Below, in pieces: positions 1 to 64,000 of a DNA stretch of 64,000 nucleotides; within the stretch, counting starts at the first letter, position 1; the number at the start of each line of letters is the position of its first letter. Source of the DNA: Ferranicluibacter rubi (GTDB lineage: Bacteria; Pseudomonadota; Alphaproteobacteria; Rhizobiales; Rhizobiaceae); the NCBI RefSeq assembly GCF_011603255.1, contig NZ_JAANCM010000003.1, positions 372,001-436,000 of the forward strand. The letters run 5' to 3'. The notes under the pieces are model-generated. The model was not told the origin of the DNA. It did not search any database and saw only the letters and a list, made by a program, of their open reading frames with translations. Position numbers and translations under genes: made by a program.

Positions 1-106
1 CGAAGAGACCGCCAAGCGTGACGCTCGGGACCGGCAGCGGCCGGAATTTACGGTCTTTGCGGGAGTGGGGGCGGGTCTGGTTCTCGGTATGCACGTTGCT
101 ATCCAT
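1..106 (-). CDS. 5' end of a CDS running off the left edge; possible glycoside hydrolase (GH127-like)
   Basis: An open frame begins with ATG at 106 and stays open to the window edge (35 codons seen). It starts 27 nt after the stop of the upstream permease gene on the same strand, so it is probably the last visible gene of the LacI-controlled sugar operon. The segment FRPLPVPSVTLGG resembles the start of GH127 beta-L-arabinofuranosidases, where a 'plp...V.l.GGfw' segment opens the domain. That match is from memory and short. No signal peptide is visible in the part seen. The identity is a guess; the existence of a coding start is better supported by context. Confidence 0.4.
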   Translation of the reverse strand, partial: MDSNVHTENQTRPHSRKDRKFRPLPVPSVTLGGLF

Positions 107-133
107 GGCTTTCACTTTCAGAATGAGGAGGCA

Positions 134-1075
134 TCACTTGACGGCGCCGGCCATGAGGCCGCGCATGTAGTAGCGTTGGAGGAGAAGAAAGATGATGAGG
201 CACGGGATCGTCATGACGACCACCCCGGCCTGGACCGCGCCCCAGTTAATTGCGCCGAGCCGGCCGGCGCGCACCGCCATCATGAGGACGGGCATGGTGT
301 AGTTGTCATTGCTGGAGAGAAGCACGAGCGCCGCGAGAAACTCGTTCCAGGCATTGAGGAAGGCGAAGATCGCAACGGTGGCGGCGCCCGGAAGGACGAG
401 CGGCAGGAGCACGCGCACCAGCAACTTCAGATCGCGCGCCCCGTCGATCCGCGCGGCCTCTTCGATCTCCTTCGGCACGGCATCGAAGGCATTGCGCATC
501 ATGAACACGGAGAAGGGCAGCTGCAGTGTGACATAGACCAGCACCAGCCCGAAGAGCGAATTGTTGAGCCCGAGCTTCGCGAGGATGATGAACAGCGGCG
601 TCAGGATCGACTGGAACGGGATCATCAGCGTCGCGATGATCAGCACGAACAGCGTGTTCTTCAGCGGAAACCGATAGCGCGAGAAGCCGTAGCCCGCGAG
701 CAGGCTGATGGCGACGGTGAGCACGACGGTGGCGAGCGAGACGATGAGCGAGTTCAACGTGTGCTGCCAGACACCTGCACCGAACGTATCGAGCGAGCGA
801 TAGGAGTCGAGGCTGAAACCCGTCGTCGGCCACGGCGGCAGCGGCGGGGTCATGCCTTCCGCGCCGCTTCGAAATGAGGCGAGGAAGGCGATGGCGAAGG
901 GTGCGAGGAAGAAGAGGACGATGGCGACGCCGGCCGTGTGGTAGGCGACCGCACAATTGCGCTTGCGGCGCGCACGGGCGAGCTTTGCGGCCTCGTTTGC
1001 CGGGTTCGGTCTTACCTCTATCGGGTGTCCGGCTGCTGTCATGGTCGGGGGGAGCGCTGTCTGCGTCATGGTCAT
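134..1075 (-). CDS. carbohydrate ABC transporter permease, MalG/UgpE type
   Basis: This 313-residue inner-membrane protein is the second permease half of a CUT1-family sugar importer. After a basic N-terminus there are about six membrane segments. The EAA loop that docks the ATPase is clear (EEAARIDGA, near residue 210), and the C-terminus is typical of MalG-like proteins. The ATG at 1075 was chosen because it overlaps the stop of the upstream permease (ATGA), whereas the longer open frame reads through the neighbouring gene. No ATPase gene is seen in the cluster, so the partner is either beyond the left edge or a shared MsmK/UgpC-like ATPase encoded elsewhere. The substrate is not deducible, though a plant-derived oligosaccharide would fit the neighbours. 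Confidence 0.9.
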   Translation of the reverse strand: MTMTQTALPPTMTAAGHPIEVRPNPANEAAKLARARRKRNCAVAYHTAGVAIVLFFLAPFAIAFLASFRSGAEGMTPPLPPWPTTGFSLDSYRSLDTFGAGVWQHTLNSLIVSLATVVLTVAISLLAGYGFSRYRFPLKNTLFVLIIATLMIPFQSILTPLFIILAKLGLNNSLFGLVLVYVTLQLPFSVFMMRNAFDAVPKEIEEAARIDGARDLKLLVRVLLPLVLPGAATVAIFAFLNAWNEFLAALVLLSSNDNYTMPVLMMAVRAGRLGAINWGAVQAGVVVMTIPCLIIFLLLQRYYMRGLMAGAVK

Positions 1076-1989
1076 GCCTTGTCGTCTCCGACCTTCAGCA
1101 GCCAGAGCTGCACGATGCTGATGGCAACGAGGATGGCGAGCAGCACGATCGAGAGCGAAGCGCCGTAGCCGAGGTTGAAGGACACGAAGGACTGGTTGAA
1201 GATGTAGTAGACGACCGAGATCATCCGGTTCTGGGGGCCGCCGGCCGTCATGATATAGAACTGGTCGAAGGCGAGGATCGAACCGGTGACGGAGATGATG
1301 AGGGCCAGAGCGATCGTGCGGCGCATCAAAGGAAGCGTCAGGTAGCGAAACCGTTGCCAGCGCTTCGCCCCGTCGATGCGTGCCGCCTCGACGATGTCGG
1401 CCGGAATGGCCTGCAGGCCGGTGAGCAGGATGATCATGGTAAAGCCCGCGATCTTCCAGACGACCATGATGATGATGGTCAGAAACGCGCTGTCGAAGCT
1501 GGCCAGCAGGTTGGGGCTGCGCTCGACGATGCCGAGTGCCCGGAGGAGAGGCCCGATGAAGCCACTGTCCACATTGGCAAGCCACACCCACAGGAGCGAT
1601 GCGGTCGCCAGCCCCACGACGACGGGCAGGAAGATGACGGTGCGATAGGCGCCCACGAAACGCCGGTGCTTTTCCACGAAGAGCGCCAGCGGAAAGGCCA
1701 CGGCGAAGATCGCGATGGTGGCGACGACCGTGTAAAGCGCCGTGAACCGCAGGGCCGACAGAAAACGCGTGTCATTGATCATGCGGATGTAGTTGTTGAT
1801 GCCGATCCAGCGCTGAGCGCCCATCAGCGGCCAGGCATGCAGGCTCATCCAGGCGGTCATCATCACCGGAATGACGAAGAACAGGATGACGAGCGCCATG
1901 GCGGGTGCGATGTACAAAATGCCACGCCATGCCGACGATCTCGGCTTCGGGCGTCCCGCGGCGCGCGACAGGTTGGGAACAACGGTCAT
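1072..1989 (-). CDS. carbohydrate ABC transporter permease, MalF/UgpA type
   Basis: This is the first permease half of the same CUT1 sugar importer, about 305 residues. A membrane segment follows the basic N-terminus (YIAPAMALVILFFVIPV). Five more follow, and the ATPase-docking loop EAARIDGAKRWQRF is clear. The ATG at 1989 (MTVVPN) is preferred, with a GAG ten bases upstream; an in-frame GTG at 2010 would add seven residues. The stop overlaps the next permease start by four bases, so the two are translationally coupled. The binding-protein gene lies about 120 bases upstream, and that gap probably allows higher expression of the binding protein. Confidence 0.9.
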   Translation of the reverse strand: MTVVPNLSRAAGRPKPRSSAWRGILYIAPAMALVILFFVIPVMMTAWMSLHAWPLMGAQRWIGINNYIRMINDTRFLSALRFTALYTVVATIAIFAVAFPLALFVEKHRRFVGAYRTVIFLPVVVGLATASLLWVWLANVDSGFIGPLLRALGIVERSPNLLASFDSAFLTIIIMVVWKIAGFTMIILLTGLQAIPADIVEAARIDGAKRWQRFRYLTLPLMRRTIALALIISVTGSILAFDQFYIMTAGGPQNRMISVVYYIFNQSFVSFNLGYGASLSIVLLAILVAISIVQLWLLKVGDDKA

Positions 1990-2109
1990 GGGGCAGATCT
2001 CACACTTCACGGTCCGGCCGACGACCCGAACGACATCGGGCGCGGTCGCTGAAGGAACCGGGCGGAGGGGATGCGTTCCCCCTCCGCCCGCGGGCGACCA
2101 AGGGGAGGA

Positions 2110-3348
2110 TTACAGGCCGCTGTCGATGATCGACTGCATCTCGGATTGAGCCGAGGAGAACGCACCATCGACGTCGTCGCCGAAGATCGAGGCGTTGATG
2201 AAGGTCGCCCAGGGACCGTTCGCGCTATTGAGCAGGTCGTTGAACTGCAGGGTATAGGGCGTCTTTGCGACCGCAATCGCCTTCATACCCACGTCCATGC
2301 GCGGATCGAGACCCTTCAGCACCTCATCGGCGATATCGCCACGGGTCGGCAGGCTGCCATACTTGGCCATGATCTTCTGTCCTTCTTCCGAATAGATGAA
2401 CTGGATGAAGGTCTTGACCGGCTCGAGCTTGGTCGTGCCCTTGGTCACCACGACATTGTCGCCGCCGGCAAAGGACGACGGTTGCCCGTTAACGCCGGGG
2501 ATCAGCGTGACGCCGAAATCGATCGTCGGATGCTCGGTGACGAGGGTGCCGATGGCGAAGGCGCCAAGGCTCTGCTGGCCGATCTTGCCATTGGTAAAAG
2601 ACAGAAAATTCGTGCCGTTGTCGCTGGCCGCGCCCGATGGCACGAGATCCTTCTTGACCATGTTGCGGTAGATATCAACCGCCTTGCGCATCTCCGGCGT
2701 GTCGAGCGTCGCAGTCTTGCCGTCGGACGAGAGGATATCGGCACCCGCGCCCCAGACGAGCGGCGTGAAGGTGAAGATCATGCAGCCGCCACAGCCGCCG
2801 CCCGAGAAGTAGAAGCCGTAGGTGTCGTCGCCGAGCGCGCGGATCTTCTCGGCGTTCGCAGTGATCTCGTCCCAGTTGGCGGGCGCCTTTTCGGGGTCGA
2901 GGCCGGCCTTGCGGTAGAGGTCCTTGTTCCAGGCGAAGACGGAGGTCTCGACGGACAGCGGCAGACCGTAGATCTTGTCCTCATAGGTGCCGAGACGAAC
3001 ATGCGACGGTGAAAGGGCATTGAAATAGGGCAGGCTTTTCGCCCAGTCGGTCAGGTCTTCGAGCTGGCCCGCGGCGGCAAAGGCCGGGGTGTAGATCAGG
3101 TCCATCGACAGCGCGTCCGGCGCCTGACCGCCTGCAATCGAGGTCGCGTATTTCTGCACGAGTTCCGAGAAGGGGACTTCGGTCAGCTCGACCTTATCGT
3201 CATGGCCGGCATTGTAGGCGGCGACGACATTCTTGAAGGCGTCGCCGACGCCGGTGCGCACCCACATATTGATGGTTTCGGCCGAGGCGAGGCCTGGGCT
3301 CAGAGACAGCGCGAGCAGGCTCGTCGCAGCGAGAAGCTTTTTCATCAT
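2110..3348 (-). CDS. extracellular sugar-binding protein of ABC transporter (family 1)
   Basis: This is a periplasmic solute-binding protein of 412 residues. The start MMKKLLAATSLLALSLSPGLASA is a classic Sec signal peptide with cleavage after ASA. The mature protein shows the family-1 fold signature (INMWVRTGVGDAFKNVVAAYN..., a TKGTTKLEPVKTFIQF region late) and ends near the usual length. The ATG at 3348 is favoured because GGAGGA lies six bases upstream; the ATG at 3354 would sit directly on that sequence. It is the second gene of the LacI-controlled operon, 25 bases after the repressor stop, and it delivers the sugar to the two permeases downstream. Confidence 0.92.
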   Translation of the reverse strand: MMKKLLAATSLLALSLSPGLASAETINMWVRTGVGDAFKNVVAAYNAGHDDKVELTEVPFSELVQKYATSIAGGQAPDALSMDLIYTPAFAAAGQLEDLTDWAKSLPYFNALSPSHVRLGTYEDKIYGLPLSVETSVFAWNKDLYRKAGLDPEKAPANWDEITANAEKIRALGDDTYGFYFSGGGCGGCMIFTFTPLVWGAGADILSSDGKTATLDTPEMRKAVDIYRNMVKKDLVPSGAASDNGTNFLSFTNGKIGQQSLGAFAIGTLVTEHPTIDFGVTLIPGVNGQPSSFAGGDNVVVTKGTTKLEPVKTFIQFIYSEEGQKIMAKYGSLPTRGDIADEVLKGLDPRMDVGMKAIAVAKTPYTLQFNDLLNSANGPWATFINASIFGDDVDGAFSSAQSEMQSIIDSGL

Positions 3349-3373
3349 GGTCATTCCTCCCTTGTGGCGCTCC

Positions 3374-4399
3374 TCAGCGCCGTTTCTCAGTCTTGGGGCT
3401 CCCGACCCCACATGATTGCCGAACCACCAACCGGCACGGCAACGTTCTCACGCCCGGTTCCACGGGCTGGCCTTCCGCCAGCGCGAGGATGGTCAGGCCT
3501 GCCTGACGCCCGAGTTCCTTCAGGTCCATGTCCACCGATGTCAGTGGCGGACGCATCTGGGCTGCGACAATCTCCCAATTGTCGAAACCGACGATCGCAA
3601 CATCCTCGGGCACACGAATGCCGCGTTCTCGAAGAGCGTCCACTGCGCCCCGGGCGATCTGGTCGTTACCGCAGAAGAGCGCATCCGGCTTCTCGCCGGG
3701 CGACGACCAGATCCTGTCGACGGCATCCCGCCCCCAGGTTTCCGACCATTCGCCGAAGAGAACGGTTGCCCCATTCCCGGTCACCGCGCGAAAGGCGCCG
3801 CTTCGCTCGCGGACCGAAAAGAAGTCCTCCGGGCCGGTCACATGCACGATCCGTTGCCGCCCGCTCGCCTTTAGCCATTCCACCGCGAGCGTCGCGCCAT
3901 GCGCATCGTCCGAGCGGAAGGACACGCTGTCCGGTCCACCCTCGGTAAAGGCGTAGACCACGGGCACCGGGACATCCGACAGGTCGATCGGCAAGCGACG
4001 ATCGACGCGCTTTCCCGTGGCGATGATGCCGTCCACCTGCTTGTCGAGCATGGCATCCACATGCACCTGACCGAGCGCTGGATCGTCTTCGATGGCGCAG
4101 AGAAAGACGGAAACGCCGCGATCGACCAAGGCTTCGGAAACACCCGCCATGACCGGCAGGGTGAAGCGACCATAGGTGTCGTTCGTCAGGAGGCCGATGG
4201 TGAAACTGCGCTTCGACAACAGTCCCTGCGCCAGCGCATTCGGCCGAAAGCCGATCTCGCGTGCGACGCGCTTGACCCGCTGGCGCGTCTCCTCGCCCAT
4301 GCGGCCCGTGTCGTTCAGCGCCTTCGACGCCGTGGAAATGCTGACCCCTGCCATGGCCGCAAGATCCCGGATCGTCTGCCGTCCTCCCTTTCCGCGCAT
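3374..4399 (-). CDS. LacI-family transcriptional repressor of the sugar operon
   Basis: This LacI/GalR-family regulator of 341 residues has an N-terminal helix-turn-helix (IRDLAAMAGVSISTASKALN, near residues 9-28) and hinge (FRPNALAQGLLSKRS). A periplasmic-binding-like effector domain follows, with GFDNWE and PLTSVDMDLKELG near the end. The ATG at 4399 has AGGA just upstream; an in-frame TTG at 4411 is possible. Only 25 bases separate its stop from the binding-protein gene, so repressor and transporter are probably one transcript. Two palindromes upstream of this gene then likely control the whole operon and make it autoregulated. The inducer is presumably the transported sugar or a derivative. 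Confidence 0.92.
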   Translation of the reverse strand: MRGKGGRQTIRDLAAMAGVSISTASKALNDTGRMGEETRQRVKRVAREIGFRPNALAQGLLSKRSFTIGLLTNDTYGRFTLPVMAGVSEALVDRGVSVFLCAIEDDPALGQVHVDAMLDKQVDGIIATGKRVDRRLPIDLSDVPVPVVYAFTEGGPDSVSFRSDDAHGATLAVEWLKASGRQRIVHVTGPEDFFSVRERSGAFRAVTGNGATVLFGEWSETWGRDAVDRIWSSPGEKPDALFCGNDQIARGAVDALRERGIRVPEDVAIVGFDNWEIVAAQMRPPLTSVDMDLKELGRQAGLTILALAEGQPVEPGVRTLPCRLVVRQSCGVGSPKTEKRR

Positions 4400-4433
4400 G
4401 GTGTCCTGCAACCTCCCCGCTGCTGTTGGAGCA

Positions 4434-4482
4434 GAGAAAAGCTTTTCTCAAGCGCTTCGTCAAATGAGAAAACGTTTTCTCA
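4434..4482 (-). promoter_or_regulatory. tandem LacI-type operators in the sugar operon promoter
   Basis: Two perfect palindromes sit upstream of the repressor gene. The first is 16 bp at 4434-4449 (arms GAGAAAAG and CTTTTCTC). The second is 18 bp at 4465-4482 (arms TGAGAAAAC and GTTTTCTCA) with the central CG typical of LacI-family operators. Both share the half-site GAGAAAA, and their centres are 32 bp apart, about three helical turns, which would favour cooperative binding on one DNA face. A short AAGCGCTT palindrome lies between them at 4450-4457. Confidence 0.75.
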
Positions 4483-4508
4483 ATGAAAAACTTGCGAAAG
4501 AGTTTTCG

Positions 4509-6089
4509 TCAGGCGACGGGGACCGTTTTGAGCAGGTGCTCCAGGTCGTCGATCAGGACCGGCTTCGTCAAGTGATGGGTGAAGCCTGCCTCGAGCGCCT
4601 TCGCCTTGTCCTTGTCCTGCCCCCACCCCGTCTGGGCGATGATGGTCGTCGCCTTGAACCGGTCCTGGTTGCGGAAGGCGCGGCAGACCTCGTAGCCGTC
4701 CATGCCCGGCAGGCCGATATCGAGGAGGATGACATCCGGCTGGAAGCGCGTGGCGACGTCGAGCGCTTCGCGCCCGTCATGGATCGCCTCACACTGGTGC
4801 CCGATCTCCTCCAGCATCCATCCGAGCGCATCTGCCACGATGACATTGTCATCCACGATCAGCACCTTCAAAGAACGCAGCGTCTGTGTGGCCCCGTGCT
4901 GGGGCTCGTCCGTCGTCGGCTCGACGGCAATGGCTGGTGCGGAGACGTCGGCAGGCACTTGCCCAAGCGGAAGGCGAACGGTGAAAAGGCTGCCCTTCCC
5001 GGTGCCCGCACTCGTCACCTCGACGGTGCCGCCATGGAGAACGACGAGCTGGCGGACGAGGGCAAGCCCGATACCCAGACCGCCCTGTGCGCGCTCCAGA
5101 TGACCATCGACCTGCGCGAACAGCTGGAACACGTCGGAGTGCAGCGTTTCGGGGATGCCGATGCCGTTGTCGGACACGTCGATAACGGCGCTGCCGCCGA
5201 GCGCGCGGACCGCGATCCCGATCTGCCCCCCGGCCGGCGTATATTTCGCGGCGTTGTTGAGAAGGTTGGCGACGACCTGCGCCATGCGGGTCGGGTCGGC
5301 ATCCAGCCAGAGGGGTTCGCCGGGCAGATCCACGGTCAGCCGGTGTCCGGAGGCGTCGATCAGCGGACGGCTCGCCTCAATGGCGGACCGGATAATCGTC
5401 TCGACTGCGATGCGCTCCTTGCGCAGTCCGATCTTGCCCTGGCTGACGCGGGAAACGTCGAGCAGATCATCGATCAGCCGCACCAGATGCACCATCTGCC
5501 GGTCCATCATCTCGCGAATGCCCTCGGCGGCCTCCCCCGTCGGGTTCCGGCGCAGCACATCGAGCCCGTGGCGCAGCGGTGCCAGCGGATTGCGCAACTC
5601 GTGCGCCAAGGTTGCCAGAAACTCGTCCTTACGGCGATCCGCTTCGCGCAGGGCCTGCGCCTGCGCCTCCAGTTCATCGCGCTGCTCGGCGATCTGCTGG
5701 CGCTGGCGGTAGAGTTCGAAGAAGACGTCGGCCTTGCTGCGGAGAATGTCGGTTTCGATCGGCTTCTGGATGAAGTCGACCGCACCCGCCTCGTAGCCGC
5801 GGAAACGGCGCTGGCCATCCGTGCTGCCGGCCGTGACGAAGATGATGGGCACGCGGCGGGTGCGTTCGTTGCCGCGCATCAGCTCGGCAAGCTCAAAGCC
5901 GTCGAGGCCGGGCATCTGCACGTCGATCAGCGCCAGTGCCACGTCATGCTGCAGCAAGAGTTCCAACGCCTGGTCGCCGGAGCGCGCCTTGAGAAGCGTC
6001 AGGCCGTCGCGGCGCAGCAGGGCTTCCAGCGAGAGGAGGTTTTCCTCCAGGTCATCCACCAGCAGAAAGGTAACGGGGGTCATGCGCAT
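4509..6089 (-). CDS. REC - histidine kinase - REC hybrid protein
   Basis: This cytoplasmic signalling protein of about 526 residues contains an N-terminal receiver (phospho-acceptor D56 in LALIDVQMP) and a short coiled coil (120-155). A HisKA domain follows with H163 in AHELRNPLAP, then a HATPase with N and G boxes (NLLNNAAKY, DNGIGIPE, GGLGIGLAL), and a second receiver near 406-520 (D457 in LLDIGLPGMDG). It has no membrane segment or sensor domain, so its input is likely phosphate arriving at the first receiver. It is the last of four genes overlapping by a few bases. The ATG at 6083 overlaps the CheB-like stop as ATGA; the ATG at 6089 adds two residues, and AGAAGG could serve either. Confidence 0.9.
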   Translation of the reverse strand: MRMTPVTFLLVDDLEENLLSLEALLRRDGLTLLKARSGDQALELLLQHDVALALIDVQMPGLDGFELAELMRGNERTRRVPIIFVTAGSTDGQRRFRGYEAGAVDFIQKPIETDILRSKADVFFELYRQRQQIAEQRDELEAQAQALREADRRKDEFLATLAHELRNPLAPLRHGLDVLRRNPTGEAAEGIREMMDRQMVHLVRLIDDLLDVSRVSQGKIGLRKERIAVETIIRSAIEASRPLIDASGHRLTVDLPGEPLWLDADPTRMAQVVANLLNNAAKYTPAGGQIGIAVRALGGSAVIDVSDNGIGIPETLHSDVFQLFAQVDGHLERAQGGLGIGLALVRQLVVLHGGTVEVTSAGTGKGSLFTVRLPLGQVPADVSAPAIAVEPTTDEPQHGATQTLRSLKVLIVDDNVIVADALGWMLEEIGHQCEAIHDGREALDVATRFQPDVILLDIGLPGMDGYEVCRAFRNQDRFKATTIIAQTGWGQDKDKAKALEAGFTHHLTKPVLIDDLEHLLKTVPVA

Positions 6090-6655
6090 ACGACCTTCTG
6101 AAGGTACGCCGCGATCGCGTCAAGCGGCAACACCCGGGCATCGGGACACCGTGCGATTGCACCTTCGGGCATTGCGGCGGCAAAAGCCGTCGCCGGATCC
6201 TGAACGACGGCATGGCCGCCGGCATCCGAAATGGCACGCAGGCCCCGAGCGCCGTCGTGATTGGCGCCGGTGAGCACGATGCCGACCAGCGCTGCCCCGA
6301 ACGCATCGGCAGCACTTTCGAAGAGGACATCGATGGAGGGTCGGGAGAACATCACGGGTTCATCGCTGGAGAGTGAAAGCGTTCTATTGCCTTCAACGAG
6401 CAGATGATAGTTGGGCGGCGCGAAATAGGCCGTGCCGCCGACGAGTGGCTCCTTGTCCTCGACTTCCATCACCCGTATCCGGCACTTCGCCTGAAACAGC
6501 TCGGCCAGCACGCTGCGCTTGTCGCCGGGGATGTGGACGACGAGCATGATGGGCACGGGGAAATCGGCGAGCAAAGCCGGCAGGATGATCGTCAGGGCCT
6601 CCAAAGCACCGGCAGAGGCACCGATGACGACGGCCTGCGGGCGGAGGTCGCTCAT
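6080..6655 (-). CDS. stand-alone CheB-type methylesterase domain
   Basis: This 191-residue protein consists only of the CheB catalytic domain; the receiver that normally precedes it is absent. The family's Ser-His-Asp triad is visible as S14 in GASAGALEAL, H41 in VVHIPG and D134 in GANHDGARG. CheB enzymes remove methyl esters from (or deamidate) glutamates of chemoreceptors. No chemoreceptor, CheA or CheW is encoded nearby, so the substrate may be a residue in the coiled coil of the adjacent CHASE3-GAF kinase, an inference from the operon. It overlaps the CheR-type gene upstream by four bases and the hybrid kinase gene downstream. Confidence 0.92.
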   Translation of the reverse strand: MSDLRPQAVVIGASAGALEALTIILPALLADFPVPIMLVVHIPGDKRSVLAELFQAKCRIRVMEVEDKEPLVGGTAYFAPPNYHLLVEGNRTLSLSSDEPVMFSRPSIDVLFESAADAFGAALVGIVLTGANHDGARGLRAISDAGGHAVVQDPATAFAAAMPEGAIARCPDARVLPLDAIAAYLQKVVCA

Positions 6656-7491
6656 TCGCCGATCCTCTGGTAGATCTTCTCCTCCCGCACGAAGTCGCGG
6701 AACGCGCCGGCATGATCGGAAAAACGGATGCTTTCCTTCGCACCGAGGCCGAGGAACCCTTTTCGCGGCAGCGAGTCCTTGAAGAGGCCGAGCGCGCGAT
6801 CCTGCAGGGTGCGATCAAAATAGATCAGCACGTTGCGGCAGGAAACCAGGTTCATCTCGCCAAAGACGGCATCCGTGACGAGGCTGTGATCGGAGAACAC
6901 CACGTTCCGCCGCAGCGTCCGGTCGAAGGATACGCGGCCATAGGCCGCCTGATAGTAATCCGAGAGCGACGACTTGCCGCCCGACTTGCGATGGTTTTCG
7001 GTGAAAAGCTGCATGCGGTCGAGCGGGTAGACGCCGGCCTCCGCGATCTGCAGCGCTTCCTGGCTGATATCGGTCGCGTAAAACAACGTGCGGTCTTCGA
7101 GCCCCTCTTCGCGAAAGAGGATGACGAGGGAATAGAGTTCCTCGCCATGGCTGCAGCCGGCCACCCAGACTTTCAGCGAAGGGTAGGTTCGCAGATGCGG
7201 GATGACCTGTTCGCGGATCGCGCGGAAATAGTCGGGATCGCGAAACATCTCGCTGACCTGAACGGTGAGGTAGCCCAGCAGTTGCGGCAGCATGTCCCGG
7301 TCGTGCAAAAGCCGTTCCTGAAGCCCCGAAATGGTGGAAATATGGAGCTGCTCCAGCGCCTGGCGCAGGCGTCGCTTGACGGACGCCATGGCGTAGCCGC
7401 GAAAATCATAATGGTATCGGGAATAAAGAGCTTCCAGCAGAAGGCGGATCTCGATGTCCTCGACCTTTTCCAACGCGGAAAGATCACTCAT
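6652..7491 (-). CDS. CheR-type protein-glutamate O-methyltransferase
   Basis: This 279-residue SAM-dependent methyltransferase has the all-helical CheR N-terminal domain (1-75) followed by the Rossmann domain. The SAM-binding segment is VWVAGCSHGEELYSL, close to the GCSxGEE signature, and the conserved MNLVSCRNVLIYFD motif comes later. CheR enzymes methylate glutamates in receptor coiled coils. Together with the CheB-like protein it would form a methylation/demethylation pair. The start ATG overlaps the stop of the large hybrid kinase gene (ATGA). There is no CheR pentapeptide-binding context or chemoreceptor here, so the target is unknown. Confidence 0.92.
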   Translation of the reverse strand: MSDLSALEKVEDIEIRLLLEALYSRYHYDFRGYAMASVKRRLRQALEQLHISTISGLQERLLHDRDMLPQLLGYLTVQVSEMFRDPDYFRAIREQVIPHLRTYPSLKVWVAGCSHGEELYSLVILFREEGLEDRTLFYATDISQEALQIAEAGVYPLDRMQLFTENHRKSGGKSSLSDYYQAAYGRVSFDRTLRRNVVFSDHSLVTDAVFGEMNLVSCRNVLIYFDRTLQDRALGLFKDSLPRKGFLGLGAKESIRFSDHAGAFRDFVREEKIYQRIGE

Positions 7492-10400
7492 CGCGGCATC
7501 CAGACGCGAACGAGCGATAGCAGCTTCTCAACGTCGAGAGGCTTCGCCATGTAGTCGTTCGCCCCGGCCTCGATGCAGCGCTGCTGGTCGTCGGGCATGG
7601 CCTTGGCCGTGAGGGTGATGATCGGCAGTTTCTTCCACTGGGTGTTCTTCCGGATCTCCCGCGTCGCCGTCAGGCCGTCCATGACCGGCATCATCACGTC
7701 CATCAGCACGAGATCAATGCCGGCTCCCGGCTGGACTGTCGATTTCGCGAGCGCATCCAGCGCTTCCTGTCCGTTGCGCGCGATCTCGATCACGGCGCCG
7801 CGCGGCTCGAGAATGTTGGTCAGCGCATAGACGTTGCGCACATCGTCCTCGACGACGAGGATGCGGCGGCCTTCCAGAAGCGCGTCGCGGCTGCGGGCCT
7901 TGCGGATCATCTTCTGCTGCTCGGCAGGCAGGTCGGACACGACCTGGTGCAGAAACAGGCTGACCTCGTCGAGCAGCCGCTCAGGCGATTTCGCACCCTT
8001 GATGATGATCGACTTGGAATAGCGGCGCAGTTGCAACTCGTCGTCGGCCGACAGCACGCGGCCGGTATAGACGATGACCGGCGGGAAGGCGCGGTCGCTA
8101 TCCTGGCTCAGCGTCTCCAGCAGCGAATAGCCGGAGGCATCGGGCAGCGAGAGATCAAGGACGATGCAGTCGAAGGTCTGTTCCTGCAGGAGCTTCAGGC
8201 ATTCGGCCGCCGTTCCCGCGGTCACCGTCTCCACGTCGTGGGAGGTAAGGAGGCGGGCCACCGCCTCGCGCTGGACGTCGTTGTCCTCGACGATCAGAAC
8301 GCGGTGCACCCGCTGCGAAAGTTTCGCCTCGAGCTTCTGCAGCACCTCGACCAGCTGTTCGCGCTTCACCGGCTTCAGCATGTAGCCGACGGCGCCGAGC
8401 GAGAGCGCCGTTTCCGTATGGTCGTCGCCCGAAACCATGTGGATGGGAATATGCCGCGTCTGCACGTCGCGCTTCAGCCGGTCGAGAACCGAGAGCCCGG
8501 ATTGGTCGGGAAGGCCGACATCGAGCACGATGGCGCTCGGCATGAATTGGCGGGCAAGCTCCAGAGCCTCCTGCGCCGTACCGGCAACCAGCGTGCGGAA
8601 GCCCATCTCGCGCGACAGGTCCCGAAGAATCGCGGCGAAGGTCACGTCGTCCTCGATGATCAGGAGCACGCGCTTGTTGTCGGACGGCGCGGCGCGGTCG
8701 TCGTCCACGAGGCGCGCCCTGGAAACGGCGGCTGTCTCGCGCTGCTCGATCGCGGGAGCGCCGACTGGGGCTCGCGCAGGTGCAGCAGATGCGGGTGCCG
8801 CCGAAGCGCTTTCTCGCGGCTGGCGGGCGGCGACCCGTGTCGCGTCGTAGGCTTCCGGAATGGTGATCGTAAACGTGCTGCCCTGACCCGGCTGGCTCTC
8901 CAGATGAATCGCCCCGCCCAGGAGGCGAACGAGCTCGCGGGAGATCGACAGGCCGAGGCCGGTTCCGCCATAACGACGGCTGATCGTGCCATCGGCCTGA
9001 TGGAAGGCCTCGAAGATGTTGCGCTGCTGGTCCTCGGCGATGCCGATACCACTGTCGGTGACGGCGAGCGCGATCTGTCCCTCCCCGCTGCCATACCGTG
9101 CCCCGGCACGACGGATGGAGACGGACACCTTGCCGGCGGAGGTGAATTTGAACGCGTTGGACAGGAGATTCTTCAAAACCTGTTCGAGCCGCTGCAAATC
9201 GGTCTCGATCATCGGCGGGCATTCCGGCGCAATCTCAACCGCGAAATCGAGCTGCTTGTTTTTCGCCACGGGATCGAACACCTGCCGCAGATTGTTGGCA
9301 AGCCGCTCGACGGAGACCGCCTCCGGGCGAATATCGATGTGCCCCGCCTCGATCTTCGAGAGGTCGAGGATATCGTTGATCAAGGTAAGAAGGTCGTTGC
9401 CCGAGGATTCGATCGTCTGGGCGTACTTCACCTGTTCGCCGGTCAGGTTGTCCTCGGAATTGTCGGCAAGCAGCTTGGCAAGGATCAACAACGAGTTCAG
9501 CGGCGTGCGCAACTCGTGCGACATATTGGCGAGGAAGTCGGATTTGTAGCGGCTGGCCTGTTCCAGCTCGCGCGCCTTCAGCTGCACCGCCCCGTTGACG
9601 CGCTCCAGATCGTCGCGCTGCGTTTCCAGTTGGCGCGTTTGCTCTTCCAGCTGCGAATTGGTCTGTTCGAGTTCCACCTGCTGCTGCTCGAGCCGCGCCT
9701 GGGATTCCTTCAGCGCCCGGCCCTGCTCCTCCAGCTCTTCGTTGGAAACCCGCAGCTCTTCGCTCTGGACTTGCAGTTCCTCGGACTGGCGCTGGGTTTC
9801 GGCGAGAAGGTTCTGAAGATCGGTGCGGTAGTTTGCCGACCGGACGGCCGTCGCGATCGAGGCGGCCGCCTGCTCCAGCAGAGCGAGAACGCTTTCGTCG
9901 ATCGGACGGAGGAAGCCGAGCTCGATCACCGCGTTGACCTCGCCATCGATGATGGCAGGAGAAATGACGAGGTGCCGCGGCTTGTCTCGCCCAAGCGCGG
10001 AACCGAAGGACAGGTAGCCATCGGGAACATCTGCGACCAGCACGGCCTTCTCGCCGGCTGCCGCCTGCCCGAGCAGGCCTTCCCGCAGCTTGAACTGACG
10101 CGGAATGTCCGCGCCATCGGGAACGCCATAGGTCGAGGACCGCTGGAAGATGCCCCTGTCGCCGACGAAGATCGCGCCGGCGACGGCTCCGGCATAGTCC
10201 GCCAGGAAGGTGAGAATGCTGTCGCCCAGCTGCTCCGTGCGCTGGTCGCCCATGACGGCGGTGCTGAGGCCCACCTGCCCCGCCTGCAGCCAGTCCTCCC
10301 GGCGGCGCGCAAGAGTGGCGCGGCGGATGAGGACGCCAATGGTAACCGTCAGGAGAAGCCCAAGAATGCCGGAAAAGATGCTGCTGACGAGGGCGGTGCC

Positions 10401-10970
10401 ATAGGCGTCGTCCATCTCGCTCAGCCATTGCTGCCGCTGGCGCGTCTCTTCCTGTCCCATCTCGGAAAGCTGCGATCGGATGGCGTCCATCGCCGCCTTG
10501 CCGCGATCCGAGTTGACGACGACAAGCGCTGCCGGCAGGCCTTGGCTCCGGCGCAGCTCGATCGTTTCCCTCAACTCGGCGAACTTGGCATTGACGCTGA
10601 GACGGATCGCCTCGATACGGCGCCCTTGTGCAGGATTGTTCTGCACCAGCCGGGCAATATCGTTGAGATGCCGGGGAACGGCGAGGACGGCGACATTGTA
10701 AGGATCGAGATAACGGGCATTGTCCGTCAGCAGGAAGCCACGCTGCCCGGTTTCCGCATCCTGCGCGCTCGACAGAAGCTTGCCGAGCGCCACGATGACC
10801 TCGTGGGTATGGACGATCTTGTCGTTATTGTCGCGCAACGTATGCAGGTTGAGATAGGCGACGGCGCCGCTGATCAGAAAGAAGACCAACGCTCCGGCAA
10901 GGCTGAAGGCGACGACAGGATCAAGACCGAGCTTGAGGCTCGATGTTCTGGGCTGATGGATATCTGTCAT
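7488..10970 (-). CDS. CHASE3-GAF hybrid histidine kinase with three C-terminal receivers
   Basis: This membrane-anchored hybrid kinase has 1160 residues. In order there are a membrane segment (about 17-42), a periplasmic CHASE3 region (43-190) with QRGFLLT, a second membrane segment (192-216) and a GAF-like domain (238-378). A long Glu/Gln-rich coiled coil follows (380-475, with repeated EEL/EEQ motifs), then HisKA with H485 in MSHELRTPLN and a HATPase (DSGIGI, GGTGLGLS). Three receivers with acceptor motifs VLDVGLPDQSG, VLDLSLPDASG and LMDVMMPVMDG end the protein. The ATG at 10970 (MTDIHQ) is preferred because the 50 upstream codons are rich in Arg and not family-like. It is the first gene of the four-gene overlapping operon. 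Confidence 0.93.
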   Translation of the reverse strand: MTDIHQPRTSSLKLGLDPVVAFSLAGALVFFLISGAVAYLNLHTLRDNNDKIVHTHEVIVALGKLLSSAQDAETGQRGFLLTDNARYLDPYNVAVLAVPRHLNDIARLVQNNPAQGRRIEAIRLSVNAKFAELRETIELRRSQGLPAALVVVNSDRGKAAMDAIRSQLSEMGQEETRQRQQWLSEMDDAYGTALVSSIFSGILGLLLTVTIGVLIRRATLARRREDWLQAGQVGLSTAVMGDQRTEQLGDSILTFLADYAGAVAGAIFVGDRGIFQRSSTYGVPDGADIPRQFKLREGLLGQAAAGEKAVLVADVPDGYLSFGSALGRDKPRHLVISPAIIDGEVNAVIELGFLRPIDESVLALLEQAAASIATAVRSANYRTDLQNLLAETQRQSEELQVQSEELRVSNEELEEQGRALKESQARLEQQQVELEQTNSQLEEQTRQLETQRDDLERVNGAVQLKARELEQASRYKSDFLANMSHELRTPLNSLLILAKLLADNSEDNLTGEQVKYAQTIESSGNDLLTLINDILDLSKIEAGHIDIRPEAVSVERLANNLRQVFDPVAKNKQLDFAVEIAPECPPMIETDLQRLEQVLKNLLSNAFKFTSAGKVSVSIRRAGARYGSGEGQIALAVTDSGIGIAEDQQRNIFEAFHQADGTISRRYGGTGLGLSISRELVRLLGGAIHLESQPGQGSTFTITIPEAYDATRVAARQPRESASAAPASAAPARAPVGAPAIEQRETAAVSRARLVDDDRAAPSDNKRVLLIIEDDVTFAAILRDLSREMGFRTLVAGTAQEALELARQFMPSAIVLDVGLPDQSGLSVLDRLKRDVQTRHIPIHMVSGDDHTETALSLGAVGYMLKPVKREQLVEVLQKLEAKLSQRVHRVLIVEDNDVQREAVARLLTSHDVETVTAGTAAECLKLLQEQTFDCIVLDLSLPDASGYSLLETLSQDSDRAFPPVIVYTGRVLSADDELQLRRYSKSIIIKGAKSPERLLDEVSLFLHQVVSDLPAEQQKMIRKARSRDALLEGRRILVVEDDVRNVYALTNILEPRGAVIEIARNGQEALDALAKSTVQPGAGIDLVLMDVMMPVMDGLTATREIRKNTQWKKLPIITLTAKAMPDDQQRCIEAGANDYMAKPLDVEKLLSLVRVWMPR

Positions 10971-11130
10971 CGGAATCTCGGCGAGGTAGGAGCGGCGACG
11001 GTACGGAAGCAGATGGCGACGGAGCTGTCGCGCAACGCGCTGTATCATTGCAGACGATCGCTGCACAACGCGTTCCGTCGTCAACGCGGGCGGATATGGA
11101 TCGAAACCGCGGGAAGACAAGGACGCCGGC

Positions 11131-11520
11131 TCATGCCGACACCGTCAGATGCGCGATCAATGGCCCGAGTGTGAAGGAAAGCCCGGAGGCTGGTGCGTAA
11201 GCCGGATTCTCGATCGCGTAGAGACCGAGGTGTTGTTCTCGCGTCACGGAGACGACCAAACCATCCGCATCACGGTCCGCACGGTCATCGGTGAGGACAA
11301 CCCGATGCTTCTGCAGGACGACCACCAAAAATTCCCGGTCTTTGGGGTTTCCCACGTCGTGGAGAGGCGGCGTGAACGGGTTGGCATAAGTGGTGCCCTT
11401 CACCCAGACGTTGGAGACGAGCGGAACGAGTTCGCCATCGATGCGGGCATACCGACCGTCCACCTCGCCGCTGATCTCTTTTACGATCACGTGTCTCTCC
11501 TCATGCTCGCGAACAAGCAT
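11131..11520 (-). CDS. hypothetical protein, about 129 residues
   Basis: No family is recognised. The protein reads as a soluble alpha/beta protein with balanced composition, including the stretch GEVDGRYARIDGELVPLV and a hydrophobic C-terminus ending in GPLIAHLTVSA. The ATG at 11520 is preceded by GGGAAAG at a suitable distance. Longer in-frame starts exist at about 11550 (MMGIAGSGKS) and 11652. It lies 160 bases upstream of the hybrid kinase gene on the same strand. The opposite-strand open frame over the same bases has a less protein-like composition (many His, Arg and Cys) and was rejected. Confidence 0.55.
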   Translation of the reverse strand: MLVREHEERHVIVKEISGEVDGRYARIDGELVPLVSNVWVKGTTYANPFTPPLHDVGNPKDREFLVVVLQKHRVVLTDDRADRDADGLVVSVTREQHLGLYAIENPAYAPASGLSFTLGPLIAHLTVSA

Positions 11521-11690
11521 CGACTTTCCCGATCCTGCGATGCCCATCATACCGGAACGAATCGACAGGCCGTCTGTTATCACCACAGCCACGTCCGTTA
11601 ACGGCTTCTTTCGCAGTGTTCCATTGGTCGTTTGCGCGAGAGACCGGCACAAGGGGCTCGACAGGCGCCAAACGTCAAGAGGATCGCATC

Positions 11691-11912
11691 ATGGAAGACA
11701 AGACCACGACACCATCCAAGAAGATTGCCGAGGAATATCTGGCGCTCGGCGGCCGCCGCAAGGCGAAGGTGGACGACAACATCGTCAGCACGCGAGCTTG
11801 GGAACACGATGCGCCAGAGGCGGATGCCTTCTGGAAGGAAAAGGTCGAGCCCATGAGCGACAAGGAGCGCCGCGAGGTGGAACTCCATCTTCCCTCCATG
11901 TCGGATACCTGA
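11691..11912 (+). CDS. small hydrophilic hypothetical protein (73 residues)
   Basis: This charged, helix-prone soluble protein has no membrane segment or signal peptide and no recognised family. The ATG at 11691 is preceded by AGAGGA seven bases upstream, which decides it over longer open frames in this region. It is rich in Lys and Glu (for example EKVEPMSDKERREVELHLP). A weak EcfG-like promoter (GGAAC, 16 bases, TGTT) lies at 11554-11578, about 110 bases upstream, so stress regulation is possible but not shown. Confidence 0.6.
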   Translation: MEDKTTTPSKKIAEEYLALGGRRKAKVDDNIVSTRAWEHDAPEADAFWKEKVEPMSDKERREVELHLPSMSDT

Positions 11913-12008
11913 GGCACAGTCCTTCGATAGCGTCTCCCTGCCGAGATCAGGGTGACGCCGATTCATGGAACAGAGAACGTCGCCGAGCATTCTCTTTTCA
12001 GACCATAA

Positions 12009-12070
12009 GCGCGGCGCTGACATGGACTTCACCGGCGAATGACCGGCTAGCAATTGTTTCAGCGCCGCGC
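12009..12070 (+). terminator. long inverted repeat, probable terminator
   Basis: Perfect 12-bp arms (GCGCGGCGCTGA at 12009-12020 and TCAGCGCCGCGC at 12059-12070) enclose a 38-base loop. The loop holds a smaller hairpin built on ACCGG and CCGGT-like bases. ATGGTTTTTC follows the right arm. It lies about 100 bases after the small hydrophilic gene and could be its terminator or the end of an unannotated small RNA. Confidence 0.45.
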
Positions 12071-12128
12071 ATGGTTTTTCCATCACGACCTCCACGCAGC
12101 ATGTCGCCATACGTCGGATGCAGAGACG

Positions 12129-12710
12129 TCACAGAGTATCGCCGCTCAGAATCGCTTCCGCCTCGTCGCGCGTCATGTCGTAGACCCTGCGGCCGATCTC
12201 GAAACCGAAGCCGCCGCGGGCGAAAGCGGAAAGCTCCTTCATCTTGCGCTTATCGTCCAGTGCCTCCTTGCGGAATGGACCGAAGGCTCGCTTGCGGGCA
12301 AGGATGATCGCAGCCTTGAGGTCGTCCACGTCGGCAACAGCCGCCGTTGCCGTCTCGCGATCGATGCCCTTGACGACGAGCCGCTGCGAGATCGCCCGTC
12401 GGGAGCGTCCACTCTGCTGGCCGGAGCGCGTCGCAACATCCGCATAGGCAACGTCGTCGAGCGCCTTGTTGTCATAACCGAAGGCGACCGCGAAGGCTGA
12501 GAGGGCCGCCACCTGCTCGTCGCTGATCCCCTCGAATTTCTCGCGCGCCTTGCGGGCGATGGCGTCGGCCAATTGCTTCTCGGTATGCATCCGCTTGCCC
12601 AGCCGATAGGCCGCCGAGTTGCGGGCCCAGGACAGCATGCGAGGCGTGGGAACAGGAGAGGGCACGGCCTCCTCGTTTTCATCACGTCCGTCCTTGTCGG
12701 AATCCAGCAC
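12129..12710 (-). CDS. recX: regulatory protein RecX
   Basis: This 193-residue protein has the three-helix repeat organisation of RecX, the modulator of RecA filaments. Recognisable segments are MLSWARNSAAYRLGKRMHTEKQLADAI (first repeat), DDVAYADVATRSGQQSGRSRRAISQRLVVKGI (second, with the family's basic patch) and a C-terminal third repeat with AFGPFRKEALDDKRKMKELSAFARGGFG. The start is a GTG at 12710 supported by GAGGAAG upstream. The acidic 24-residue N-terminal extension rich in Asp and Glu is typical of rhizobial RecX. It is not next to recA, as is common in this group. An alternative ATG at 12638 would remove the extension. Confidence 0.8.
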   Translation of the reverse strand: MLDSDKDGRDENEEAVPSPVPTPRMLSWARNSAAYRLGKRMHTEKQLADAIARKAREKFEGISDEQVAALSAFAVAFGYDNKALDDVAYADVATRSGQQSGRSRRAISQRLVVKGIDRETATAAVADVDDLKAAIILARKRAFGPFRKEALDDKRKMKELSAFARGGFGFEIGRRVYDMTRDEAEAILSGDTL

Positions 12711-13073
12711 CTGATGTCTTCCTCGATTTAAAAGCGGACGTGAACGGCACGTTCCACCAATCTATTCCTTGCAAGCCGGCCTGCAAAATTCCCTGTTGCG
12801 ATCCTTTCCATAAACCGCAGAGGGCTCACTTATGTCAAAGACCGTCGATGACATCGTGGTCCGGAATACGCCCATCTTTGCTTGAAACTACCTATGATAC
12901 GGCCATACCGGCCTAACAAGCGGACTGTTAAGAACGCGTTTTCCCACGGGCTTCCCTGTGCTATGGACCGGCGAGATGCCTTCGATGAGGCCCCCGGATG
13001 TCCGGGGCGATCGCCGAACGTATGTTTCGAAACGTGACAGGAGACCGGCCTCCGTGCCGGAAGAGATGGACGC
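12711..13073. other. gene-free interval between recX and a small gene
   Basis: No convincing gene is seen in these 363 bases. It holds the divergent promoters of recX and the gene at 13074. Short inverted repeats occur: an imperfect TTGCA/TGCAA pair at 12769-12786 and a CCCCGGA/TCCGGGG hairpin near 12992-13007. No LexA box of the GTTC-N7-GTTC type was found. Several overlapping open frames here have Arg/Cys-rich compositions and no start signals. Confidence 0.5.
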
Positions 13074-13448
13074 ATGGCAAAAGTTCCGGAAATGACCAAA
13101 CACCGCGGCTTTCCGGCCGGATTGTCGGGAACGCAGTGGCAGTTCACGCTTCGCAGAGCGAATTCGAAAGTGACCGTTCTCGGGCAATGGCGCCGGCATC
13201 CGACACTCGACAAGTCGGTCGGACTTGCCGATACCGCTTTCGTGCATTCGCTCTGGCACTATTTCGGCACCGAGCCTTTCGAGCGCGGAAATCTGGATGG
13301 CGAACGCCTGTCCCGCCTGTTCGGACGCGAGCTCCTGCCGGCCGAACGCGATTTCGATCCGGCATCCTATCAGGCGCTACTGAAGCTCAACGAGCCCCTC
13401 GCACGGAAGAACTTTCCCGACGCTTTCGTCGATGTTCTCGACGTGTAA
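13074..13448 (+). CDS. hypothetical protein, 124 residues
   Basis: No family is recognised. The protein is soluble, basic at the N-terminus (HRGFPAGLSGTQWQFTLRRANSKVTVLGQWRRHP) and ends in DAFVDVLDV. The ATG at 13074 has a purine-rich GGAAGAGATGGA just upstream; an in-frame ATG at 13092 is a shorter alternative. A strong terminator follows 26 bases after the stop, which supports a real, monocistronic gene. Confidence 0.6.
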   Translation: MAKVPEMTKHRGFPAGLSGTQWQFTLRRANSKVTVLGQWRRHPTLDKSVGLADTAFVHSLWHYFGTEPFERGNLDGERLSRLFGRELLPAERDFDPASYQALLKLNEPLARKNFPDAFVDVLDV

Positions 13449-13474
13449 GCCCTTTCGGGTATCCTAGACATCCA

Positions 13475-13500
13475 AAAGCCCGGCACGGGGGCCGGGCTTT
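13475..13500 (+). terminator. intrinsic terminator
   Basis: The arms AAAGCCCGGC (13475-13484) and GCCGGGCTTT (13491-13500) are perfectly complementary around a six-base loop. A-rich sequence precedes and T-rich sequence ends the stem. It serves the gene ending at 13448 and could also act on the minus strand for the PRC-barrel gene. Confidence 0.85.
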
Positions 13501-13522
13501 CAAAATCGAAATTCAGACGTGA

Positions 13523-13819
13523 TCAATCGCGGTGCTCAGGCATGTCCTTGAGCTGATCCTTAGTCCAGGTCGTCACGGCGTGTACGTCACCGTCTTCGTC
13601 GCGCATGAACTGGAGATCGCTCAAGGAAACGGCAACCGGTTTCGCTCCAATTCCGAGGAAACCACCGACGTCGATGATCGCTTTGCCGCTGGCGCCCGTG
13701 CCATGAATATGGTCGAGCTTGCCGACCTTGTGGTCATCCGCGCCGTAAATCGTCGCGCCTTCCAAGACAGCCGGGGTCAGCTCGGTGGGCGAAAGGCGAA
13801 CGTGGTTGGTATGATCCAT
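13523..13819 (-). CDS. PRC-barrel domain protein
   Basis: This 98-residue protein has a PRC-barrel fold: a short beta-barrel spanning roughly residues 20-80, with GATIYGADDHKVGKLDHIH at its start and VSLSDLQFMRDEDGDVHAV near its end. Such small proteins are common in rhizobia and often belong to the general stress regulon; their molecular role is unclear. The ATG at 13819 is set by AGGAGG eight bases upstream, which removes the 16 extra codons of the longer open frame. An EcfG-like promoter is visible upstream (13852-13877). Confidence 0.82.
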   Translation of the reverse strand: MDHTNHVRLSPTELTPAVLEGATIYGADDHKVGKLDHIHGTGASGKAIIDVGGFLGIGAKPVAVSLSDLQFMRDEDGDVHAVTTWTKDQLKDMPEHRD

Positions 13820-13851
13820 TGAATGGTCCTCCTTGATTGTTGTCCAACCGT

Positions 13852-13877
13852 AACCCCTTGCTTGCAATGTTTGTTCC
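13852..13877 (-). promoter_or_regulatory. EcfG/RpoE2-type general stress promoter
   Basis: On the minus strand GGAAC (13877-13873) is followed by 17 bases and GGTT (13855-13852). The alphaproteobacterial EcfG consensus is GGAAC, 16-17 bases, CGTT, so only one -10 base differs. It lies about 33 bases before the PRC-barrel start codon, the right distance for a short leader. Confidence 0.6.
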
Positions 13878-13888
13878 CGGGCGGAAGC

Positions 13889-14170
13889 TCATTCGGCAGC
13901 GGGTTTGAAACCGATGACAAAGGCTGTGACCTTGTCCGATGACATTTCACAAGGCTTCAGAACGGGGCTGCCGGACGTGGTTCGGTAGAGGTTGAAGCTG
14001 ACGATGTCATTGCCCCTGAGGTCCCGTGCAAACAGCCAGACGCGGCGATGATCGATGGATCGGCGAATGGTCGCGCCCCACGGCCGGCCTTCGAACACAC
14101 CTTCGATGTAGCCGCTCGGCAGCCGCGCGAGAGCCTGTTCGAACGCCACCTTTGCTTCGTCCGCATTCAT
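13889..14170 (-). CDS. small hypothetical protein coupled to the Trp-rich repeat protein
   Basis: This 93-residue soluble protein has no recognised family. It opens with an amphipathic helix (DEAKVAFEQALARLPSGY). A beta-rich core follows (EGVFEGRPWGATIRRSIDHRRVWLF), then VSFNLYRTTSG, and it ends FVIGFKPAAE. Similar short proteins are, to my memory, widespread hypotheticals in Rhizobiaceae. The ATG overlaps the stop of the upstream gene (14167) by four bases, so the two are translationally coupled and may work together. Confidence 0.65.
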   Translation of the reverse strand: MNADEAKVAFEQALARLPSGYIEGVFEGRPWGATIRRSIDHRRVWLFARDLRGNDIVSFNLYRTTSGSPVLKPCEMSSDKVTAFVIGFKPAAE

Positions 14171-15060
14171 CGCCTGCGCACCGTGTCGCTACCCTCGCGA
14201 ACCCGGGCGGCGCGTCGCGCCGGCCTCAGTTCCTCGATCGTCGGCATCCACCAGTCGCCCGGCGGGTCCGGGATCGCTTTTGCCGGCCATGTCGAAAGCA
14301 GCTCATCGAGGGACGGCGCCCGCCAGAGGCCCCAGACATGGTTTTCCGTCGCACCCGGGTAAAAATCCGAGACGGCAGCAGGATCGACCAGTTCGCCGGT
14401 GATCTCGGTGAAGACCACGATGCCGTAGGAGATCGCCACGGGCACGTCGGGCGGCGGTAGATCGTCAGGCAGCAAGGGATAACGATGCTTCCGGCGCTCG
14501 GTGGAGCGGGCCTTGGATTTCACGTCGTCTTCGGTGCCCTTTCGCTCTTCCGCGCGCCGCGCCCGCTCGGCCGGCTCGTTGCGGCGCGCTGCCGCCTCGA
14601 TGGCGGGCCAGTGGCTGCGCAGATCTTCGAACGAGCGAAAGGGGACATGCCAGAGGCGCAAATCCCCATCCCAACGTGCGAACCGGATCTCCCGCAGCTC
14701 CTCGACCACCGTTTTCGAGTAGGGCGTGCGGATCTGGAAGCCGGCCCGCCCGATCTCGAGATAGGGGCTGACGATCGGATCGAAGGCGAAGGCGTCGCGT
14801 CCGCGGGCATCGGCATGCGCATCCGCTTCGGCCTCCTGTTCCGCCAGCCACCGCCCGATCCGGCGAGATGCCGTCTTTCCCGGCACCCACCACGCCTTGA
14901 TGTCGTCGCGCCAGCGGGCACGGGGAAAGCGATGCCGGAACTGGTCGACCGTCATCCGGTCATAGGGAAACGAGACCACGCCGCCGAGCGCGGCCTCATC
15001 GTCCGGTTCAGGACGAGAATCCGGCTCGCTCTCCAGCGGCTTGACGGCCATCGGCTCCAT
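14167..15060 (-). CDS. hypothetical protein with two Trp-rich HARP-like repeats
   Basis: This 297-residue soluble protein has two copies of one module, near residues 31-72 and 111-152. Each has a P-Y start followed by an ARW(R/D)-D-(I/L)-(K/R)-x-W-x-VP core. The cores ARW at 48-50 and 128-130 are exactly 80 residues apart. The C-terminal third has further Trp motifs (HVWGLW, PGDWWMPTIEEL). The module recalls the HARP domain of annealing helicases, a structured-DNA-binding fold, but no helicase domain is present. A Lys/Arg/Glu-rich linker covers residues 155-195. DNA binding is an inference; the gene itself is well supported by coupling to 13889-14170. Confidence 0.65.
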   Translation of the reverse strand: MEPMAVKPLESEPDSRPEPDDEAALGGVVSFPYDRMTVDQFRHRFPRARWRDDIKAWWVPGKTASRRIGRWLAEQEAEADAHADARGRDAFAFDPIVSPYLEIGRAGFQIRTPYSKTVVEELREIRFARWDGDLRLWHVPFRSFEDLRSHWPAIEAAARRNEPAERARRAEERKGTEDDVKSKARSTERRKHRYPLLPDDLPPPDVPVAISYGIVVFTEITGELVDPAAVSDFYPGATENHVWGLWRAPSLDELLSTWPAKAIPDPPGDWWMPTIEELRPARRAARVREGSDTVRRR

Positions 15061-15076
15061 CCCCGCTCCTATCGCC

Positions 15077-15778
15077 TCAGCTCGGCATACGCACGTCGTA
15101 ACGGACGTGGATGGCGCCGTGTGCGAGGACGTCGCAGGATTTCAGAGACAGCTCGACCTTGCCCGCGAGACCCTCTTCTCCGAATGCAATGACCCGGTCG
15201 CTGTCGGCGCGGCCTTCCAGCGCCGGTGCGATGACGAGGCTGATCTCATCGACGAGCCCCGCCGCCAGCATCGACCCGTTCACGCTCGCCCCACCTTCCA
15301 GCAGGATGCGGGTGATGCCGAGTTCCTGCCCGAGCAGTGTCAGCATGGCGTGAAGGTCGAGCGCCTTCTTGTCCGAAACGACATAGGAAACGCCGTCGCC
15401 GGCCAGTTCCGCCAGATGGCTGTCGGGCACATCGGGACCGAGCAGCACGACGATATGATCGCCGAAAAGCTCGTCGCCTGAGAAATGCAGCTTGCCACTG
15501 GGGTCGAGTGCGATGGCGAAGGTTGAAGCGCCCGGCCGGGCGAAGTGGTGTGGGCGCGCGACGTCCACGGGTTCCGTCGGCGGGTGGGCCTTTGCCTTCG
15601 ACATCTCCGCCATCGTCACCCGCCCGACCATCCAGGCATTGCCGGCATGTTCCGTGTGAATCTTTTCGTAAAGCGCCGTCCAGTCGGACCGCTCACCATC
15701 TGGGCTCTTCGTCCAGCGGCTTGGGTGCAGGCTGCCGTCCGGCGAGGTGATCATCAAGCAAATGACGTGGGGTTTCAT
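15077..15778 (-). CDS. RibD C-terminal / dihydrofolate-reductase-like NADPH reductase
   Basis: This 233-residue protein has the RibD C-terminal (DHFR-like) fold. It shows an N-terminal MKPHVICLMITSPDGSL strand, then WMVGRVTMAEM. Near residue 165 the conserved ITRILLEGGASVNGSMLAAGLVDEISLVIAPALEG is the NADPH-binding core with the GG turn. Stand-alone members act as reductases of pyrimidine-like or related substrates; the substrate here cannot be told. The ATG at 15778 has AAAGGA upstream and removes an Arg-rich leader. It is divergent from the exonuclease gene at 15912 with a 133-base shared promoter region. Confidence 0.82.
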   Translation of the reverse strand: MKPHVICLMITSPDGSLHPSRWTKSPDGERSDWTALYEKIHTEHAGNAWMVGRVTMAEMSKAKAHPPTEPVDVARPHHFARPGASTFAIALDPSGKLHFSGDELFGDHIVVLLGPDVPDSHLAELAGDGVSYVVSDKKALDLHAMLTLLGQELGITRILLEGGASVNGSMLAAGLVDEISLVIAPALEGRADSDRVIAFGEEGLAGKVELSLKSCDVLAHGAIHVRYDVRMPS

Positions 15779-15911
15779 GGCGCGATGGTCCTTTCGATGA
15801 GGTCTCCTCACCTTAGATAGGGCTGGAGCTGCCGCGCACCATGGTCTCTCCCTTTGCCAAATCACGCTTCAGCCAGTATGCCGGGAGGGAAACGGCAGAC
15901 GGATACCGGAC

Positions 15912-16502
15912 GTGAAGACGATCGCCATCGATTTCGAAACAGCCAACGAGCAACGCGGCAGCGCCTGCTCGGTCGGGCTTGCGTGGATCGAGGATGGGCG
16001 GGTCGTGCGGGTCGAGGAACGTCTCATCCGCCCGCGGGACATGCGCTTCTCCTCCTTCAACGTCGCCATCCATGGCATCCAGCCGGAGCATGTGGAAGAT
16101 GCCGGGGAATTTCCCGAGGTCATGGACGAGTTTGCCGACGACTTTAGGGGCGCGACGATGATCGCGCACAACGCATCCTTCGACTTCAGCGTCTGGCGCG
16201 CCTGCCTCGATCTCTACCGGCAGAGCTATCCTGATCTCTCCTATCTTTGTTCGGTCAAGATGGCGCAGCGGGTGTGGCCGCATCTCGGCTCCCATCGCCT
16301 GAACATTCTGGCCGGCCACCTCGGCCTTACCTTCCGGCACCACAATGCTGGGGAAGACGCGGCGATCTGCGCAGAAGCGTCGATCGCCATGGCCATTGCA
16401 CTGCAAGTTGCCCATGTCAGGGATGTGCCGCTGAGAATCGGCATGCAGGCCGGCCGGCTGTTTGCCGGAGGTTACGATGCCTGCCGGTGCCGAAAGGCCT
16501 GA
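15912..16502 (+). CDS. DnaQ-like 3'-5' exonuclease (DEDDh family)
   Basis: This 196-residue protein resembles the DNA polymerase III epsilon-type exonuclease domain. The ExoI motif IDFETA supplies D7 and E9, ExoII is in IAHNASFDFS, and ExoIII is HHNAGEDA with the DEDDh histidine. All four metal ligands therefore appear present. The segment SFNVAIHGIQPEHVEDA matches the family's loop before ExoII. The C-terminus carries a short Cys-containing tail (YDACRCRKA). Such stand-alone proteins are thought to act in repair or nucleic-acid turnover rather than as the replisome subunit. Confidence in the fold is high and in the role low. Confidence 0.88.
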   Translation: MKTIAIDFETANEQRGSACSVGLAWIEDGRVVRVEERLIRPRDMRFSSFNVAIHGIQPEHVEDAGEFPEVMDEFADDFRGATMIAHNASFDFSVWRACLDLYRQSYPDLSYLCSVKMAQRVWPHLGSHRLNILAGHLGLTFRHHNAGEDAAICAEASIAMAIALQVAHVRDVPLRIGMQAGRLFAGGYDACRCRKA

Positions 16503-16581
16503 GATTTCGGGCCTTCTGTGAACCGCGGGATGATCACATTTCAAGACTGCGAACGGGGTGTGCCCCGGAAAGGACGATGGG

Positions 16582-16905
16582 ATGGAGACGGTGAACGAAC
16601 TGATCGTCGAGTTGGTAACGGCGTCGAACGATGTGGAGACGTTGGAACACCGGGATGTCACGCGCTTGATCGACGCGGCCCTACGCCAGATCCGGGATCT
16701 TCGCGCGCAACAGAGCATCGTCGATGAAGGGGATGCGACCGGGCTGGAACGCGTGTCTTCCGGTGCGGAGCAGCTGACAGCGGACGACTGGCAGCGCGGG
16801 CTTCGCCACGCGGCAGAGATGCTGCGAAACCTTCAACCGACCGTCGATCCCGAGCCGGCCTTGCCGGCCCACCAGCCGGATGGCGGCGATGGGGGCAACT
16901 ACTGA
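16582..16905 (+). CDS. hypothetical protein, 107 residues
   Basis: This acidic helical protein has no recognised family (ETVNELIVELVTASNDVETL at the start, a C-terminal tail rich in Pro, Gly and Asp). The ATG at 16582 follows AAAGGA seven bases upstream; an earlier in-frame start at 16558 would add eight residues. It ends 27 bases before the convergent PIN-toxin gene. Confidence 0.5.
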   Translation: METVNELIVELVTASNDVETLEHRDVTRLIDAALRQIRDLRAQQSIVDEGDATGLERVSSGAEQLTADDWQRGLRHAAEMLRNLQPTVDPEPALPAHQPDGGDGGNY

Positions 16906-16932
16906 CGCGTCCGTGTCTATCGACGATGCATC

Positions 16933-17355
16933 TCACCCGCGCCAGGGATCGATCACGACGACGCCGGTGCCTTCGAAGTCGCGGATGTTGCGTGTGACGA
17001 CGGAGAGGCCATGGACGAGACCCGTGGCAGCGATCAGGGCGTCCGCCTCGTTGCGCCGATCGGGAATGTGGAGATGCGCGCAGCGGGTCGCGATCGCATC
17101 GTCGATGGCGAGGATTCTTCCAGAGAACCCCGTCCGCACGTGATGATCGAGCCATGTGCGCAACCGCGCGCCTTGCGCCGGATCGCGGCGCTGGACGCCG
17201 AGCACGCCGCGTTCCAGCTCCAGAATGGTGATGGCGGACAGGCAGAGATCGTCGGGGTCCTGCCCCCGAACCCAGTCCGCCACGTTTTCATCCGCCTTGC
17301 CGTCACCGAGCTTCCGCAGTTCCGAAATGACGTTGGTATCGAGGAGATATTTCAA
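16933..17355 (-). CDS. PIN-domain toxin (FitB/VapC-type ribonuclease)
   Basis: This 140-residue PIN-domain protein begins MKYLLDTNVISELRK, which supplies the first acidic ligand (D6). Further acidic positions sit in LELERGV (E), NEADALIAATG (D) and TRNIRDFE (D). This four-acid set is the metal site of VapC-like RNases that cleave tRNA or other RNAs. The ending FEGTGVVVIDPW is typical of the FitB group. The start overlaps the antitoxin stop by four bases, the standard toxin-antitoxin arrangement. Free toxin would be neutralised by the upstream partner. Confidence 0.92.
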   Translation of the reverse strand: MKYLLDTNVISELRKLGDGKADENVADWVRGQDPDDLCLSAITILELERGVLGVQRRDPAQGARLRTWLDHHVRTGFSGRILAIDDAIATRCAHLHIPDRRNEADALIAATGLVHGLSVVTRNIRDFEGTGVVVIDPWRG

Positions 17356-17606
17356 GACAGATCCACGTCGCGACCCGCGATGTTTGCGCGTGGCGTGTCG
17401 AAATCGATATCCGACAGGCCCGGCATGGAGAGAGCATCGACGAGGCTGCGGCGCTTGCCGGTCAGGCGTTCATAGGATTCGTAAGTCATCAGCACATGCG
17501 ACGGGCGCCCCCGGTCGGTGATAACGACCGGCCCCTTCAGCGCCGCCTTTTTGGCGCTGCTCACATCGTGATTGAGTTCGCGGCTCGAAAGTCGGGTGTG
17601 CTTCAT
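17352..17606 (-). CDS. Phd/YefM-family antitoxin
   Basis: This 84-residue antitoxin has a Phd/YefM N-terminal DNA-binding fold (SSRELNHDVSSAKKAALKGPVVITDRGRPSHVLMTYESYERL), which normally represses its own operon. A flexible acidic C-terminus (DIDFDTPRANIAGRDVDL) would wrap the PIN toxin. It is the first gene of the pair. The ATG at 17606 has a nearby GAGGT. A candidate operator is just upstream at 17617-17636. Confidence 0.9.
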   Translation of the reverse strand: MKHTRLSSRELNHDVSSAKKAALKGPVVITDRGRPSHVLMTYESYERLTGKRRSLVDALSMPGLSDIDFDTPRANIAGRDVDLS

Positions 17607-17616
17607 GGGGACCTCG

Positions 17617-17636
17617 ATGTAGAAACGTACCTACAT
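17617..17636 (-). promoter_or_regulatory. inverted repeat operator of the toxin-antitoxin operon
   Basis: Perfect six-base arms ATGTAG (17617-17622) and CTACAT (17631-17636) are separated by eight bases, 11 bases before the antitoxin start codon. TATAA follows on the plus strand. This position overlaps where the promoter must be and fits autorepression by the antitoxin or the complex. Confidence 0.65.
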
Positions 17637-17756
17637 ATAAGACAGATCCGCGAGAATCGCAACGCTCGACCTCTCCGCTTCAATGCTTTAGCGGTGTCAC
17701 CGCTCGGGCCATCCGCAAGGCTGGCCTGACGAGCATGAGCTGCCGGAGGATGTCGA

Positions 17757-19580
17757 ATGTCGACAAGGATCGAGGATTATGCGCTCATCGGCGATTGCGA
17801 GACCGCAGCGATGGTGGGGAGAAACGGCTCGATCGACTGGCTCTGCCTGCCCCGCTTCGATTCGCCAGCCTGCCTCGCGGCCCTTCTCGGCGACGAGACG
17901 AACGGCCGGTGGAAGATCGCACCGGCAGACGGCGCTTTCCGGACGCGGCGCGCCTACCGCGAGGATACGCTGATCCTCGAGACGACGTTCGAGACGGCAA
18001 CGGGCAAGGCCGTCATCCACGATTTCATGCCGCTCCGGGACGGGTCGAGCAACATCATCCGCATCGTTGAGGGCATAGAGGGCACCATTGCCTTCGATTT
18101 CGAGTTCATGGCGCGTTTCGATTACGGGCAGACCGTGCCCTGGATGTCGTTCGAGGAGGAGGACGTCATCACGGCGGTTGCGGGACCGGATATGCTGATC
18201 CTGCATTCGGCCGTTCCGCTCACCGGCGATGACAGCCGCGTGACAGGCGCGTTTACCGTTCAAAAGGGCGATCGGCTGACCTTCGCGCTGACCTTCTGCT
18301 CTTCCTATCTGCCACGGCCGAAGCCGGTGGATGCGGAAGCCGCGTTGGAAGCAACGGAGAGCTTCTGGCGCGAGTTCACCGGGCGTTGCCCCGATGTCGA
18401 CGGGTGGACGGGGCCGGTCAAGCGATCGCTGATCACGCTGAAGGCCCTGACCTACATGCCGACCGGCGGCATCGTGGCCGCCGTTACCACGTCGCTGCCG
18501 GAGAAACTGGGTGGCACGCGCAACTGGGACTACCGCTATTGCTGGCTTCGCGATGCGACGCTGACGCTTCTGGCCCTGATGAAGCTCGGCTACTACGAAG
18601 AAGCGAGCGCCTGGCGGAACTGGCTGCTGCGCGCGGTGGCGGGCGCTCCCGAGCAGATGCAGATCATGTATGGCGTGGCGGGCGAGCGCAATCTCCGGGA
18701 ATGGGAAGCCCCATGGCTTGCGGGTTACGAGGGCTCGCAGCCGGTGCGCATCGGCAATGCCGCCTCCGAACAGTTCCAGCTCGACGTCTATGGCGAGGTC
18801 GCCGACGCGCTGATGCAGGCCTCCAAGGGTGGCCTTGCGCGTCACCCCCGCGGGGCTGAGATCGGCGATGTCCTCATGCCGTTTCTGGAGCGCGTCTGGC
18901 GCGATCCGGACGAGGGCATCTGGGAAGTTCGCGGCGAGCGACAGCACTTCACCTATTCCAAGGTCATGGCCTGGGTCGCCTTCGACCGAGTGGCGCTGAT
19001 GGCAGAAGAGGCGGGAGAGCACGACGCTTCCCGCCGCTGGCGCAAGGTCGCCGACGAGATCCATGCAGAGGTCTGCGCCAAGGCCTTCGATCCCGCGCTC
19101 AACAGCTTCGTTCAGGCCTATGGCTCGAAAGCGCTGGATGCGAGCGTGTTGCAGATCGGCATGGTCGGCTTCCTGCCGCCCGACGATCCGCGCTATGTCG
19201 GCACGGTGGAGGCCATCGAACGTCATCTGACCAGCGACGGCTTCGTCCTTCGCTACCGCACCGGCGAGACCGATGACGGGCTGCCGTCGGACGAAGGCGT
19301 GTTCCTTGCCTGCTCCTTCTGGCTCGCCGATGCGCTCGACCTTATCGGCCGTCGGGCGGATGCAGAGGCGCTGTTCAAACGCCTGCTGGCGCTTTCCAAC
19401 GATGTCGGGCTTCTCTCCGAGGAGTACGACCCGAAGGACAAGCGCCTGCTCGGAAACTTCCCGCAGGCCTTCAGCCATATCGGCGTCATCAACACGGCGC
19501 TCAATCTATCGCGGCGCAAGGGCCCGGCCGACGACCGGTCGGATGGCACGCCTGACGTCACGGTCGGGTTGGGCGCCTGA
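17757..19580 (+). CDS. GH15-family glycoside hydrolase (glucoamylase/trehalase-like)
   Basis: This 607-residue cytoplasmic enzyme has the N-terminal trehalase-like domain of this group (IEDYALIGDCETAAMVGRNGSIDWLCLPRFDS) followed by an (alpha/alpha)6 catalytic barrel. The active-site segment LGGTRNWDYRYCWLRDA is unmistakable, and a late acidic segment (LPSDEGVFLACSFWLADAL) likely holds the second catalytic acid. Family members hydrolyse trehalose or alpha-glucans. No signal peptide is present. GGAGG lies seven bases before the ATG. An antiporter gene and gnd follow on the same strand, suggesting a carbohydrate/osmotic-stress context. Confidence 0.9.
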   Translation: MSTRIEDYALIGDCETAAMVGRNGSIDWLCLPRFDSPACLAALLGDETNGRWKIAPADGAFRTRRAYREDTLILETTFETATGKAVIHDFMPLRDGSSNIIRIVEGIEGTIAFDFEFMARFDYGQTVPWMSFEEEDVITAVAGPDMLILHSAVPLTGDDSRVTGAFTVQKGDRLTFALTFCSSYLPRPKPVDAEAALEATESFWREFTGRCPDVDGWTGPVKRSLITLKALTYMPTGGIVAAVTTSLPEKLGGTRNWDYRYCWLRDATLTLLALMKLGYYEEASAWRNWLLRAVAGAPEQMQIMYGVAGERNLREWEAPWLAGYEGSQPVRIGNAASEQFQLDVYGEVADALMQASKGGLARHPRGAEIGDVLMPFLERVWRDPDEGIWEVRGERQHFTYSKVMAWVAFDRVALMAEEAGEHDASRRWRKVADEIHAEVCAKAFDPALNSFVQAYGSKALDASVLQIGMVGFLPPDDPRYVGTVEAIERHLTSDGFVLRYRTGETDDGLPSDEGVFLACSFWLADALDLIGRRADAEALFKRLLALSNDVGLLSEEYDPKDKRLLGNFPQAFSHIGVINTALNLSRRKGPADDRSDGTPDVTVGLGA

Positions 19581-19623
19581 CCTTGAAGGACGAACGAACC
19601 TTGCGACGGATGAAAGGACCATC

Positions 19624-21267
19624 ATGGAAGGCGTGACGATCTCCCTGTTCCTGTTGCTGGCCGTGGTGATCAGCGGCATGCTGGCGCGGATGTCGCCGAT
19701 CGCCGTGCCGGTACCGCTCGTGCAGATCGGGCTCGGTGCGTTGCTGGCCACGGTTACGGGTTCCGCGATCACGCTGGAGCCGACGCTGTTCTTCCTGCTT
19801 TTCCTGCCGCCACTGCTGTTTCTCGACGGCTGGCGCATTCCCAAGCAAGGGCTCTTGCACGACAAAGCCACAATTCTGGAGCTTGCACTCGGGCTCGTCA
19901 TCTTCACGGTTCTCGGCATCGGCTTCTTCATCAACTGGATGGTGCCGGCGATCCCACTTCCCGTCGCCTTCGCCCTCGCCGCCATCCTCTCGCCGACCGA
20001 CCCGATCGCCGTCTCCGCGATCACGGCCCGGGTACCAATTCCCAAGCGGGTGATGCATATCCTCGAAGGGGAATCGCTCCTCAACGATGCCTCCGGCCTC
20101 GTCTGCATGCGCTTTGCGGTGGCCGCCACGCTCACCGGCACGTTTTCGGCCGGCGAGGCGGTGCTGACGTTCCTGTGGCTTGCGATCGGCGGCGTTGCCA
20201 TCGGTCTCGGAGTGACATGGCTGGTGACGCGCGCCAAGGACATCGTCTCGCGCAAGCTTGGCGAGGAGACCGGCTCGCAGATCCTCATCAGCATCCTCAT
20301 TCCCTTCGGTGCCTATCTGCTGGCGGAGCACCTGCATTGCTCCGGCATTCTCGCCGCCGTCGCTGCCGGCATCGCCATGAGCTACGAGGAGCAGCGCGGC
20401 AAGGTGCTCGCCGTCACCCGTGTACGCCGCGCCGCCGTGTGGGATACGGTCCAGTTCACGATGAACGGCATCATCTTCGTGCTGCTCGGCGAACAGCTTC
20501 CGGGCATCGCCTCGGGCGCGGCACGCATCGTCAGCGACACCGGTCACCTGCACCCGATCTGGCTCGGCTACTACGTCGTCGCCATCACGCTGGCACTCGC
20601 AGGCCTCAGACTGGCCTGGGTCTGGGTGTCGCTGCGCTTCACCCTGTTCAAGGCGGCCCGTCGTGGAGAGGTGATCCACAAGCCGAGCTGGCGTCTCGTC
20701 ATCGCGATCTCGGTCGCGGGTGTGCGGGGCGCGATCACGCTCGCCGGTATTCTGACTCTGCCGCTGGTCATGAACGACGGTGCGCCCTTCCCCGCCCGTG
20801 ATCTCGTGATCTTTCTGGCAGCCGGCGTGATCATCGTCTCGCTGGTGGCGGCGAGCATCGCGCTGCCGGCGCTGCTGCAGGATCTCGAACTGCCGCCCGA
20901 GCCCTCCCATCAGCGCGAGGAGGACGATGCCCGCATCGCCGCTGCGGAAGCCGCGATCAAGGCCATCGAAGCCACGCAACATCGTCTCGGCAACGGCCGG
21001 AACGATGCCGATCTCTATGCCGATGTCGGTACGCGCCTGATGGAGGTCTATCGCCAGCGCATCGACGGGCGCTCTCGCTCGGGCGACGAGAACGACCAGA
21101 TCCGCAAGGTGGAGGAGATCGAGCGGATCCTGCGGCTTGCCGGCGCCCGCGCAGAGCGCGACCAGATTCTCAAAATGGCCCGCGCGCGCAAGCTACCGGA
21201 CGAGATGGCGCGCCGGATCGTGCGCGAGATCGACCTGACGGAGGCGCGCCTGAGTTCCGCGACATGA
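19624..21267 (+). CDS. CPA1-family Na+(K+)/H+ antiporter
   Basis: This polytopic inner-membrane protein of 547 residues has about 12 membrane segments in the first 430 residues. The ion-binding motif is SPTDPIAVSAI, followed by LEGESLLNDASGLVCMRFA and later VRGAITLAGILTLP, all hallmarks of NhaP/CPA1 exchangers. A soluble charged helical tail of roughly 110 residues (EREEDDARIAAAEAAIKAIE-like) is typical of the bacterial NhaP2/'Na+/H+ antiporter' subgroup. The ATG at 19624 is set by AAAGGA six bases upstream; the longer open frame extends into the GH15 gene. It is 43 bases downstream of the GH15 stop and likely cotranscribed. Confidence 0.92.
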   Translation: MEGVTISLFLLLAVVISGMLARMSPIAVPVPLVQIGLGALLATVTGSAITLEPTLFFLLFLPPLLFLDGWRIPKQGLLHDKATILELALGLVIFTVLGIGFFINWMVPAIPLPVAFALAAILSPTDPIAVSAITARVPIPKRVMHILEGESLLNDASGLVCMRFAVAATLTGTFSAGEAVLTFLWLAIGGVAIGLGVTWLVTRAKDIVSRKLGEETGSQILISILIPFGAYLLAEHLHCSGILAAVAAGIAMSYEEQRGKVLAVTRVRRAAVWDTVQFTMNGIIFVLLGEQLPGIASGAARIVSDTGHLHPIWLGYYVVAITLALAGLRLAWVWVSLRFTLFKAARRGEVIHKPSWRLVIAISVAGVRGAITLAGILTLPLVMNDGAPFPARDLVIFLAAGVIIVSLVAASIALPALLQDLELPPEPSHQREEDDARIAAAEAAIKAIEATQHRLGNGRNDADLYADVGTRLMEVYRQRIDGRSRSGDENDQIRKVEEIERILRLAGARAERDQILKMARARKLPDEMARRIVREIDLTEARLSSAT

Positions 21268-21374
21268 CGGAAGCACGCGAACCATCGCCGGCGGGAGGTT
21301 CCCTCGGACCCGAAACGGCCTACATTAAACCTGCCGCCAGCAACCGGCGACAGAAGCAGGAAGGTTTCAATCCA

Positions 21375-22385
21375 ATGCAGATCGGAATGATGGGACTGGG
21401 CAGGATGGGCGCCAATATGGTGCGCCGCCTGCTGCGCGGGGGCCATGAATGCGTCGTCTACGACATCAACCCGGCGAGTGTCGCAGCACTTGTTGCGGAA
21501 GGCGCCGTGGGTGCCGCCTCTGTGGACGAGCTGGTGTCGAAGCTCGCAAAGCCGGCCGCAGTATGGCTGATGCTGCCGGCGGCGATCACCGATGAGAACC
21601 TCGAGCGCGTGGCAGCCCATATGGTGCCCGGTGACATCATCATCGACGGAGGCAACTCCTTCTACCACGACGATGTCGATCGCGCCGAGCGCCTCTCGGC
21701 CCGGTCGCTAAACTATGTGGACGTGGGAACGAGCGGCGGCGTCTGGGGTCTCGATCGCGGCTATTGCCTGATGATCGGCGGACCGGACGATGCCGTGCGC
21801 CACCTCGACCCCATCTTCGCGACGCTCGCGCCGGGCGGCGATATCGATCCCGCCGACGTCAGCGAAAACATGAAGACCGCGGATCGCGGCTATCTGCATT
21901 GCGGACCGAGCGGCTCCGGCCACTTCGTCAAGATGGTCCATAACGGCATCGAATACGGCATGATGGCAGCATATGCGGAGGGCATGAACCTTCTGAAAGC
22001 GGCGAATTCCGGCAAGGCCGATCGCGCTGCCGATGCGGAAACCAGCCCGCTGCAGCAGCCGAAATACTACCAGTTCGATCTCGATCTCGCCGCCATCGCC
22101 GAAGTGTGGCGCCATGGCAGCGTCGTCAGCTCCTGGCTGCTCGATCTCACGGCCGGCGCGCTGAAGACGGACCCGGAGCTTGCCGGTTTCAGCGGCCGGG
22201 TGTCGGACTCCGGCGAGGGCCGCTGGACGGTCAAGGCGGCGATCGACACCGGTGTGCCCGTGCCTGTTCTTTCGTCTGCGCTCTACCAGCGCTTCACCTC
22301 GCAGGGCGAAGCCGAGTTCGGCGACAAGCTGCTGTCCGCCATGCGCTTTGCCTTCGGCGGTCATCACGAGAAGCCGAAGAGCTGA
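21375..22385 (+). CDS. gnd: 6-phosphogluconate dehydrogenase (decarboxylating), short form
   Basis: This 336-residue enzyme of the short (YqeC/GntZ-like) Gnd class oxidises 6-phosphogluconate to ribulose-5-phosphate. The NAD(P) site is MQIGMMGLGRMGANMVRRLL. The substrate signature is IDGGNS, then VGTSGGVWGLDRGYCLMIGG, and the catalytic lysine lies in GPSGSGHFVKMVHNGIEYGM. The length matches the short class rather than the 470-residue form. The ATG at 21375 was chosen because the family begins exactly at the Rossmann strand; the upstream codons read out of the antiporter end. GGAAGG lies 11 bases upstream. A terminator-like hairpin follows the stop. Confidence 0.92.
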   Translation: MQIGMMGLGRMGANMVRRLLRGGHECVVYDINPASVAALVAEGAVGAASVDELVSKLAKPAAVWLMLPAAITDENLERVAAHMVPGDIIIDGGNSFYHDDVDRAERLSARSLNYVDVGTSGGVWGLDRGYCLMIGGPDDAVRHLDPIFATLAPGGDIDPADVSENMKTADRGYLHCGPSGSGHFVKMVHNGIEYGMMAAYAEGMNLLKAANSGKADRAADAETSPLQQPKYYQFDLDLAAIAEVWRHGSVVSSWLLDLTAGALKTDPELAGFSGRVSDSGEGRWTVKAAIDTGVPVPVLSSALYQRFTSQGEAEFGDKLLSAMRFAFGGHHEKPKS

Positions 22386-22402
22386 TCGTCGCTGGAATCG
22401 AC

Positions 22403-22434
22403 CGTAGCGGGTAAGGCATCCCCAACCCGCTACG
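22403..22434 (+). terminator. hairpin after gnd
   Basis: Perfect ten-base arms CGTAGCGGGT (22403-22412) and ACCCGCTACG (22425-22434) enclose a 12-base loop and are followed by ATCTTCTT. It lies 17 bases past the gnd stop and is the probable transcription terminator of the gnd transcript. Confidence 0.7.
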
Positions 22435-22439
22435 ATCTT

Positions 22440-22508
22440 CTTGAGCGGATATCCGATCTTGATCACGACCTTGCCCTTGGCGCGTCCCGTTTCGACCAAG
22501 GCTTTGAC
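22440..22508 (-). pseudogene. 3' remnant of a quinone-oxidoreductase-like gene
   Basis: Read on the minus strand, 22508 to 22455 encodes VKALVETGRAKGKVVIKI, which closely resembles the last residues of zinc-type medium-chain dehydrogenases/quinone oxidoreductases. An in-frame TAA lies two codons upstream, and the end of the frame runs on without the usual stop. No rest of such a gene exists nearby. It sits just downstream of a TetR gene, a common neighbour of such reductases. This is a short remnant, so the call is tentative. Confidence 0.45.
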
Positions 22509-22597
22509 GCGTTATCTCCGGTTTGCTGCGCCCTTCGATAGGGCTTTATGCGTATAAGAGGGCGATGCTTCGCACGGTTTTCGTGAGGAGCTCGAGG

Positions 22598-23188
22598 TTA
22601 TTCCACTTCAGGGGCGGACGTGCGCGAACGGCCGACCAGAACGCCGATCGCGTCTTTCCCAGCCTGCAGGATGCGATCCGAGACCTTGGCATCGACGGCG
22701 CGTGAGAGCTGCAGCGTTCCGATCAGCAAAGCGAAGATCGCCGTCGCCACATCTTCCCTGTTCTCGACATCCGCCGGAAGTGCGTGCGCAAGCTGAAGCA
22801 CGAGGACGTGGGATTGCTCGGCATACATACCGCGCGTTTCCTCCGGCTGCCGGGAAAGCTCCGGAAGGAGTGCTGCCGAGGCGCAACCCTTCCCCGGCTC
22901 GTCGCGGTGATCGGGCGAGAGATAGATATTAACGATCCGGTCGAGGCCGCCTTCGTCCAGCACACCGCGCAGCCACGTGGCCTGCTGGCTCAGGGCATCC
23001 GACACCGTTTCGCGAACCAGATCGGCCTTGGAAGGAAAGTGCGGATAGAAAGCCCCGTTCGTAAGCCCGGCATCCTTCATGATCGTCGCAAGGCCGGAGC
23101 CTGCGATGCCATCCGTGCGGAACCGCTCGACGGCAACATCCATGATCCGGCGGCGCGAGGCATCCTTCCGGCCTTTTTCATATCGCAT
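22598..23188 (-). CDS. TetR-family regulator (apparently orphaned)
   Basis: This TetR regulator of 196 residues has an N-terminal HTH (SGLATIMKDAGLTNGAFYPHFPSKADLV, about residues 31-58). A ligand domain follows with the segment SPDHRDEPGKGCASAALLPELSR. It resembles the TetR protein at 25720-26289: both share AGLTxGxFYxHFxSKxDLV and the HRDxPGxGC segment, so they are paralogues. Remnants of a quinone oxidoreductase and of an SDR flank it, so its former targets seem lost. GAGGGA lies shortly before the ATG. Confidence 0.88.
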   Translation of the reverse strand: MRYEKGRKDASRRRIMDVAVERFRTDGIAGSGLATIMKDAGLTNGAFYPHFPSKADLVRETVSDALSQQATWLRGVLDEGGLDRIVNIYLSPDHRDEPGKGCASAALLPELSRQPEETRGMYAEQSHVLVLQLAHALPADVENREDVATAIFALLIGTLQLSRAVDAKVSDRILQAGKDAIGVLVGRSRTSAPEVE

Positions 23189-23261
23189 GACGCGTCCCTC
23201 ATATAGCTATAAAATTATGACCATAATAATATCAATAAAATCCGATAAGACAACAGCATCC

Positions 23262-23518
23262 GGCGCTGAAATCCGGGACGGTCATCGTGACGGGTGCATC
23301 CTGGGGGTTGGCGACGCCACCGCCGAAGGCCTTGCCTGTGCTGGCTTTGTCGTTTTCGGAACCAGCCGGACGATCAAGAGGCGTCGGCAGTTCCGCGGCG
23401 TAGAGGAACCCTCCATCGCCCAGTCCAAGGCGCTCTTCAACGTGAATGTCTTCGGCGTCATCCCCACCCCGGACTCCGCACATGACTCTGCCGCGAAACA
23501 TGCGATCGAGGGGCGGTA
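23262..23518 (+). pseudogene. decayed short-chain dehydrogenase (SDR) gene
   Basis: The first frame reads SGTVIVTGASWG, the SDR Rossmann start. The sequence then continues only in another frame as VGDATAEGLACAGFVVFGTSR, which is the rest of the TGxxxGIG-helix and second strand of an SDR. Further on, ALFNVNVFGVI (family: lfdvNvfG) and SAAKHAIEG (family: YSASKHAVEG) appear with the intervening roughly 80 residues missing. So there is at least one frameshift and a large internal deletion. It is divergent from the TetR gene, as an intact target gene would be. Confidence 0.75.
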
Positions 23519-23562
23519 GGTCGTCTGCGAGGCCATGAGATCATTCAACGATCCCAAACGAA

Positions 23563-23631
23563 CAAAGGCCGCGCGTCGTCGTCGACACGCGGCCTTTGTC
23601 GTTTTTGAATGCCGGCCCCGAAAAGGCCGGC
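23563..23631. terminator. double hairpin, bidirectional terminator
   Basis: The first stem pairs CAAAGGCCGCG (23563-23573) with CGCGGCCTTTG (23588-23598) and is followed by TCGTTTTT. A second stem, GCCGGCC/GGCCGGC, lies at 23611-23631. It separates the SDR pseudogene from the convergent reductase gene and probably ends the minus-strand transcript. Confidence 0.75.
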
Positions 23632-23639
23632 CGTCTGAC

Positions 23640-24626
23640 TTACAGATTGACGTCCACGACCGTGCGGCCCTGAACATGCCCGCCCAGAATGCTCTCGGCG
23701 ACAGCCGGCACCTGCTCCAATCCGATGACAGTCGTCGTCCGCGCAAGCTTCTTCAGATCCAGATCGCGCCCAAGGCGCTCCCAGGCTTGAAGTCGCACAG
23801 CCTGCGGAGCGTTGACCGAGTCGATACCGGCAAGCGTAATGTTCCGCAAGATGAACGGCAGAACCGTGGCCGGGAGGTCGCGGCCCTGAGCCAGGCCGCA
23901 GGCCGTGACGACGCCGCGGTACTTCGTCTGCGCCAGCACATTCACCAAAGTGTGGCTGCCGACACTGTCGATCGCCCCGGCCCAGCGCGGTGTCGCGACG
24001 GGCGCACCCGGCTCCGAAAGCGTCTTGCGGTCGATGACATCGGCTGCCCCGAGTTCCCGGAGATAGGCTTCTTCCTCAAGGCGTCCGGTGGACGCAACGA
24101 CGCGATATCCGAGGCCGGACAGGAGGGTGATGGCGACCGATCCGACGCCGCCATTGGCGCCGGTCACGAGAACATCGCCCTTGTCGGGGGTGATGCCGCC
24201 GTGTTCGAGCGCCAGTACGGAGAGCATGGCGGTATAACCGGCCGTACCGATGGCCATGGCATCTTTGGTCGACAGCGTGTCGGGAAGCTTGACCAGCCAA
24301 TCACCGTTCAGCCGGGCCTTCTGGGCGAAGCCGCCATGATGGCTCTGGCTTAGGCCCCAGCCATTGGCGACGACGCGGTCGCCAACCTTGAAATCGGGAT
24401 GCGACGATGCCGATACCGTTCCGGCAAGATCGATGCCCGGCACGAGCGGGAAGCGCTCGATGACCGGAACGCGACCGGTGATCGCCATCCCGTCCTTGTA
24501 GTTCACGGTGGAATAATCCACATCCACCGTCACGTCGCCGTCCATCAGGTCGGCTTCGGTGAGGTCAACGACCCTCGTGGAAAACACGTCACCATCCTTT
24601 GTGGTGAGCAGAGCTTTGAATGTCAT
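23640..24626 (-). CDS. acuI: AcuI/YhdH-type NADPH-dependent acrylyl-CoA (quinone) reductase
   Basis: This 328-residue medium-chain reductase belongs to the YhdH/AcuI group. It lacks the zinc-ligand set and shows VDYSTVNYKDGMAITGR at the substrate side, then PLVPGIDLAGTV, GWGLSQSHHGGFAQ and the nucleotide-binding VLVTGANGGVGSVAI. AcuI reduces acryloyl-CoA to propionyl-CoA and protects against acrylate; other members reduce quinones, so the substrate is inferred. The ATG at 24626 follows AGGAAA and removes 45 non-family codons. It is the second gene after an SDR, 37 bases downstream, in a unit controlled by the divergent TetR. Confidence 0.85.
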   Translation of the reverse strand: MTFKALLTTKDGDVFSTRVVDLTEADLMDGDVTVDVDYSTVNYKDGMAITGRVPVIERFPLVPGIDLAGTVSASSHPDFKVGDRVVANGWGLSQSHHGGFAQKARLNGDWLVKLPDTLSTKDAMAIGTAGYTAMLSVLALEHGGITPDKGDVLVTGANGGVGSVAITLLSGLGYRVVASTGRLEEEAYLRELGAADVIDRKTLSEPGAPVATPRWAGAIDSVGSHTLVNVLAQTKYRGVVTACGLAQGRDLPATVLPFILRNITLAGIDSVNAPQAVRLQAWERLGRDLDLKKLARTTTVIGLEQVPAVAESILGGHVQGRTVVDVNL

Positions 24627-24663
24627 TTTGGTTTTCCTGTTGAAGACAATGTCAGCCTGCGCC

Positions 24664-25452
24664 TTAGCCGGCGGTGCGGTAGCGCTCGGCAGCATGCTCC
24701 TGCCGGGTGTTCGGAAGCATCGCCTGACGTGCCGTCTGATAGGTCTCCCACTGACCAGCATCGGGTAGCGGCGGGATGGTCACGGCTTCGCGGCGATCAT
24801 AGCCGACGAGCGCGGCATCGACCAGTTCGGCGACTTCCATGACGCCGCTCATCGTGTTGACGTCGATGCCGGAATGCTCCCAGATCTCGGTGCGGGTGGC
24901 GGCGGGCAGTACGGCCTGGACATAGACGCCCTTCGGACCGAGCTCGACGCTGAGGCCCTGCGACAGGAAGGTGACGAAAGCCTTGGTGGCGCCATAGACC
25001 GACATGGCGAATTCGGGTGCAAGACCCACGACCGACGAAATATTGACGATGGCGCCCGTACCGGCTTCGGCAAAACGCGGTGCGACGGCGCTGGCCAGAC
25101 GAACGACGGCGGTCGTGTTCAAAGTCACCAGCCGGGCCACGTCGTCCGGGCTCTGGGTGAGGAAGCCGCCACGCAGATTGCCGCCGGCATTGTTGATCAG
25201 CACGCCGATCGTCGTGTCGTCGCGGAGACGCGCCTCGACGATTTCGAGGTCGGACACGAGGGTAAGGTCGGCCTGAAGGATATCGATGGCGACGCCGGTT
25301 TCCTGGATCAGCCGCGCCGCGACGGCATCGAGCCGGGTCTTGTTGCGAGCGACAAGAACGAGGTCATGGCCGCGTCGGGCAAAACGCTCGGCATAGACTT
25401 CGCCGATACCGGTGGATGCGCCGGTGATGAGAACTGCTGGGAGTTTGGACAA
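24664..25452 (-). CDS. short-chain dehydrogenase/reductase (SDR)
   Basis: This classical SDR of 262 residues has the cofactor motif VLITGASTGIGEVYAERFARRG, NNAG at about 90, catalytic Ser in NISSVVG and the YGATK motif (Tyr-x-x-x-Lys). The missing YxxxK spacing errors of pseudogenes are absent, so it should be active. The best start is an unusual TTG at 25452 because the protein family begins here and no in-frame ATG precedes it; GAGAG lies eight bases upstream. The substrate is unknown. It is probably cotranscribed with the AcuI-type reductase and repressed by the divergent TetR protein. Confidence 0.88.
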   Translation of the reverse strand: MSKLPAVLITGASTGIGEVYAERFARRGHDLVLVARNKTRLDAVAARLIQETGVAIDILQADLTLVSDLEIVEARLRDDTTIGVLINNAGGNLRGGFLTQSPDDVARLVTLNTTAVVRLASAVAPRFAEAGTGAIVNISSVVGLAPEFAMSVYGATKAFVTFLSQGLSVELGPKGVYVQAVLPAATRTEIWEHSGIDVNTMSGVMEVAELVDAALVGYDRREAVTIPPLPDAGQWETYQTARQAMLPNTRQEHAAERYRTAG

Positions 25453-25484
25453 GATGCACTCTCGCTTTGCGAATAGGTTCTAAT

Positions 25485-25674
25485 GATGACGGTGGTCATC
25501 TGCGGATTATTTATGATGATCATCATGAAACTGTCAACGGCTTTATTCGGAAGAATGCCGGTTTGGTGTCCGTGCCGACCAGGTGCTTGGCGGGACATGC
25601 GGTTGGAAGCACCGCAGGCCGGCCATTGCCTTCGCAGGTTGCAAGCTTTACAATGATGACAACAATCATGATTG
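25485..25674. promoter_or_regulatory. three related palindromes in the TetR-SDR divergent promoter
   Basis: Three dyads share an ATGA/TCAT core: GATGAC-GGTG-GTCATC at 25485-25500, the perfect 14-mer ATGATGATCATCAT at 25513-25526, and CAATnATGA-N6-TCATnATTG at 25651-25674. The first two are close to the SDR start and the third is close to the TetR start, as expected for a TetR repressor controlling both directions. Confidence 0.65.
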
Positions 25675-25719
25675 CTGCCGGCACGGCGATGTGCGGCAAG
25701 GGCTTGGGAGACGATCGAC

Positions 25720-26289
25720 ATGAAGGTCAGTCGGGAACAGATGGCGGAAAACCGCCTGCGGATTCTGGATGCGGCCAGCAGGCTGTTCCGGGAAAAGGGT
25801 TTCGAAGCGGTCACCGTCTCCGAGGTGATGAAGGCCGCCGGCCTCACCCATGGCGGGTTCTACGGCCATTTCACGTCGAAAGACGATCTGGTGGCCCAGG
25901 CCTTGGCCAGCACCTTCCGCGCGCAGGCGGATGATACGCAGGATATCTCGACCTATCTCGATCAGTATCTCACCCCGCGTCATCGCGACAATCCGGGCGC
26001 CGGCTGCCCGATCGCCGGCTTGAGCGCCGAAAGCCGTCATCAGGGCACCGCGGCGCGAGCCGCGATCACGGAGGGCCTGCAGACGCAGATCGCGCGCATG
26101 AGCCGGGCGGAGGATGGCGACACGAGTCCTGAAATGCGACGAGCCGTCATCGGCAGCTGGGCCGCGATGGTCGGCGCGATCATCCTCTCTCGCGCCATCG
26201 TCGACCCTGAGCTTTCCGACGAGGTGCTGCGGGAAACGCGTGCCTGGATCAAGGCAGAGGGCGGGGTTGCCGAGGCCGAGGCGTCCTGA
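25720..26289 (+). CDS. TetR-family repressor of the SDR-AcuI unit
   Basis: This TetR regulator of 189 residues has an HTH in VSEVMKAAGLTHGGFYGHFTSKDDLV (about 33-58) and a ligand domain with YLTPRHRDNPGAGCPIAGLSAE. The conserved Cys in GAGC is also in its paralogue at 22598-23188. Related regulators respond to electrophilic or quinone-like compounds, which would suit the neighbouring reductases, but that is inference. The ATG at 25720 follows GGGAG; longer open frames start inside the operator region. Confidence 0.88.
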   Translation: MKVSREQMAENRLRILDAASRLFREKGFEAVTVSEVMKAAGLTHGGFYGHFTSKDDLVAQALASTFRAQADDTQDISTYLDQYLTPRHRDNPGAGCPIAGLSAESRHQGTAARAAITEGLQTQIARMSRAEDGDTSPEMRRAVIGSWAAMVGAIILSRAIVDPELSDEVLRETRAWIKAEGGVAEAEAS

Positions 26290-26313
26290 CGGGACTGCTT
26301 TGCCGATAACGCT

Positions 26314-27627
26314 TCAGGCGAGCGACGCCTGCCGCGTCTCCGCATCGATCAGACGGGCTGCGAAAGCCGCGCAGACCAGGAGGGCTGCAAAGAGCCCGAC
26401 CGCCACACCGACCCCGAAGGTCACGACGAAGGTCATCAGCGTCGGAGCGATGAGACCACCGAGCCGCGCGACCGCGCCTGCGGCACCCATGCCGGTCGCA
26501 CGAGAGGCCGTGGGGTAGAGTTCCGGGGTGAAGGCATAGAGCGCACCCCATGTTCCAAGCAGCGCGAAGCTCATCACGAGCAGCGACGCCCCGATCAGGA
26601 GATTGTCCGGGGACAGGACGAAGAGCAGGCAGCCGAGTGCGGAGAGAAGGCAGAAGCCGATGAGCGTCGGCCGCCGTCCCCACCGCTCCACGCCGAAGGC
26701 GGCGAGCGCATAGCCGGGGATCTGCGCCAGCGCTACGAACACCAGGAAGCCATAGCCGCGCACGAAGCCGAAGCCCTCGCTCGCAAGGCGCGCCGGCATC
26801 CAGGTAAAGATGCCGTAATAGGAAACGGAGACCAGAAACCAGACGGCGAGGATCAGCAGGCTGCGGCGGCGCAGGGGTGGCGAGAAGACGCCTTCGGACG
26901 CCGTTTTCGGTGCCGCGACCAGCTGTTCGCCGGCCGTGAGAGCAGGCTTGCCATGCATCACCAGCATGCGGTTGACGATGGCTTTCGCTTCTTCGGTCCG
27001 GCCTGCACGCAGAAGATAGTAGGGCGATTCCGGCACGAAGATGCGCAGGCCGACGCCGATGATGGCGGGCAGCGCCGTGACTGCAAAGATGTAGCGCCAG
27101 GCATCCGCCACGCCGGCGACGCTTGCCGCCCAAGCGGCGAGCGCGATCGCCAGCGTGCCCACGGCCCAGAACCCTTCCAGCATGACGAGCCAGCGACCGC
27201 GGTTTCGCGCCGGCAGGAACTCCGCCATCATGGCGTAATCGACCGGCAGCGTGCCCCCGACGGCGATGCCGGTGAGGAACCGCAAGGCGAGCAGGCTCGT
27301 GAAGTCCGGCGCGAAAATCGAGAGCGTCCCGAAGACGGCGTCACAGGCGACGGTGAGCAGAAGCACGCGCCGACGCCCCCAACGATCCGCGAGCCGCCCG
27401 AAGACGACGGCGCCGATGAGCATTCCGAGGAAGAACAAGGTGCCGGTCTGCAGCGCCTGCGGCACGGTCAGTTCGAAGGTTGCCGCGATGGATGCGGCGG
27501 TGAAGCCCACGGCCAGCACCTGCATGGCGTCGGCCGTCCACACGAGACCGAACACGCCGAGCAGCCTGCGCTGGAACCGACCCGTGCCGGCACGATCCAG
27601 CGCTTCGTCCATCGTCATCGACGCCAT
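26314..27627 (-). CDS. MFS transporter, sugar-porter/SV2-like group
   Basis: This 12-segment transporter of about 437 residues has the MFS loop signature GRLADRWGRRRVLL after segment 2 and a second GVERWGRRPTLI after segment 8. FVPESPYYLL at the middle loop is the PESPR(W)-type motif of sugar porters and NiaP/SV2-like proteins. The short N-terminus (TMDEALDRAGTGRFQRRLLGVFGLVWTADAMQV) matches the aromatic-acid/nicotinate subgroup. The substrate is unknown. The ATG at 27627 is chosen among several closely spaced starts (GTG at 27654, ATG at 27618). It is convergent with the TetR gene. Confidence 0.85.
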   Translation of the reverse strand: MASMTMDEALDRAGTGRFQRRLLGVFGLVWTADAMQVLAVGFTAASIAATFELTVPQALQTGTLFFLGMLIGAVVFGRLADRWGRRRVLLLTVACDAVFGTLSIFAPDFTSLLALRFLTGIAVGGTLPVDYAMMAEFLPARNRGRWLVMLEGFWAVGTLAIALAAWAASVAGVADAWRYIFAVTALPAIIGVGLRIFVPESPYYLLRAGRTEEAKAIVNRMLVMHGKPALTAGEQLVAAPKTASEGVFSPPLRRRSLLILAVWFLVSVSYYGIFTWMPARLASEGFGFVRGYGFLVFVALAQIPGYALAAFGVERWGRRPTLIGFCLLSALGCLLFVLSPDNLLIGASLLVMSFALLGTWGALYAFTPELYPTASRATGMGAAGAVARLGGLIAPTLMTFVVTFGVGVAVGLFAALLVCAAFAARLIDAETRQASLA

Positions 27628-27786
27628 CTCGCCATCCCCATCCTCGTCGCGCACATCACCGTCCCGGCCTCAATCCGACAGACCTGCGCCTTCATGCGGG
27701 AATCTATAGACGAGCCTGCCGGGGAGTATAGTGCGGCTGCGGTGGCACGACCGTCCGCGCGCGCATTTTCCACCGCCGTTCTGCCA

Positions 27787-29463
27787 TCAGCGCTCGGGAA
27801 CGGGCGAGGCGTCACCGGATGCGACGACCTTGTTCCGGCCGGCCTGCTTGGCGCGATAGAGATTGCGATCGGCGATCTGCAGGATCTCCGGTGCGTCGTC
27901 GCCTTCGCCAGACACGGCGATGCCGATGCTGATCGTCACCGCGAGCCCGGCCGCGACCGCAGACCAGTCGTGGCGAGCGACCTTCAGGCGGATGCGTTCG
28001 CCCGCTCTCTTCGCCTGCGCGGACGTCACGCCGACCATCAGCACGACGAACTCCTCGCCGCCGAAGCGGACGGCAAGGTCCGATCCGCGCGCCGAGGCCT
28101 TGATCAATGCGCCGAGCGCGATCAGCACGCGATCGCCGATGATGTGCGAGTGGGTATCGTTGATCGTCTTGAAGTGATCGACGTCGAGGATGGCCAATGC
28201 GTAGACGTCGCACGACGCATCGACCGTATCCAGCATGGCCTCCAGGCGGCGACGGTTGCCGAGGCCCGTCAGGGGATCGGTGTTCGCCGCCGCCGTCAGA
28301 ATGGTCGTCTGTTGCTGCAGCGCCTCGAATGACCGGGCGATCTCGGCCGTGCGTCCTGCCTCCGTGTCGAGCAACATCCTCAGCTTCTTGGTCTCGTAGC
28401 GGATATCGGCGAGGCGCGCATTGCGCTGCGTCCGCTCGGCCGTGAACTGCTGGTGGAGGCTGTGATAGCGCTTGTGGAAGTCGAGCGCCTGCTCGAAAGC
28501 GCCGAGATGTTCATGCGCCTTGGAAAGGTAGAGGCAGGCAAACATCAAGGTTTCGACATTGCCGTTCACGGTTGCGAGCGCATATGCATGCTGCAGGGGC
28601 ACCAGCGCCTCCTCGTAGCGCTTCAGCGAAACGAGCGTCCGCCCGAGAATATCGAGATAGTGCCCCTCGCCTCGCGCGTCGTCCTCGCTCGTGATAGCGC
28701 GAAAATGCGCCAGGAACTGTTCCGCGCCGATGAAGTCTTCGGCCGCATTGAAGTATTCTGCAAGGTTGCCGAGACAAAGACGCTCCGCCCAGCCGTCACC
28801 GAGGGACTGGGCAAGGCTGTAAGCGCTTCGGGTCGCGTCGATCGCCGGGCCGATGGCGGCATCGAAAGACGCCCGGTCTCCCATTTCCAAAGCGAGATAG
28901 GCGGCCTCCGCATGAGAGCCGCCGAGATTGATCAGCCACCAGCACTCAAAACTCGCGTCGCCGGCCTCCCGCGCCAGTGCGACCGCCCGGCCGCAATAGT
29001 CGATGGCCAGGGGCGGTTGCCGGGACATCCAGAAGATGACGCCGGTGACATTGATGGCGAGTGAGCGCGACCGCAGGTCGCCGCTGTGGTCGGCAATATC
29101 GAGGGCCTCCGCCGCCAGTGTGACCGCTTCCTCCATCTGTCCGAGTTCAAGGTGAAGCCAAGCGTGAATACTCAGGGCCTGGGCCTCAAGCGCGGGCTGC
29201 TCCAGGTCTCGCCAACCAGCCGCCGCCTGGGAGGCGTAGTGAAGGCCCATCTCGGGCTTGCCGATCTGGAAGCAGTACCATGCGATGTCCTGCGCGCTGC
29301 GCGCCGTCAACGGCAGATCGTTACGGAGCAAAGATGCCTCATGAACGGACAGCGAAATCTCAAGGGCAAGGCTCGACCGGCCCGAGCATCCAAGCCGCCA
29401 CGCATCGTCCAATGCCTGGAGATCGGCATTGGCGTCCAGACTTTTACTTTGGGAAGGAATCAC
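27787..29463 (-). CDS. TPR-repeat diguanylate cyclase (GGDEF)
   Basis: This soluble protein of 558 residues has an N-terminal half of helical TPR-like repeats (for example YASQAAAGWRDLEQPALEAQALSIHAWLHLELGQ, AEYFNAAEDFIGAEQFLAHF). A coiled segment near 330-385 and a GGDEF domain follow. The catalytic loop reads RFGGEEFVVL, an active-type GGEEF, and DPLTGLGNRRRLEAML is the domain start. No RxxD inhibitory site is evident at the usual position five residues before the loop. It would make c-di-GMP, controlled by protein contacts through the TPRs. No signal peptide or membrane segment is seen, and no EAL domain. Confidence 0.9.
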   Translation of the reverse strand: MIPSQSKSLDANADLQALDDAWRLGCSGRSSLALEISLSVHEASLLRNDLPLTARSAQDIAWYCFQIGKPEMGLHYASQAAAGWRDLEQPALEAQALSIHAWLHLELGQMEEAVTLAAEALDIADHSGDLRSRSLAINVTGVIFWMSRQPPLAIDYCGRAVALAREAGDASFECWWLINLGGSHAEAAYLALEMGDRASFDAAIGPAIDATRSAYSLAQSLGDGWAERLCLGNLAEYFNAAEDFIGAEQFLAHFRAITSEDDARGEGHYLDILGRTLVSLKRYEEALVPLQHAYALATVNGNVETLMFACLYLSKAHEHLGAFEQALDFHKRYHSLHQQFTAERTQRNARLADIRYETKKLRMLLDTEAGRTAEIARSFEALQQQTTILTAAANTDPLTGLGNRRRLEAMLDTVDASCDVYALAILDVDHFKTINDTHSHIIGDRVLIALGALIKASARGSDLAVRFGGEEFVVLMVGVTSAQAKRAGERIRLKVARHDWSAVAAGLAVTISIGIAVSGEGDDAPEILQIADRNLYRAKQAGRNKVVASGDASPVPER

Positions 29464-29698
29464 ATGCGCGATCCAGATTTCAGCTTTAAGAGCTCTGCAG
29501 AGGATGCGTAAATCCTGTTACACAATTATAAAATTATCAATAATGAAAAAGTATAAAGTGAGCGCCATCGATAGCATAGTAAACTATAATATAATTCGTG
29601 CAGCGCAGCAAAACGCCCGAACATTCGATAGTTCGACCTCATTCAATGGATTTCTTCGTGACGTAGCGCTTGATTATGCTTTCGTGATGGCGCCGATA
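29464..29698. other. AT-rich gene-free interval
   Basis: The stretch 29510-29620 is strikingly AT-rich compared with the surrounding DNA. It lies upstream of the GGDEF gene and downstream of the DUF2256 gene. It probably holds the GGDEF gene's promoter. The open frames that cross it have no ribosome site and unlikely compositions, so nothing is called. Confidence 0.4.
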
Positions 29699-29875
29699 TC
29701 ACGCAGTATAGCCGCCTGTCGAATTCTTCCGCCGCAGCGCACCCTTGCAACGCTCGGAGCACGTCTTGACGTTCTCCCAATCGCGCGCCCACTTCTTTCG
29801 CCAAGCGAACGGCCTGCCGCAAGCGGCACAGGTCTTTTGCGGAAGGTCGGATTTTGTATAGCGCGGTTCCTTCAT
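29699..29875 (-). CDS. DUF2256 zinc-ribbon-like small protein
   Basis: This 58-residue protein closely fits DUF2256: it begins [16 protein letters not shown], then [17 protein letters not shown] and CSERCK. Four cysteines at 16, 19, 39 and 43 make a likely zinc site. The function of the family is unknown; members are often near photolyase-type or DNA-repair genes, but none is seen here. A longer open frame through the LysR promoter exists, but the family begins at the ATG at 29875. It is divergent from the LysR gene with 114 bases between. Confidence 0.85.
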
Positions 29876-29972
29876 GGGCTGGAACCTGTGGCACGAACGC
29901 GCGCCGTCAAGCGGCATGTCGAGCGCCCCCACACCGTCCCGACGACGGCGGGACTTGCCAACATGCGATGAC

Positions 29973-29991
29973 ATCTCGATAAATGCGAGAT
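29973..29991 (+). promoter_or_regulatory. dyad overlapping the LysR start codon
   Basis: Perfect arms ATCTCG (29973-29978) and CGAGAT (29986-29991) flank seven bases. The right arm covers the ATG at 29990. LysR-type autoregulation sites often have this T-N11-A dyad form, though the position over the start codon is unusual. Confidence 0.4.
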
Positions 29992-30901
29992 GGCCTTCAC
30001 GCTCCGTCAGCTTCAGTTCTTCGTTGCCGTTGCCGAACAGGGGTCCGTCACCCGGGCGGCACAGAACCTGTCGATCTCGCAATCCTCGATCACCGAGGCG
30101 ATCAAGGAGCTCGAAAGCGATCTCGGCGTCGCGCTCTTCGACCGGCATCCGCGCGGCCTGCATATCACCCATAACGGCCATCAGTTCCTGCGCCATGCGA
30201 CAAAGATCCTAGCAGGCGTTCAGGATGCCCGCCGCTCGTTCGCCCATGCTCCGGAAACCGGAACCGGCAAGCTCAATCTCGGCGTGACGTCGCTGGTGGC
30301 GGGCTATGTCCTGTCGGACCTTCTGGCGCGCTATCGACGCGCCTTCCCTTCCGTCGATGTCAGCGCCATCGAGGACAATGGCTCCTATCTCGAACACCTT
30401 CTCGTCGGCGGAGAACTCGATGTCGCCGTCATGGTCATCTCCAACCTGCGCGATCGCATGGCGCTGCAGGCGGAGATCATCGAGACGTCGCCCTACAGGC
30501 TCTGGCTGCCCCTCGGCCACCGGCTCGTCTCGGCCGATATCATCTCCATCTCGGACGTCGCACAGGAACCTCTGATCATGCTGACCGTGGACGAGATCGA
30601 GGAAAATACCGGCAAGCTGCTCACAGCCCTCGGCGCCCGTCCGCATGTAGCCTTCCGGACCCGCTCGGTGGAAGCCGTGCGCAGCCTCGTTGCGACCGGG
30701 GCCGGCATCGCCCTTCTCCCCGATCTCGTCTACCGGCCCTGGTCGCTGGAAGGCGACCGGATCGAGAGCCGCGACGTCTCCGGCGCCCTGCCCGTGGTGC
30801 AGGTCGGCATGGTGTGGCGAAAGGGATCGAGCCTGCCCCAGTCCGCGCGCGATTTCATCGGCGTGGTGGAAACCCTGCGCAGCAGCCGCGGACGCAGCTA
30901 G
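29990..30901 (+). CDS. LysR-family transcriptional regulator, probable activator of the polyamine operon
   Basis: This LysR regulator of 303 residues has a winged HTH at the start ([40 protein letters not shown]). A substrate-binding domain of about 200 residues follows with [10 protein letters not shown] and the late [16 protein letters not shown]. It is encoded 118 bases upstream of the ydcS-like binding-protein gene on the same strand. The dyad between them at 30903-30919 may be its operator. The E. coli ydcS operon has a GntR-type neighbour instead, so regulation has been swapped. The inducer is unknown. Confidence 0.9.
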
Positions 30902-30902
30902 A

Positions 30903-30919
30903 TATCGGTAAAACCGATA
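30903..30919 (+). promoter_or_regulatory. dyad upstream of the polyamine transporter operon
   Basis: TATCGGT (30903-30909) and ACCGATA (30913-30919) form a perfect 7-bp dyad with an AAA centre, right after the LysR stop. A run of T is only weak afterwards (CTGTTT), so an operator is more likely than a terminator. It is about 100 bases before the binding-protein start. Confidence 0.5.
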
Positions 30920-31019
30920 CCGGCTATCTGTTTAATGAATTTGCGAATGCGGCGGAAGCGCGGCACCTTTCGTTTCGGGAACAGACGAGCCGAACAACGG
31001 CCGAACCGGGAGACCACAG

Positions 31020-32180
31020 ATGATCAAGATTCTGAAGTCCTGCACCACCCTTGCCCTCTCGCTTGCGTTCGCCACGTCCGCCATTGCGCAGGAGCCTTTG
31101 AAGGCGCTCGGCACGGGTGAAGGCGAGCTGTCGATCGTAGCCTGGGCCGGCTATATCGAGCGGGGCGAGACCGACAAGGCCTATGACTGGGTCACCGACT
31201 TCGAGAAATCGAGCGGCTGCAAGGTCTCCGTAAAGACCGCCGCGACATCCGACGAGATGGTCGCGCTGATGAACGAAGGCGGCTTCGACCTCGTCACCGC
31301 ATCGGGCGATGCCTCGCTCCGGCTCGTGGCCGGCAAGCGCGTGCAGCCGATCAACACCGACCTCATTCCCAGCTGGAAGACGCTGGACACGCGCATGCAG
31401 GATGCCCCCTGGCACACGGTCAAGGGCACCCATTACGGCACGCCCTATGTCTGGGGTCCTAACGTGCTGATGTACAACACCGAAGCCTTCAAGGGCGAGG
31501 CGCCGAAGAGCTGGAAGGTCGTCTTCGAGGAGATGACCCTGCCGGACGGCAAGTCCAACAAGGGCCGCGTCCAGGCCTATGACGGTCCGATCCATGTGGC
31601 GGATGCCGCCAACTACCTGATGGCGCACAAGCCGGAACTCGGCATCAAGGACCCCTACGAGCTCAACGAGGAACAGTACAAGGCGGCTCTCGACATCCTG
31701 CGCGTCCAGCGCACGCTCGTCGGCCGCTACTGGCACGATGCCATGATCCAGATCGACGACTTCAAGAACGAAGGCGTCGTGGCTTCGGGCTCCTGGCCGT
31801 TTCAGGTCAACCTGCTGACGGCAGAGAAGCAGCCGATCGCCGCCGTGTTCCCGGAGGAAGGCACGACCGGCTGGGCCGACACGACGATGCTCTCGTCCGA
31901 GAGCGCTCACCCGAACTGCGCCTATATGTGGATGGAGCATTCGCTCTCGCCCAAGGTGCAGGGCGACGTGTCCGCCTGGTTCGGCGCCAACCCCTCCGTC
32001 GGTGCGGCCTGCAAGGGCAATGCGCTGCTGACCGACGAAGGCTGCAAGACCAATGGATACGAGAACTTCGAGAAGGTGAAGTTCTGGAAGACGCCGGTCG
32101 CCAAATGCGCCAGCCAGAGCGAGTGCGTGCCCTATCACCGCTGGGTGTCGGACTATATCGGCGTCATCGGCGGGCGGTAG
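31020..32180 (+). CDS. polyamine-type ABC transporter binding protein (YdcS-like)
   Basis: This is a periplasmic spermidine/putrescine-family binding protein of 386 residues. A signal peptide (MIKILKSCTTLALSLAFATSAIA) precedes the mature start QEPLKALGTGEGELSIVAWAGYIERG. The GxHY-G-PYVWGPN segment is conserved in PotD/PotF/YdcS. Several cysteines in the last third (CKTNG, CASQSECVPYH) are consistent with YdcS-like members. Size and gene order match E. coli ydcS. It is the first gene of a five-gene set ending in an aldehyde dehydrogenase; a palindromic repeat separates it from the ATPase gene. Confidence 0.9.
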   Translation: MIKILKSCTTLALSLAFATSAIAQEPLKALGTGEGELSIVAWAGYIERGETDKAYDWVTDFEKSSGCKVSVKTAATSDEMVALMNEGGFDLVTASGDASLRLVAGKRVQPINTDLIPSWKTLDTRMQDAPWHTVKGTHYGTPYVWGPNVLMYNTEAFKGEAPKSWKVVFEEMTLPDGKSNKGRVQAYDGPIHVADAANYLMAHKPELGIKDPYELNEEQYKAALDILRVQRTLVGRYWHDAMIQIDDFKNEGVVASGSWPFQVNLLTAEKQPIAAVFPEEGTTGWADTTMLSSESAHPNCAYMWMEHSLSPKVQGDVSAWFGANPSVGAACKGNALLTDEGCKTNGYENFEKVKFWKTPVAKCASQSECVPYHRWVSDYIGVIGGR

Positions 32181-32229
32181 GTCGCGGCGTTTTCAAACGC
32201 TGCTTCTATAAGCGCGAGCGGGTTCCTCT

Positions 32230-32369
32230 GCCCCTCACCCTAGCCCTCTCCTGCCAATCGGGGAGAGGGGATGTGGCCTGCCCGGTGCTTTGATGTGTGG
32301 CGAATGCCATGCCACGAGTCCCTTCTCCACGCAGGCGGGGAGAAGGTGGCGGCAGCCGGGATGAGGGGC
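32230..32369. repeat. rhizobial palindromic intergenic element (RIME-like)
   Basis: An approximately 140-bp composite palindrome. Outer arms GCCCCTCACCC (32230-32240) and GGGATGAGGGGC (32358-32369) are inverted. Inside are two further hairpins, CCCTCTCC/GGGGAGAGGG and CCTTCTCC/GGGGAGAAGG. The sequence recalls the Rhizobium-specific RIME-type repeats. It sits between the binding protein and ATPase genes and may stabilise the upstream mRNA. Confidence 0.8.
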
Positions 32370-32424
32370 GCCTCTGGTTGCAATCATGATATCCATGACA
32401 CCCTCAGCCCCAACAGGACATCCC

Positions 32425-33420
32425 ATGACCGCCATCCTCTTCGAAAACGTTTCGCGCCATTTCGGCAGCGTGCGCGCCGTCGATGGCGTCGATCTCGCGG
32501 TTGCGGAAGGCGAGTTCTTTGCCATGCTCGGGCCCTCCGGCTCCGGCAAGACGACCTGCCTGCGGCTCGTTGCGGGCTTCGAACAACCGACATCCGGCCA
32601 TATCGAAATCTTCGGTGAGACCGCGGAAGGCGTGCCGCCCTACCGGCGCAACGTCAACACGGTCTTTCAGGACTACGCGCTGTTTCCGCATCTCTCCATC
32701 CTCGACAATGTGGCCTACGGGCTGATGGTGAAGGGGATGGGTAAGACGGAGCGGCGGCGGGCGGCGGAAGAGGCGCTAGCGATGGTCGCACTGCCGGGCT
32801 ACGGCGTGCGCAAACCCGGTCAGCTCTCCGGCGGCCAGCGCCAGCGCGTGGCCCTTGCCCGCGCGCTCGTCAACCGGCCGCGCGTACTGCTGCTCGATGA
32901 ACCCCTGGGTGCACTGGACCTGAAACTGCGCGAGCAGATGCAGGAGGAGCTGAAGACCCTGCAGAAGACGCTCGGCCTCACCTTCATCTTCGTCACCCAC
33001 GACCAGAGCGAAGCCCTGTCCATGGCCGACCGGGTCGCTGTGTTTCATGAGGGCAAGGTGCGGCAGGTGGGGACGCCGGAAGAGATCTACCGCCGTCCGA
33101 AGACGCGTTTCGTTGCCGATTTCGTCGGCTCCTCCAATGTTCTCTCCCGTGCGCAATGCCGGCAGCTCGGTTTCGATGCCCCTGCCGCCAGCCTGCGCCC
33201 GGAGTCGCTCCTCTTGGGAACGCCAACCGATGGCCAACTCGGCCTCACCGGCGTACCGATCGCCACAAGCTTTCTGGGGCCCATCAACCGGCTGACGCTC
33301 GATTGCGGCGGCGAGCGCATCGTCGCCTCGCTTCCGGCCGGAACGCCCATACCCGCCGCCGGCGAACCGGTGACGCTCGCCTTCAACCGGCAGGACCTCC
33401 ACGTGATGGAGGAAGCCTGA
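32425..33420 (+). CDS. polyamine-type ABC transporter ATPase (PotA/YdcT-like)
   Basis: This ATPase of 331 residues has the full set: Walker A GPSGSGKTT, Q-loop FQDYALFPHL, signature LSGGQRQRVALARAL, Walker B VLLLDEPLGALD and the switch His in FVTHDQSEA. A C-terminal TOBE domain begins around residue 240. It belongs to the CUT/PotA group that powers polyamine importers. The ATG at 32425 follows AGGA; the longer open frame starts in the repeat. It overlaps the first permease start (TGATG). Confidence 0.93.
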   Translation: MTAILFENVSRHFGSVRAVDGVDLAVAEGEFFAMLGPSGSGKTTCLRLVAGFEQPTSGHIEIFGETAEGVPPYRRNVNTVFQDYALFPHLSILDNVAYGLMVKGMGKTERRRAAEEALAMVALPGYGVRKPGQLSGGQRQRVALARALVNRPRVLLLDEPLGALDLKLREQMQEELKTLQKTLGLTFIFVTHDQSEALSMADRVAVFHEGKVRQVGTPEEIYRRPKTRFVADFVGSSNVLSRAQCRQLGFDAPAASLRPESLLLGTPTDGQLGLTGVPIATSFLGPINRLTLDCGGERIVASLPAGTPIPAAGEPVTLAFNRQDLHVMEEA

Positions 33421-34382
33421 TGGCGATGGCCTCGCAGGTCCACCAGACGAACGCGGTGATGACGTCGAATAGGCATAGCGCCGCTCGCCTGTCGGATGTT
33501 TTCTGGCGGCATCCGAAGCTGTTTCTCGCTTTGCTTCTCTCCCTTCCGCTCCTCTGGCTCGGCGTGGTCTATCTCGGATCGCTCGCGATCTTCCTCGCCC
33601 AGAGCCTCTTTGCCATCGACGATTTCTCTGGCCTCGTGACCTATGAGCCGACGCTTGCCACCTATCGGCAGCTGTTTTCGGATGCGAACTTCGACATCAT
33701 CCTGCGCACGGTGCTGATGGCGGCAAGCGTAACGCTGGCGTCGATCGTCATCGCCTTTCCCATCGCCTACTACGCCGCGCGCTATGCCCAAGGCGTCTGG
33801 AAAGCGGTGTTCTATCTTGGCGTCATGCTCCCCCTCTGGTCGAGCTATCTCGTCAAGATCTATGCCTGGAAGCTGATCCTCGCAAAGGAGGGCATTCTCA
33901 CCTGGCTGTTCACCAAGCTGCATCTGCTCTGGCTTCTCGATGCCTGGCTCGCGATCCCGGTTATCGGCGGCAACTCGCTCTCGGTCAGCTATACCGGCAC
34001 CTTCCTCGTCTTCGTCTATGTGTGGCTGCCCTTCATGATCCTGCCGATCCAGGCAGCGCTCGAACGCGTGTCCGGGAGCCTCGTTGAAGCCTCAGCCGAT
34101 CTCGGCGCCCATCCGCGCCAGACCTTTCGCCATGTCCTGCTGCCGCTCGCGTTGCCGGGCATCGTCGCCGGCTCGATCTTCACCTTCTCGCTGACGCTCG
34201 GCGACTACATCATCCCGCAGATCATCGGCTCCTCGCGCCTCTTCATCGGGCAGGCGGTCTATGCGCAGCAAGGCACCGCCGGCAACGTACCACTCGCCGC
34301 CGCCTTCACGCTGGTGCCCATCGTCATCATGGGCGTCTACCTCTGGGCCGCCCGCCGCATGGGAGCTTTCGATGCGCTCTGA
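33420..34382 (+). CDS. polyamine-type ABC permease 1 (PotB/YdcU-like)
   Basis: This six-segment permease of 320 residues has the EAA-type docking loop [33 protein letters not shown]. The ATG at 33420 overlaps the ATPase stop and has GGAGGAA six bases upstream. The N-terminus before the first membrane segment is long (about 35 residues) and soluble. It matches the size of E. coli YdcU and pairs with the next gene, which it overlaps by 11 bases. Confidence 0.9.
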
Positions 34383-35187
34383 TCGCCTCGACCGGGCGCC
34401 GCTGCCCCTGAAGATCTCCGCCTGCCTCGGCCTGCTCTTCCTGCATCTGCCGATCCTGCTGATCTTCCTCTATGCCTTCACCACCGAGGAGAAGAGCTAT
34501 CGCTTTCCGCCGCCAGGACTGACGCTGCAATGGTTCGCCGTCACCTGGAACCGGCCGGATGTCTGGGCAGCACTGATGCTATCGGTGAAGGTGGCGAGCC
34601 TTGCGACCGCCATCGCCCTCGTGCTCGGCACGCTCTGTGCCGCCGCCGTCTCCCGCTCGGCCTTCTTCGGGCGCGAGGCGGTGTCGCTGCTCGTCATCCT
34701 GCCCATTGCGCTTCCCGGCATCATCACCGGCATTGCGCTCAGGTCCGCCTTCTCGATGGCGGATATCCCGTTCTCGTTCTTCACCATCGTGCTCGGCCAT
34801 GCCACGTTCTGCATCGTCGTCGTCTACAACAATGCGGTTGCCCGCTTCCGCCGCCTGTCCGGCTCGCTTGTGGAGGCGTCGATGGATCTGGGGGCCGATG
34901 GCTTTCAGACCTTTCGCTACGTCATTCTGCCCAATATCGCGACGGCGCTTCTGGCCGGCGGCATGCTCGCCTTTGCGCTGTCCTTCGACGAGGTGATCGT
35001 CACGACATTTACCGCCGGCCAGCAATCGACGCTGCCGATCTGGATGTTGGAGGAGCTGATCCGCCCGCGGCAGCGGCCGGTGACCAATGTGGTTGCCATG
35101 GTCGTCGTGCTGGTGACGCTTCTGCCGATCCTTGCGGCCTACTTCCTCACCCGCGACGGCGACCGTATCGCCGGCGCCGGCAAATGA
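34372..35187 (+). CDS. polyamine-type ABC permease 2 (PotC/YdcV-like)
   Basis: This six-segment permease of 271 residues has the docking loop [26 protein letters not shown] and the late [24 protein letters not shown], typical of PotC-like proteins. The ATG at 34372 lies inside the end of the previous permease gene, so the two are coupled. The longer open frame upstream encodes Pro/Ser-rich shadow sequence and was trimmed. It is followed 25 bases later by the dehydrogenase. Confidence 0.9.
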
Positions 35188-35212
35188 CCCGAACCTGAAC
35201 AGGAGATCGACC

Positions 35213-36640
35213 ATGGACACGGACCTTTTGATCGGCGCGCGCTTCGAGCCGGGCACCGAGGCGGAAGAGCAGATCCTCAACCCGAAAACAGGGGCGAAGA
35301 TCCTCGAGCTCGCCGAGGCGTCGCACGGGCAGATCGATGCGGCGGTAGCCGCCGCTGAACGTGCCTTCACCACATGGTCGCGCACGACGCCGGCTGAGCG
35401 CTCGACCTATCTCCTGCGGATCGCCGATGCGATCGAGCGGGACGCGGACGGTTTCGCGAGCCTCGAAGCGCTGAATTGCGGGAAGCCGCTGCATGCCGTG
35501 CGCAACGACGAAATCCCGGCCATCGTCGATTGCTGGCGGTTCTTCGCCGGCGCCATCCGCATGCTGAGCGGCCCCGTGGCCGGCGAATACCTGCCCGGAC
35601 ACACCTCGATGATCCGGCGTGATGCGATCGGCGTCGTTGGCTCCATCGCACCCTGGAACTATCCGCTAATGATGATGGCCTGGAAGCTTGCGCCGGCGCT
35701 TGCAGGCGGCAATACGGTCGTCTTCAAGCCGTCGGAACAGACGCCGTTGACCGCGCTGAAGATGGCGCGGCTGCTGGCCGACATCCTGCCGGAAGGTGTC
35801 GTCAACATCATTCTCGGCCGTGGCGAAACCGTCGGCAATGCGCTGATCAACCATTCGAAAATCGCGATGGTCTCGATCACCGGCGATATCGCCACCGGCA
35901 AGAAAGTGCTGACCGCGGCGGCCAAGACCGTGAAGCGGACCCATCTGGAACTCGGCGGCAAGGCGCCTGTCATCGTCTACGACGATGCGGACCTGGAAGC
36001 GGTTGTCGCCGGTATCCGCACCTTCGGCTTCTACAATGCGGGCCAGGACTGCACGGCAGCCTGCCGCATCTACGCGCAGGACGGCATCTACGAGAAACTG
36101 GTTGCCGACCTCACCTCGGCCGTCTCCAGCATTACCTTCGGCTCGGAAAACGATGCGGACAACGAGATCGGTCCGCTGATCTCTGCCCGCCAGCGCGACC
36201 GCGTGTCGAGCTTCGTCGAGCGCACCAGCGAGGCGCGGCACATGGAAGTCACGACCGGCGGCGGGCGCGGACCAGGCGATGGCTTCTTCTTCCAGCCGAC
36301 CGTCATCGCCGGCGCGCTGCAGGACGACGAGATCGTCCGCCGCGAGGTATTCGGTCCGGTCGTCTCGGTCACGCGCTTCAAGGAATCCGAACAGGCGGTG
36401 ACCTGGGCGAACGACAGCGATTACGGCCTCGCCTCCTCCGTCTGGTCGAAAGACATCTCGCGCGCGATGCAGGCAGCCGGTCGGCTTCAATACGGCTGCA
36501 CCTGGATCAACACCCACTTCGCGCTCGTCAACGAGATGCCACATGGTGGCCTCAAGCAGTCGGGCTACGGCAAGGACCTCTCGGTCTATGCGCTCGAGGA
36601 TTACACCGCCGTGCGCCATATCATGATCGCGCACGGCTGA
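35213..36640 (+). CDS. patD: gamma-aminobutyraldehyde dehydrogenase (PatD/YdcW-like)
   Basis: This aldehyde dehydrogenase of 475 residues is almost the length of E. coli PatD (474). Hallmarks are [29 protein letters not shown], the catalytic Glu in LELGGKAP and the nucleophile Cys in GQDCTA. In the family it oxidises 4-aminobutyraldehyde, from putrescine transamination, to GABA. Its position as fifth gene behind a YdcSTUV-like transporter is the E. coli order and is the main support for this specificity. AGGAGA lies seven bases before the ATG. Confidence 0.85.
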
Positions 36641-36645
36641 GCGTT

Positions 36646-36706
36646 GGGCCGGGTCGCAAGGCCCGGCCCGTCATGACCTGATCAAGACCATCACCGACCT
36701 TGATCA
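36646..36706 (+). terminator. two hairpins after the polyamine operon
   Basis: The arms GGGCCGGG (36646-36653) and CCCGGCCC (36662-36669) form one stem. A second pairs TGATCAAG (36679-36686) with CTTGATCA (36699-36706). No long T run follows, although CTCCCCTTTTGATAGGGGC comes next. It is the likely end of the five-gene transcript. Confidence 0.55.
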
Positions 36707-37330
36707 CCTCCCCTTTTGATAGGGGCAGTATCGGCGTTGGCTGAGAAGCCGACAGTCTCGCAACGTCCTTGCAGGACGAGCGACGCGACGAACACGGCGG
36801 CTTACGTCGCCATGCTGGTTTCCAGCGGATGCTGCCACGGCGGCCCGCAAGGAAATCGCAAGATCCAATGCAACCCCTCTCTCGAATAGCTCGCCACCGC
36901 GATGCCGCGCTAACGATGCGCTCCTCCCCGCATGTGTCCGCGTGTTGGGGAATGCGATGGCGTCCGCGGATCGTTCGGCGATACACCGCGTCCTTCGACC
37001 AAAAAGAGCTCCCATGATCTGCGCCGTAAGGGCGCCTGGCTCAGCGGCTTAGAAACCGGGTTTCGAGCCTGCAAATCTGCTGTTTTTAACCATGCATATT
37101 TACCGAACCCTAACATTCATTTTCCCGTATTGCGAGCTTAAATGATATTTAAGCAACCATTGAATGTGTAATCACCCCAAGAATTCCGCGAAATAATGGT
37201 AAACAGACGATTAAGGTTCAATTTACTTACTAAAGCCGACACAGTTAAGATATTGAGTAAATTTTTAAATATTGACCCAATTTCATTCATAAATTACTTA
37301 CTAATTCGTAAATCAGAGGATGTTATTGTC
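36707..37330. other. gene-free leader of the cellulose operon, AT-rich at its 3' end
   Basis: Nothing is coded in these 624 bases. The first part (to about 37080) is ordinary GC-rich DNA with CCCCTTTTGATAGGGG, a part-palindrome. From about 37085 to 37330 the sequence becomes strongly AT-rich, with repeated TTACTTACTA elements (two near-copies near 37222 and 37297) and AAATATTGAC. AT-rich leaders are binding regions of Ros/MucR-type zinc-finger repressors that govern rhizobial exopolysaccharide genes; that link is inference. The GC change within one region marks a regulatory, not coding, sequence. Confidence 0.6.
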
Positions 37331-39541
37331 ATGCGTATATTATCTCTCTTCATATGGATCACGTCCGCAGCAGCAATATTTGCATTTGTGCTGCAGCCAG
37401 TTGGTGCCGACGTACAATTGCTCGTCTCCGCTCTTACAATTGCCTTTCTATTCGTGATTACACGCTTCAATAGAACAGGTCCGCTGCGCTACATTGCGCT
37501 CGCAACTGCAAGCATCATCGTCCTGCGTTACGCATACTGGCGCACGACAAGCACGCTTCCGCCGATCGACGACCTGATGTCGTTTATCCCCGGCATTCTG
37601 CTTTACGTCGCCGAAATGTTCTGCATTTTCATGTTCTTCATTAGTGTATTCGTCGTCGCCGATCCGATCGAACGTCCTCGTGCCCGCCAGCTGGCAGATG
37701 ACGAACTCCCGACCGTCGACGTCTTCGTGCCTTCCTACAACGAAAGCGCCGAGATCCTCTCGCTGACGCTCGCTGCAGCGGCAGGCATGGATTACCCTTC
37801 CGACAAGTTCACCGTCTACCTTCTCGACGACGGCGGCACCGACCAGAAGCGCAACAGCAGCGATCCTGAAACCGCACAGGCCGCTATCGACCGTAGTCAT
37901 GCGTTGCGCACGCTCTGCCTCGATCTCGGTGTCCACTACCTGACGCGAGCCCAGAACGTTCACGCCAAGGCCGGCAACCTGAATGCGGGGATGGAGCGCA
38001 CCTCTGGTGACCTGATCGCCGTCTTCGATGCCGACCATGCACCTGAGCGCGCCTTCCTGCGCGAAACCGTCGGCCATTTCAGCGACGATCCCGATCTCTT
38101 CCTGGTCCAGACCCCACACTTCTTCGCAAATCCCGATCCGGTCGAGCGCAATCTCGGCACCTACAAGCATATGCCGGCCGAGAACGAGATGTTCTACACG
38201 ATGATCCAGAAGGGTCTGGATCGCTGGAATGCCTCGTTCTTCTGCGGCTCTGCTGCCGTCCTCCGCCGCGAAGCGCTGGACGAGGTCGGCGGCTTCTCCG
38301 GGATCACGATCACCGAGGACTGCGAAACGGCGCTCGAACTGCACTCCCGCGGCTGGAACAGCGTCTATGTCGATAAGCCTCTGGTCACCGGTCTCCAGCC
38401 GGAAACCTTCGCCAGCTTCATCGGACAGCGCTCGCGCTGGTGCCGGGGCATGATCCAGATCCTCATCCTGAAGAACCCGCTCTTCAAGCAGGGACTGACG
38501 CTTCCCCAGCGCCTGAGCTACATGTCGAGCTGCTTCTTCTGGCTCTTCCCCTTCGTGCGCACCGCCTTCCTCGTCGCGCCCATCCTCTTCATCCTGTTCA
38601 ACCTGAAGATCTTCAATGCCTCGGCCGAAGACTTCCTGGCCTATACCGTCACCTACCTCATCGCGTCCGAAATCCTGCGCAACTACCTCTACGGCAAGAT
38701 GCGCTGGCCCTGGATTTCCGAGCTGTACGAATATGTCCAGTCCGTCTTTCTGGTCCGTGCCATCGTCAGCGTCATCTTCAACCCGCGCAAGCCGACCTTC
38801 AACGTGACCGACAAGGGCGTGTCGCTGAACCAGCGCCAGCTTTCCAACCTCGCCTGGCCGTTCTTCGCCATCTTCGCCGGGCTCGGCATGGTCCTCTCCT
38901 ATGCGATCTACCGCTACCAGACGGAGCCGGCGCTCGGCGACCTGATCATCATCACCGGTGCCTGGAACCTGCTCAACCTGATCATCGCCGGCGCAGCACT
39001 GGGCATCGTCACCGAGCAGCCGAACGATGCCGACGGCATCAGCCTGCCCTCGGCACGCGCCGCAGAGCTTGAAGTGGGCAACCAGACCGTGCCCGTCACC
39101 ATTCGGCAGATCTCCTCGGAAAAGGCGATCATCGAACTGAAGAAGACCATGACAACCCCTCTGCGGGCCGGGGAATATGGTCGCCTGCTTCTCATCGATC
39201 CCCCTGCAAGCGTCATCCTGCCCTCGATTCCCGTGTTCATCGGCAAACCGTCCGGCAGCGATCATCGCAGCTTCGTGGTCGAACTCGACGCGGAAACCTG
39301 CCACTTCCCGGCCATCGCCAGCCTCATGCTCGCCGATCTCGACCTGCCACGCAGCCTGCGGGACGGTCGCCAGAAGCGGCGGTCCTACCCCGTCGCCCTC
39401 CTGACGCTGATCCGTTGGGCCATCTTCAGCCCCTTCCTCGCCGTCACGGCCGGTCTCTCGTCCAAATCGACGTCCGAGAGAACAAGCCGTCGTCGTCGTC
39501 CGACTGCCGAAAAGCCGCAACCTGTCGTCGAAGCCGCGTGA
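37331..39541 (+). CDS. celA: cellulose synthase catalytic subunit (BcsA/CelA)
   Basis: This processive GT2 membrane enzyme of 736 residues has catalytic motifs LLDDGG (D166-G168), DAD (233-235), TED (328-330) and QRSRW (366-370). The gating loop FNVTDKG (490-496) is intact. About eight membrane segments flank the GT domain. The C-terminal region (560-680) should be the PilZ domain that binds c-di-GMP, but the usual RxxxR and DxSxxG bases are not evident (see findings). The ATG at 37331 gives a length close to Agrobacterium CelA; upstream codons are AT-rich leader. It is the first gene of a celABCG-type operon. Confidence 0.95.
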   Translation: MRILSLFIWITSAAAIFAFVLQPVGADVQLLVSALTIAFLFVITRFNRTGPLRYIALATASIIVLRYAYWRTTSTLPPIDDLMSFIPGILLYVAEMFCIFMFFISVFVVADPIERPRARQLADDELPTVDVFVPSYNESAEILSLTLAAAAGMDYPSDKFTVYLLDDGGTDQKRNSSDPETAQAAIDRSHALRTLCLDLGVHYLTRAQNVHAKAGNLNAGMERTSGDLIAVFDADHAPERAFLRETVGHFSDDPDLFLVQTPHFFANPDPVERNLGTYKHMPAENEMFYTMIQKGLDRWNASFFCGSAAVLRREALDEVGGFSGITITEDCETALELHSRGWNSVYVDKPLVTGLQPETFASFIGQRSRWCRGMIQILILKNPLFKQGLTLPQRLSYMSSCFFWLFPFVRTAFLVAPILFILFNLKIFNASAEDFLAYTVTYLIASEILRNYLYGKMRWPWISELYEYVQSVFLVRAIVSVIFNPRKPTFNVTDKGVSLNQRQLSNLAWPFFAIFAGLGMVLSYAIYRYQTEPALGDLIIITGAWNLLNLIIAGAALGIVTEQPNDADGISLPSARAAELEVGNQTVPVTIRQISSEKAIIELKKTMTTPLRAGEYGRLLLIDPPASVILPSIPVFIGKPSGSDHRSFVVELDAETCHFPAIASLMLADLDLPRSLRDGRQKRRSYPVALLTLIRWAIFSPFLAVTAGLSSKSTSERTSRRRRPTAEKPQPVVEAA

Positions 39542-39564
39542 CCGGAAAGCCAGAGGAAAACATC

Positions 39565-41961
39565 ATGTTCAAGTCATCCACCCTTGCCCTCGCGCTCCTG
39601 CCGTCCATTCTCCTGGCCGGCCTCTCCAGCACGGCGCTTGCCCAAACGCTGGGCCAGGCGGCCGGGCAGCCAGCGGCACCGGCACCCTTCCGCTTCAACA
39701 CGACATCGTCGGCAACAGCACCGGCGCCGCTCGCCGATGTCGGCGGCACCCTGCGCAAGATCGCGGCGAGCCCCTACGACCTGTTCTTCGACGGCGAGTT
39801 TGCGAGCCGCAAGCTGTCCTTCTTCGCCCGGCCCGACGAGGCGTCGAGCGCGGCGCGCCTGGTCCTCACGCTTCAGACGGCCATTTCGGCGGCGCCGGAG
39901 CGCTCGAACCTCACCATCCAGATCAACGGACGGGACATCGGCGCAACCAACCTCGTTGCCGGCGACCCGCGCCGCGTCACCTTCGACATACCGGCCGGCG
40001 TCATCCAGCCAGGCTATAATGCGGTCGCCATCGCCGCCAGCCACCGCCACCGTGTCGATTGCAGCGTCGAGGCGACCTATGAGCTCTGGACCAAGATCGA
40101 TCCCGCGCAGAGCGGCTTTGTCTTCCCCTCGGCCGAGGCGGGCAACCTCACCATGATCGACCTGATGCCGCTCGCCGGCACCCGGGAAGGCCGCACCAAC
40201 CTGCGCGTCATCCTGCCAAAGGGCGCGCAAATGGCGGACTATGATCGCGCATTGAACGTGGTGCAGGCGCTGGCGATCACCGGCAATCTCAATCATCCCC
40301 AGGTCGAGTTCGGCGCGACGCCCGGTACGGGTGCCGGCATCGACATCTATGTCGGCGTCAGCAAGGATATCGCCGCCCTGCTCGGCGCCGGTGCGCCAGT
40401 TCTCGCTTCCGGAGAAGCAGCCATCGTTGCGGCCGGCGCGACGCCTGAGCGCAAGCGCCTGATCATTTCCGGCCTCGATACAGCCGATCTCGACGCAAAG
40501 ACGCAGCAATTCGTGCAGCAGGCGACACAGGAACGGCCCGTCGGCACACCAGAAGGGCTGGCCGCGCTGACGAACATGAAAGGCCGGCTCCTCGTTCCCG
40601 GTGAGAAGGTCGCGCTGTCGGATCTTGGCTTTACGGCAAAGCCTTTCGATGGCCGGCTCGTGCAGTCGAAGGTCAATTTCACCATGCCGTCGGACTTCTA
40701 CCCCGGCGCCTATTCCAGCATGAGCTTCCACCTTAATGCACTCTATGTCGGCGGCCTTTCTCCGGATGCCGTCCTCACGGTCAAGGCGAACGACAAGGTC
40801 GTCGCCAACATCCCCCTGAGTTCGCCGCGTGGCGGCGCCATCCGCGACCAGCGCCTGCCGATCCCGTTCACGGCGCTGCGCCCGGGCCAGAACACGCTGC
40901 AGATCGAAGCCCGCCTTCCTTCGAAGCTCGATGCCGCCTGCGAGTCCGTCGACAAGGCGACATCGACGGCCCGCCTCTCCATCGACGGAAATTCCTACCT
41001 CGATATTCCGAACTATGCCCGTGTCGGTCGCTATCCGGATATCGCCGCTCTGACCTCGGGCCTTCCCGCCCCGGTCGAAGGCGAGACAGGGGCCGCAACC
41101 ACGCTTCTCGTGCCGAACTACAATGCCCAGAGCATGGATGCCGCAGCGACCTTCGTCGCCAAGATGGCCTACGCATCCAGCCAGGTGAAGCCGATGCAGT
41201 ACACCTCGCTGCTGCCGGCCATGGACACGACAAACCTCATCGCGTTCGGCGGATATGACACGCTACCCTCCGAACTCGTCAGCCGCATGAACCTCGACTT
41301 CGTCAACATCCGCAACATGGCCGGGTCGGCAGCCTCGCCGTACGAAGTTGCCGCACTCGAAAACTTCGGGCCGCAGAGCGACATGCAGCGCCAGATGACA
41401 ACGAGCGTCGTCGGCACGGCCGTGGACCTCTCGCAGACGGCCGGCAGCTTCCTTGCCGCCCCCGTCGAACGCTCGGCGGACATGCTGCAGGCCATCCGCA
41501 CGAAGGCCGTCTCCGAACTCTCCAAGCTCAACATCGCGCCGCTGCGCGCCCTTCTGGGCGACGAGATCAAGCCGGAAGCCTTCTCGCCCACGGCGGAAAC
41601 CACGCTGGTGATCGCCCAGAATGCCGGCGGAAATGGCGGGCTGTGGACCGTGGTCGCATCCAAGAGCGCCAGCGGCATCGTGGCGGGCACCGACGTTCTG
41701 ACGGATCTCAACGTGTGGAATACGCTCGGCGGATCGGTTCAGGCGTTTTCCGAAACGGGCATCAAGCTCGACCAGCAGCTTGCGACCAACCAGACGCTTT
41801 ACCGGACTCAGCCGTTCAGCCTGTCGAACATGCGTCTGGTCACGGCAAGCTGGCTGGCCAACAATGCCGCCGTCTACATCTTCGCGCTGCTGACGGCCGC
41901 CATCCTTCTCGGCCTCGGCACCTACATGGTTCTGACGACCGGACGCCGCAATCATGGCTAA
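39565..41961 (+). CDS. celB: cellulose synthase periplasmic subunit (BcsB/CelB)
   Basis: This 798-residue protein has a signal peptide (MFKSSTLALALLPSILLAGLSSTALA), a long periplasmic body with two repeated carbohydrate-binding/flavodoxin-like pairs, and a C-terminal membrane anchor (VYIFALLTAAILLGLGTYMVL) that docks on BcsA. The conserved SFFARPDEASSAARLVLTL and LSFHLNALYVGGLSPDAVL regions fit BcsB. It is 23 bases after celA, with GAGGAAA before the ATG. It guides the nascent glucan through the periplasm. No BcsC outer-membrane gene is in this operon. Confidence 0.93.
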   Translation: MFKSSTLALALLPSILLAGLSSTALAQTLGQAAGQPAAPAPFRFNTTSSATAPAPLADVGGTLRKIAASPYDLFFDGEFASRKLSFFARPDEASSAARLVLTLQTAISAAPERSNLTIQINGRDIGATNLVAGDPRRVTFDIPAGVIQPGYNAVAIAASHRHRVDCSVEATYELWTKIDPAQSGFVFPSAEAGNLTMIDLMPLAGTREGRTNLRVILPKGAQMADYDRALNVVQALAITGNLNHPQVEFGATPGTGAGIDIYVGVSKDIAALLGAGAPVLASGEAAIVAAGATPERKRLIISGLDTADLDAKTQQFVQQATQERPVGTPEGLAALTNMKGRLLVPGEKVALSDLGFTAKPFDGRLVQSKVNFTMPSDFYPGAYSSMSFHLNALYVGGLSPDAVLTVKANDKVVANIPLSSPRGGAIRDQRLPIPFTALRPGQNTLQIEARLPSKLDAACESVDKATSTARLSIDGNSYLDIPNYARVGRYPDIAALTSGLPAPVEGETGAATTLLVPNYNAQSMDAAATFVAKMAYASSQVKPMQYTSLLPAMDTTNLIAFGGYDTLPSELVSRMNLDFVNIRNMAGSAASPYEVAALENFGPQSDMQRQMTTSVVGTAVDLSQTAGSFLAAPVERSADMLQAIRTKAVSELSKLNIAPLRALLGDEIKPEAFSPTAETTLVIAQNAGGNGGLWTVVASKSASGIVAGTDVLTDLNVWNTLGGSVQAFSETGIKLDQQLATNQTLYRTQPFSLSNMRLVTASWLANNAAVYIFALLTAAILLGLGTYMVLTTGRRNHG

Positions 41962-43078
41962 GCCGCTCGCTCTGGTCACATGGAGCCTGACGGCCGCCAT
42001 GACCGTCCTGCTCTCCGCCCTGCTGCCGTCGAGCGGCCTGGCGGCGGGCAAGACCGGCCGCGTGAAGGCGGCCGAGACCCTCCTCCCCACCGATTACATC
42101 GCCGGCGCCTGGTGGCTCTACAAATCCGTCTTCGTAGAAAACGGGCGCGTCATCGACCGGTCGAATGGCAACGTCTCGCACAGCGAGGGCCAGGGCTATG
42201 GCATGCTGATTGCCGTTGCGGCAGACGATCGCGAGGCTTTCGACGCGCTCTGGGCCTGGACGCGGGAAAACCTGCAGGTCCGCGGCGACGCGCTCTCGGC
42301 CTGGCGCTGGAGCCCGGACACGGCGATCCCAGTTGCCGATATGAACAACGCCTCCGACGGCGACCTTCTGATCGCCTGGGCGCTGTCGCGGGCAGCAACG
42401 CGGTGGCGCGAGCCGGCTCTGGCCGTCGAAGCGCGCCGGATTCTGAAGGATCTGACAGCCAAGGCGACGGTGAAGGATGCGAGCTATGGAACGCTGCTTC
42501 TTCCCGCCGCACAGGGTTTCAGCGGCAGCGCCGAGCAGCCCGGCATCGTCGTCAACCTCTCCTACTGGGTCTTTCCGGCCATTGAGGAACTGGGGCTGAT
42601 CGAACCCTCGTTCCCGGCAGATGACCTTGTCGCGAGCGGCAAGGCACTGCTCGAAAAGGGCCGTTTCGGCAGCAGTCATCTCCCGGCCGACTGGCTATCG
42701 CTGAGGGGCGACCACCCGCAGCCGGCACCGGCCTTCGCCGCCACCTTCGGCTACGAGGCGGTCCGTGTTCCGCTCTACACGGCCTGGTCCGGCGGTGCAC
42801 CGCTGTCGCTCCTGACGGGCGTGCAGCAGCGCTGGAACGAGAACGGCGCAAACGTCATGCATGTCATGGACCTGGCAACGGCCACCGCAATGACGGCCAT
42901 GTCCGACCCCGGTTACCGCGCCGTCAGCGCGCTTCTGTCCTGCGGCCTCGACAAAGCCGGCCAAGCTTCCAGCATGCCGCCCTTCGAACCGACCGAATAT
43001 TACCCATCCACGCTCCATCTCCTGAGCATCATCGCCATCTCCGAGAGGTATGCATCATGTCTTCCAAGTCAAAACTGA
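41954..43078 (+). CDS. celC: GH8 endo-beta-1,4-glucanase of the cellulose operon (BcsZ/CelC)
   Basis: This glycoside hydrolase family 8 enzyme has 374 residues and an N-terminal signal peptide. The catalytic acid E78 is in SHSEGQGYGM and a conserved aspartate pair is in NNASDGDLLIAWAL (D135, D137). The VNLSYWVFPA and the late PPFEPTEYYPSTLHLLS also match BcsZ. The enzyme trims glucan chains and is needed for normal cellulose production in Agrobacterium and E. coli systems. The ATG overlaps the celB stop by eight bases. Confidence 0.93.
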   Translation: MAKPLALVTWSLTAAMTVLLSALLPSSGLAAGKTGRVKAAETLLPTDYIAGAWWLYKSVFVENGRVIDRSNGNVSHSEGQGYGMLIAVAADDREAFDALWAWTRENLQVRGDALSAWRWSPDTAIPVADMNNASDGDLLIAWALSRAATRWREPALAVEARRILKDLTAKATVKDASYGTLLLPAAQGFSGSAEQPGIVVNLSYWVFPAIEELGLIEPSFPADDLVASGKALLEKGRFGSSHLPADWLSLRGDHPQPAPAFAATFGYEAVRVPLYTAWSGGAPLSLLTGVQQRWNENGANVMHVMDLATATAMTAMSDPGYRAVSALLSCGLDKAGQASSMPPFEPTEYYPSTLHLLSIIAISERYASCLPSQN

Positions 43079-44919
43079 AGTTCTCGCTGCTCGCCGCAAC
43101 CGCCGTTCTCCTCCTCAACCCCGGTCTCGTTTTAAAGACGCTCCAGAACGACGATTCGGAACTGCGGGCACAGGAAATGGCCTGGACGCTGCCGACGCCC
43201 GCAAACGAAGCGTCCAAAATGGATGCGAACGATCCCCTGCTGGCACCGGCGGCAGGTACGGCATCCTCCTCCGCAGCCGTGTCCGACGCAAATGCCGCCT
43301 TCGCGCTGCCGGCTGCGAGCGTCGCACCGGCCACCGACCGCGTCGCCGTCAACCCGCAGGCTGCACCGGGCGACAATCCGTTCCTTCGTCAGGCTGCATC
43401 GGCACCGATCGCACCGACCAGCCTGCCCCGGGCAATGCCGGTCGCGACTGGCGTTTCCGTCGCACTTCCCGCAGCTCAGCCGGTCGCGCTGGCTGTCGAA
43501 GCACCCGCTGTCGCCAATCCCTTCGCGCCCTCCACCACACCCGCGACTGAGGCGACCACGGTGCAGCCGGCCGCCGTCGCATCGGTGGATATCTCCGCCC
43601 TGCGCTACTACGCCTCGACACGCGACCTGAAGCGGGTGGGCGCCGAACTTCGTCGGTTGAAGGATCTTTATCCCGACTGGCAGCCGCCGAAGGACCTGTT
43701 CACGCCCGTGTCCCAGTTCGATGAGCAGCCGCTGTGGAACATCTACGCCACCGGCAACTATGCCGCGGTCCGCGCCGGCATCGCCCGTGCCCAGAGCGTC
43801 AATCCGAAATGGCAGCCGTCCGAAGACCTGATGATCAAGCTGCAACTGGGTGAAGCGCGCAGCCTCATCGATAGCGCCATTGCGCAGAGCCGTTGGAAAG
43901 ATGTGATCTCGACCGCGCAGGCCATGCCTTCCCTCATGGTCTGCGGCGAGATGCAAGTGCAGTGGAACGTCGCGGAAGCCTTTGCGCACCTGCGCAACTA
44001 CGCCGACGCCTTCGACGTCTACCGCTACATCCTGTCGAGCTGCGACGACCCCACCATGCGCCTATCCACGGTGCAGAAGGCGTCTCTCCTCATCCCGCCT
44101 GTCGGCTACACCTCGCTTCTGGCCCTCGGCCGCACCACGCAGGATGGCCATCCCGAGTTCGAAAACCTCGGTTTCGACGGCATCCGCCGCCAGATCGGTG
44201 CTTTCATCGAGCATGGCGACTTCTCCGAAATGCCGGCAAACGAGGAAATCACCCGCTTCGTCGATTTCATCCAGCGCAATGCCTCCGTCGAGGACGCGAA
44301 CCTCATCGGCTGGTATTTCTACGCGCAGAAGGAATGGACGACCGCGAATGCCTGGTTCCTGCAGGCGACCAAGTTCAAGCGCGACCCCAAGAGCATCGAA
44401 GGCCTGATCCTGACGCTGCGGCAGATGGACAAGAACGAAGATGCCCTGAAGCTTGCGCGCCATTACATCAAGCTGTCGCCGGATGTCGCGCGCCAGTATA
44501 TCGAGATCGTTTCGAGCGTTCTCACAGCCGACAAGCCGACCCTTACGCTTGAGGAGACCGAAAATGCCCTCTTCCAGGAGACCGTGACATCGCAGAAGTC
44601 CGCGCTCGGCGCGCAGGCACTCGGCTGGAAGTACCTTGCTGGCAACGACAAGGCGACGGCGAAGACCTGGTTTGCAGACTCGGTGGAGTGGCAGCCGACG
44701 GAAGGCGGCGTGGTCGGCCTCGCCGTTCTCGCAGCCCGGTCGAAGAACGGTCGCGCCTTGAACGCGCTGAAGGTGAACTATGGCAAGACCTTCACCGCCC
44801 TGCGGGATTTCAAGGTCTACAGCCCCCGCTACGTCGCCAAACGGACGCCGAAGATTCGTGAAAAGACCGTTTCGACCAAGCCGAAGACACTGGCAGACTA
44901 TCTGAGATCTGCCTCCTGA
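43057..44919 (+). CDS. celG: CelG-like protein, last gene of the cellulose operon
   Basis: This 620-residue secreted or membrane-anchored protein has a hydrophobic N-terminal segment (KFSLLAATAVLLLNPGLVL) and a low-complexity Ala/Pro-rich linker (residues about 40-170). An all-helical body follows (DISALRYYASTRDLKRVGAELRRL, YFYAQKEWTTANAWFLQATKF), which looks like TPR/SEL1-type repeats. Agrobacterium celG, the fourth gene of celABCG, occupies the same position; its loss alters cellulose amount. The name rests on position and size class, not on alignment. It overlaps celC by 22 bases. A TPR outer-membrane role like the BcsC N-terminal half is an alternative. Confidence 0.7.
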   Translation: MSSKSKLKFSLLAATAVLLLNPGLVLKTLQNDDSELRAQEMAWTLPTPANEASKMDANDPLLAPAAGTASSSAAVSDANAAFALPAASVAPATDRVAVNPQAAPGDNPFLRQAASAPIAPTSLPRAMPVATGVSVALPAAQPVALAVEAPAVANPFAPSTTPATEATTVQPAAVASVDISALRYYASTRDLKRVGAELRRLKDLYPDWQPPKDLFTPVSQFDEQPLWNIYATGNYAAVRAGIARAQSVNPKWQPSEDLMIKLQLGEARSLIDSAIAQSRWKDVISTAQAMPSLMVCGEMQVQWNVAEAFAHLRNYADAFDVYRYILSSCDDPTMRLSTVQKASLLIPPVGYTSLLALGRTTQDGHPEFENLGFDGIRRQIGAFIEHGDFSEMPANEEITRFVDFIQRNASVEDANLIGWYFYAQKEWTTANAWFLQATKFKRDPKSIEGLILTLRQMDKNEDALKLARHYIKLSPDVARQYIEIVSSVLTADKPTLTLEETENALFQETVTSQKSALGAQALGWKYLAGNDKATAKTWFADSVEWQPTEGGVVGLAVLAARSKNGRALNALKVNYGKTFTALRDFKVYSPRYVAKRTPKIREKTVSTKPKTLADYLRSAS

Positions 44920-44948
44920 AGACAGATCAGGCGGATTGCCAAAGACAG

Positions 44949-44980
44949 GAGAACCCCGCCGCTGCCGCTGCGGGGTTCTC
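44949..44980 (+). terminator. terminator of the cellulose operon
   Basis: The arms GAGAACCCCGC (44949-44959) and GCGGGGTTCTC (44970-44980) are perfectly complementary around a ten-base loop and are followed by GTAGCTTTCTTG. It begins 30 bases after the last gene of the operon. Confidence 0.85.
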
Positions 44981-45141
44981 GTAGCTTTCTTGCCTATTTC
45001 GTGCCCATGCATAATTTTTATACAACACAGCACGCTATCGATCAGAATGCCCGCGGGGGATTGATATCCAGCGTGAGCTGACACACCCCTTCCTATCCGA
45101 AACCGCTGGTGCGTTCTGTGAAACTGACGCTTCATGGGATC

Positions 45142-45157
45142 TGGCACGAAACCTGCT
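45142..45157 (+). promoter_or_regulatory. sigma-54 (RpoN)-type promoter
   Basis: TGGCACGAAACCTGCT matches TGGCACG-N4-TTGCW except for one base (C for T), with the GG and GC elements ten bases apart as required. It lies 50 bases before the binding-protein start and the predicted start of transcription falls by the palindrome at 45171-45186. No RpoN activator gene is seen here. Confidence 0.55.
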
Positions 45158-45170
45158 TCATCTCCCTCGA

Positions 45171-45186
45171 CCGAGCACGTGCTCGG
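45171..45186. promoter_or_regulatory. perfect 16-bp palindrome before the peptide transporter
   Basis: CCGAGCACGTGCTCGG is its own reverse complement. It is centred 29 bases before the binding-protein ATG and just downstream of the sigma-54-type promoter. Probable operator site for an unidentified repressor; no candidate regulator gene lies in this operon. Confidence 0.55.
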
Positions 45187-45207
45187 AACTGCAAACGAGG
45201 GAACAGA

Positions 45208-46863
45208 ATGACGCCGATATCCAGATCCATCTTCCGCAGCCGCCCGATCCTCAGAAGCGTGCGGAGCGCGATGATCGCCGGATCCGCCGCACTGGCGCTG
45301 GCAGCAGCATCGGCCGGTGCAGCATGGGCCGCAGGCACCCTGCGGATCGGCATGACCGCATCGGACATTCCGCTGACGACGGGGCAGACGGACCAGGGTG
45401 GCGAAGGCCAGCGCGTGATGGGCTACACGCTCTACAACGCATTGATCGAATGGGACCTGTCGAGCGCCGAAAAGGCCGCGACCCTGATCCCAAGCCTTGC
45501 GACGTCGTGGGACATCGACCCGACCGACCAGACCAAGTGGACGTTCAAGCTGCGGGACGGCGTGAAATTCCACGACGGCAGCAGATTTGACGCCAATGCC
45601 GTCGTCTGGAACCTCGACAAGCTTCTCAAGAGCGATGCGCCGCAGTTCGACAAGCGCCAGTCGGCGCAGGGCAAGTCGCGCATCCCCGCCGTCGCCTCCT
45701 ACAAGGTCATCGATCCCCTCACAGTCGAGATCGTGACCAAGACGCCGGATGCGACCCTGCCCTACCAGATCAGCTGGATCCTCATGTCCTCGCCGGCCAA
45801 CTGGGAAGCACAGGGCAAGAACTGGGACGCAGTGGCGCAGAAGCCATCGGGCACCGGCCCGTGGAAGCTCGAAAACGGCTTCACACCGCGCGAACGCGCA
45901 GAACTGACGCCGAATGCAGACTATTGGGACAAGGCGCGCATCCCCAAGCTCGACAAGCTCGTGCTCATTCCGCTGCCGGAGCCGAACACCCGTGTCGCAG
46001 CGCTCCGTTCGGGTCAGGTCGACTGGATCGAGGCGCCGGCGCCCGACTCCGTCGCGTCCCTGCGGGATGCAGGCTTCAAGATCGTCACCAACTCCTATCC
46101 GCATAACTGGACCTGGCACCTCTCGCGCGTCGAGGGTTCCCCTTGGAACGATATCCGCGTCCGCAAGGCGGCAAACCTTGCCGTTGACCGCGAGGGCCTG
46201 AACGAACTTCTCGGTGGATTGTCGATTCCCGCACAAGGCTACCTGCCGCCCGGCAGCCCCTGGTTCGGCAATCCGACCTTCAAGCTGAGCTACAATGTCG
46301 AGGAAGCCAAGAAGCTGATGGCGGAAGCGGGCTACGGTCCGGACAAGCCCATCACCACCAAGGTCGTCATCTCCTCGTCCGGTTCCGGACAGATGCTGCC
46401 GCTGCAGATGAACGAGTATATCCAGCAGACGCTGGCCGAGATCGGCATCAATGTCGAATTCGAAGTGGCCGACTGGAACACGGTCATCAACATCTGGCGC
46501 GCCGGTGCCAAGGATCCGAGCGCCAAGGGCGCGACCGCAGTCAACTACAGCTACTTCATCCAGGACCCCTTCACGGCCCTTATCCGCCAGTCGCAGTGCA
46601 ACCTCGCACCGCCGGCCGGCACCAACTGGGGCTATTATTGCGACCCCGAGATGGACGAACTGTTCGCCAAGGTGCGCACTACCTTCGATCCGGTCGAACA
46701 GAACAAGGTGCTGCAGCAGATCCACGAGAAATACGTCAACGAAGCCCTGTTCCTGATGGTCACGCACGACGTCAATCCACGGGCGATGACGGAAAAGGTC
46801 AAGGGCTTCGTGCAGGCACAGAACTGGTTCCAGGATTTCTCGACCATCAGCGTCGATCCCTGA
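45208..46863 (+). CDS. peptide/opine-type ABC transporter binding protein (family 5)
   Basis: This periplasmic family-5 (DppA/OppA-like) binding protein has 551 residues. It has a long basic N-region and a signal core (IAGSAALALAAASAGAAWA), a mature start AGTLRIGMTASDIP, and the family's segments TKWTFKLRDGVKFHDG and ISWILMSSPANWEAQGK. The ATG at 45208 is set by GAGGGAA. A two-tier hairpin follows the stop, probably to boost this gene over the downstream permeases. The ligand may be a peptide, opine or hydantoin-like amide, given the racemase-family gene in the operon. Confidence 0.9.
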   Translation: MTPISRSIFRSRPILRSVRSAMIAGSAALALAAASAGAAWAAGTLRIGMTASDIPLTTGQTDQGGEGQRVMGYTLYNALIEWDLSSAEKAATLIPSLATSWDIDPTDQTKWTFKLRDGVKFHDGSRFDANAVVWNLDKLLKSDAPQFDKRQSAQGKSRIPAVASYKVIDPLTVEIVTKTPDATLPYQISWILMSSPANWEAQGKNWDAVAQKPSGTGPWKLENGFTPRERAELTPNADYWDKARIPKLDKLVLIPLPEPNTRVAALRSGQVDWIEAPAPDSVASLRDAGFKIVTNSYPHNWTWHLSRVEGSPWNDIRVRKAANLAVDREGLNELLGGLSIPAQGYLPPGSPWFGNPTFKLSYNVEEAKKLMAEAGYGPDKPITTKVVISSSGSGQMLPLQMNEYIQQTLAEIGINVEFEVADWNTVINIWRAGAKDPSAKGATAVNYSYFIQDPFTALIRQSQCNLAPPAGTNWGYYCDPEMDELFAKVRTTFDPVEQNKVLQQIHEKYVNEALFLMVTHDVNPRAMTEKVKGFVQAQNWFQDFSTISVDP

Positions 46864-46918
46864 CATCCGTCATCTAAACACGGCTGCGCGACCGTTCGGA
46901 TCGCGCAGCCGGATGTCA
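46861..46918 (+). other. nested hairpin between binding protein and permease genes
   Basis: Outer arms TGACATCC (46861-46868, starting at the stop codon) and GGATGTCA (46911-46918) enclose an inner stem CGGCTGCGCGA (46881-46891) with TCGCGCAGCCG (46901-46911). No T run follows. Typical of an mRNA-stabilising or attenuating structure that gives binding protein in excess. Confidence 0.7.
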
Positions 46919-46945
46919 CCAGACCCTTAGCATCACGAGAACAGC

Positions 46946-47899
46946 ATGCTGGCTTATGCCCTGAAGAGACTGCTGCACGTCATTCCCGTTGCGATCGGCG
47001 TGAGCATCGTCTGCTTCCTCCTGATCCATATCGCGCCGGGCGATCCGCTCGCCGCCATCCTGCCCTCCGATGCCTCCGCCGAGCAGCAGATGCAGATGCG
47101 CGTCTTCTACGGGCTCGATCAGCCCCTGCCGGTACAATACGGGCTCTGGGCCTGGCGCACGCTCCACGGCGATCTCGGCGTTTCCATCGCCTCCGGTCGG
47201 CCGGTTCTGAGCGAAATTCTCGATGCCTCGGTCAACTCGATCATCCTCGCCGTCGCCGCGACGCTCATCGGCTTCACCATCGGCTCGGTGCTCGGCTTCG
47301 TGGCGGGCGTCTTCCGTGGCGGCTGGATCGACCGGCTGGCCTCCGCCGTCGCCATGCTCGGCGTCAGCGTTCCCCACTACTGGCTTGGCATGGTGCTCGT
47401 CATCGCCTTCTCGGTCACCCTCGGCTGGCTGCCGGCGATGGGTGGCGGCCCCGGCGGGTCCGACGGGCGGGCCTTCAGCTGGGACTATGTGCAGTATCTC
47501 ATCCTGCCGGCCGTCACCATGTCGGTCATCCCCATGGGCATCATCGCCCGCACCATCCGCTCGCTGGTGGCCGATATCCTGTCGCAGGATTTCACCCAGG
47601 CGCTGGCCGCCAAGGGCCTTATGTCGCGCCAGATCCTGCGCCATGTCATCCGCAACGCGGCGCCCACCGCCATCTCGGTCATGGGCCTGCAGCTCGGCTA
47701 TCTCCTCGGCGGCTCGATCCTCATCGAGACGGTGTTCTCCTGGCCCGGCACGGGTTTTCTCCTCAACGGCGCAATCTTCACCCGCGACCTGCCCATCCTG
47801 CAGGGCACGATCCTCGTGCTCGCCCTGTTCTTCGTCTTCCTCAACCTCATCGTGGACGTGCTGCAAAGTGCGATCGATCCGCGCATCCAGAGGAGCTGA
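46946..47899 (+). CDS. peptide-type ABC permease 1 (DppB-like)
   Basis: This six-segment permease of 317 residues starts with the typical LKRLLHVIPVAIGVSIVCFLLIHIAPGDP of DppB-family proteins. The docking loop is RSLVADILSQDFTQALAAKGL, and the late LLGGSILIETVFSWPGTGFLL is characteristic. It pairs with the next gene and is separated from it by four bases. Confidence 0.93.
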   Translation: MLAYALKRLLHVIPVAIGVSIVCFLLIHIAPGDPLAAILPSDASAEQQMQMRVFYGLDQPLPVQYGLWAWRTLHGDLGVSIASGRPVLSEILDASVNSIILAVAATLIGFTIGSVLGFVAGVFRGGWIDRLASAVAMLGVSVPHYWLGMVLVIAFSVTLGWLPAMGGGPGGSDGRAFSWDYVQYLILPAVTMSVIPMGIIARTIRSLVADILSQDFTQALAAKGLMSRQILRHVIRNAAPTAISVMGLQLGYLLGGSILIETVFSWPGTGFLLNGAIFTRDLPILQGTILVLALFFVFLNLIVDVLQSAIDPRIQRS

Positions 47900-47902
47900 T
47901 CC

Positions 47903-48793
47903 ATGGCCGTCATCACCGCAGACATGGTCGCGCCCAGGCCCGCGATTCTCAAGTCGCCCGGCTTCTGGAGCGGCGTCATCCGCCGGCTCTGTCGTGATCC
48001 CGTGGCGCTTGCGGCCCTTGCCGTCGTCGTCCTCCTCGTGCTGATCGCGATCTTCGCGCCTTATATCGCGCCTTACGACCCCTCCAAAGGCAGCGTCATC
48101 CGCCGCCTGAAGCCCATCGGCACGCCCGGCTTCATCCTCGGCACGGACGAACTCGGTCGCGACATGCTCTCGCGGCTGATCTACGGCGCGCGCCTCTCGC
48201 TCACCATGGGCGTCATTCCCGTTCCCATCGCCTTCGTCATCGGCTCGGCCATCGGCATCATCGCCGGTTATGCCGGCGGCATCGTCAACACGCTGATCAT
48301 GCGCACGATCGATGTCTTCTACGCCTTCCCCTCGGTTCTCCTCGCCGTCGCTTTGTCCGGCGCGCTCGGTTCGGGGCTCACCAATGCGCTGGTGTCGCTC
48401 ACCGTCGTCTTCATCCCGCAGATCGCGCGTGTCGCCGAAAGCGTGACGACGCAGGTGCGCAAGCTCGATTACGTCGATGCCGCCCGCGCGTCCGGCGCTC
48501 CGGCGCGCACGATCATCCGGGTGCACATTCTCGGCAATGTGCTCAGCCCGATCTTCGTCTTCGCCACCAGCTTGATCTCGGTTTCCATGATCCTCGCCTC
48601 CGGTCTTTCCTTCCTCGGGCTCGGCGTGCGCCCGCCGGATGCGGAATGGGGGCTGATGCTGAACACGCTGAGAACCGCGATCTACAACAACCCCTTCGTC
48701 GCGGCCCTGCCGGGCCTGATGATCTTCGTCACCTCCGTCTGCTTCAACCTCTTCTCGGATGGTCTGCGCACTGCCATGGACGTGAAATCATGA
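47903..48793 (+). CDS. peptide-type ABC permease 2 (DppC-like)
   Basis: This six-segment permease of 296 residues has the DppC N-terminal pattern (VALAALAVVVLLVLIAIFAPYIAPYDP, then GTDELGRDMLSRLIYGARLSL). The docking loop is RKLDYVDAARASGAPARTIIRVHIL, and GLSFLGLGVRPPDAEWGLML is near the end. The stop overlaps the ATPase start by four bases, so translation is coupled. Confidence 0.93.
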   Translation: MAVITADMVAPRPAILKSPGFWSGVIRRLCRDPVALAALAVVVLLVLIAIFAPYIAPYDPSKGSVIRRLKPIGTPGFILGTDELGRDMLSRLIYGARLSLTMGVIPVPIAFVIGSAIGIIAGYAGGIVNTLIMRTIDVFYAFPSVLLAVALSGALGSGLTNALVSLTVVFIPQIARVAESVTTQVRKLDYVDAARASGAPARTIIRVHILGNVLSPIFVFATSLISVSMILASGLSFLGLGVRPPDAEWGLMLNTLRTAIYNNPFVAALPGLMIFVTSVCFNLFSDGLRTAMDVKS

Positions 48794-49857
48794 GCGCCGT
48801 CATATCACCCTATAATCTGGATCCGGGCGTCGGCGAGCGCGGCGGACCGGCCCAACCGCTGATCTCGGCACGCGGTCTGCTGAAGCATTTCCCGGTGAAA
48901 AGCAGCGGCTTGTTCGCGCCGAAGAAAGTTGTGCGCGCCGTCGATGGCGTCGATTTCGACATTCTGAAGGGCGAGACGCTGGGCGTCGTCGGCGAGAGCG
49001 GCTGCGGCAAATCCACGACGGCGCGGCTTCTGATGAACCTCATCGTCCGCGACAAGGGCGATCTCCTGTTCGACGGCGAGACGGTCGGCGAAACCCTGCC
49101 GCTCGCGCAGTACCGGCGACAGGTGCAGATGGTCTTTCAGGACAGCTATGCCTCGCTCAACCCGCGCCTGACGATCGAGGAATCGATCGCCTTCGCGCCG
49201 CAGGTGCATGGCGTGCCCGCTGCCAAAGCCATCGCCCGCGCGCATGACCTGCTCTTCAGGGTGGGATTGGAGCCCGGCCGCTTTGCCGGCCGCTATCCGC
49301 ACGAGCTTTCCGGCGGCCAGCGCCAGCGCGTCAACATCGCGCGCGCACTGGCGCTCGAGCCACGGCTGATCATTCTCGACGAGGCCGTTTCCGCGCTCGA
49401 CAAGTCGGTGGAGGCGCAGGTTCTCAACCTGCTTCTCGACCTGAAGCGGGATTTCGGGCTGACCTACCTGTTCATCTCCCACGACCTTAACGTCGTGAAG
49501 TTCATGTGCGACCGGGTCATGGTCATGTATCTCGGCAAGGTGGCGGAGATCGGCACACGCGCGGCCATCTTCGGCGAGGCCCGGCACCCCTATTCCGCAG
49601 CGCTTCTGGCCTCCATGCCGAAAATGGACCCGTCCGAGCGGACGATGGAGCCACCGCTGTCCGGCGATCCGCCGAACCCCATCGATCCGCCGAGCGGCTG
49701 TCGGTTCCACACGCGCTGTCAGTTCGTGGAAGACATCTGCAGCCGCGAGGTCCCGCCGCTCGCCAGCCTGTCCGCCGAGCAATCCGCGGCCTGTCTCATG
49801 GCCGTTCCCGGCTCCGGCCACAGCCGTGCGCCGAGCCTTGGGGAGACTTCGGCATGA
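48790..49857 (+). CDS. peptide-type ABC ATPase (DppF/OppF-like)
   Basis: This ATPase of 355 residues has Walker A GESGCGKST, Q-loop FQDSYASLNPR, signature LSGGQRQRVNIARAL, Walker B LIILDEAVSALD and FISHDL. The oligopeptide C-terminal domain with the CxxxxxPxL cysteines is present (CRFHTRCQFVEDICSREVPPL). The D in LDEAVSALD is intact. The ATG at 48790 overlaps the DppC-like stop. The usual order in peptide systems is DppD then DppF; here the F-like gene comes first. Confidence 0.93.
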   Translation: MSAVISPYNLDPGVGERGGPAQPLISARGLLKHFPVKSSGLFAPKKVVRAVDGVDFDILKGETLGVVGESGCGKSTTARLLMNLIVRDKGDLLFDGETVGETLPLAQYRRQVQMVFQDSYASLNPRLTIEESIAFAPQVHGVPAAKAIARAHDLLFRVGLEPGRFAGRYPHELSGGQRQRVNIARALALEPRLIILDEAVSALDKSVEAQVLNLLLDLKRDFGLTYLFISHDLNVVKFMCDRVMVMYLGKVAEIGTRAAIFGEARHPYSAALLASMPKMDPSERTMEPPLSGDPPNPIDPPSGCRFHTRCQFVEDICSREVPPLASLSAEQSAACLMAVPGSGHSRAPSLGETSA

Positions 49858-50828
49858 CCGATACGATGATCGATATCGACAATCTCTCTGTCACCTTTCA
49901 TCGCGGCCGCAAGCCGGTCAAGGCCGTGAACGGCGTGACCCTGAAGGTGCGTGCGGGCGAGGTGGTTGCCCTGCTCGGGGAATCCGGTTCCGGCAAGAGC
50001 GTGACCATGCGCTCGCTGCTGCGCATGCACCCCAAGGGCACCACCATCGAGGGCACGATGTCCGTGGCGGGTCGCGACGTCACGGGGCTTTCGACGCGAG
50101 ACCTCGGCAATCTGCGTGGCGCCGTCGTGTCCATGGTGTTTCAGGAGCCGCGCCTCGCGCTCGATCCGGTCTACACGCTCGGCCGGCAGATCGAGGAAAC
50201 GATCATGCGCCACGAGCGGGTTTCGAGAGCGCAAGCGTCCGCACGGGCGCTGGCGCTGTTCGAAAAGGTCCGCATTCCCTCGCCGCAACGACGCTTGCAG
50301 AACTACCCGCACGAAATGTCCGGCGGCATGCTGCAGCGGGCGATGATCGCCATGGCGCTCGCCTGCAATCCGAAGGTGCTGCTGGCCGACGAGCCGACGA
50401 CGGCGCTGGACGCGACCGTGCAGATCCAGATCCTGCTGCTGATCCGCGAGCTGCAGAAGGAATACGGCCTGTCGGTGATCTTCGTCACCCACGATATCGG
50501 CGTTGCCGCGGAGGTCGCAGACCGGATCGCGGTGATGTATGCCGGGCGGATCGTCGAGGAAGGCACGGCGAGCGATATCATCCGCAATCCGAAGCATCCC
50601 TACACCAAGGGCCTGCTCGGCGCGCGCGTCGAGCTTGCCGATGGCCGCGACCGGCTCATCACCATCCCCGGCGCCCCGCCGGATCTCGCCGACATGCCGC
50701 CCGGCTGCGCTTTCGCCCCGCGCTGCGCGGATGTCATGGCCCCCTGCCGGGCCGTCGTGCCGCCGCTGGTGGGCGCTGCCGGATCGTCAGAGCGTGCCGG
50801 TCAGGTCGCCTGCCTGCTCTATGCGTGA
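49854..50828 (+). CDS. peptide-type ABC ATPase (DppD/OppD-like)
   Basis: This ATPase of 324 residues has Walker [11 protein letters not shown]-loop [11 protein letters not shown], signature [15 protein letters not shown], Walker [13 protein letters not shown] and [14 protein letters not shown]. The oligopeptide C-terminal part has [15 protein letters not shown]. The ATG at 49854 overlaps the previous stop by four bases. The signature motif has GGM in place of GGQ, common in DppD. It completes the ABC system, followed 33 bases later by the racemase-like gene. Confidence 0.93.
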
Positions 50829-50861
50829 GGCGACGACAGGATAGGGGAGATCGACCCGCGA

Positions 50862-51551
50862 ATGAAGCATATCGTCGTCATCAACCCCAACACGTCCGCC
50901 GCCACAACGGTCATGATGACGGATCTCGTTCGCGCCGCGCTCCCGCCGCATGTGAGCGCGAACGGCATGACCGCAAGCGTTGGCGTTCCGATGATCCTCG
51001 ATCCGGTACAGCTGGAAGCATCGGTCGCCGGTGTTGTGGAGATGGGCCTTTCCGCTGCGAAGACCGCAGACGGCCTGATCGTCTGCGCTTTCGGCGATCC
51101 CGGTCTCGAGGCGCTGCGCTCCCGGATCGACATTCCCGTGGTCGGCATCTGCGAAGCGAGCATGCTGGAGGCCGCAGCCGGCGGTCGCAGGTTTGGCATC
51201 GCCACGGTCACACCCGATCTCGTGGGAAGCTTTGCGGAAAAGGCAGCGGCGCTCGGCCTTGCCGATCGTTTCACCGGCACGCGCCTGACGAGCGGAGATC
51301 CGATGCACTTGGCCGGCGACTCGGACCGGCTGAGCGAGGCATTGGCCCTCGCGGTTCGTCAGTCGCTGGAACACGACGGTGCGGATGTCGTCATCATCGG
51401 CGGCGGCCCGCTCGGCCGCGTGGCCGCTGAGCTGCAACGGCAGTTGTCGGTGCCGGTCATCGCCCCCATCACTTCGGCTGTCACGTTGCTGCTTGCGCGG
51501 ATGGCGGAGGCGGCTCAGCGCGAGCCGCGTCGGCGCAGCTGGTCGAAGTAG
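50862..51551 (+). CDS. Asp/Glu/hydantoin racemase-family protein lacking the second cysteine
   Basis: This 229-residue protein of the Asp/Glu racemase superfamily has MKHIVVINPNTSAATT as start, C75 in LIVCAFGDPGLEAL, and C97 in GICEAS. Active hydantoin racemases use two cysteines, one near 76 and one near 181 within an LGC motif. Here the second region reads IIGGGPLG, with G181 where the cysteine should be. It may therefore not racemise by the two-base mechanism. It is the last gene of the peptide-type ABC operon. The 3' end overlaps the convergent rbsC-like gene by 37 bases. Confidence 0.82.
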   Translation: MKHIVVINPNTSAATTVMMTDLVRAALPPHVSANGMTASVGVPMILDPVQLEASVAGVVEMGLSAAKTADGLIVCAFGDPGLEALRSRIDIPVVGICEASMLEAAAGGRRFGIATVTPDLVGSFAEKAAALGLADRFTGTRLTSGDPMHLAGDSDRLSEALALAVRQSLEHDGADVVIIGGGPLGRVAAELQRQLSVPVIAPITSAVTLLLARMAEAAQREPRRRSWSK

Positions 51552-52489
51552 ACGATGATGATGATCAGCGCGCCGGTGATGATCCGTTGCCAGAACGAAT
51601 TGAGGTTCAGGAGGTTCGCGCCATTGTTGATCGTCGCCAGAATGAAGGCGCCGAGCAGCGGCCCGTGGATGGAGCCGACCGCCCCGAACAGGCTCGTACC
51701 ACCGATGACCGAGGATGCAATCGCCTGAAGCTCCCAGCCTTCCGCCTGCGTGGCATTGCCGATGCCGATGCGCGAGGCGAGCAGAATGCCGACGAAGGCG
51801 GCGCAGGTCGAGGAGAGGATGTAGGCGAGGTAGATCGTGCGCTCGACATTGACGCCCGAGAGGCGGGCCGCTTCCCGGTTGGACCCCACGGCGAAGAGAT
51901 AGCGTCCCCAGCGGCTGAGATGCAGGAAGACGAAGGCCGGGATCGCCACGACGATCACCATCCAGAACAGACTGGGCACGCCGAGGAAATCCGCACGGGA
52001 GAAGTTGGCGAAACTCTCGTTTGTGATCGAGATGGTCGAACCATTGGTGATGAGCAGGCCGATGCCGCGCAGCGACGTCAGGGTCGCGAGCGTGATGATG
52101 AAGGCGGGCAGGCCCATGCGCACGATGCCGAAGGCATGGAAGGCGCCGATGAAAACGCCGACGAGAAGCGTAATGCCGATCGCGGGCCAGAGCGGCACGC
52201 CATGCGCCAACAGCCAGGCGATCGTGACGCTGGAAAAGCCGACCACCGCGCCGACCGAAAGGTCGATGCCGGCCGTGATGATGACGAAGGTCTGTCCGAC
52301 TGCGAGAATGGCCGTCATGGCGCCCTGGCGCAGCAGGTTGCTGATATTGTTCGACGTCCAGAAACTGTTGGTCGACAGGCCCAGAAGAAGCCAGAGGAAC
52401 AGGAGGAGCCCGAGAAGCGTCAGGCCGAACAGGATGTTCATGCCCTTCTTCGGCACCGGTGCCGCCTCGGTCGTGGTCTCTACGCTCAT
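51515..52489 (-). CDS. RbsC-type sugar ABC permease
   Basis: This CUT2-family permease of 324 residues has about ten membrane segments. The conserved GQTFVIITAGIDLSVGAVVGFSSV, VGSNREAARLSGVNVERTIY and the later ASSVIGGTSLFGAVGSIHG are RbsC/AraH features. It is the last gene of the sugar unit, 41 bases after the ATPase. Its 3' end is inside the convergent racemase gene. Confidence 0.93.
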   Translation of the reverse strand: MSVETTTEAAPVPKKGMNILFGLTLLGLLLFLWLLLGLSTNSFWTSNNISNLLRQGAMTAILAVGQTFVIITAGIDLSVGAVVGFSSVTIAWLLAHGVPLWPAIGITLLVGVFIGAFHAFGIVRMGLPAFIITLATLTSLRGIGLLITNGSTISITNESFANFSRADFLGVPSLFWMVIVVAIPAFVFLHLSRWGRYLFAVGSNREAARLSGVNVERTIYLAYILSSTCAAFVGILLASRIGIGNATQAEGWELQAIASSVIGGTSLFGAVGSIHGPLLGAFILATINNGANLLNLNSFWQRIITGALIIIIVYFDQLRRRGSR

Positions 52490-52530
52490 GATTGTCCTCC
52501 AGCCATCGTCATTTCCGGTCTTTAACTTGG

Positions 52531-54084
52531 TTAGACGCCGATCGCCTGCGTTAGCACGTCCTCGTGGGACGCCGTGCGGTAGGCGTGGCTCGCCACCAGT
52601 CGGCCCTGGCGGAATACATGCAGCGTGTCGGCAAGTTCGTAGACTTCCGGCAGGTAGGACGAGATCAGGATGATACCCGCACCCTCTTCCAGAAGCTTGG
52701 AAAACAGCCGGTAGATCTCGGCTTTCGTGCCGACATCGACGCCGACGGTGGGTTCATCGAAGATGAACAGCTTGGCCCCGTGGCTCAACCATTTGCCGAT
52801 GACGATCTTCTGCTGGTTGCCGCCCGACATGGCGGACGCGAGCACCCGCCGCGTCGGCGTCTTGATCTTCAGGTCGCTGATCTGGCGGTCGGCATTGGCG
52901 ATCTCGCGTTTGCGATTGATCGTCAGACCGTTCGACAGCCGGTCGAACACCGGCAGGTTGATGTTGAGCCCGATGGGCAGGTTGAGGCAGAGGCCCTGAT
53001 CGCGACGGCTTTCCGGCGCGAGCGCGATCCCGAGATCCATGGCGACACGCTCGTTGCGGATATCGACAGTCTTGCCTTCGAACAGGATCTCGCCGGCCGT
53101 GACCTTCTCGCGGCCGTAAAGCCCCAGCGCAAACTCGCTTCGTCCGGCGCCGATCAGCCCATAGAGGCCGACGATTTCGCCTGCGCGCACGGTGAGCGAA
53201 ATATCCTGGAAGCCCGGGCCGGAAAGGCCGCGCGTTTCCACGATCGGCTTGCCGATCGGCAGCGTTTCCTTGTGGTAGACCTGCTCGATCGAGCGGTTGA
53301 TCATCATGGAGATCAGCTCGGCATCGTTCGTTTCGCCGATCAGGCGCGTGCCGACATGGGTGCCGTCGCGCAGCACCGAGACGCGGTCGGCAAGCTCGAA
53401 CACCTCCTCCATGCGATGGCTGATATAGACGATGGTGACGCCCTGCCCCTGCAGGCGGCGGATCAGCCGGAAGAGCTGCGCCGATTCTTGGCGCGTCAGG
53501 TAGGCTGTCGGCTCGTCGAAGATCAGGAACTGCGTGCCGCGCATGGCGGCGCGGGCGGTGGCGACCAGCTGCTGCTGGCCGATCGTCAGATCGGAAAGCA
53601 GCGCGCTGGCCGGCAGGTTGAAGCCGAGATCGTTCAGCACCGCTTGGGCGGCGTCGGTCATGGCGCGCTTGCGCATCAGGCCGCGCCGGTTCATCTCGTC
53701 GCCGAGGAACATATTGGCCGCGACCGTCAGATGCGGGCAGAGCACGACCTCTTGGTGCACGGCATTGATACCGCGCGAAATCGCTTCATTCGGGTCGGAC
53801 AGCGGCACCGACTGACCACACCAGACGATTTCGCCGGAGGTGCGCCGGATGACGCCCGTCAGCAGCTTGATCAGCGTCGATTTTCCTGCGCCGTTCTCGC
53901 CGACGATGGCGTGGATTTCGCCGGAAAGGAAGGTGATGGATGCAGGCCGCAGCGCTTCCACCGTCCCGTAGCGCTTGTGCAGGCCACGCAGTTCGAGAAT
54001 GGGCGCACCCTTGGCGACGGGGCCGCCCGAAAGCGCCTCGACCTCCGCGTCATGCCGGTGGCTCACATCGTTCAATCCGGTCAT
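52531..54084 (-). CDS. RbsA-type sugar ABC ATPase (two ATP-binding halves)
   Basis: This ATPase of 517 residues has two tandem nucleotide-binding domains. The first has Walker A GENGAGKST, signature LTIGQQQLVATARA and Walker B FLIFDEPTAYL. The second has the degenerate Walker A GLIGAGRSE, MSGGNQQKIVIGKW and LFIFDEPTVGVD, as usual for RbsA/AraG. The ATG at 54084 is supported by GGAGGAGAG; ATG at 54099 adds five residues. It lies 121 bases after the binding-protein gene. Confidence 0.93.
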   Translation of the reverse strand: MTGLNDVSHRHDAEVEALSGGPVAKGAPILELRGLHKRYGTVEALRPASITFLSGEIHAIVGENGAGKSTLIKLLTGVIRRTSGEIVWCGQSVPLSDPNEAISRGINAVHQEVVLCPHLTVAANMFLGDEMNRRGLMRKRAMTDAAQAVLNDLGFNLPASALLSDLTIGQQQLVATARAAMRGTQFLIFDEPTAYLTRQESAQLFRLIRRLQGQGVTIVYISHRMEEVFELADRVSVLRDGTHVGTRLIGETNDAELISMMINRSIEQVYHKETLPIGKPIVETRGLSGPGFQDISLTVRAGEIVGLYGLIGAGRSEFALGLYGREKVTAGEILFEGKTVDIRNERVAMDLGIALAPESRRDQGLCLNLPIGLNINLPVFDRLSNGLTINRKREIANADRQISDLKIKTPTRRVLASAMSGGNQQKIVIGKWLSHGAKLFIFDEPTVGVDVGTKAEIYRLFSKLLEEGAGIILISSYLPEVYELADTLHVFRQGRLVASHAYRTASHEDVLTQAIGV

Positions 54085-54205
54085 TCGGCTCTCCTCCAAA
54101 GGTCGCGAACAGGCGCGGCGGCCTCGCCCGAACGAGATGCGCCGCGACCGCGTGTGTCGATGGACGGCAGGGTCTGCTCTTGAAAAGCCCCGCCGTCCTT
54201 TATCG

Positions 54206-55210
54206 TCAGTTGATCTTCGGATTCAGAAGCGCGTCGATCTTCGGATCGGCCATGTTGGCCTTGGTGACGAGGTTCGCGCCGGTATCGACGGTGGCCTCGA
54301 CCTTCTCCTTCTTGGAGACGGCAAGCGCGGTCTTGATGCCGTCATAGCCCATGCGGTACGGGTCCTGCACCACGAGACCGGCAAGAACGCCTTCCTTCAG
54401 GAACCCGACCGTCTTCTCGTCGCTGTCGAAACCAATGACCTTCACCTTCTCGCCCAGCTTGTTCTCGGCAATGGCCTGGCCCACACCCTGTGCCATGATC
54501 AGGTTGGAGGCGAAGACGCCGACAAGGTTCGGATTGGCGGTGATCAGGTCGGTCATGATGTTGAGGCCGGTCGAGGCCTGACCATCGGCGTACTTGTCGG
54601 CAACGACCTTCAGGCCCGGATATTTGGACTTGATCTGGTCGAGGAAGCCTTCCTTGCGCTGCTCCAGCGAGCCGGCGCCGGGGGTGTTGGTGATGATGGC
54701 GATCTCGCCCTCATCCTTGCCGGTCGCTTCCTTGATGGCCGCAGCGAGGCCATCGGCCGCAATCCGACCGCCCTGAACGTTGTCGGTGGTCAGGAACGAA
54801 CTGAAGGCCTTGGAATCGGCGCCGGAATCAATGCCGATGATCGGAACCGCCTTGGCGGCTTCATCGACCGGCTTGCCGAGCGCCTTGAACTCCGTCGGCG
54901 AAATGACGATGGCGGCGGGGCTGCCGGCAACCGCATTTTCCAGAATGCTGATCTGGCCGTTCACGTCGGTCTCGGCCTGTGCGCCGAGTTCCGGCACGTT
55001 GACGCCGAGGTCCTTGCCGGCCGCACGCGCACCGGCGAGAACGATCTGCCAGTAGAACGAGGTCGTATCCTTGACGATGATCGGAATGGTAACGTCCTGG
55101 GCAAAGGCGCCCATCGGCATCATCGTGGCGATGACGGCCGCGCCGGCAACGCTTGCCAGCGATCGACGCGCAAAAGCGCGACGCGACAGAATATGGTTCA
55201 GCAGTGTCAT
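54206..55210 (-). CDS. RbsB-type periplasmic sugar-binding protein
   Basis: This family-2/4 binding protein of 334 residues has a signal peptide with twin Arg-like region (SRRAFARRSLASVAGAAVIATMMPMGAFA) and mature start QDVTIPIIVKDTTSFYWQIVLAG. NPNLVGVFASN and VKVIGFDSDEK are the usual sugar-binding positions. It is the first gene of the sugar importer. The ATG at 55210 has GGAGGA at a fair distance; the leader contains the same ribosome-site sequence twice (see repeat at 55217-55255). A Tat-type RR pair is present but the consensus is weak. Confidence 0.92.
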   Translation of the reverse strand: MTLLNHILSRRAFARRSLASVAGAAVIATMMPMGAFAQDVTIPIIVKDTTSFYWQIVLAGARAAGKDLGVNVPELGAQAETDVNGQISILENAVAGSPAAIVISPTEFKALGKPVDEAAKAVPIIGIDSGADSKAFSSFLTTDNVQGGRIAADGLAAAIKEATGKDEGEIAIITNTPGAGSLEQRKEGFLDQIKSKYPGLKVVADKYADGQASTGLNIMTDLITANPNLVGVFASNLIMAQGVGQAIAENKLGEKVKVIGFDSDEKTVGFLKEGVLAGLVVQDPYRMGYDGIKTALAVSKKEKVEATVDTGANLVTKANMADPKIDALLNPKIN

Positions 55211-55216
55211 GGTGTT

Positions 55217-55255
55217 GTTCTCCTCCAACAACGTCTTGTTCCGTTCTCCTCCAAC
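55217..55255 (-). repeat. duplicated ribosome-site segment before the rbsB-like gene
   Basis: The 13-mer GTTCTCCTCCAAC occurs at 55217-55229 and again at 55243-55255 on the plus strand. On the gene's strand each reads as a GGAGGAGAAC ribosome site, but only the nearer one is placed to start the binding protein. Confidence 0.7.
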
Positions 55256-55281
55256 CGTACCGAAGACGCGGCGATACGATC

Positions 55282-55289
55282 TTTATCTA
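55282..55289 (+). promoter_or_regulatory. TTTATCTA element before the sugar transporter
   Basis: TTTATCTA in an A/T-rich stretch 72 bases upstream of the rbsB-like start. The same eight bases are found at 56504-56511 between the aldo/keto reductase and the GntR gene. Possible common GntR operator half-site. Confidence 0.4.
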
Positions 55290-55389
55290 TAAAAAACATA
55301 TTGTGGTCGGACGCTAACCCAAGACCGATCAAGTTGCAACCGGCATCCTCACAGCAAACGGAGCCCTCCCCGGCTCCGTCGATCGCCCG

Positions 55390-56409
55390 TCAAACGCGGA
55401 CGGCGTCCGTCCCCAAAGGTGGCGCGACGAGCGTATGGGCCTCGTAGGGTGCGAAGTCCTCAGGCTGCAGCCGGTGTGCTTCCAGCGCCATGTTGCGCGT
55501 CAGGCTGGAAGGCTTGGCCGTGCCGAGAAGCACGGAGGCGACCAGCGGGTTCTGCAGCGGAAACTGCATGGCCGGCGCCGCGATCGGCACGCCCTGCGAC
55601 GCCGCGATCTTTTCCATGGCGCCGACCTTTTCAACAACCTCCGGCGAAGCCGGACCGTAATCGAAATGCGCGCCATCGACCGCACCCGTCGCGAGGATGC
55701 CCGAATTGAAGACGCCGCCCACGACGAGCGAGGTGTTTTTCTCAGCACAGAGAGGCAGCAGTTCCGAAACCGCCGTCCGGTCGAGCAACGTGTAGCGTCC
55801 GGCCAGCAGAATGCAGTCGAGATCGGCTTCGCGCATCACGTCGAGGCAGACGGGAACCTCGTTGACCCCGAGACCATAGGCGGCGATGGCACCGCTCGAT
55901 TTCAGCGCATCCAGCGCCTTGAGGCCGCTGTCGAGCAATTGCTTGAGGTAGACCGCGTTGCGCTCGGCGCCATGGGTGTAGACGCCGATATCGTGGACGA
56001 ACAGGATGTCGAGCCGGTTGAGGCCGGTGCGGGCGTAGCTGAACTCCACCGAACGCATGATGCCGTCATAGGAGTAGTCATAATCCGTCTCGAAGGGCAG
56101 CGGATCGACGAAGCCGAAATCGGGAACCTTGTCATCGGCAACGGGACGCAACAGCCGGCCGACCTTGGTGGACAGAACATAGCTGTCGGACGGCTTGTCG
56201 CGCAGGAAATCGCCGACCCGCCGCTCGGCTAGGCCAAAGCCGTACCACGGTGCGGTATCGAAAAACCGCATGCCGGAATCCCAGGCGGCTTCCAGCGTCT
56301 CCATCGCCGCATCGCGCGGGCAGGTTCGGTACATGCCGCCCAGCGGCGCGGTGCCGAAGCTGTATTCCGTGACGGAGAGGTCTGTCGTGCCGATCTTACG
56401 CGTCTTCAT
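55390..56409 (-). CDS. aldo/keto reductase (fucose/D-threo-aldose dehydrogenase-like)
   Basis: This AKR of 339 residues has the catalytic tetrad visible as D51 and Y56 (FDTAPWYG), K82 (STKVGR) and H139 (FVHDI). The DYDYSYDGIMRSVEFSYARTGLNRLDILFVHD segment is characteristic of the D-threo-aldose 1-dehydrogenase/L-fucose dehydrogenase group. It likely oxidises or reduces an aldose taken up by the RbsABC-like system upstream in the genome order. It is divergent from the GntR gene, with a 196-base shared promoter region. Confidence 0.88.
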   Translation of the reverse strand: MKTRKIGTTDLSVTEYSFGTAPLGGMYRTCPRDAAMETLEAAWDSGMRFFDTAPWYGFGLAERRVGDFLRDKPSDSYVLSTKVGRLLRPVADDKVPDFGFVDPLPFETDYDYSYDGIMRSVEFSYARTGLNRLDILFVHDIGVYTHGAERNAVYLKQLLDSGLKALDALKSSGAIAAYGLGVNEVPVCLDVMREADLDCILLAGRYTLLDRTAVSELLPLCAEKNTSLVVGGVFNSGILATGAVDGAHFDYGPASPEVVEKVGAMEKIAASQGVPIAAPAMQFPLQNPLVASVLLGTAKPSSLTRNMALEAHRLQPEDFAPYEAHTLVAPPLGTDAVRV

Positions 56410-56503
56410 CGCATCATCTTCCGTCTGACTGTCTGCTCTTCGGATCGAAACCGCACCGTTTTGGTAAGCAGCATGTGCGCCCCTCAGATCTGCCGTTTGT
56501 TAT

Positions 56504-56518
56504 TTTATCTACAATAGA
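56504..56518. promoter_or_regulatory. candidate GntR operator between the reductase and GntR genes
   Basis: TTTATCTACAATAGA contains the TCTA-CAA-TAGA dyad and the TTTATCTA element also seen upstream of the rbsB-like gene. It is placed centrally in the divergent promoter region. A GntR/FadR-type regulator would bind such a site; this is inference. Confidence 0.45.
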
Positions 56519-56605
56519 CAGTTTTCCGTCAACTTGTATTATGCGCGCTTAAGGACAGGGCGACGACAGGCGAGGACACGCCTGCCCACCGCACCGGGAA
56601 TAAAA

Positions 56606-57496
56606 ATGGCAAAACAGAACACGGTCTTCAAGGACGCTTTCAACCGGTGTCTGACCCTCATCGCGGCGGCAGAGGCGCTTCCTTCGGAGCTTGAACTCGG
56701 CACGTCGCTGGGCGTCAGCCGCACGACCGTGCGGGCCATCCTCGCGCGCCTGAAAGAGCTGGAGATCATCTCCTGGGACAAGCGCACCAAGGCCATGCTG
56801 CGCGCGCCGCAGCCGACCGATTTTTTTCCGGCGGAAGAGACCAGCTCGCTCGCGGAGATCATCGAGCGGAACTTCATGCGGCGGATCCTGGCCGGCGGTG
56901 CCGAGCCCGGCATGCAGATCAACGAGCTGGAGCTTGCCCGGGACATCGGCACGGGCACGACCAGCGTGCGCGAATTCCTCATCCGCTTCAGCCGTTTCGG
57001 GCTGATCGAAAAGCGGCCGAACAGCCATTGGGTGCTGAAAGGCTTTACCCGCGACTTCGCGTTGGAGCTCACTGAAATCCGCGAGATGTTCGAGCTTCGC
57101 TCCGCCGCCGGTTTTGCGGCTTTGCCTGGGGATCACCCGGCCTGGCGGGATCTCGATGAGATGGAGGCGCTGCATCGCGAGATGCTGGCGAATATCGACT
57201 CGCGGTATCGCGATTTTTCGGAATTGGACGAGCGCTTCCACCTTCTGGTGCATCGGTCGTCGAGCAATCGCTTCATCATCGACTTCTACGACATCATCAC
57301 CATCGTCTTCCACTATCACTACCAGTGGAACAAGGCGAACGACCGCCAGCGCAATGCGCGGGCGGTGGAAGAGCATCTGGATTACATCGCGGCGCTGAAA
57401 ACCCGCGACCCCGCGGCGGTCGAGCACGCCTGCCGGCAGCACCTGCGCTCGGCGCGCGAAACGCTGCTGCAATCGATCCAGCAGCCGGAAACCTGA
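56606..57496 (+). CDS. GntR-family regulator with two winged-helix segments and FCD domain
   Basis: This 296-residue protein has two HTH segments. The first is at about residues 26-60 (ELELGTSLGVSRTTVRAILARLKELEIISW). The second is near 105-140 (NELELARDIGTGTTSVREFLIRFSRFGLIEKRP). A C-terminal FCD effector domain follows (ALELTEIREMFELRSA, HHREMLANIDSRYRDFSELDERFHLLVH, then HLDYIAALKTRD). Normal GntR/FadR proteins have one HTH. The ATG at 56606 is adopted; a TTG at 56534 extends it. It probably controls the sugar transporter and the reductase. Confidence 0.85.
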   Translation: MAKQNTVFKDAFNRCLTLIAAAEALPSELELGTSLGVSRTTVRAILARLKELEIISWDKRTKAMLRAPQPTDFFPAEETSSLAEIIERNFMRRILAGGAEPGMQINELELARDIGTGTTSVREFLIRFSRFGLIEKRPNSHWVLKGFTRDFALELTEIREMFELRSAAGFAALPGDHPAWRDLDEMEALHREMLANIDSRYRDFSELDERFHLLVHRSSSNRFIIDFYDIITIVFHYHYQWNKANDRQRNARAVEEHLDYIAALKTRDPAAVEHACRQHLRSARETLLQSIQQPET

Positions 57497-57520
57497 GCGA
57501 AGATCAGGGCCGCACCCGCC

Positions 57521-58036
57521 TCAGACGACGGCGACGTTCTCGCTATCGTCGCTGCCGCCTGCGGCCAGCAGCATGCAAACGGCACCGGGCAGCTTCAGCG
57601 CCTCGGCTGCCGCAACGCGTTCGGGCGTGTAGAAACCCGCCTCGTGCAAGCAGTTGATGGTGCCGATCACGGTTCCCCCGACGACGATCGGCACATTGAT
57701 CACCGACTGGCAGCCGAGGGAATCGATGAGTTCGTAATCGCCGAACACCTCTGCGATCTCCTCGATCGTATTTGCCACGAAGGTCTTCTGCTGCGTGAGG
57801 GTGATGTCGGACCAGTGCGTCTCGTTATAGGGCTTCGTGCCGGAGACGGGGTATTGCTCCGGCATGTTGGAATAGACCCGCTCGGCCACGCGGGTCGTCG
57901 TGTCGCTCGTCATGATGGTGAAGAGCTTCACCCCGACCAGCGCCTGCGTCAGCGCCTCCAGCGCCGCATACGCCGCCATCGGTTGACCCTCTCCGGCCAG
58001 CGCAGCGACGAATGCCGTGTAATCCGTGGTGGTCAT
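57521..58036 (-). CDS. GAF-domain protein
   Basis: This stand-alone GAF domain has 171 residues. The conserved GVKLFTIMTSDTTT, then VANTIEEIAEVFGDYELIDSLGCQSVINVPIVVGGTVIGTINCLHEAG is the core fold, with Cys 109-like and Cys 131-like residues. No kinase or other output domain is attached. The role may be small-molecule binding. It is similar in size to methionine-sulfoxide-reductase-type GAFs but the three catalytic cysteines of that group are not evident. It is convergent with the GntR gene, 24 bases apart. Confidence 0.82.
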   Translation of the reverse strand: MTTTDYTAFVAALAGEGQPMAAYAALEALTQALVGVKLFTIMTSDTTTRVAERVYSNMPEQYPVSGTKPYNETHWSDITLTQQKTFVANTIEEIAEVFGDYELIDSLGCQSVINVPIVVGGTVIGTINCLHEAGFYTPERVAAAEALKLPGAVCMLLAAGGSDDSENVAVV

Positions 58037-58138
58037 GGGCTCTCTCCATCAAGATGCTGGGTCTTATGCGGCCTAGCATCCGTTATGGCCGGAGATCAAC
58101 GACTGAGCGTGAAGGATATCACGCATCGCCGCGATGCC

Positions 58139-58954
58139 CTAAAGGCTCGCGCCGATGCCAGCCATCCTGTGACGTCCGATCGGCAGCATCATCGGGCGCC
58201 CGGACAGGGGATCTTCGATGATGCGGCTTTCCAGGCCGAAGACCTCACGGACCATGTCTTCGGTCAGCACCTCTTCCGGGGTGCCGAAGGCGTGGATCTT
58301 TCCCCCGGCCATCGCCACCAGATCATCGGCATAGCGTGCCGCGAGGTTGAGATCGTGCAGCACCATCACCACCGTCGTGCCGCGCTCGCGGTTGAGGTCG
58401 GTGAGCAGATCGAGCACCTCGATCTGGTGGTTGATGTCGAGGAAAGTCGTGGGTTCGTCCAGCAGCAGGATTTCGGTTTCCTGGGCAAGCGCCATGGCGA
58501 TCCAGACGCGCTGGCGCTGGCCGCCGGAAAGCTCGTCGACGGGCCTCTCGGCAAGATCGAACGTTTTCGTTGCGGCAAGCGCGCCGTCCACGGCCTCGTC
58601 ATCCTTGCGCGTCCAGCGGGAGAACAGGCTCTTGTGGGGATGGCGGCCGCGGCTGACGAGATCGGCAACGGTGATGCCCTCCGGCGCGATCGGCGCCTGC
58701 GGCAGGAGGCCGAGCGTCCGGGCAAGCTGACGCGCCGGGGTACGGTGGATCGACGTGCCGTCGAGCAAGACATGCCCCTTCGTCGGGGTGAGCAGCCTCG
58801 ACAGGGTGCGCAGGAAGGTGGACTTTCCACAGGCATTGGCACCGACGATCACGGTGATCCGGCCTGAGGGGATCGTCAGGTCCAGCCCCTTCAGGATCTC
58901 CTTGCCGTCATAGCCTGCGGAAAGCTCGGTCGCGACGAGGGAATGATCGGTCAC
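58139..58954 (-). CDS. iron-siderophore ABC ATPase (FecE/FepC-type)
   Basis: This ATPase of 271 residues has Walker A GANACGKST, Q-loop LPQAPIAPEGITVADLVSRGRHPH, signature LSGGQRQRVWIAMAL, Walker B ILLLDEPTTFLD and VLHDLNLAARYADD. These are exact traits of the iron-siderophore class. The start overlaps the upstream permease stop by four bases. It energises uptake through the two permeases next to it. The ligand is an iron chelate or similar. Confidence 0.95.
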   Translation of the reverse strand: MTDHSLVATELSAGYDGKEILKGLDLTIPSGRITVIVGANACGKSTFLRTLSRLLTPTKGHVLLDGTSIHRTPARQLARTLGLLPQAPIAPEGITVADLVSRGRHPHKSLFSRWTRKDDEAVDGALAATKTFDLAERPVDELSGGQRQRVWIAMALAQETEILLLDEPTTFLDINHQIEVLDLLTDLNRERGTTVVMVLHDLNLAARYADDLVAMAGGKIHAFGTPEEVLTEDMVREVFGLESRIIEDPLSGRPMMLPIGRHRMAGIGASL

Positions 58955-59985
58955 AGCGAACCTCCGGTCCGGTTGACGCGGACGATCAGGAAAATGAGGT
59001 AGGGCGCGCCAAGCGCTCCGGTGATGACGCCGACGGGGTAGCGGCTGGGAAGCAGCACCTGCCCGACATAGTCCCCAAGGAGCACGAGGATCGCCCCGAC
59101 AAGGGCTGCCGGCAGGAGGAGCGATCCGTTCGACCGCACGATGCGCGCCGCGATCGGCCCTGCGAGGAAAGCGACGAAGGCGATCGGCCCGGTGACGGCG
59201 GTCGCCGCCGCGATCATGCCGACAGCGGAGACGATGACCAGCATGCGGGTTTGCGAGACGCGGACGCCGAGGGCCGACGCAGTGTCGTCGCCGAGCCTGA
59301 GCGCTTCGAGATCACGGGTGCGGCTGAGAAGGACTCCGCCGAAGACGGCGAGTGCGAGAAGAAGCGGCAGCGCCTGTTGCAGTTGGGCGCCGTTGACGCT
59401 GCCCGTCAGCCAGCGCATCGCCTCCTGCAGGCTCCAGGACGGTGCGGTGGAGAGGATGTAGGCGATGACGCTTTGCAACATGGCGGAGACGCCGATGCCG
59501 ACCAAGATCAGGCGCGTGCCGCCGACGCCGTTGCGGAACGACAAGCCGTAGACCAGCACGGCAACCCCAAGCCCGGCGCCGACCGCCAGAAGCGACACCA
59601 TCGGCCCCGACATCTGGAGAACGACGATGGCGAACACGGCCGCCGCACCCGCGCCCGACGTGATGCCGATAATGTCGGGGCTCGCCAGCGGATTGCGCAG
59701 CATGACCTGAAAGGCGACACCCCCAAGGCCGAAGCAGAGGCCGGAAAGAATCGAGAGCACGGCGCGCGGCAGGCGCAATTGCCCGACGGTGAAGGACGTA
59801 CCGGGAATGGGCTCGCCCGAGAGCACCCGCAGGACATCCAGGGGCGCGATGACGCTCTGCCCGACCGAGAGGGTGAAGCCGAAGAGGACGACGACCAGCG
59901 CGAGCAAAAGCGCAAGCGCGATCGAATGGCGGCGCGCCTTGCGCCGGCGGTTGACGGCAAGGAGATCGATGGTCGGAGACGACAT
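58951..59985 (-). CDS. iron-siderophore ABC permease (FecD-type)
   Basis: This FecCD-family permease of 344 residues has about ten membrane segments. Family traits are LRLPRAVLSILSGLCFGLGGVAFQVMLRNPLASPDIIGITSGAG, GVRVSQTRML, and a C-terminal GDYVGQVLLPSRYPVGVITGALGAPYLIFLI. The ATG at 59985 is two bases after the stop of the FecC-type gene. The longer open frame upstream is a shadow of that gene. It forms a heterodimer with the next permease. Confidence 0.94.
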   Translation of the reverse strand: MSSPTIDLLAVNRRRKARRHSIALALLLALVVVLFGFTLSVGQSVIAPLDVLRVLSGEPIPGTSFTVGQLRLPRAVLSILSGLCFGLGGVAFQVMLRNPLASPDIIGITSGAGAAAVFAIVVLQMSGPMVSLLAVGAGLGVAVLVYGLSFRNGVGGTRLILVGIGVSAMLQSVIAYILSTAPSWSLQEAMRWLTGSVNGAQLQQALPLLLALAVFGGVLLSRTRDLEALRLGDDTASALGVRVSQTRMLVIVSAVGMIAAATAVTGPIAFVAFLAGPIAARIVRSNGSLLLPAALVGAILVLLGDYVGQVLLPSRYPVGVITGALGAPYLIFLIVRVNRTGGSL

Positions 59986-59987
59986 AT

Positions 59988-61034
59988 TCACAATTCGCGC
60001 ACCCGCTGCCGCCGCACGATCCAGATGAAGAACGGCGCACCGATCAGCGCGGTGATGATGCCGACATCGATCTCGCCCGGCCGGGCGACGATGCGCCCGA
60101 GAATATCGGCGCCAAGCAGCAAGGCCGCGCCGCCGAGGGCCGAAAACGGCAGCAGCCAACGGTGATCGACGCCGATCAGCGTTCGGCAGAGGTGCGGCAC
60201 CACAAGACCGAGAAAACCGATGGGCCCGCAGACGGCCGTGGTCGCGCCGCACAGCAGGATCGCGCCGAGCGAGGCCACGGCGCGGGCCGTCGCCACATGC
60301 TCGCCGAGGCCTGCAGCCACATCGTCGCCAAGAGCCAGCGAATTCAGCTTGCGGGCCGACAACAGGCTGATGGCAAAGCCGACGCCCAGAAACGGCAGCA
60401 CGGGAACGACGCGATCATAGGTCGCGCCACCGACGCCGCCGATCTGCCAGGCATGGATGCCGCCTGCGATATCGCCACGGGGCAGAACAATCGCGATGAC
60501 CAGAGAGGCGAAGGCGACGGAGGTGGCGGCACCCGCCAGCGCCAGCTTCAGCGGCGTCGCCCCGCCCCGGCCGAGCGATCCGATCGTATAGACGAAGACC
60601 GCAGCCCCGCCCGCACCGAGGATCGCCGTCCAGATATAGGCATGCGCCGACGTTATCCCGAACCAGGCGACGCCGATGACCACGGCAAGCGACGCCCCCA
60701 TATTGACGCCGAGAATGCCGGGATCGGCAAGCGGATTGCGCGTAACGCCCTGCATGATCGCGCCGGCAAGCCCGAGTGCGGCACCCGAAAGCACGGCGAG
60801 CAGCGTGCGGGGCATGCGAAGCGCGACCGCCGCCTGCCCGATCGTCTCCTGCCCGCCGCCCAGCGCCGCCATGATTTCGGCCCAGGCGACATCGCGCGTG
60901 CCGATGGTGACCGACAGGGCCGAGAGCAGCGCGAGCACGGCGACGAGCACGAGAAGCCAGAGGCCGCGGGTCCGGCTGGAGCGGGCGACGATGCCGTGGA
61001 CGCGCACGGGAATTTTGATGGAGGCCGCCGTCAT
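59988..61034 (-). CDS. iron-siderophore ABC permease (FecC-type)
   Basis: This FecCD-family permease of 348 residues has RMPRTLLAVLSGAALGLAGAIMQGVTRNPLADPGILGVNMGAS and GPIGFLGLVVPHLCRTLIGVDHRWLLPFSALGGAALLLGADILGRIVARPGEIDVGIITALIGAPFFI. It has a basic soluble N-terminus of about 20 residues. The start overlaps the binding-protein stop by four bases. With the binding protein and ATPase it makes a full importer. Confidence 0.94.
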   Translation of the reverse strand: MTAASIKIPVRVHGIVARSSRTRGLWLLVLVAVLALLSALSVTIGTRDVAWAEIMAALGGGQETIGQAAVALRMPRTLLAVLSGAALGLAGAIMQGVTRNPLADPGILGVNMGASLAVVIGVAWFGITSAHAYIWTAILGAGGAAVFVYTIGSLGRGGATPLKLALAGAATSVAFASLVIAIVLPRGDIAGGIHAWQIGGVGGATYDRVVPVLPFLGVGFAISLLSARKLNSLALGDDVAAGLGEHVATARAVASLGAILLCGATTAVCGPIGFLGLVVPHLCRTLIGVDHRWLLPFSALGGAALLLGADILGRIVARPGEIDVGIITALIGAPFFIWIVRRQRVREL

Positions 61035-62023
61035 TTCCCTGCCTTAGCCGCCTCGCTGAGCCGGGCGACGTAGTCCTTCAGCACCCAGCGGATCGAGAGC
61101 GGCGTCGGGTTCGCGGCGTTGCCCACAGGATCGTTGCCGAGCATAACGAGCGCTCCGTTCGCAACCGCCGGCATGTGCCGTGTCAGTGGATTGGCCTTCA
61201 GCGAATCGAACAGCGCCTGATCGCCATAGGTCACGAGAATATCGACATCGTCGAACGCATCGATCTGCTCGGCGCTGACGGACCCGGAATATTTCCCCGG
61301 CTGCGAGGCCTGAAGAACGCTTTTCGGCGAGGCCAGCCCGAGATCGCCGAAGAACTTCACCCGCGTGTCATTGGTCGTGTAGAAATTGATGATGCTGAGG
61401 TCCGACGCGCTGAGATGCGTTATGAACATCGCCGATTTACCCTTCAATTCCGGATGCCCGGCGAGCGTGCCGGCGATGTCGGCCTCGATTCCGGCGATCA
61501 GCGCCTCGCCCTCCTTCGCCATGCCGAGCCCGGCGCTGTCCAGCCGGATCGTCTCGCGCCAGTCGGTGGACCAAGGCGCCTGGGGATAAGCGACGACGGG
61601 CGCGATCTGGCTCAACGTGTCGTAGTCCGCCTGGCTGATGCCGGAGTAAGCCGCAAGGATCACATCCGGACGGGTCGCCGCGACCGCTTCGAAGTCGATC
61701 CCGTCGCCTTCGTCGAAGAGCACCGGCGTCTCGCCACCCAGTTCGTCCAGGCGCGCCTTTACCCAGGGAAGGATCCCGTCATTGTCGTCGTCTCCGAAAT
61801 TGGCGCGCGCCATGCCGACGGGGACGATGCCAAGCGCAAGCGGCACTTCATGGTTCGCCCAGGCGACGGCCGCCACGCGCTCCGGCTTCTTCTCGATGAT
61901 CGTCGTGCCGAACGCATGCTGGATGGTGATTGGATAGGCGTCGCCCTCGGCAGCCAGCGCATGACCCTGCGCGAGCAGCCAGACAGCCATGACGATCTGC
62001 GTGGCGAAGCGGAAAAATCTCAT
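61031..62023 (-). CDS. iron-siderophore periplasmic binding protein (FecB/FepB-type)
   Basis: This binding protein of 330 residues has a signal peptide (MRFFRFATQIVMAVWLLAQGHALA). Mature features are ITIQHAFGTTIIEKKPERVAAVAWAN, then RPDVILAAYSGISQADYDTLSQIAPVVAYP, the usual class-III pattern. It is the first gene of a four-gene iron importer. An IRO box lies 28-42 bases before the start, which indicates iron regulation by RirA. No lipobox is seen, so it is probably soluble. Confidence 0.93.
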   Translation of the reverse strand: MRFFRFATQIVMAVWLLAQGHALAAEGDAYPITIQHAFGTTIIEKKPERVAAVAWANHEVPLALGIVPVGMARANFGDDDNDGILPWVKARLDELGGETPVLFDEGDGIDFEAVAATRPDVILAAYSGISQADYDTLSQIAPVVAYPQAPWSTDWRETIRLDSAGLGMAKEGEALIAGIEADIAGTLAGHPELKGKSAMFITHLSASDLSIINFYTTNDTRVKFFGDLGLASPKSVLQASQPGKYSGSVSAEQIDAFDDVDILVTYGDQALFDSLKANPLTRHMPAVANGALVMLGNDPVGNAANPTPLSIRWVLKDYVARLSEAAKAGK

Positions 62024-62050
62024 CTCCCGATCCCTTCAACGGACATAAGT

Positions 62051-62065
62051 TGACCTCAACTCTCA
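62051..62065 (-). promoter_or_regulatory. IRO box (RirA iron-response site)
   Basis: TGA-N9-TCA occurs at 62051-62065, 28 bases before the iron-binding-protein start and in the divergent region to the TonB-receptor gene. This matches the RirA iron-responsive motif of Rhizobiaceae. The motif is short, so chance match is possible; the position next to iron genes supports it. Confidence 0.6.
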
Positions 62066-62318
62066 GCTTCACCCCGTGGCGTCAACGGTAAAGCAACACC
62101 ACCCCGGAAAGTGGGGATAGTTAGCCATCGGATTCTACAAAACCGGTGGATTCGACAATACTCGATAAAATGCCTCCAGTTATAGGAAGGCGGGGACGAA
62201 CACGCAGTCGAGCGACCTGGACGCCGAGATATCACGCTGACGCGCGGTGCGAACCCACTCGGAAATACCGACCGGCCCTGCCGGCCGCCCTCGCGTCACG
62301 TCAATCTGGATACTGCAC

Positions 62319-64000
62319 ATGGACATCGATAGAACACGCACCCACCGGAGGCTCGCGCCGCTTTCCCGCCGGAGCGCCATCCTTCTCGGCTGCACCGCAC
62401 TGGTCGCCCTGTCGCCGGCGATTGCGTCTGCCCAGGATGCGGCGAGCGGCGCGACGGCGCTCGAAACCATTGTCGTCCAGGGCGGGTCGAGCGGAACCGT
62501 GCTCAACACGGACAATGATTCGCAATCCATCGTCGCGACCGAAACGACCGCCACCGGCAAGCTGCCGACAGACATCCTGAAGGCACCGGCCTCGGTCTCC
62601 GTCATTACCTCGAAGGAGATCGAGCAGCGCGGCGCCGATACCGTCGAGCAGGTGGTGCAGTACACGGCCGGCGTGGTTACCGATTTCTACGGCTCGGACG
62701 ATCGCTACGACTATTTCGACATTCGCGGCTTCACGCCCTACACCTATCGCGACGGGCTGGCGATCGGCCGGACCTTTGCCGGCACGCGCGAGGAGCCTTA
62801 CGCCTATGAGCGGATCGAGGTGCTCAAAGGTGCCAGCTCCTCCGGCTTCGGCGCGGCCGAGCCGGGCGGATCGGTCAACTACGTGACCAAGACACCAAAG
62901 CGGGAGCGTTTCGGCGAGGTCTACGGCACCGGCGGCTCGTTCGCGCACAAGGAACTCGGCTTCGACTTCGGCGACAACCTGACCGGCGACGACACGCTGT
63001 CCTACCGCCTCACGGGCAAGTTCCAGCGCGCCGATGCCGAATACGACTATTCCCAGGACGACGAGAACTTCATCATGGGCGGCCTGACCTGGCGCCCGGA
63101 TGCGGCCACGAACCTGACCGTCGTCTTCGATCATCTCGACAAGGACGGCGTTCCCGGCAGCGGCGGCCATCCGCTGGGGACGGATTTCGACCGGGACACG
63201 TTCTTCGGCGAGCCGGACTATTATTTCAGCGAAACGAACCGCAACAGCTATAGCGTCATGTTCGACCATGACTTCGGCAACGGCCTGAGCTTCGGTTCCA
63301 ACGCACGCTACAGCAACCTGAACGACGGGTTCGGCAGCGCCTATATCGGGGGAACGCCGACGGACGGCTCGACCACAGCGAGCCGCTACTTCTTCGGCAG
63401 TGACAAGTCGTCCGAGCAGTTCATCATCGATGCGAACCTCGTCTACGAGACCCGCACCGACACCGTCGAGAGCCGGACGCTGTTCGGCACCGAGTATAAC
63501 AAATTCGAGTCCGACACAGACAATTTCTACACATCGGCGCCATCGATCGACTGGGAGAACCCGATCTATTCCGGCGGCCCAGGCAGCCTCTCTCCTTATT
63601 CCAGCGTCAACAACGACCAGAAGACGGCCGCCGTCTATCTGCAGCAGGACCTGACCTTCTTCGACAAGCTGACTGTCAGCGTCGGCCTGCGCAACGACTG
63701 GCTGGATCTCAGCGAAACGGATCTCCTCGCCGGCTCCACGGCTTCGGGCAACCATAGCGAATTCACCAAGCGCATCGGTGCGAGCTACAAGATCACCGAG
63801 GAACTGGCGCCCTACATCAGCTATGCGGAATCCGCGGCACCGCCCGCCTCCGGCGCGGACCCGACGACCGGCAAGCAGTACGAGCTCGGCATCAAGTACC
63901 GGCCCGAAGCCTTCCCCGCGCTCATCACCGCATCCGTCTACGACCTGACCAAGGGCAACATCACCGTCTACGATCAGGTGACCTACCTGCCGCAGACGGT
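62319..64000 (+). CDS. TonB-dependent siderophore receptor, truncated by the window end
   Basis: An open frame runs from the ATG at 62319 to the edge (560 codons). A long basic signal region (SRRSAILLGCTALVALSPAIASA) is followed by ALETIVVQGGSSG. The plug domain shows DILKAPASVSVITSKEIEQRG, GVVTDFYGSDDRYDYFDIRGF and the YERIEVLKGASSSGFGAAEPGGSVNYVTK motif typical of ferric-siderophore receptors. Beta-barrel strands follow. Divergent from the iron ABC genes, with a 295-base shared region. The siderophore cannot be told. The C-terminal barrel end is outside the window. Confidence 0.93.
   Translation, partial: MDIDRTRTHRRLAPLSRRSAILLGCTALVALSPAIASAQDAASGATALETIVVQGGSSGTVLNTDNDSQSIVATETTATGKLPTDILKAPASVSVITSKEIEQRGADTVEQVVQYTAGVVTDFYGSDDRYDYFDIRGFTPYTYRDGLAIGRTFAGTREEPYAYERIEVLKGASSSGFGAAEPGGSVNYVTKTPKRERFGEVYGTGGSFAHKELGFDFGDNLTGDDTLSYRLTGKFQRADAEYDYSQDDENFIMGGLTWRPDAATNLTVVFDHLDKDGVPGSGGHPLGTDFDRDTFFGEPDYYFSETNRNSYSVMFDHDFGNGLSFGSNARYSNLNDGFGSAYIGGTPTDGSTTASRYFFGSDKSSEQFIIDANLVYETRTDTVESRTLFGTEYNKFESDTDNFYTSAPSIDWENPIYSGGPGSLSPYSSVNNDQKTAAVYLQQDLTFFDKLTVSVGLRNDWLDLSETDLLAGSTASGNHSEFTKRIGASYKITEELAPYISYAESAAPPASGADPTTGKQYELGIKYRPEAFPALITASVYDLTKGNITVYDQVTYLPQT

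Follow-up and report, generated by a model that had tools for sequence, protein, structure and literature searches.

The cleft of the aspartate/glutamate racemase fold lies at the strand ends. Natural replacement of one catalytic cysteine is known from the racemases themselves, as in E. coli EcL-DER, which has Thr83/Cys197; the maleate isomerases use two cysteines and so provide no precedent for a one-cysteine enzyme. For PfAllR, Cendron and colleagues are said to have found in 2016 that Glu78 takes over from the missing cysteine. This protein of Pseudomonas fluorescens (5LFD/5LG5), deposited as an allantoin racemase, has Gly75 in place of the first cysteine and keeps the second (LGCGG). In KpAllR of Klebsiella pneumoniae (3QVJ/3QVK), Cys79 and Cys184 are named as catalytic, and Asn12, Thr118 and Thr119 form hydrogen bonds with the substrate (PMC12661438). 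For the Asp/Glu racemase MMP0739, a cysteine and a threonine are given in PMC8142540. A precedent for non-racemase chemistry with an incomplete cysteine pair is the arylmalonate decarboxylase AMDase, which lacks the first cysteine (Gly74) and keeps the second (Cys188) as its sole proton donor (PMC4996985).

Here we describe a protein, P0001, which by alignment has neither cysteine. It is encoded by Ferranicluibacter rubi in the stretch of 64,000 nucleotides that was analysed as a whole and is called the window below (Table 1). The gene is real. It is under purifying selection, with dN/dS of 0.17-0.19 in comparison with six relatives, and decay to a pseudogene is ruled out by this ratio together with the fixed Ala/Gly pair described below. 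The only Pfam family found for P0001 at E <= 0.001 is PF01177 (Asp_Glu_race; E 2.2e-41), and the score of 142.4 bits against a cut-off of 31, with positions 1-210 of 211 covered, makes it a member. No match to PF17645 (Pfam Amdase) was obtained at E <= 0.001. An AlphaFold2 model based on 41 rows (pLDDT 94.4, pTM 0.91) predicts the two-domain racemase fold, with Z of 30.3-30.6 to allantoin racemases. Its two best matches, PfAllR (5lg5, Z 30.6) and KpAllR (3qvk, Z 30.4, rmsd 1.7 over 218 residues, 29% identity), are tied and are followed by an archaeal hydantoin racemase (Z 26.0), OpaE (22.3) and AMDase (3dg9, 18.5). By sequence, the closest solved proteins are 3qvk, 3qvj and 5lfd, all titled allantoin racemases.

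The 3' end of the gene is overlapped by 37 bases by a permease ORF on the minus strand, and positions 51515-56409 of the window, on that strand opposite to P0001, are taken up by genes for a sugar-type ABC transporter and for an aldo/keto reductase. Positions 37388-43075 carry consecutive genes for a cellulose-synthase-like glycosyltransferase, BcsB and a GH8 glycosidase.

P0001 has two cysteines in all, Cys75 and Cys97. In an ungapped stretch, the P0001 sequence DGLIVCAFGDPG aligns on DGHVIACFGDPG of KpAllR, so that Ala76 falls on the first catalytic cysteine (Cys79) and Cys75 on the alanine before it. Further along, IIGGGPLG aligns on VLGCGGMA and Gly181 on the second catalytic cysteine (Cys184). 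The same two columns are found in MAFFT family alignments and in a profile-profile alignment to two-Cys relatives (probability 99.9). A structural superposition of model residues 1-218 on residues 3-221 of the 3qvk chain (218 residues), given as an overall fit with no residue pairs printed, is consistent with the equivalences 76 = 79 and 181 = 184. As these alignments place Ala76 and Gly181 on both catalytic positions, P0001 has neither catalytic cysteine and is, on this evidence, a zero-Cys and not a one-Cys member of the family. The preliminary description had correctly recognised the glycine at the second site, but had taken Cys75 for a retained first cysteine, and its one-Cys premise does not hold. 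AMDase, which it had offered as a parallel, goes the opposite way, the description having assumed that the first cysteine is the one kept. Its suggestion that P0001 might catalyse a different reaction or serve the transporter operon by binding gains support, since with both catalytic cysteines absent P0001 cannot be an ordinary Cys/Cys racemase.

Table 1. Positions in the window of the P0001 gene, of the transporter genes preceding it and of the codons discussed in the text.
Feature	Position	Strand	Remarks
Solute-binding protein, SBP_bac_5	45208..46863	+	Pfam ORF from 45205; upstream of P0001 gene
Opp/Dpp-type ABC permease	46946..47899	+	
Opp/Dpp-type ABC permease	47903..48793	+	
Opp/Dpp-type ATPase, oligo_HPY C-terminus	48790..49857	+	
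Opp/Dpp-type ATPase, oligo_HPY C-terminus	49890..50828	+	start 49890, or 49854 by gene caller
Racemase-like gene P0001	50862..51551	+	229 aa; zero-Cys protein of the Asp/Glu/hydantoin-racemase fold, from ORF list, Pfam and predicted model
Cys75 codon	51084..51086	+	one residue before catalytic position; group A S 51, A 21, G 7, C 5, N 1 (n=85)
Ala76 codon	51087..51089	+	first catalytic Cys position (KpAllR Cys79)
Asp79 codon	51096..51098	+	first candidate acid/base; on Glu78 of PfAllR (alignments counted by hand)
Cys97 codon	51150..51152	+	Cys in 57/85 group A rows; off catalytic positions
Thr117 codon	51210..51212	+	Thr in 84/85 group A rows, Leu in 16/19 two-Cys rows
Asp146 codon	51297..51299	+	second candidate acid; after strand 137-142; Asp in 74/85 group A rows
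Gly181 codon	51402..51404	+	second catalytic Cys position (KpAllR Cys184)

The likeness to KpAllR extends to the INPNTS and FGDPG loops. The differences comprise Thr119 and Leu120 of KpAllR, replaced by Val116 and Thr117, the Gly-Met that follows its second cysteine, replaced by Pro-Leu, and the transporter beside which P0001 is encoded. PfAllR resembles P0001 in lacking the first cysteine and in having an acid three residues on, which is Glu rather than Asp, but it keeps the second cysteine where P0001 has Gly181. The Cys/Thr racemases MMP0739 and EcL-DER likewise retain one catalytic cysteine, and AMDase, which is of the same fold class, depends on its only one, while P0001 has none. By sequence and predicted fold, P0001 is a PF01177 member that is neither a two-thiol racemase nor an AMDase, as the residues that define both were looked for and are absent. 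A PF17645 profile search of its own genome gave no match, but the control matched nowhere either, so that absence from the genome is not shown by it.

Relatives were gathered by similarity to P0001, giving 176 hits after a length filter and, once identical and contained rows were removed, 141 distinct family rows (query included). The pair at 76/181 is Ala/Gly in 113, Cys/Cys in 19, Cys/Gly in 8 and Gly/Cys in 1 (column 76: A 113, C 27, G 1; column 181: G 121, C 20), where 113 of 141 is no frequency because of the way the rows were gathered. Wherever a cysteine has been lost the same small residue is found in its place, which indicates a fixed alternative state and not decay. We call group A the Ala/Gly rows with GP at 182-183 (85 rows, query included) and group B those with AP (27 rows); one Ala/Gly row belongs to neither. 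Constancy of Ala76, Gly181 and 182-183 within the groups is no evidence, as the groups are defined by these residues; the counts over all 141 rows do count as evidence, with the proviso that likeness to P0001 selected the rows. A quick tree was built from 109 of the 141 rows with the catalytic columns left out; it requires three changes for the four states compared with a mean of 26.7 in shuffles, and the query lies within a set of 57 rows, all of them Ala/Gly (SH-aLRT 100). As the deep branches are weak and the root was not inferred, the tree gives no order of the cysteine losses.

The arrangement envisaged in the preliminary description, with the first cysteine kept and glycine at the second site, does occur, unlike in P0001, in relatives L089, L092, L150, L153, L159, L160, L161 and L041 (4706-5380). 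A record titled Bacillus subtilis SK6B4 (L034/L099) shares its length and its gene order with a contig of genome G325, from the family to which the window itself belongs, so that its species label looks wrong.

How unusual such a protein is was assessed in a class-wide sample of 57 genomes, where a Pfam match, and no resemblance to P0001, was the criterion. Of the 111 PF01177 places listed, the census covers the best 76, which come from 31 of the 57 genomes; the window's genome and the query are included, and one row has an internal stop. Both cysteines are found in 34 of these places, only the second in 16, only the first in 6 and neither in 20 (query included), the columns of distant rows being unsure. 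Incomplete pairs are clearly common in PF01177, and the zero-Cys state of P0001 is only moderately unusual. Other residues, such as Thr/Ser or His/Gly, occupy the two sites in most other zero-Cys rows of the census, so that the Ala/Gly pair is a feature of the branch of P0001. Among the papers listed in searches of open-licence literature, none dealt with the zero-Cys Ala/Gly branch. A further zero-Cys set within PF01177, whose first site reads D-[TA]-x-S-D and whose second reads LGST, is represented by L187, L212, L214, L217, L221 (genome G422), L210 (G426) and L207 (G420); genome G422 has ten PF01177 matches.

Of several possible explanations, we favour one in which P0001 is a catabolic enzyme that retains the Asp/Glu-racemase fold, works by non-thiol chemistry with both cysteines replaced, and acts on an imported substrate, the Ala76/Gly181 pair being an old change kept throughout the branch. 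Taken jointly, we give this explanation a probability of a little under 40%. With Ala76 and Gly181 in place of both cysteines, no two-thiol 1,1-proton transfer would take place. The substrate would be a small, probably carboxylate-bearing compound imported by the adjacent transporter, which is of the opp-type ABC class here and of the MFS class elsewhere. Asn10 and Thr115 would hold this substrate, and Thr117 together with the Gly180-Gly182 backbone would provide an oxyanion site. Catalysis would come from an acid/base other than a thiol on a single face, for which Asp79 is the likelier candidate and Asp146 the less likely one, and such a one-sided site would be a better fit to decarboxylation, elimination, isomerisation or hydrolysis than to racemisation.

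Several observations on the cleft bear on this proposal. The substrate contacts Asn12 and Thr118 of KpAllR correspond to Asn10 and Thr115 of P0001 (N in 84 and T in 82 of the 85 group A rows), while the third is lost, Thr119 corresponding to Val116 (V 40, T 35, S 7 of 85). Among the 29 group A positions conserved at >=95%, 18 lie in strand-end stretches, which make up 60 of 211 positions (Fisher p 5e-5; eight-residue stretches from strand ends, the four group-A-defining positions left out); without the short strand ending at 201, the numbers are 16 of 29 versus 52 of 211 (p 1e-4). Asp79 is the first candidate acid/base on account of its place in the Glu78 column and the role reportedly played by Glu78 in PfAllR. 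The acid thus stands three residues after the lost first cysteine, as in PfAllR, though its column is also Asp in 19 of 19 two-Cys rows, so that Asp79 may be structural. In the column of Asp146, the two-Cys rows have mostly Pro or Gly and no Asp. AMDase has a motif RVAVxTAY (PMC4996985) and, by motif reading only, Thr117 may stand at the place of its oxyanion residue, Tyr126. An hhalign comparison of the P0001 family with the profile of the AMDase-like neighbour family gave a probability of 2.4% and no usable alignment. The human trans-3-hydroxyproline epimerase has a fold different from that of P0001. The loss of one cysteine can turn this epimerase into a dehydratase (PMC8142540). Judging from the residues at its active site, P0001 probably carries out chemistry other than that of the two-Cys racemases.

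The idea of an imported substrate comes from the gene neighbourhood. The stop codon of the second ATPase gene ends 33 bases before the start codon of P0001. Among NCBIfam models, nickel and glutathione binders come closest to the binding protein, followed by others; none of them reaches its cut-off, and its solved relatives have equally mixed ligands, so we claim no substrate from the binding protein. The context could be read for 64 group A rows, the window's among them. An opp ATPase or MFS gene is directly adjacent in 41 of these and an RpiR gene lies no more than three genes away in 32, while among two-Cys rows both counts are 0 of 7. A putative transporter-part cluster, in some cases assigned by reading only, is found within three genes in 55 of the 64. 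In these counts, rows with unclassifiable genes (e.g. L098 and L129 of group A) or with the family gene uncalled (e.g. L034, L099, L134) are left out, genomes shared between collections are retained, and gene clusters are named from one Pfam-checked member each.

Most related Rhizobium loci have the order opp operon, P0001-type gene, RpiR regulator. A Rhizobium leguminosarum plasmid is annotated with an ABC permease, two ATPases, an 'aspartate/glutamate racemase family protein' and a MurR/RpiR regulator, in that order, and the loci of Herbaspirillum, Ralstonia and Sinorhizobium mostly read RpiR, MFS transporter, P0001-type gene. The type of transporter varies among genomes and the transporter next to the gene stays; one group B relative (L116) directly adjoins a TRAP transporter. 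The link is not strict, as 23 of the 64 group A rows have neither an opp ATPase nor an MFS gene adjacent, and opp genes are missing beside the gene in L006, a relative with 82% identity. The best model for the MFS neighbour is the aromatic acid/H+ symporter TIGR00895, at 186 bits against a cut-off of 418.55, which gives a hint only of such an identity. In L030 (7992) and L031 (7992), both from Sinorhizobium/Ensifer, the last base of the called MFS frame is also the first base of the called racemase-like start codon, an arrangement that suggests translational coupling of the two genes. On a tentative wider view, the gene would form catabolic modules that are portable and can exchange their importers (opp ABC, MFS, TRAP), joined by hydantoinase and amidase partners in other clades; with the enzymatic reading included, we attach slightly less weight to this view than to that reading itself.

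The main rival is a binding-only role, in which the cleft binds the imported compound without turnover and P0001 acts as a pseudoenzyme, for example as a sensor, a buffer or a partner of the transporter or of the RpiR regulator. Both thiols are gone and yet two of the three substrate contacts are kept, the smallest modules consist of transporter and regulator genes with no other gene common across genomes, and binding without catalysis would yield the same conservation. However, RpiR has a SIS domain of its own, and no RpiR gene is found beside the gene in the window or in its relatives L005, L006, L007 and L012. Moreover, in other clades a hydantoinase, amidase, amidohydrolase or deacetylase cluster is found no more than three genes from the zero-Cys gene (18 of 64 rows in group A, 10 of 15 in group B), as it is in 5 of 7 two-Cys rows, and this suits an enzyme. 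We consider a pure binding protein unlikely, though it is the most serious of the alternatives.

Both kinds of zero-Cys paralogue, of groups A and B, are present in one locus in L107 (8561-10035), L111 (7658-9132), L103, L105, L106, L112 and L119; in L107 and L111 the two genes are directly adjacent, beside a hydantoinase-cluster gene, and an amidase-cluster gene is near the zero-Cys genes of L103, L106, L107 and L112. An obligate hetero-oligomer of the two paralogues was rejected: not one of the four PF01177 genes in the window's genome belongs to group B, so no such partner is needed. AMDase-like proteins (cluster 22, with PF17645 in the L112 member), whose first motif reads GTS and whose second reads CTN, are encoded in L112, L114, L115, L117, L121 and L122. 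In these loci they accompany a zero-Cys gene and mostly a GntR regulator, hydantoinase or amidase, which suggests that the AMDase-like and zero-Cys genes share a catabolic pathway.

Less probable again is that P0001 is a racemase or epimerase after all, with Asp79 standing in for one thiol and Asp146, water or another group acting on the opposite face. PfAllR, among the closest folds, offers a model for the first half of such a site, as it is deposited as an allantoin racemase in spite of Gly75 and has Glu78 in the column of Asp79, and Asp146 follows its strand in the second half of the protein. Against this, PfAllR keeps precisely the second cysteine that in P0001 is glycine, and Asp146 is not invariant in group A.

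A one-Cys enzyme in which Cys97 is a relocated catalytic thiol is very unlikely. The residue does lie at a strand end, just after strand 93-95, and is the most frequent one at its position in group A (C 57, A 16, G 10, F 1, S 1), but 28 of the 85 rows lack it while Ala76 and Gly181 are unchanged, and cysteine also occurs there in 2 of 19 two-Cys rows. Nor does Cys97 occupy the second catalytic site, as the preliminary description had allowed for, since it aligns on an alanine of KpAllR (GICEASM on GIAEAAM), off both catalytic positions. That Cys75, which is in the right loop, serves as the first catalytic cysteine is rejected by the KpAllR, family and profile-profile alignments, all of which place it one residue early, and by its presence in only 5 of 85 group A rows. 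The paralogue L002 from the same genome reads ICTNT and has, like P0001, a cysteine one residue before the catalytic column.

Racemases of this kind are usually recognised by the two-thiol pair, and P0001-type genes are labelled 'aspartate/glutamate racemase family protein' in plasmid records. Proteins of a branch in which alanine and glycine fill the two sites ought not to carry a racemase annotation. As a single gene, often with its own importer and regulator, this branch offers a clean test of what the fold is capable of without thiols.
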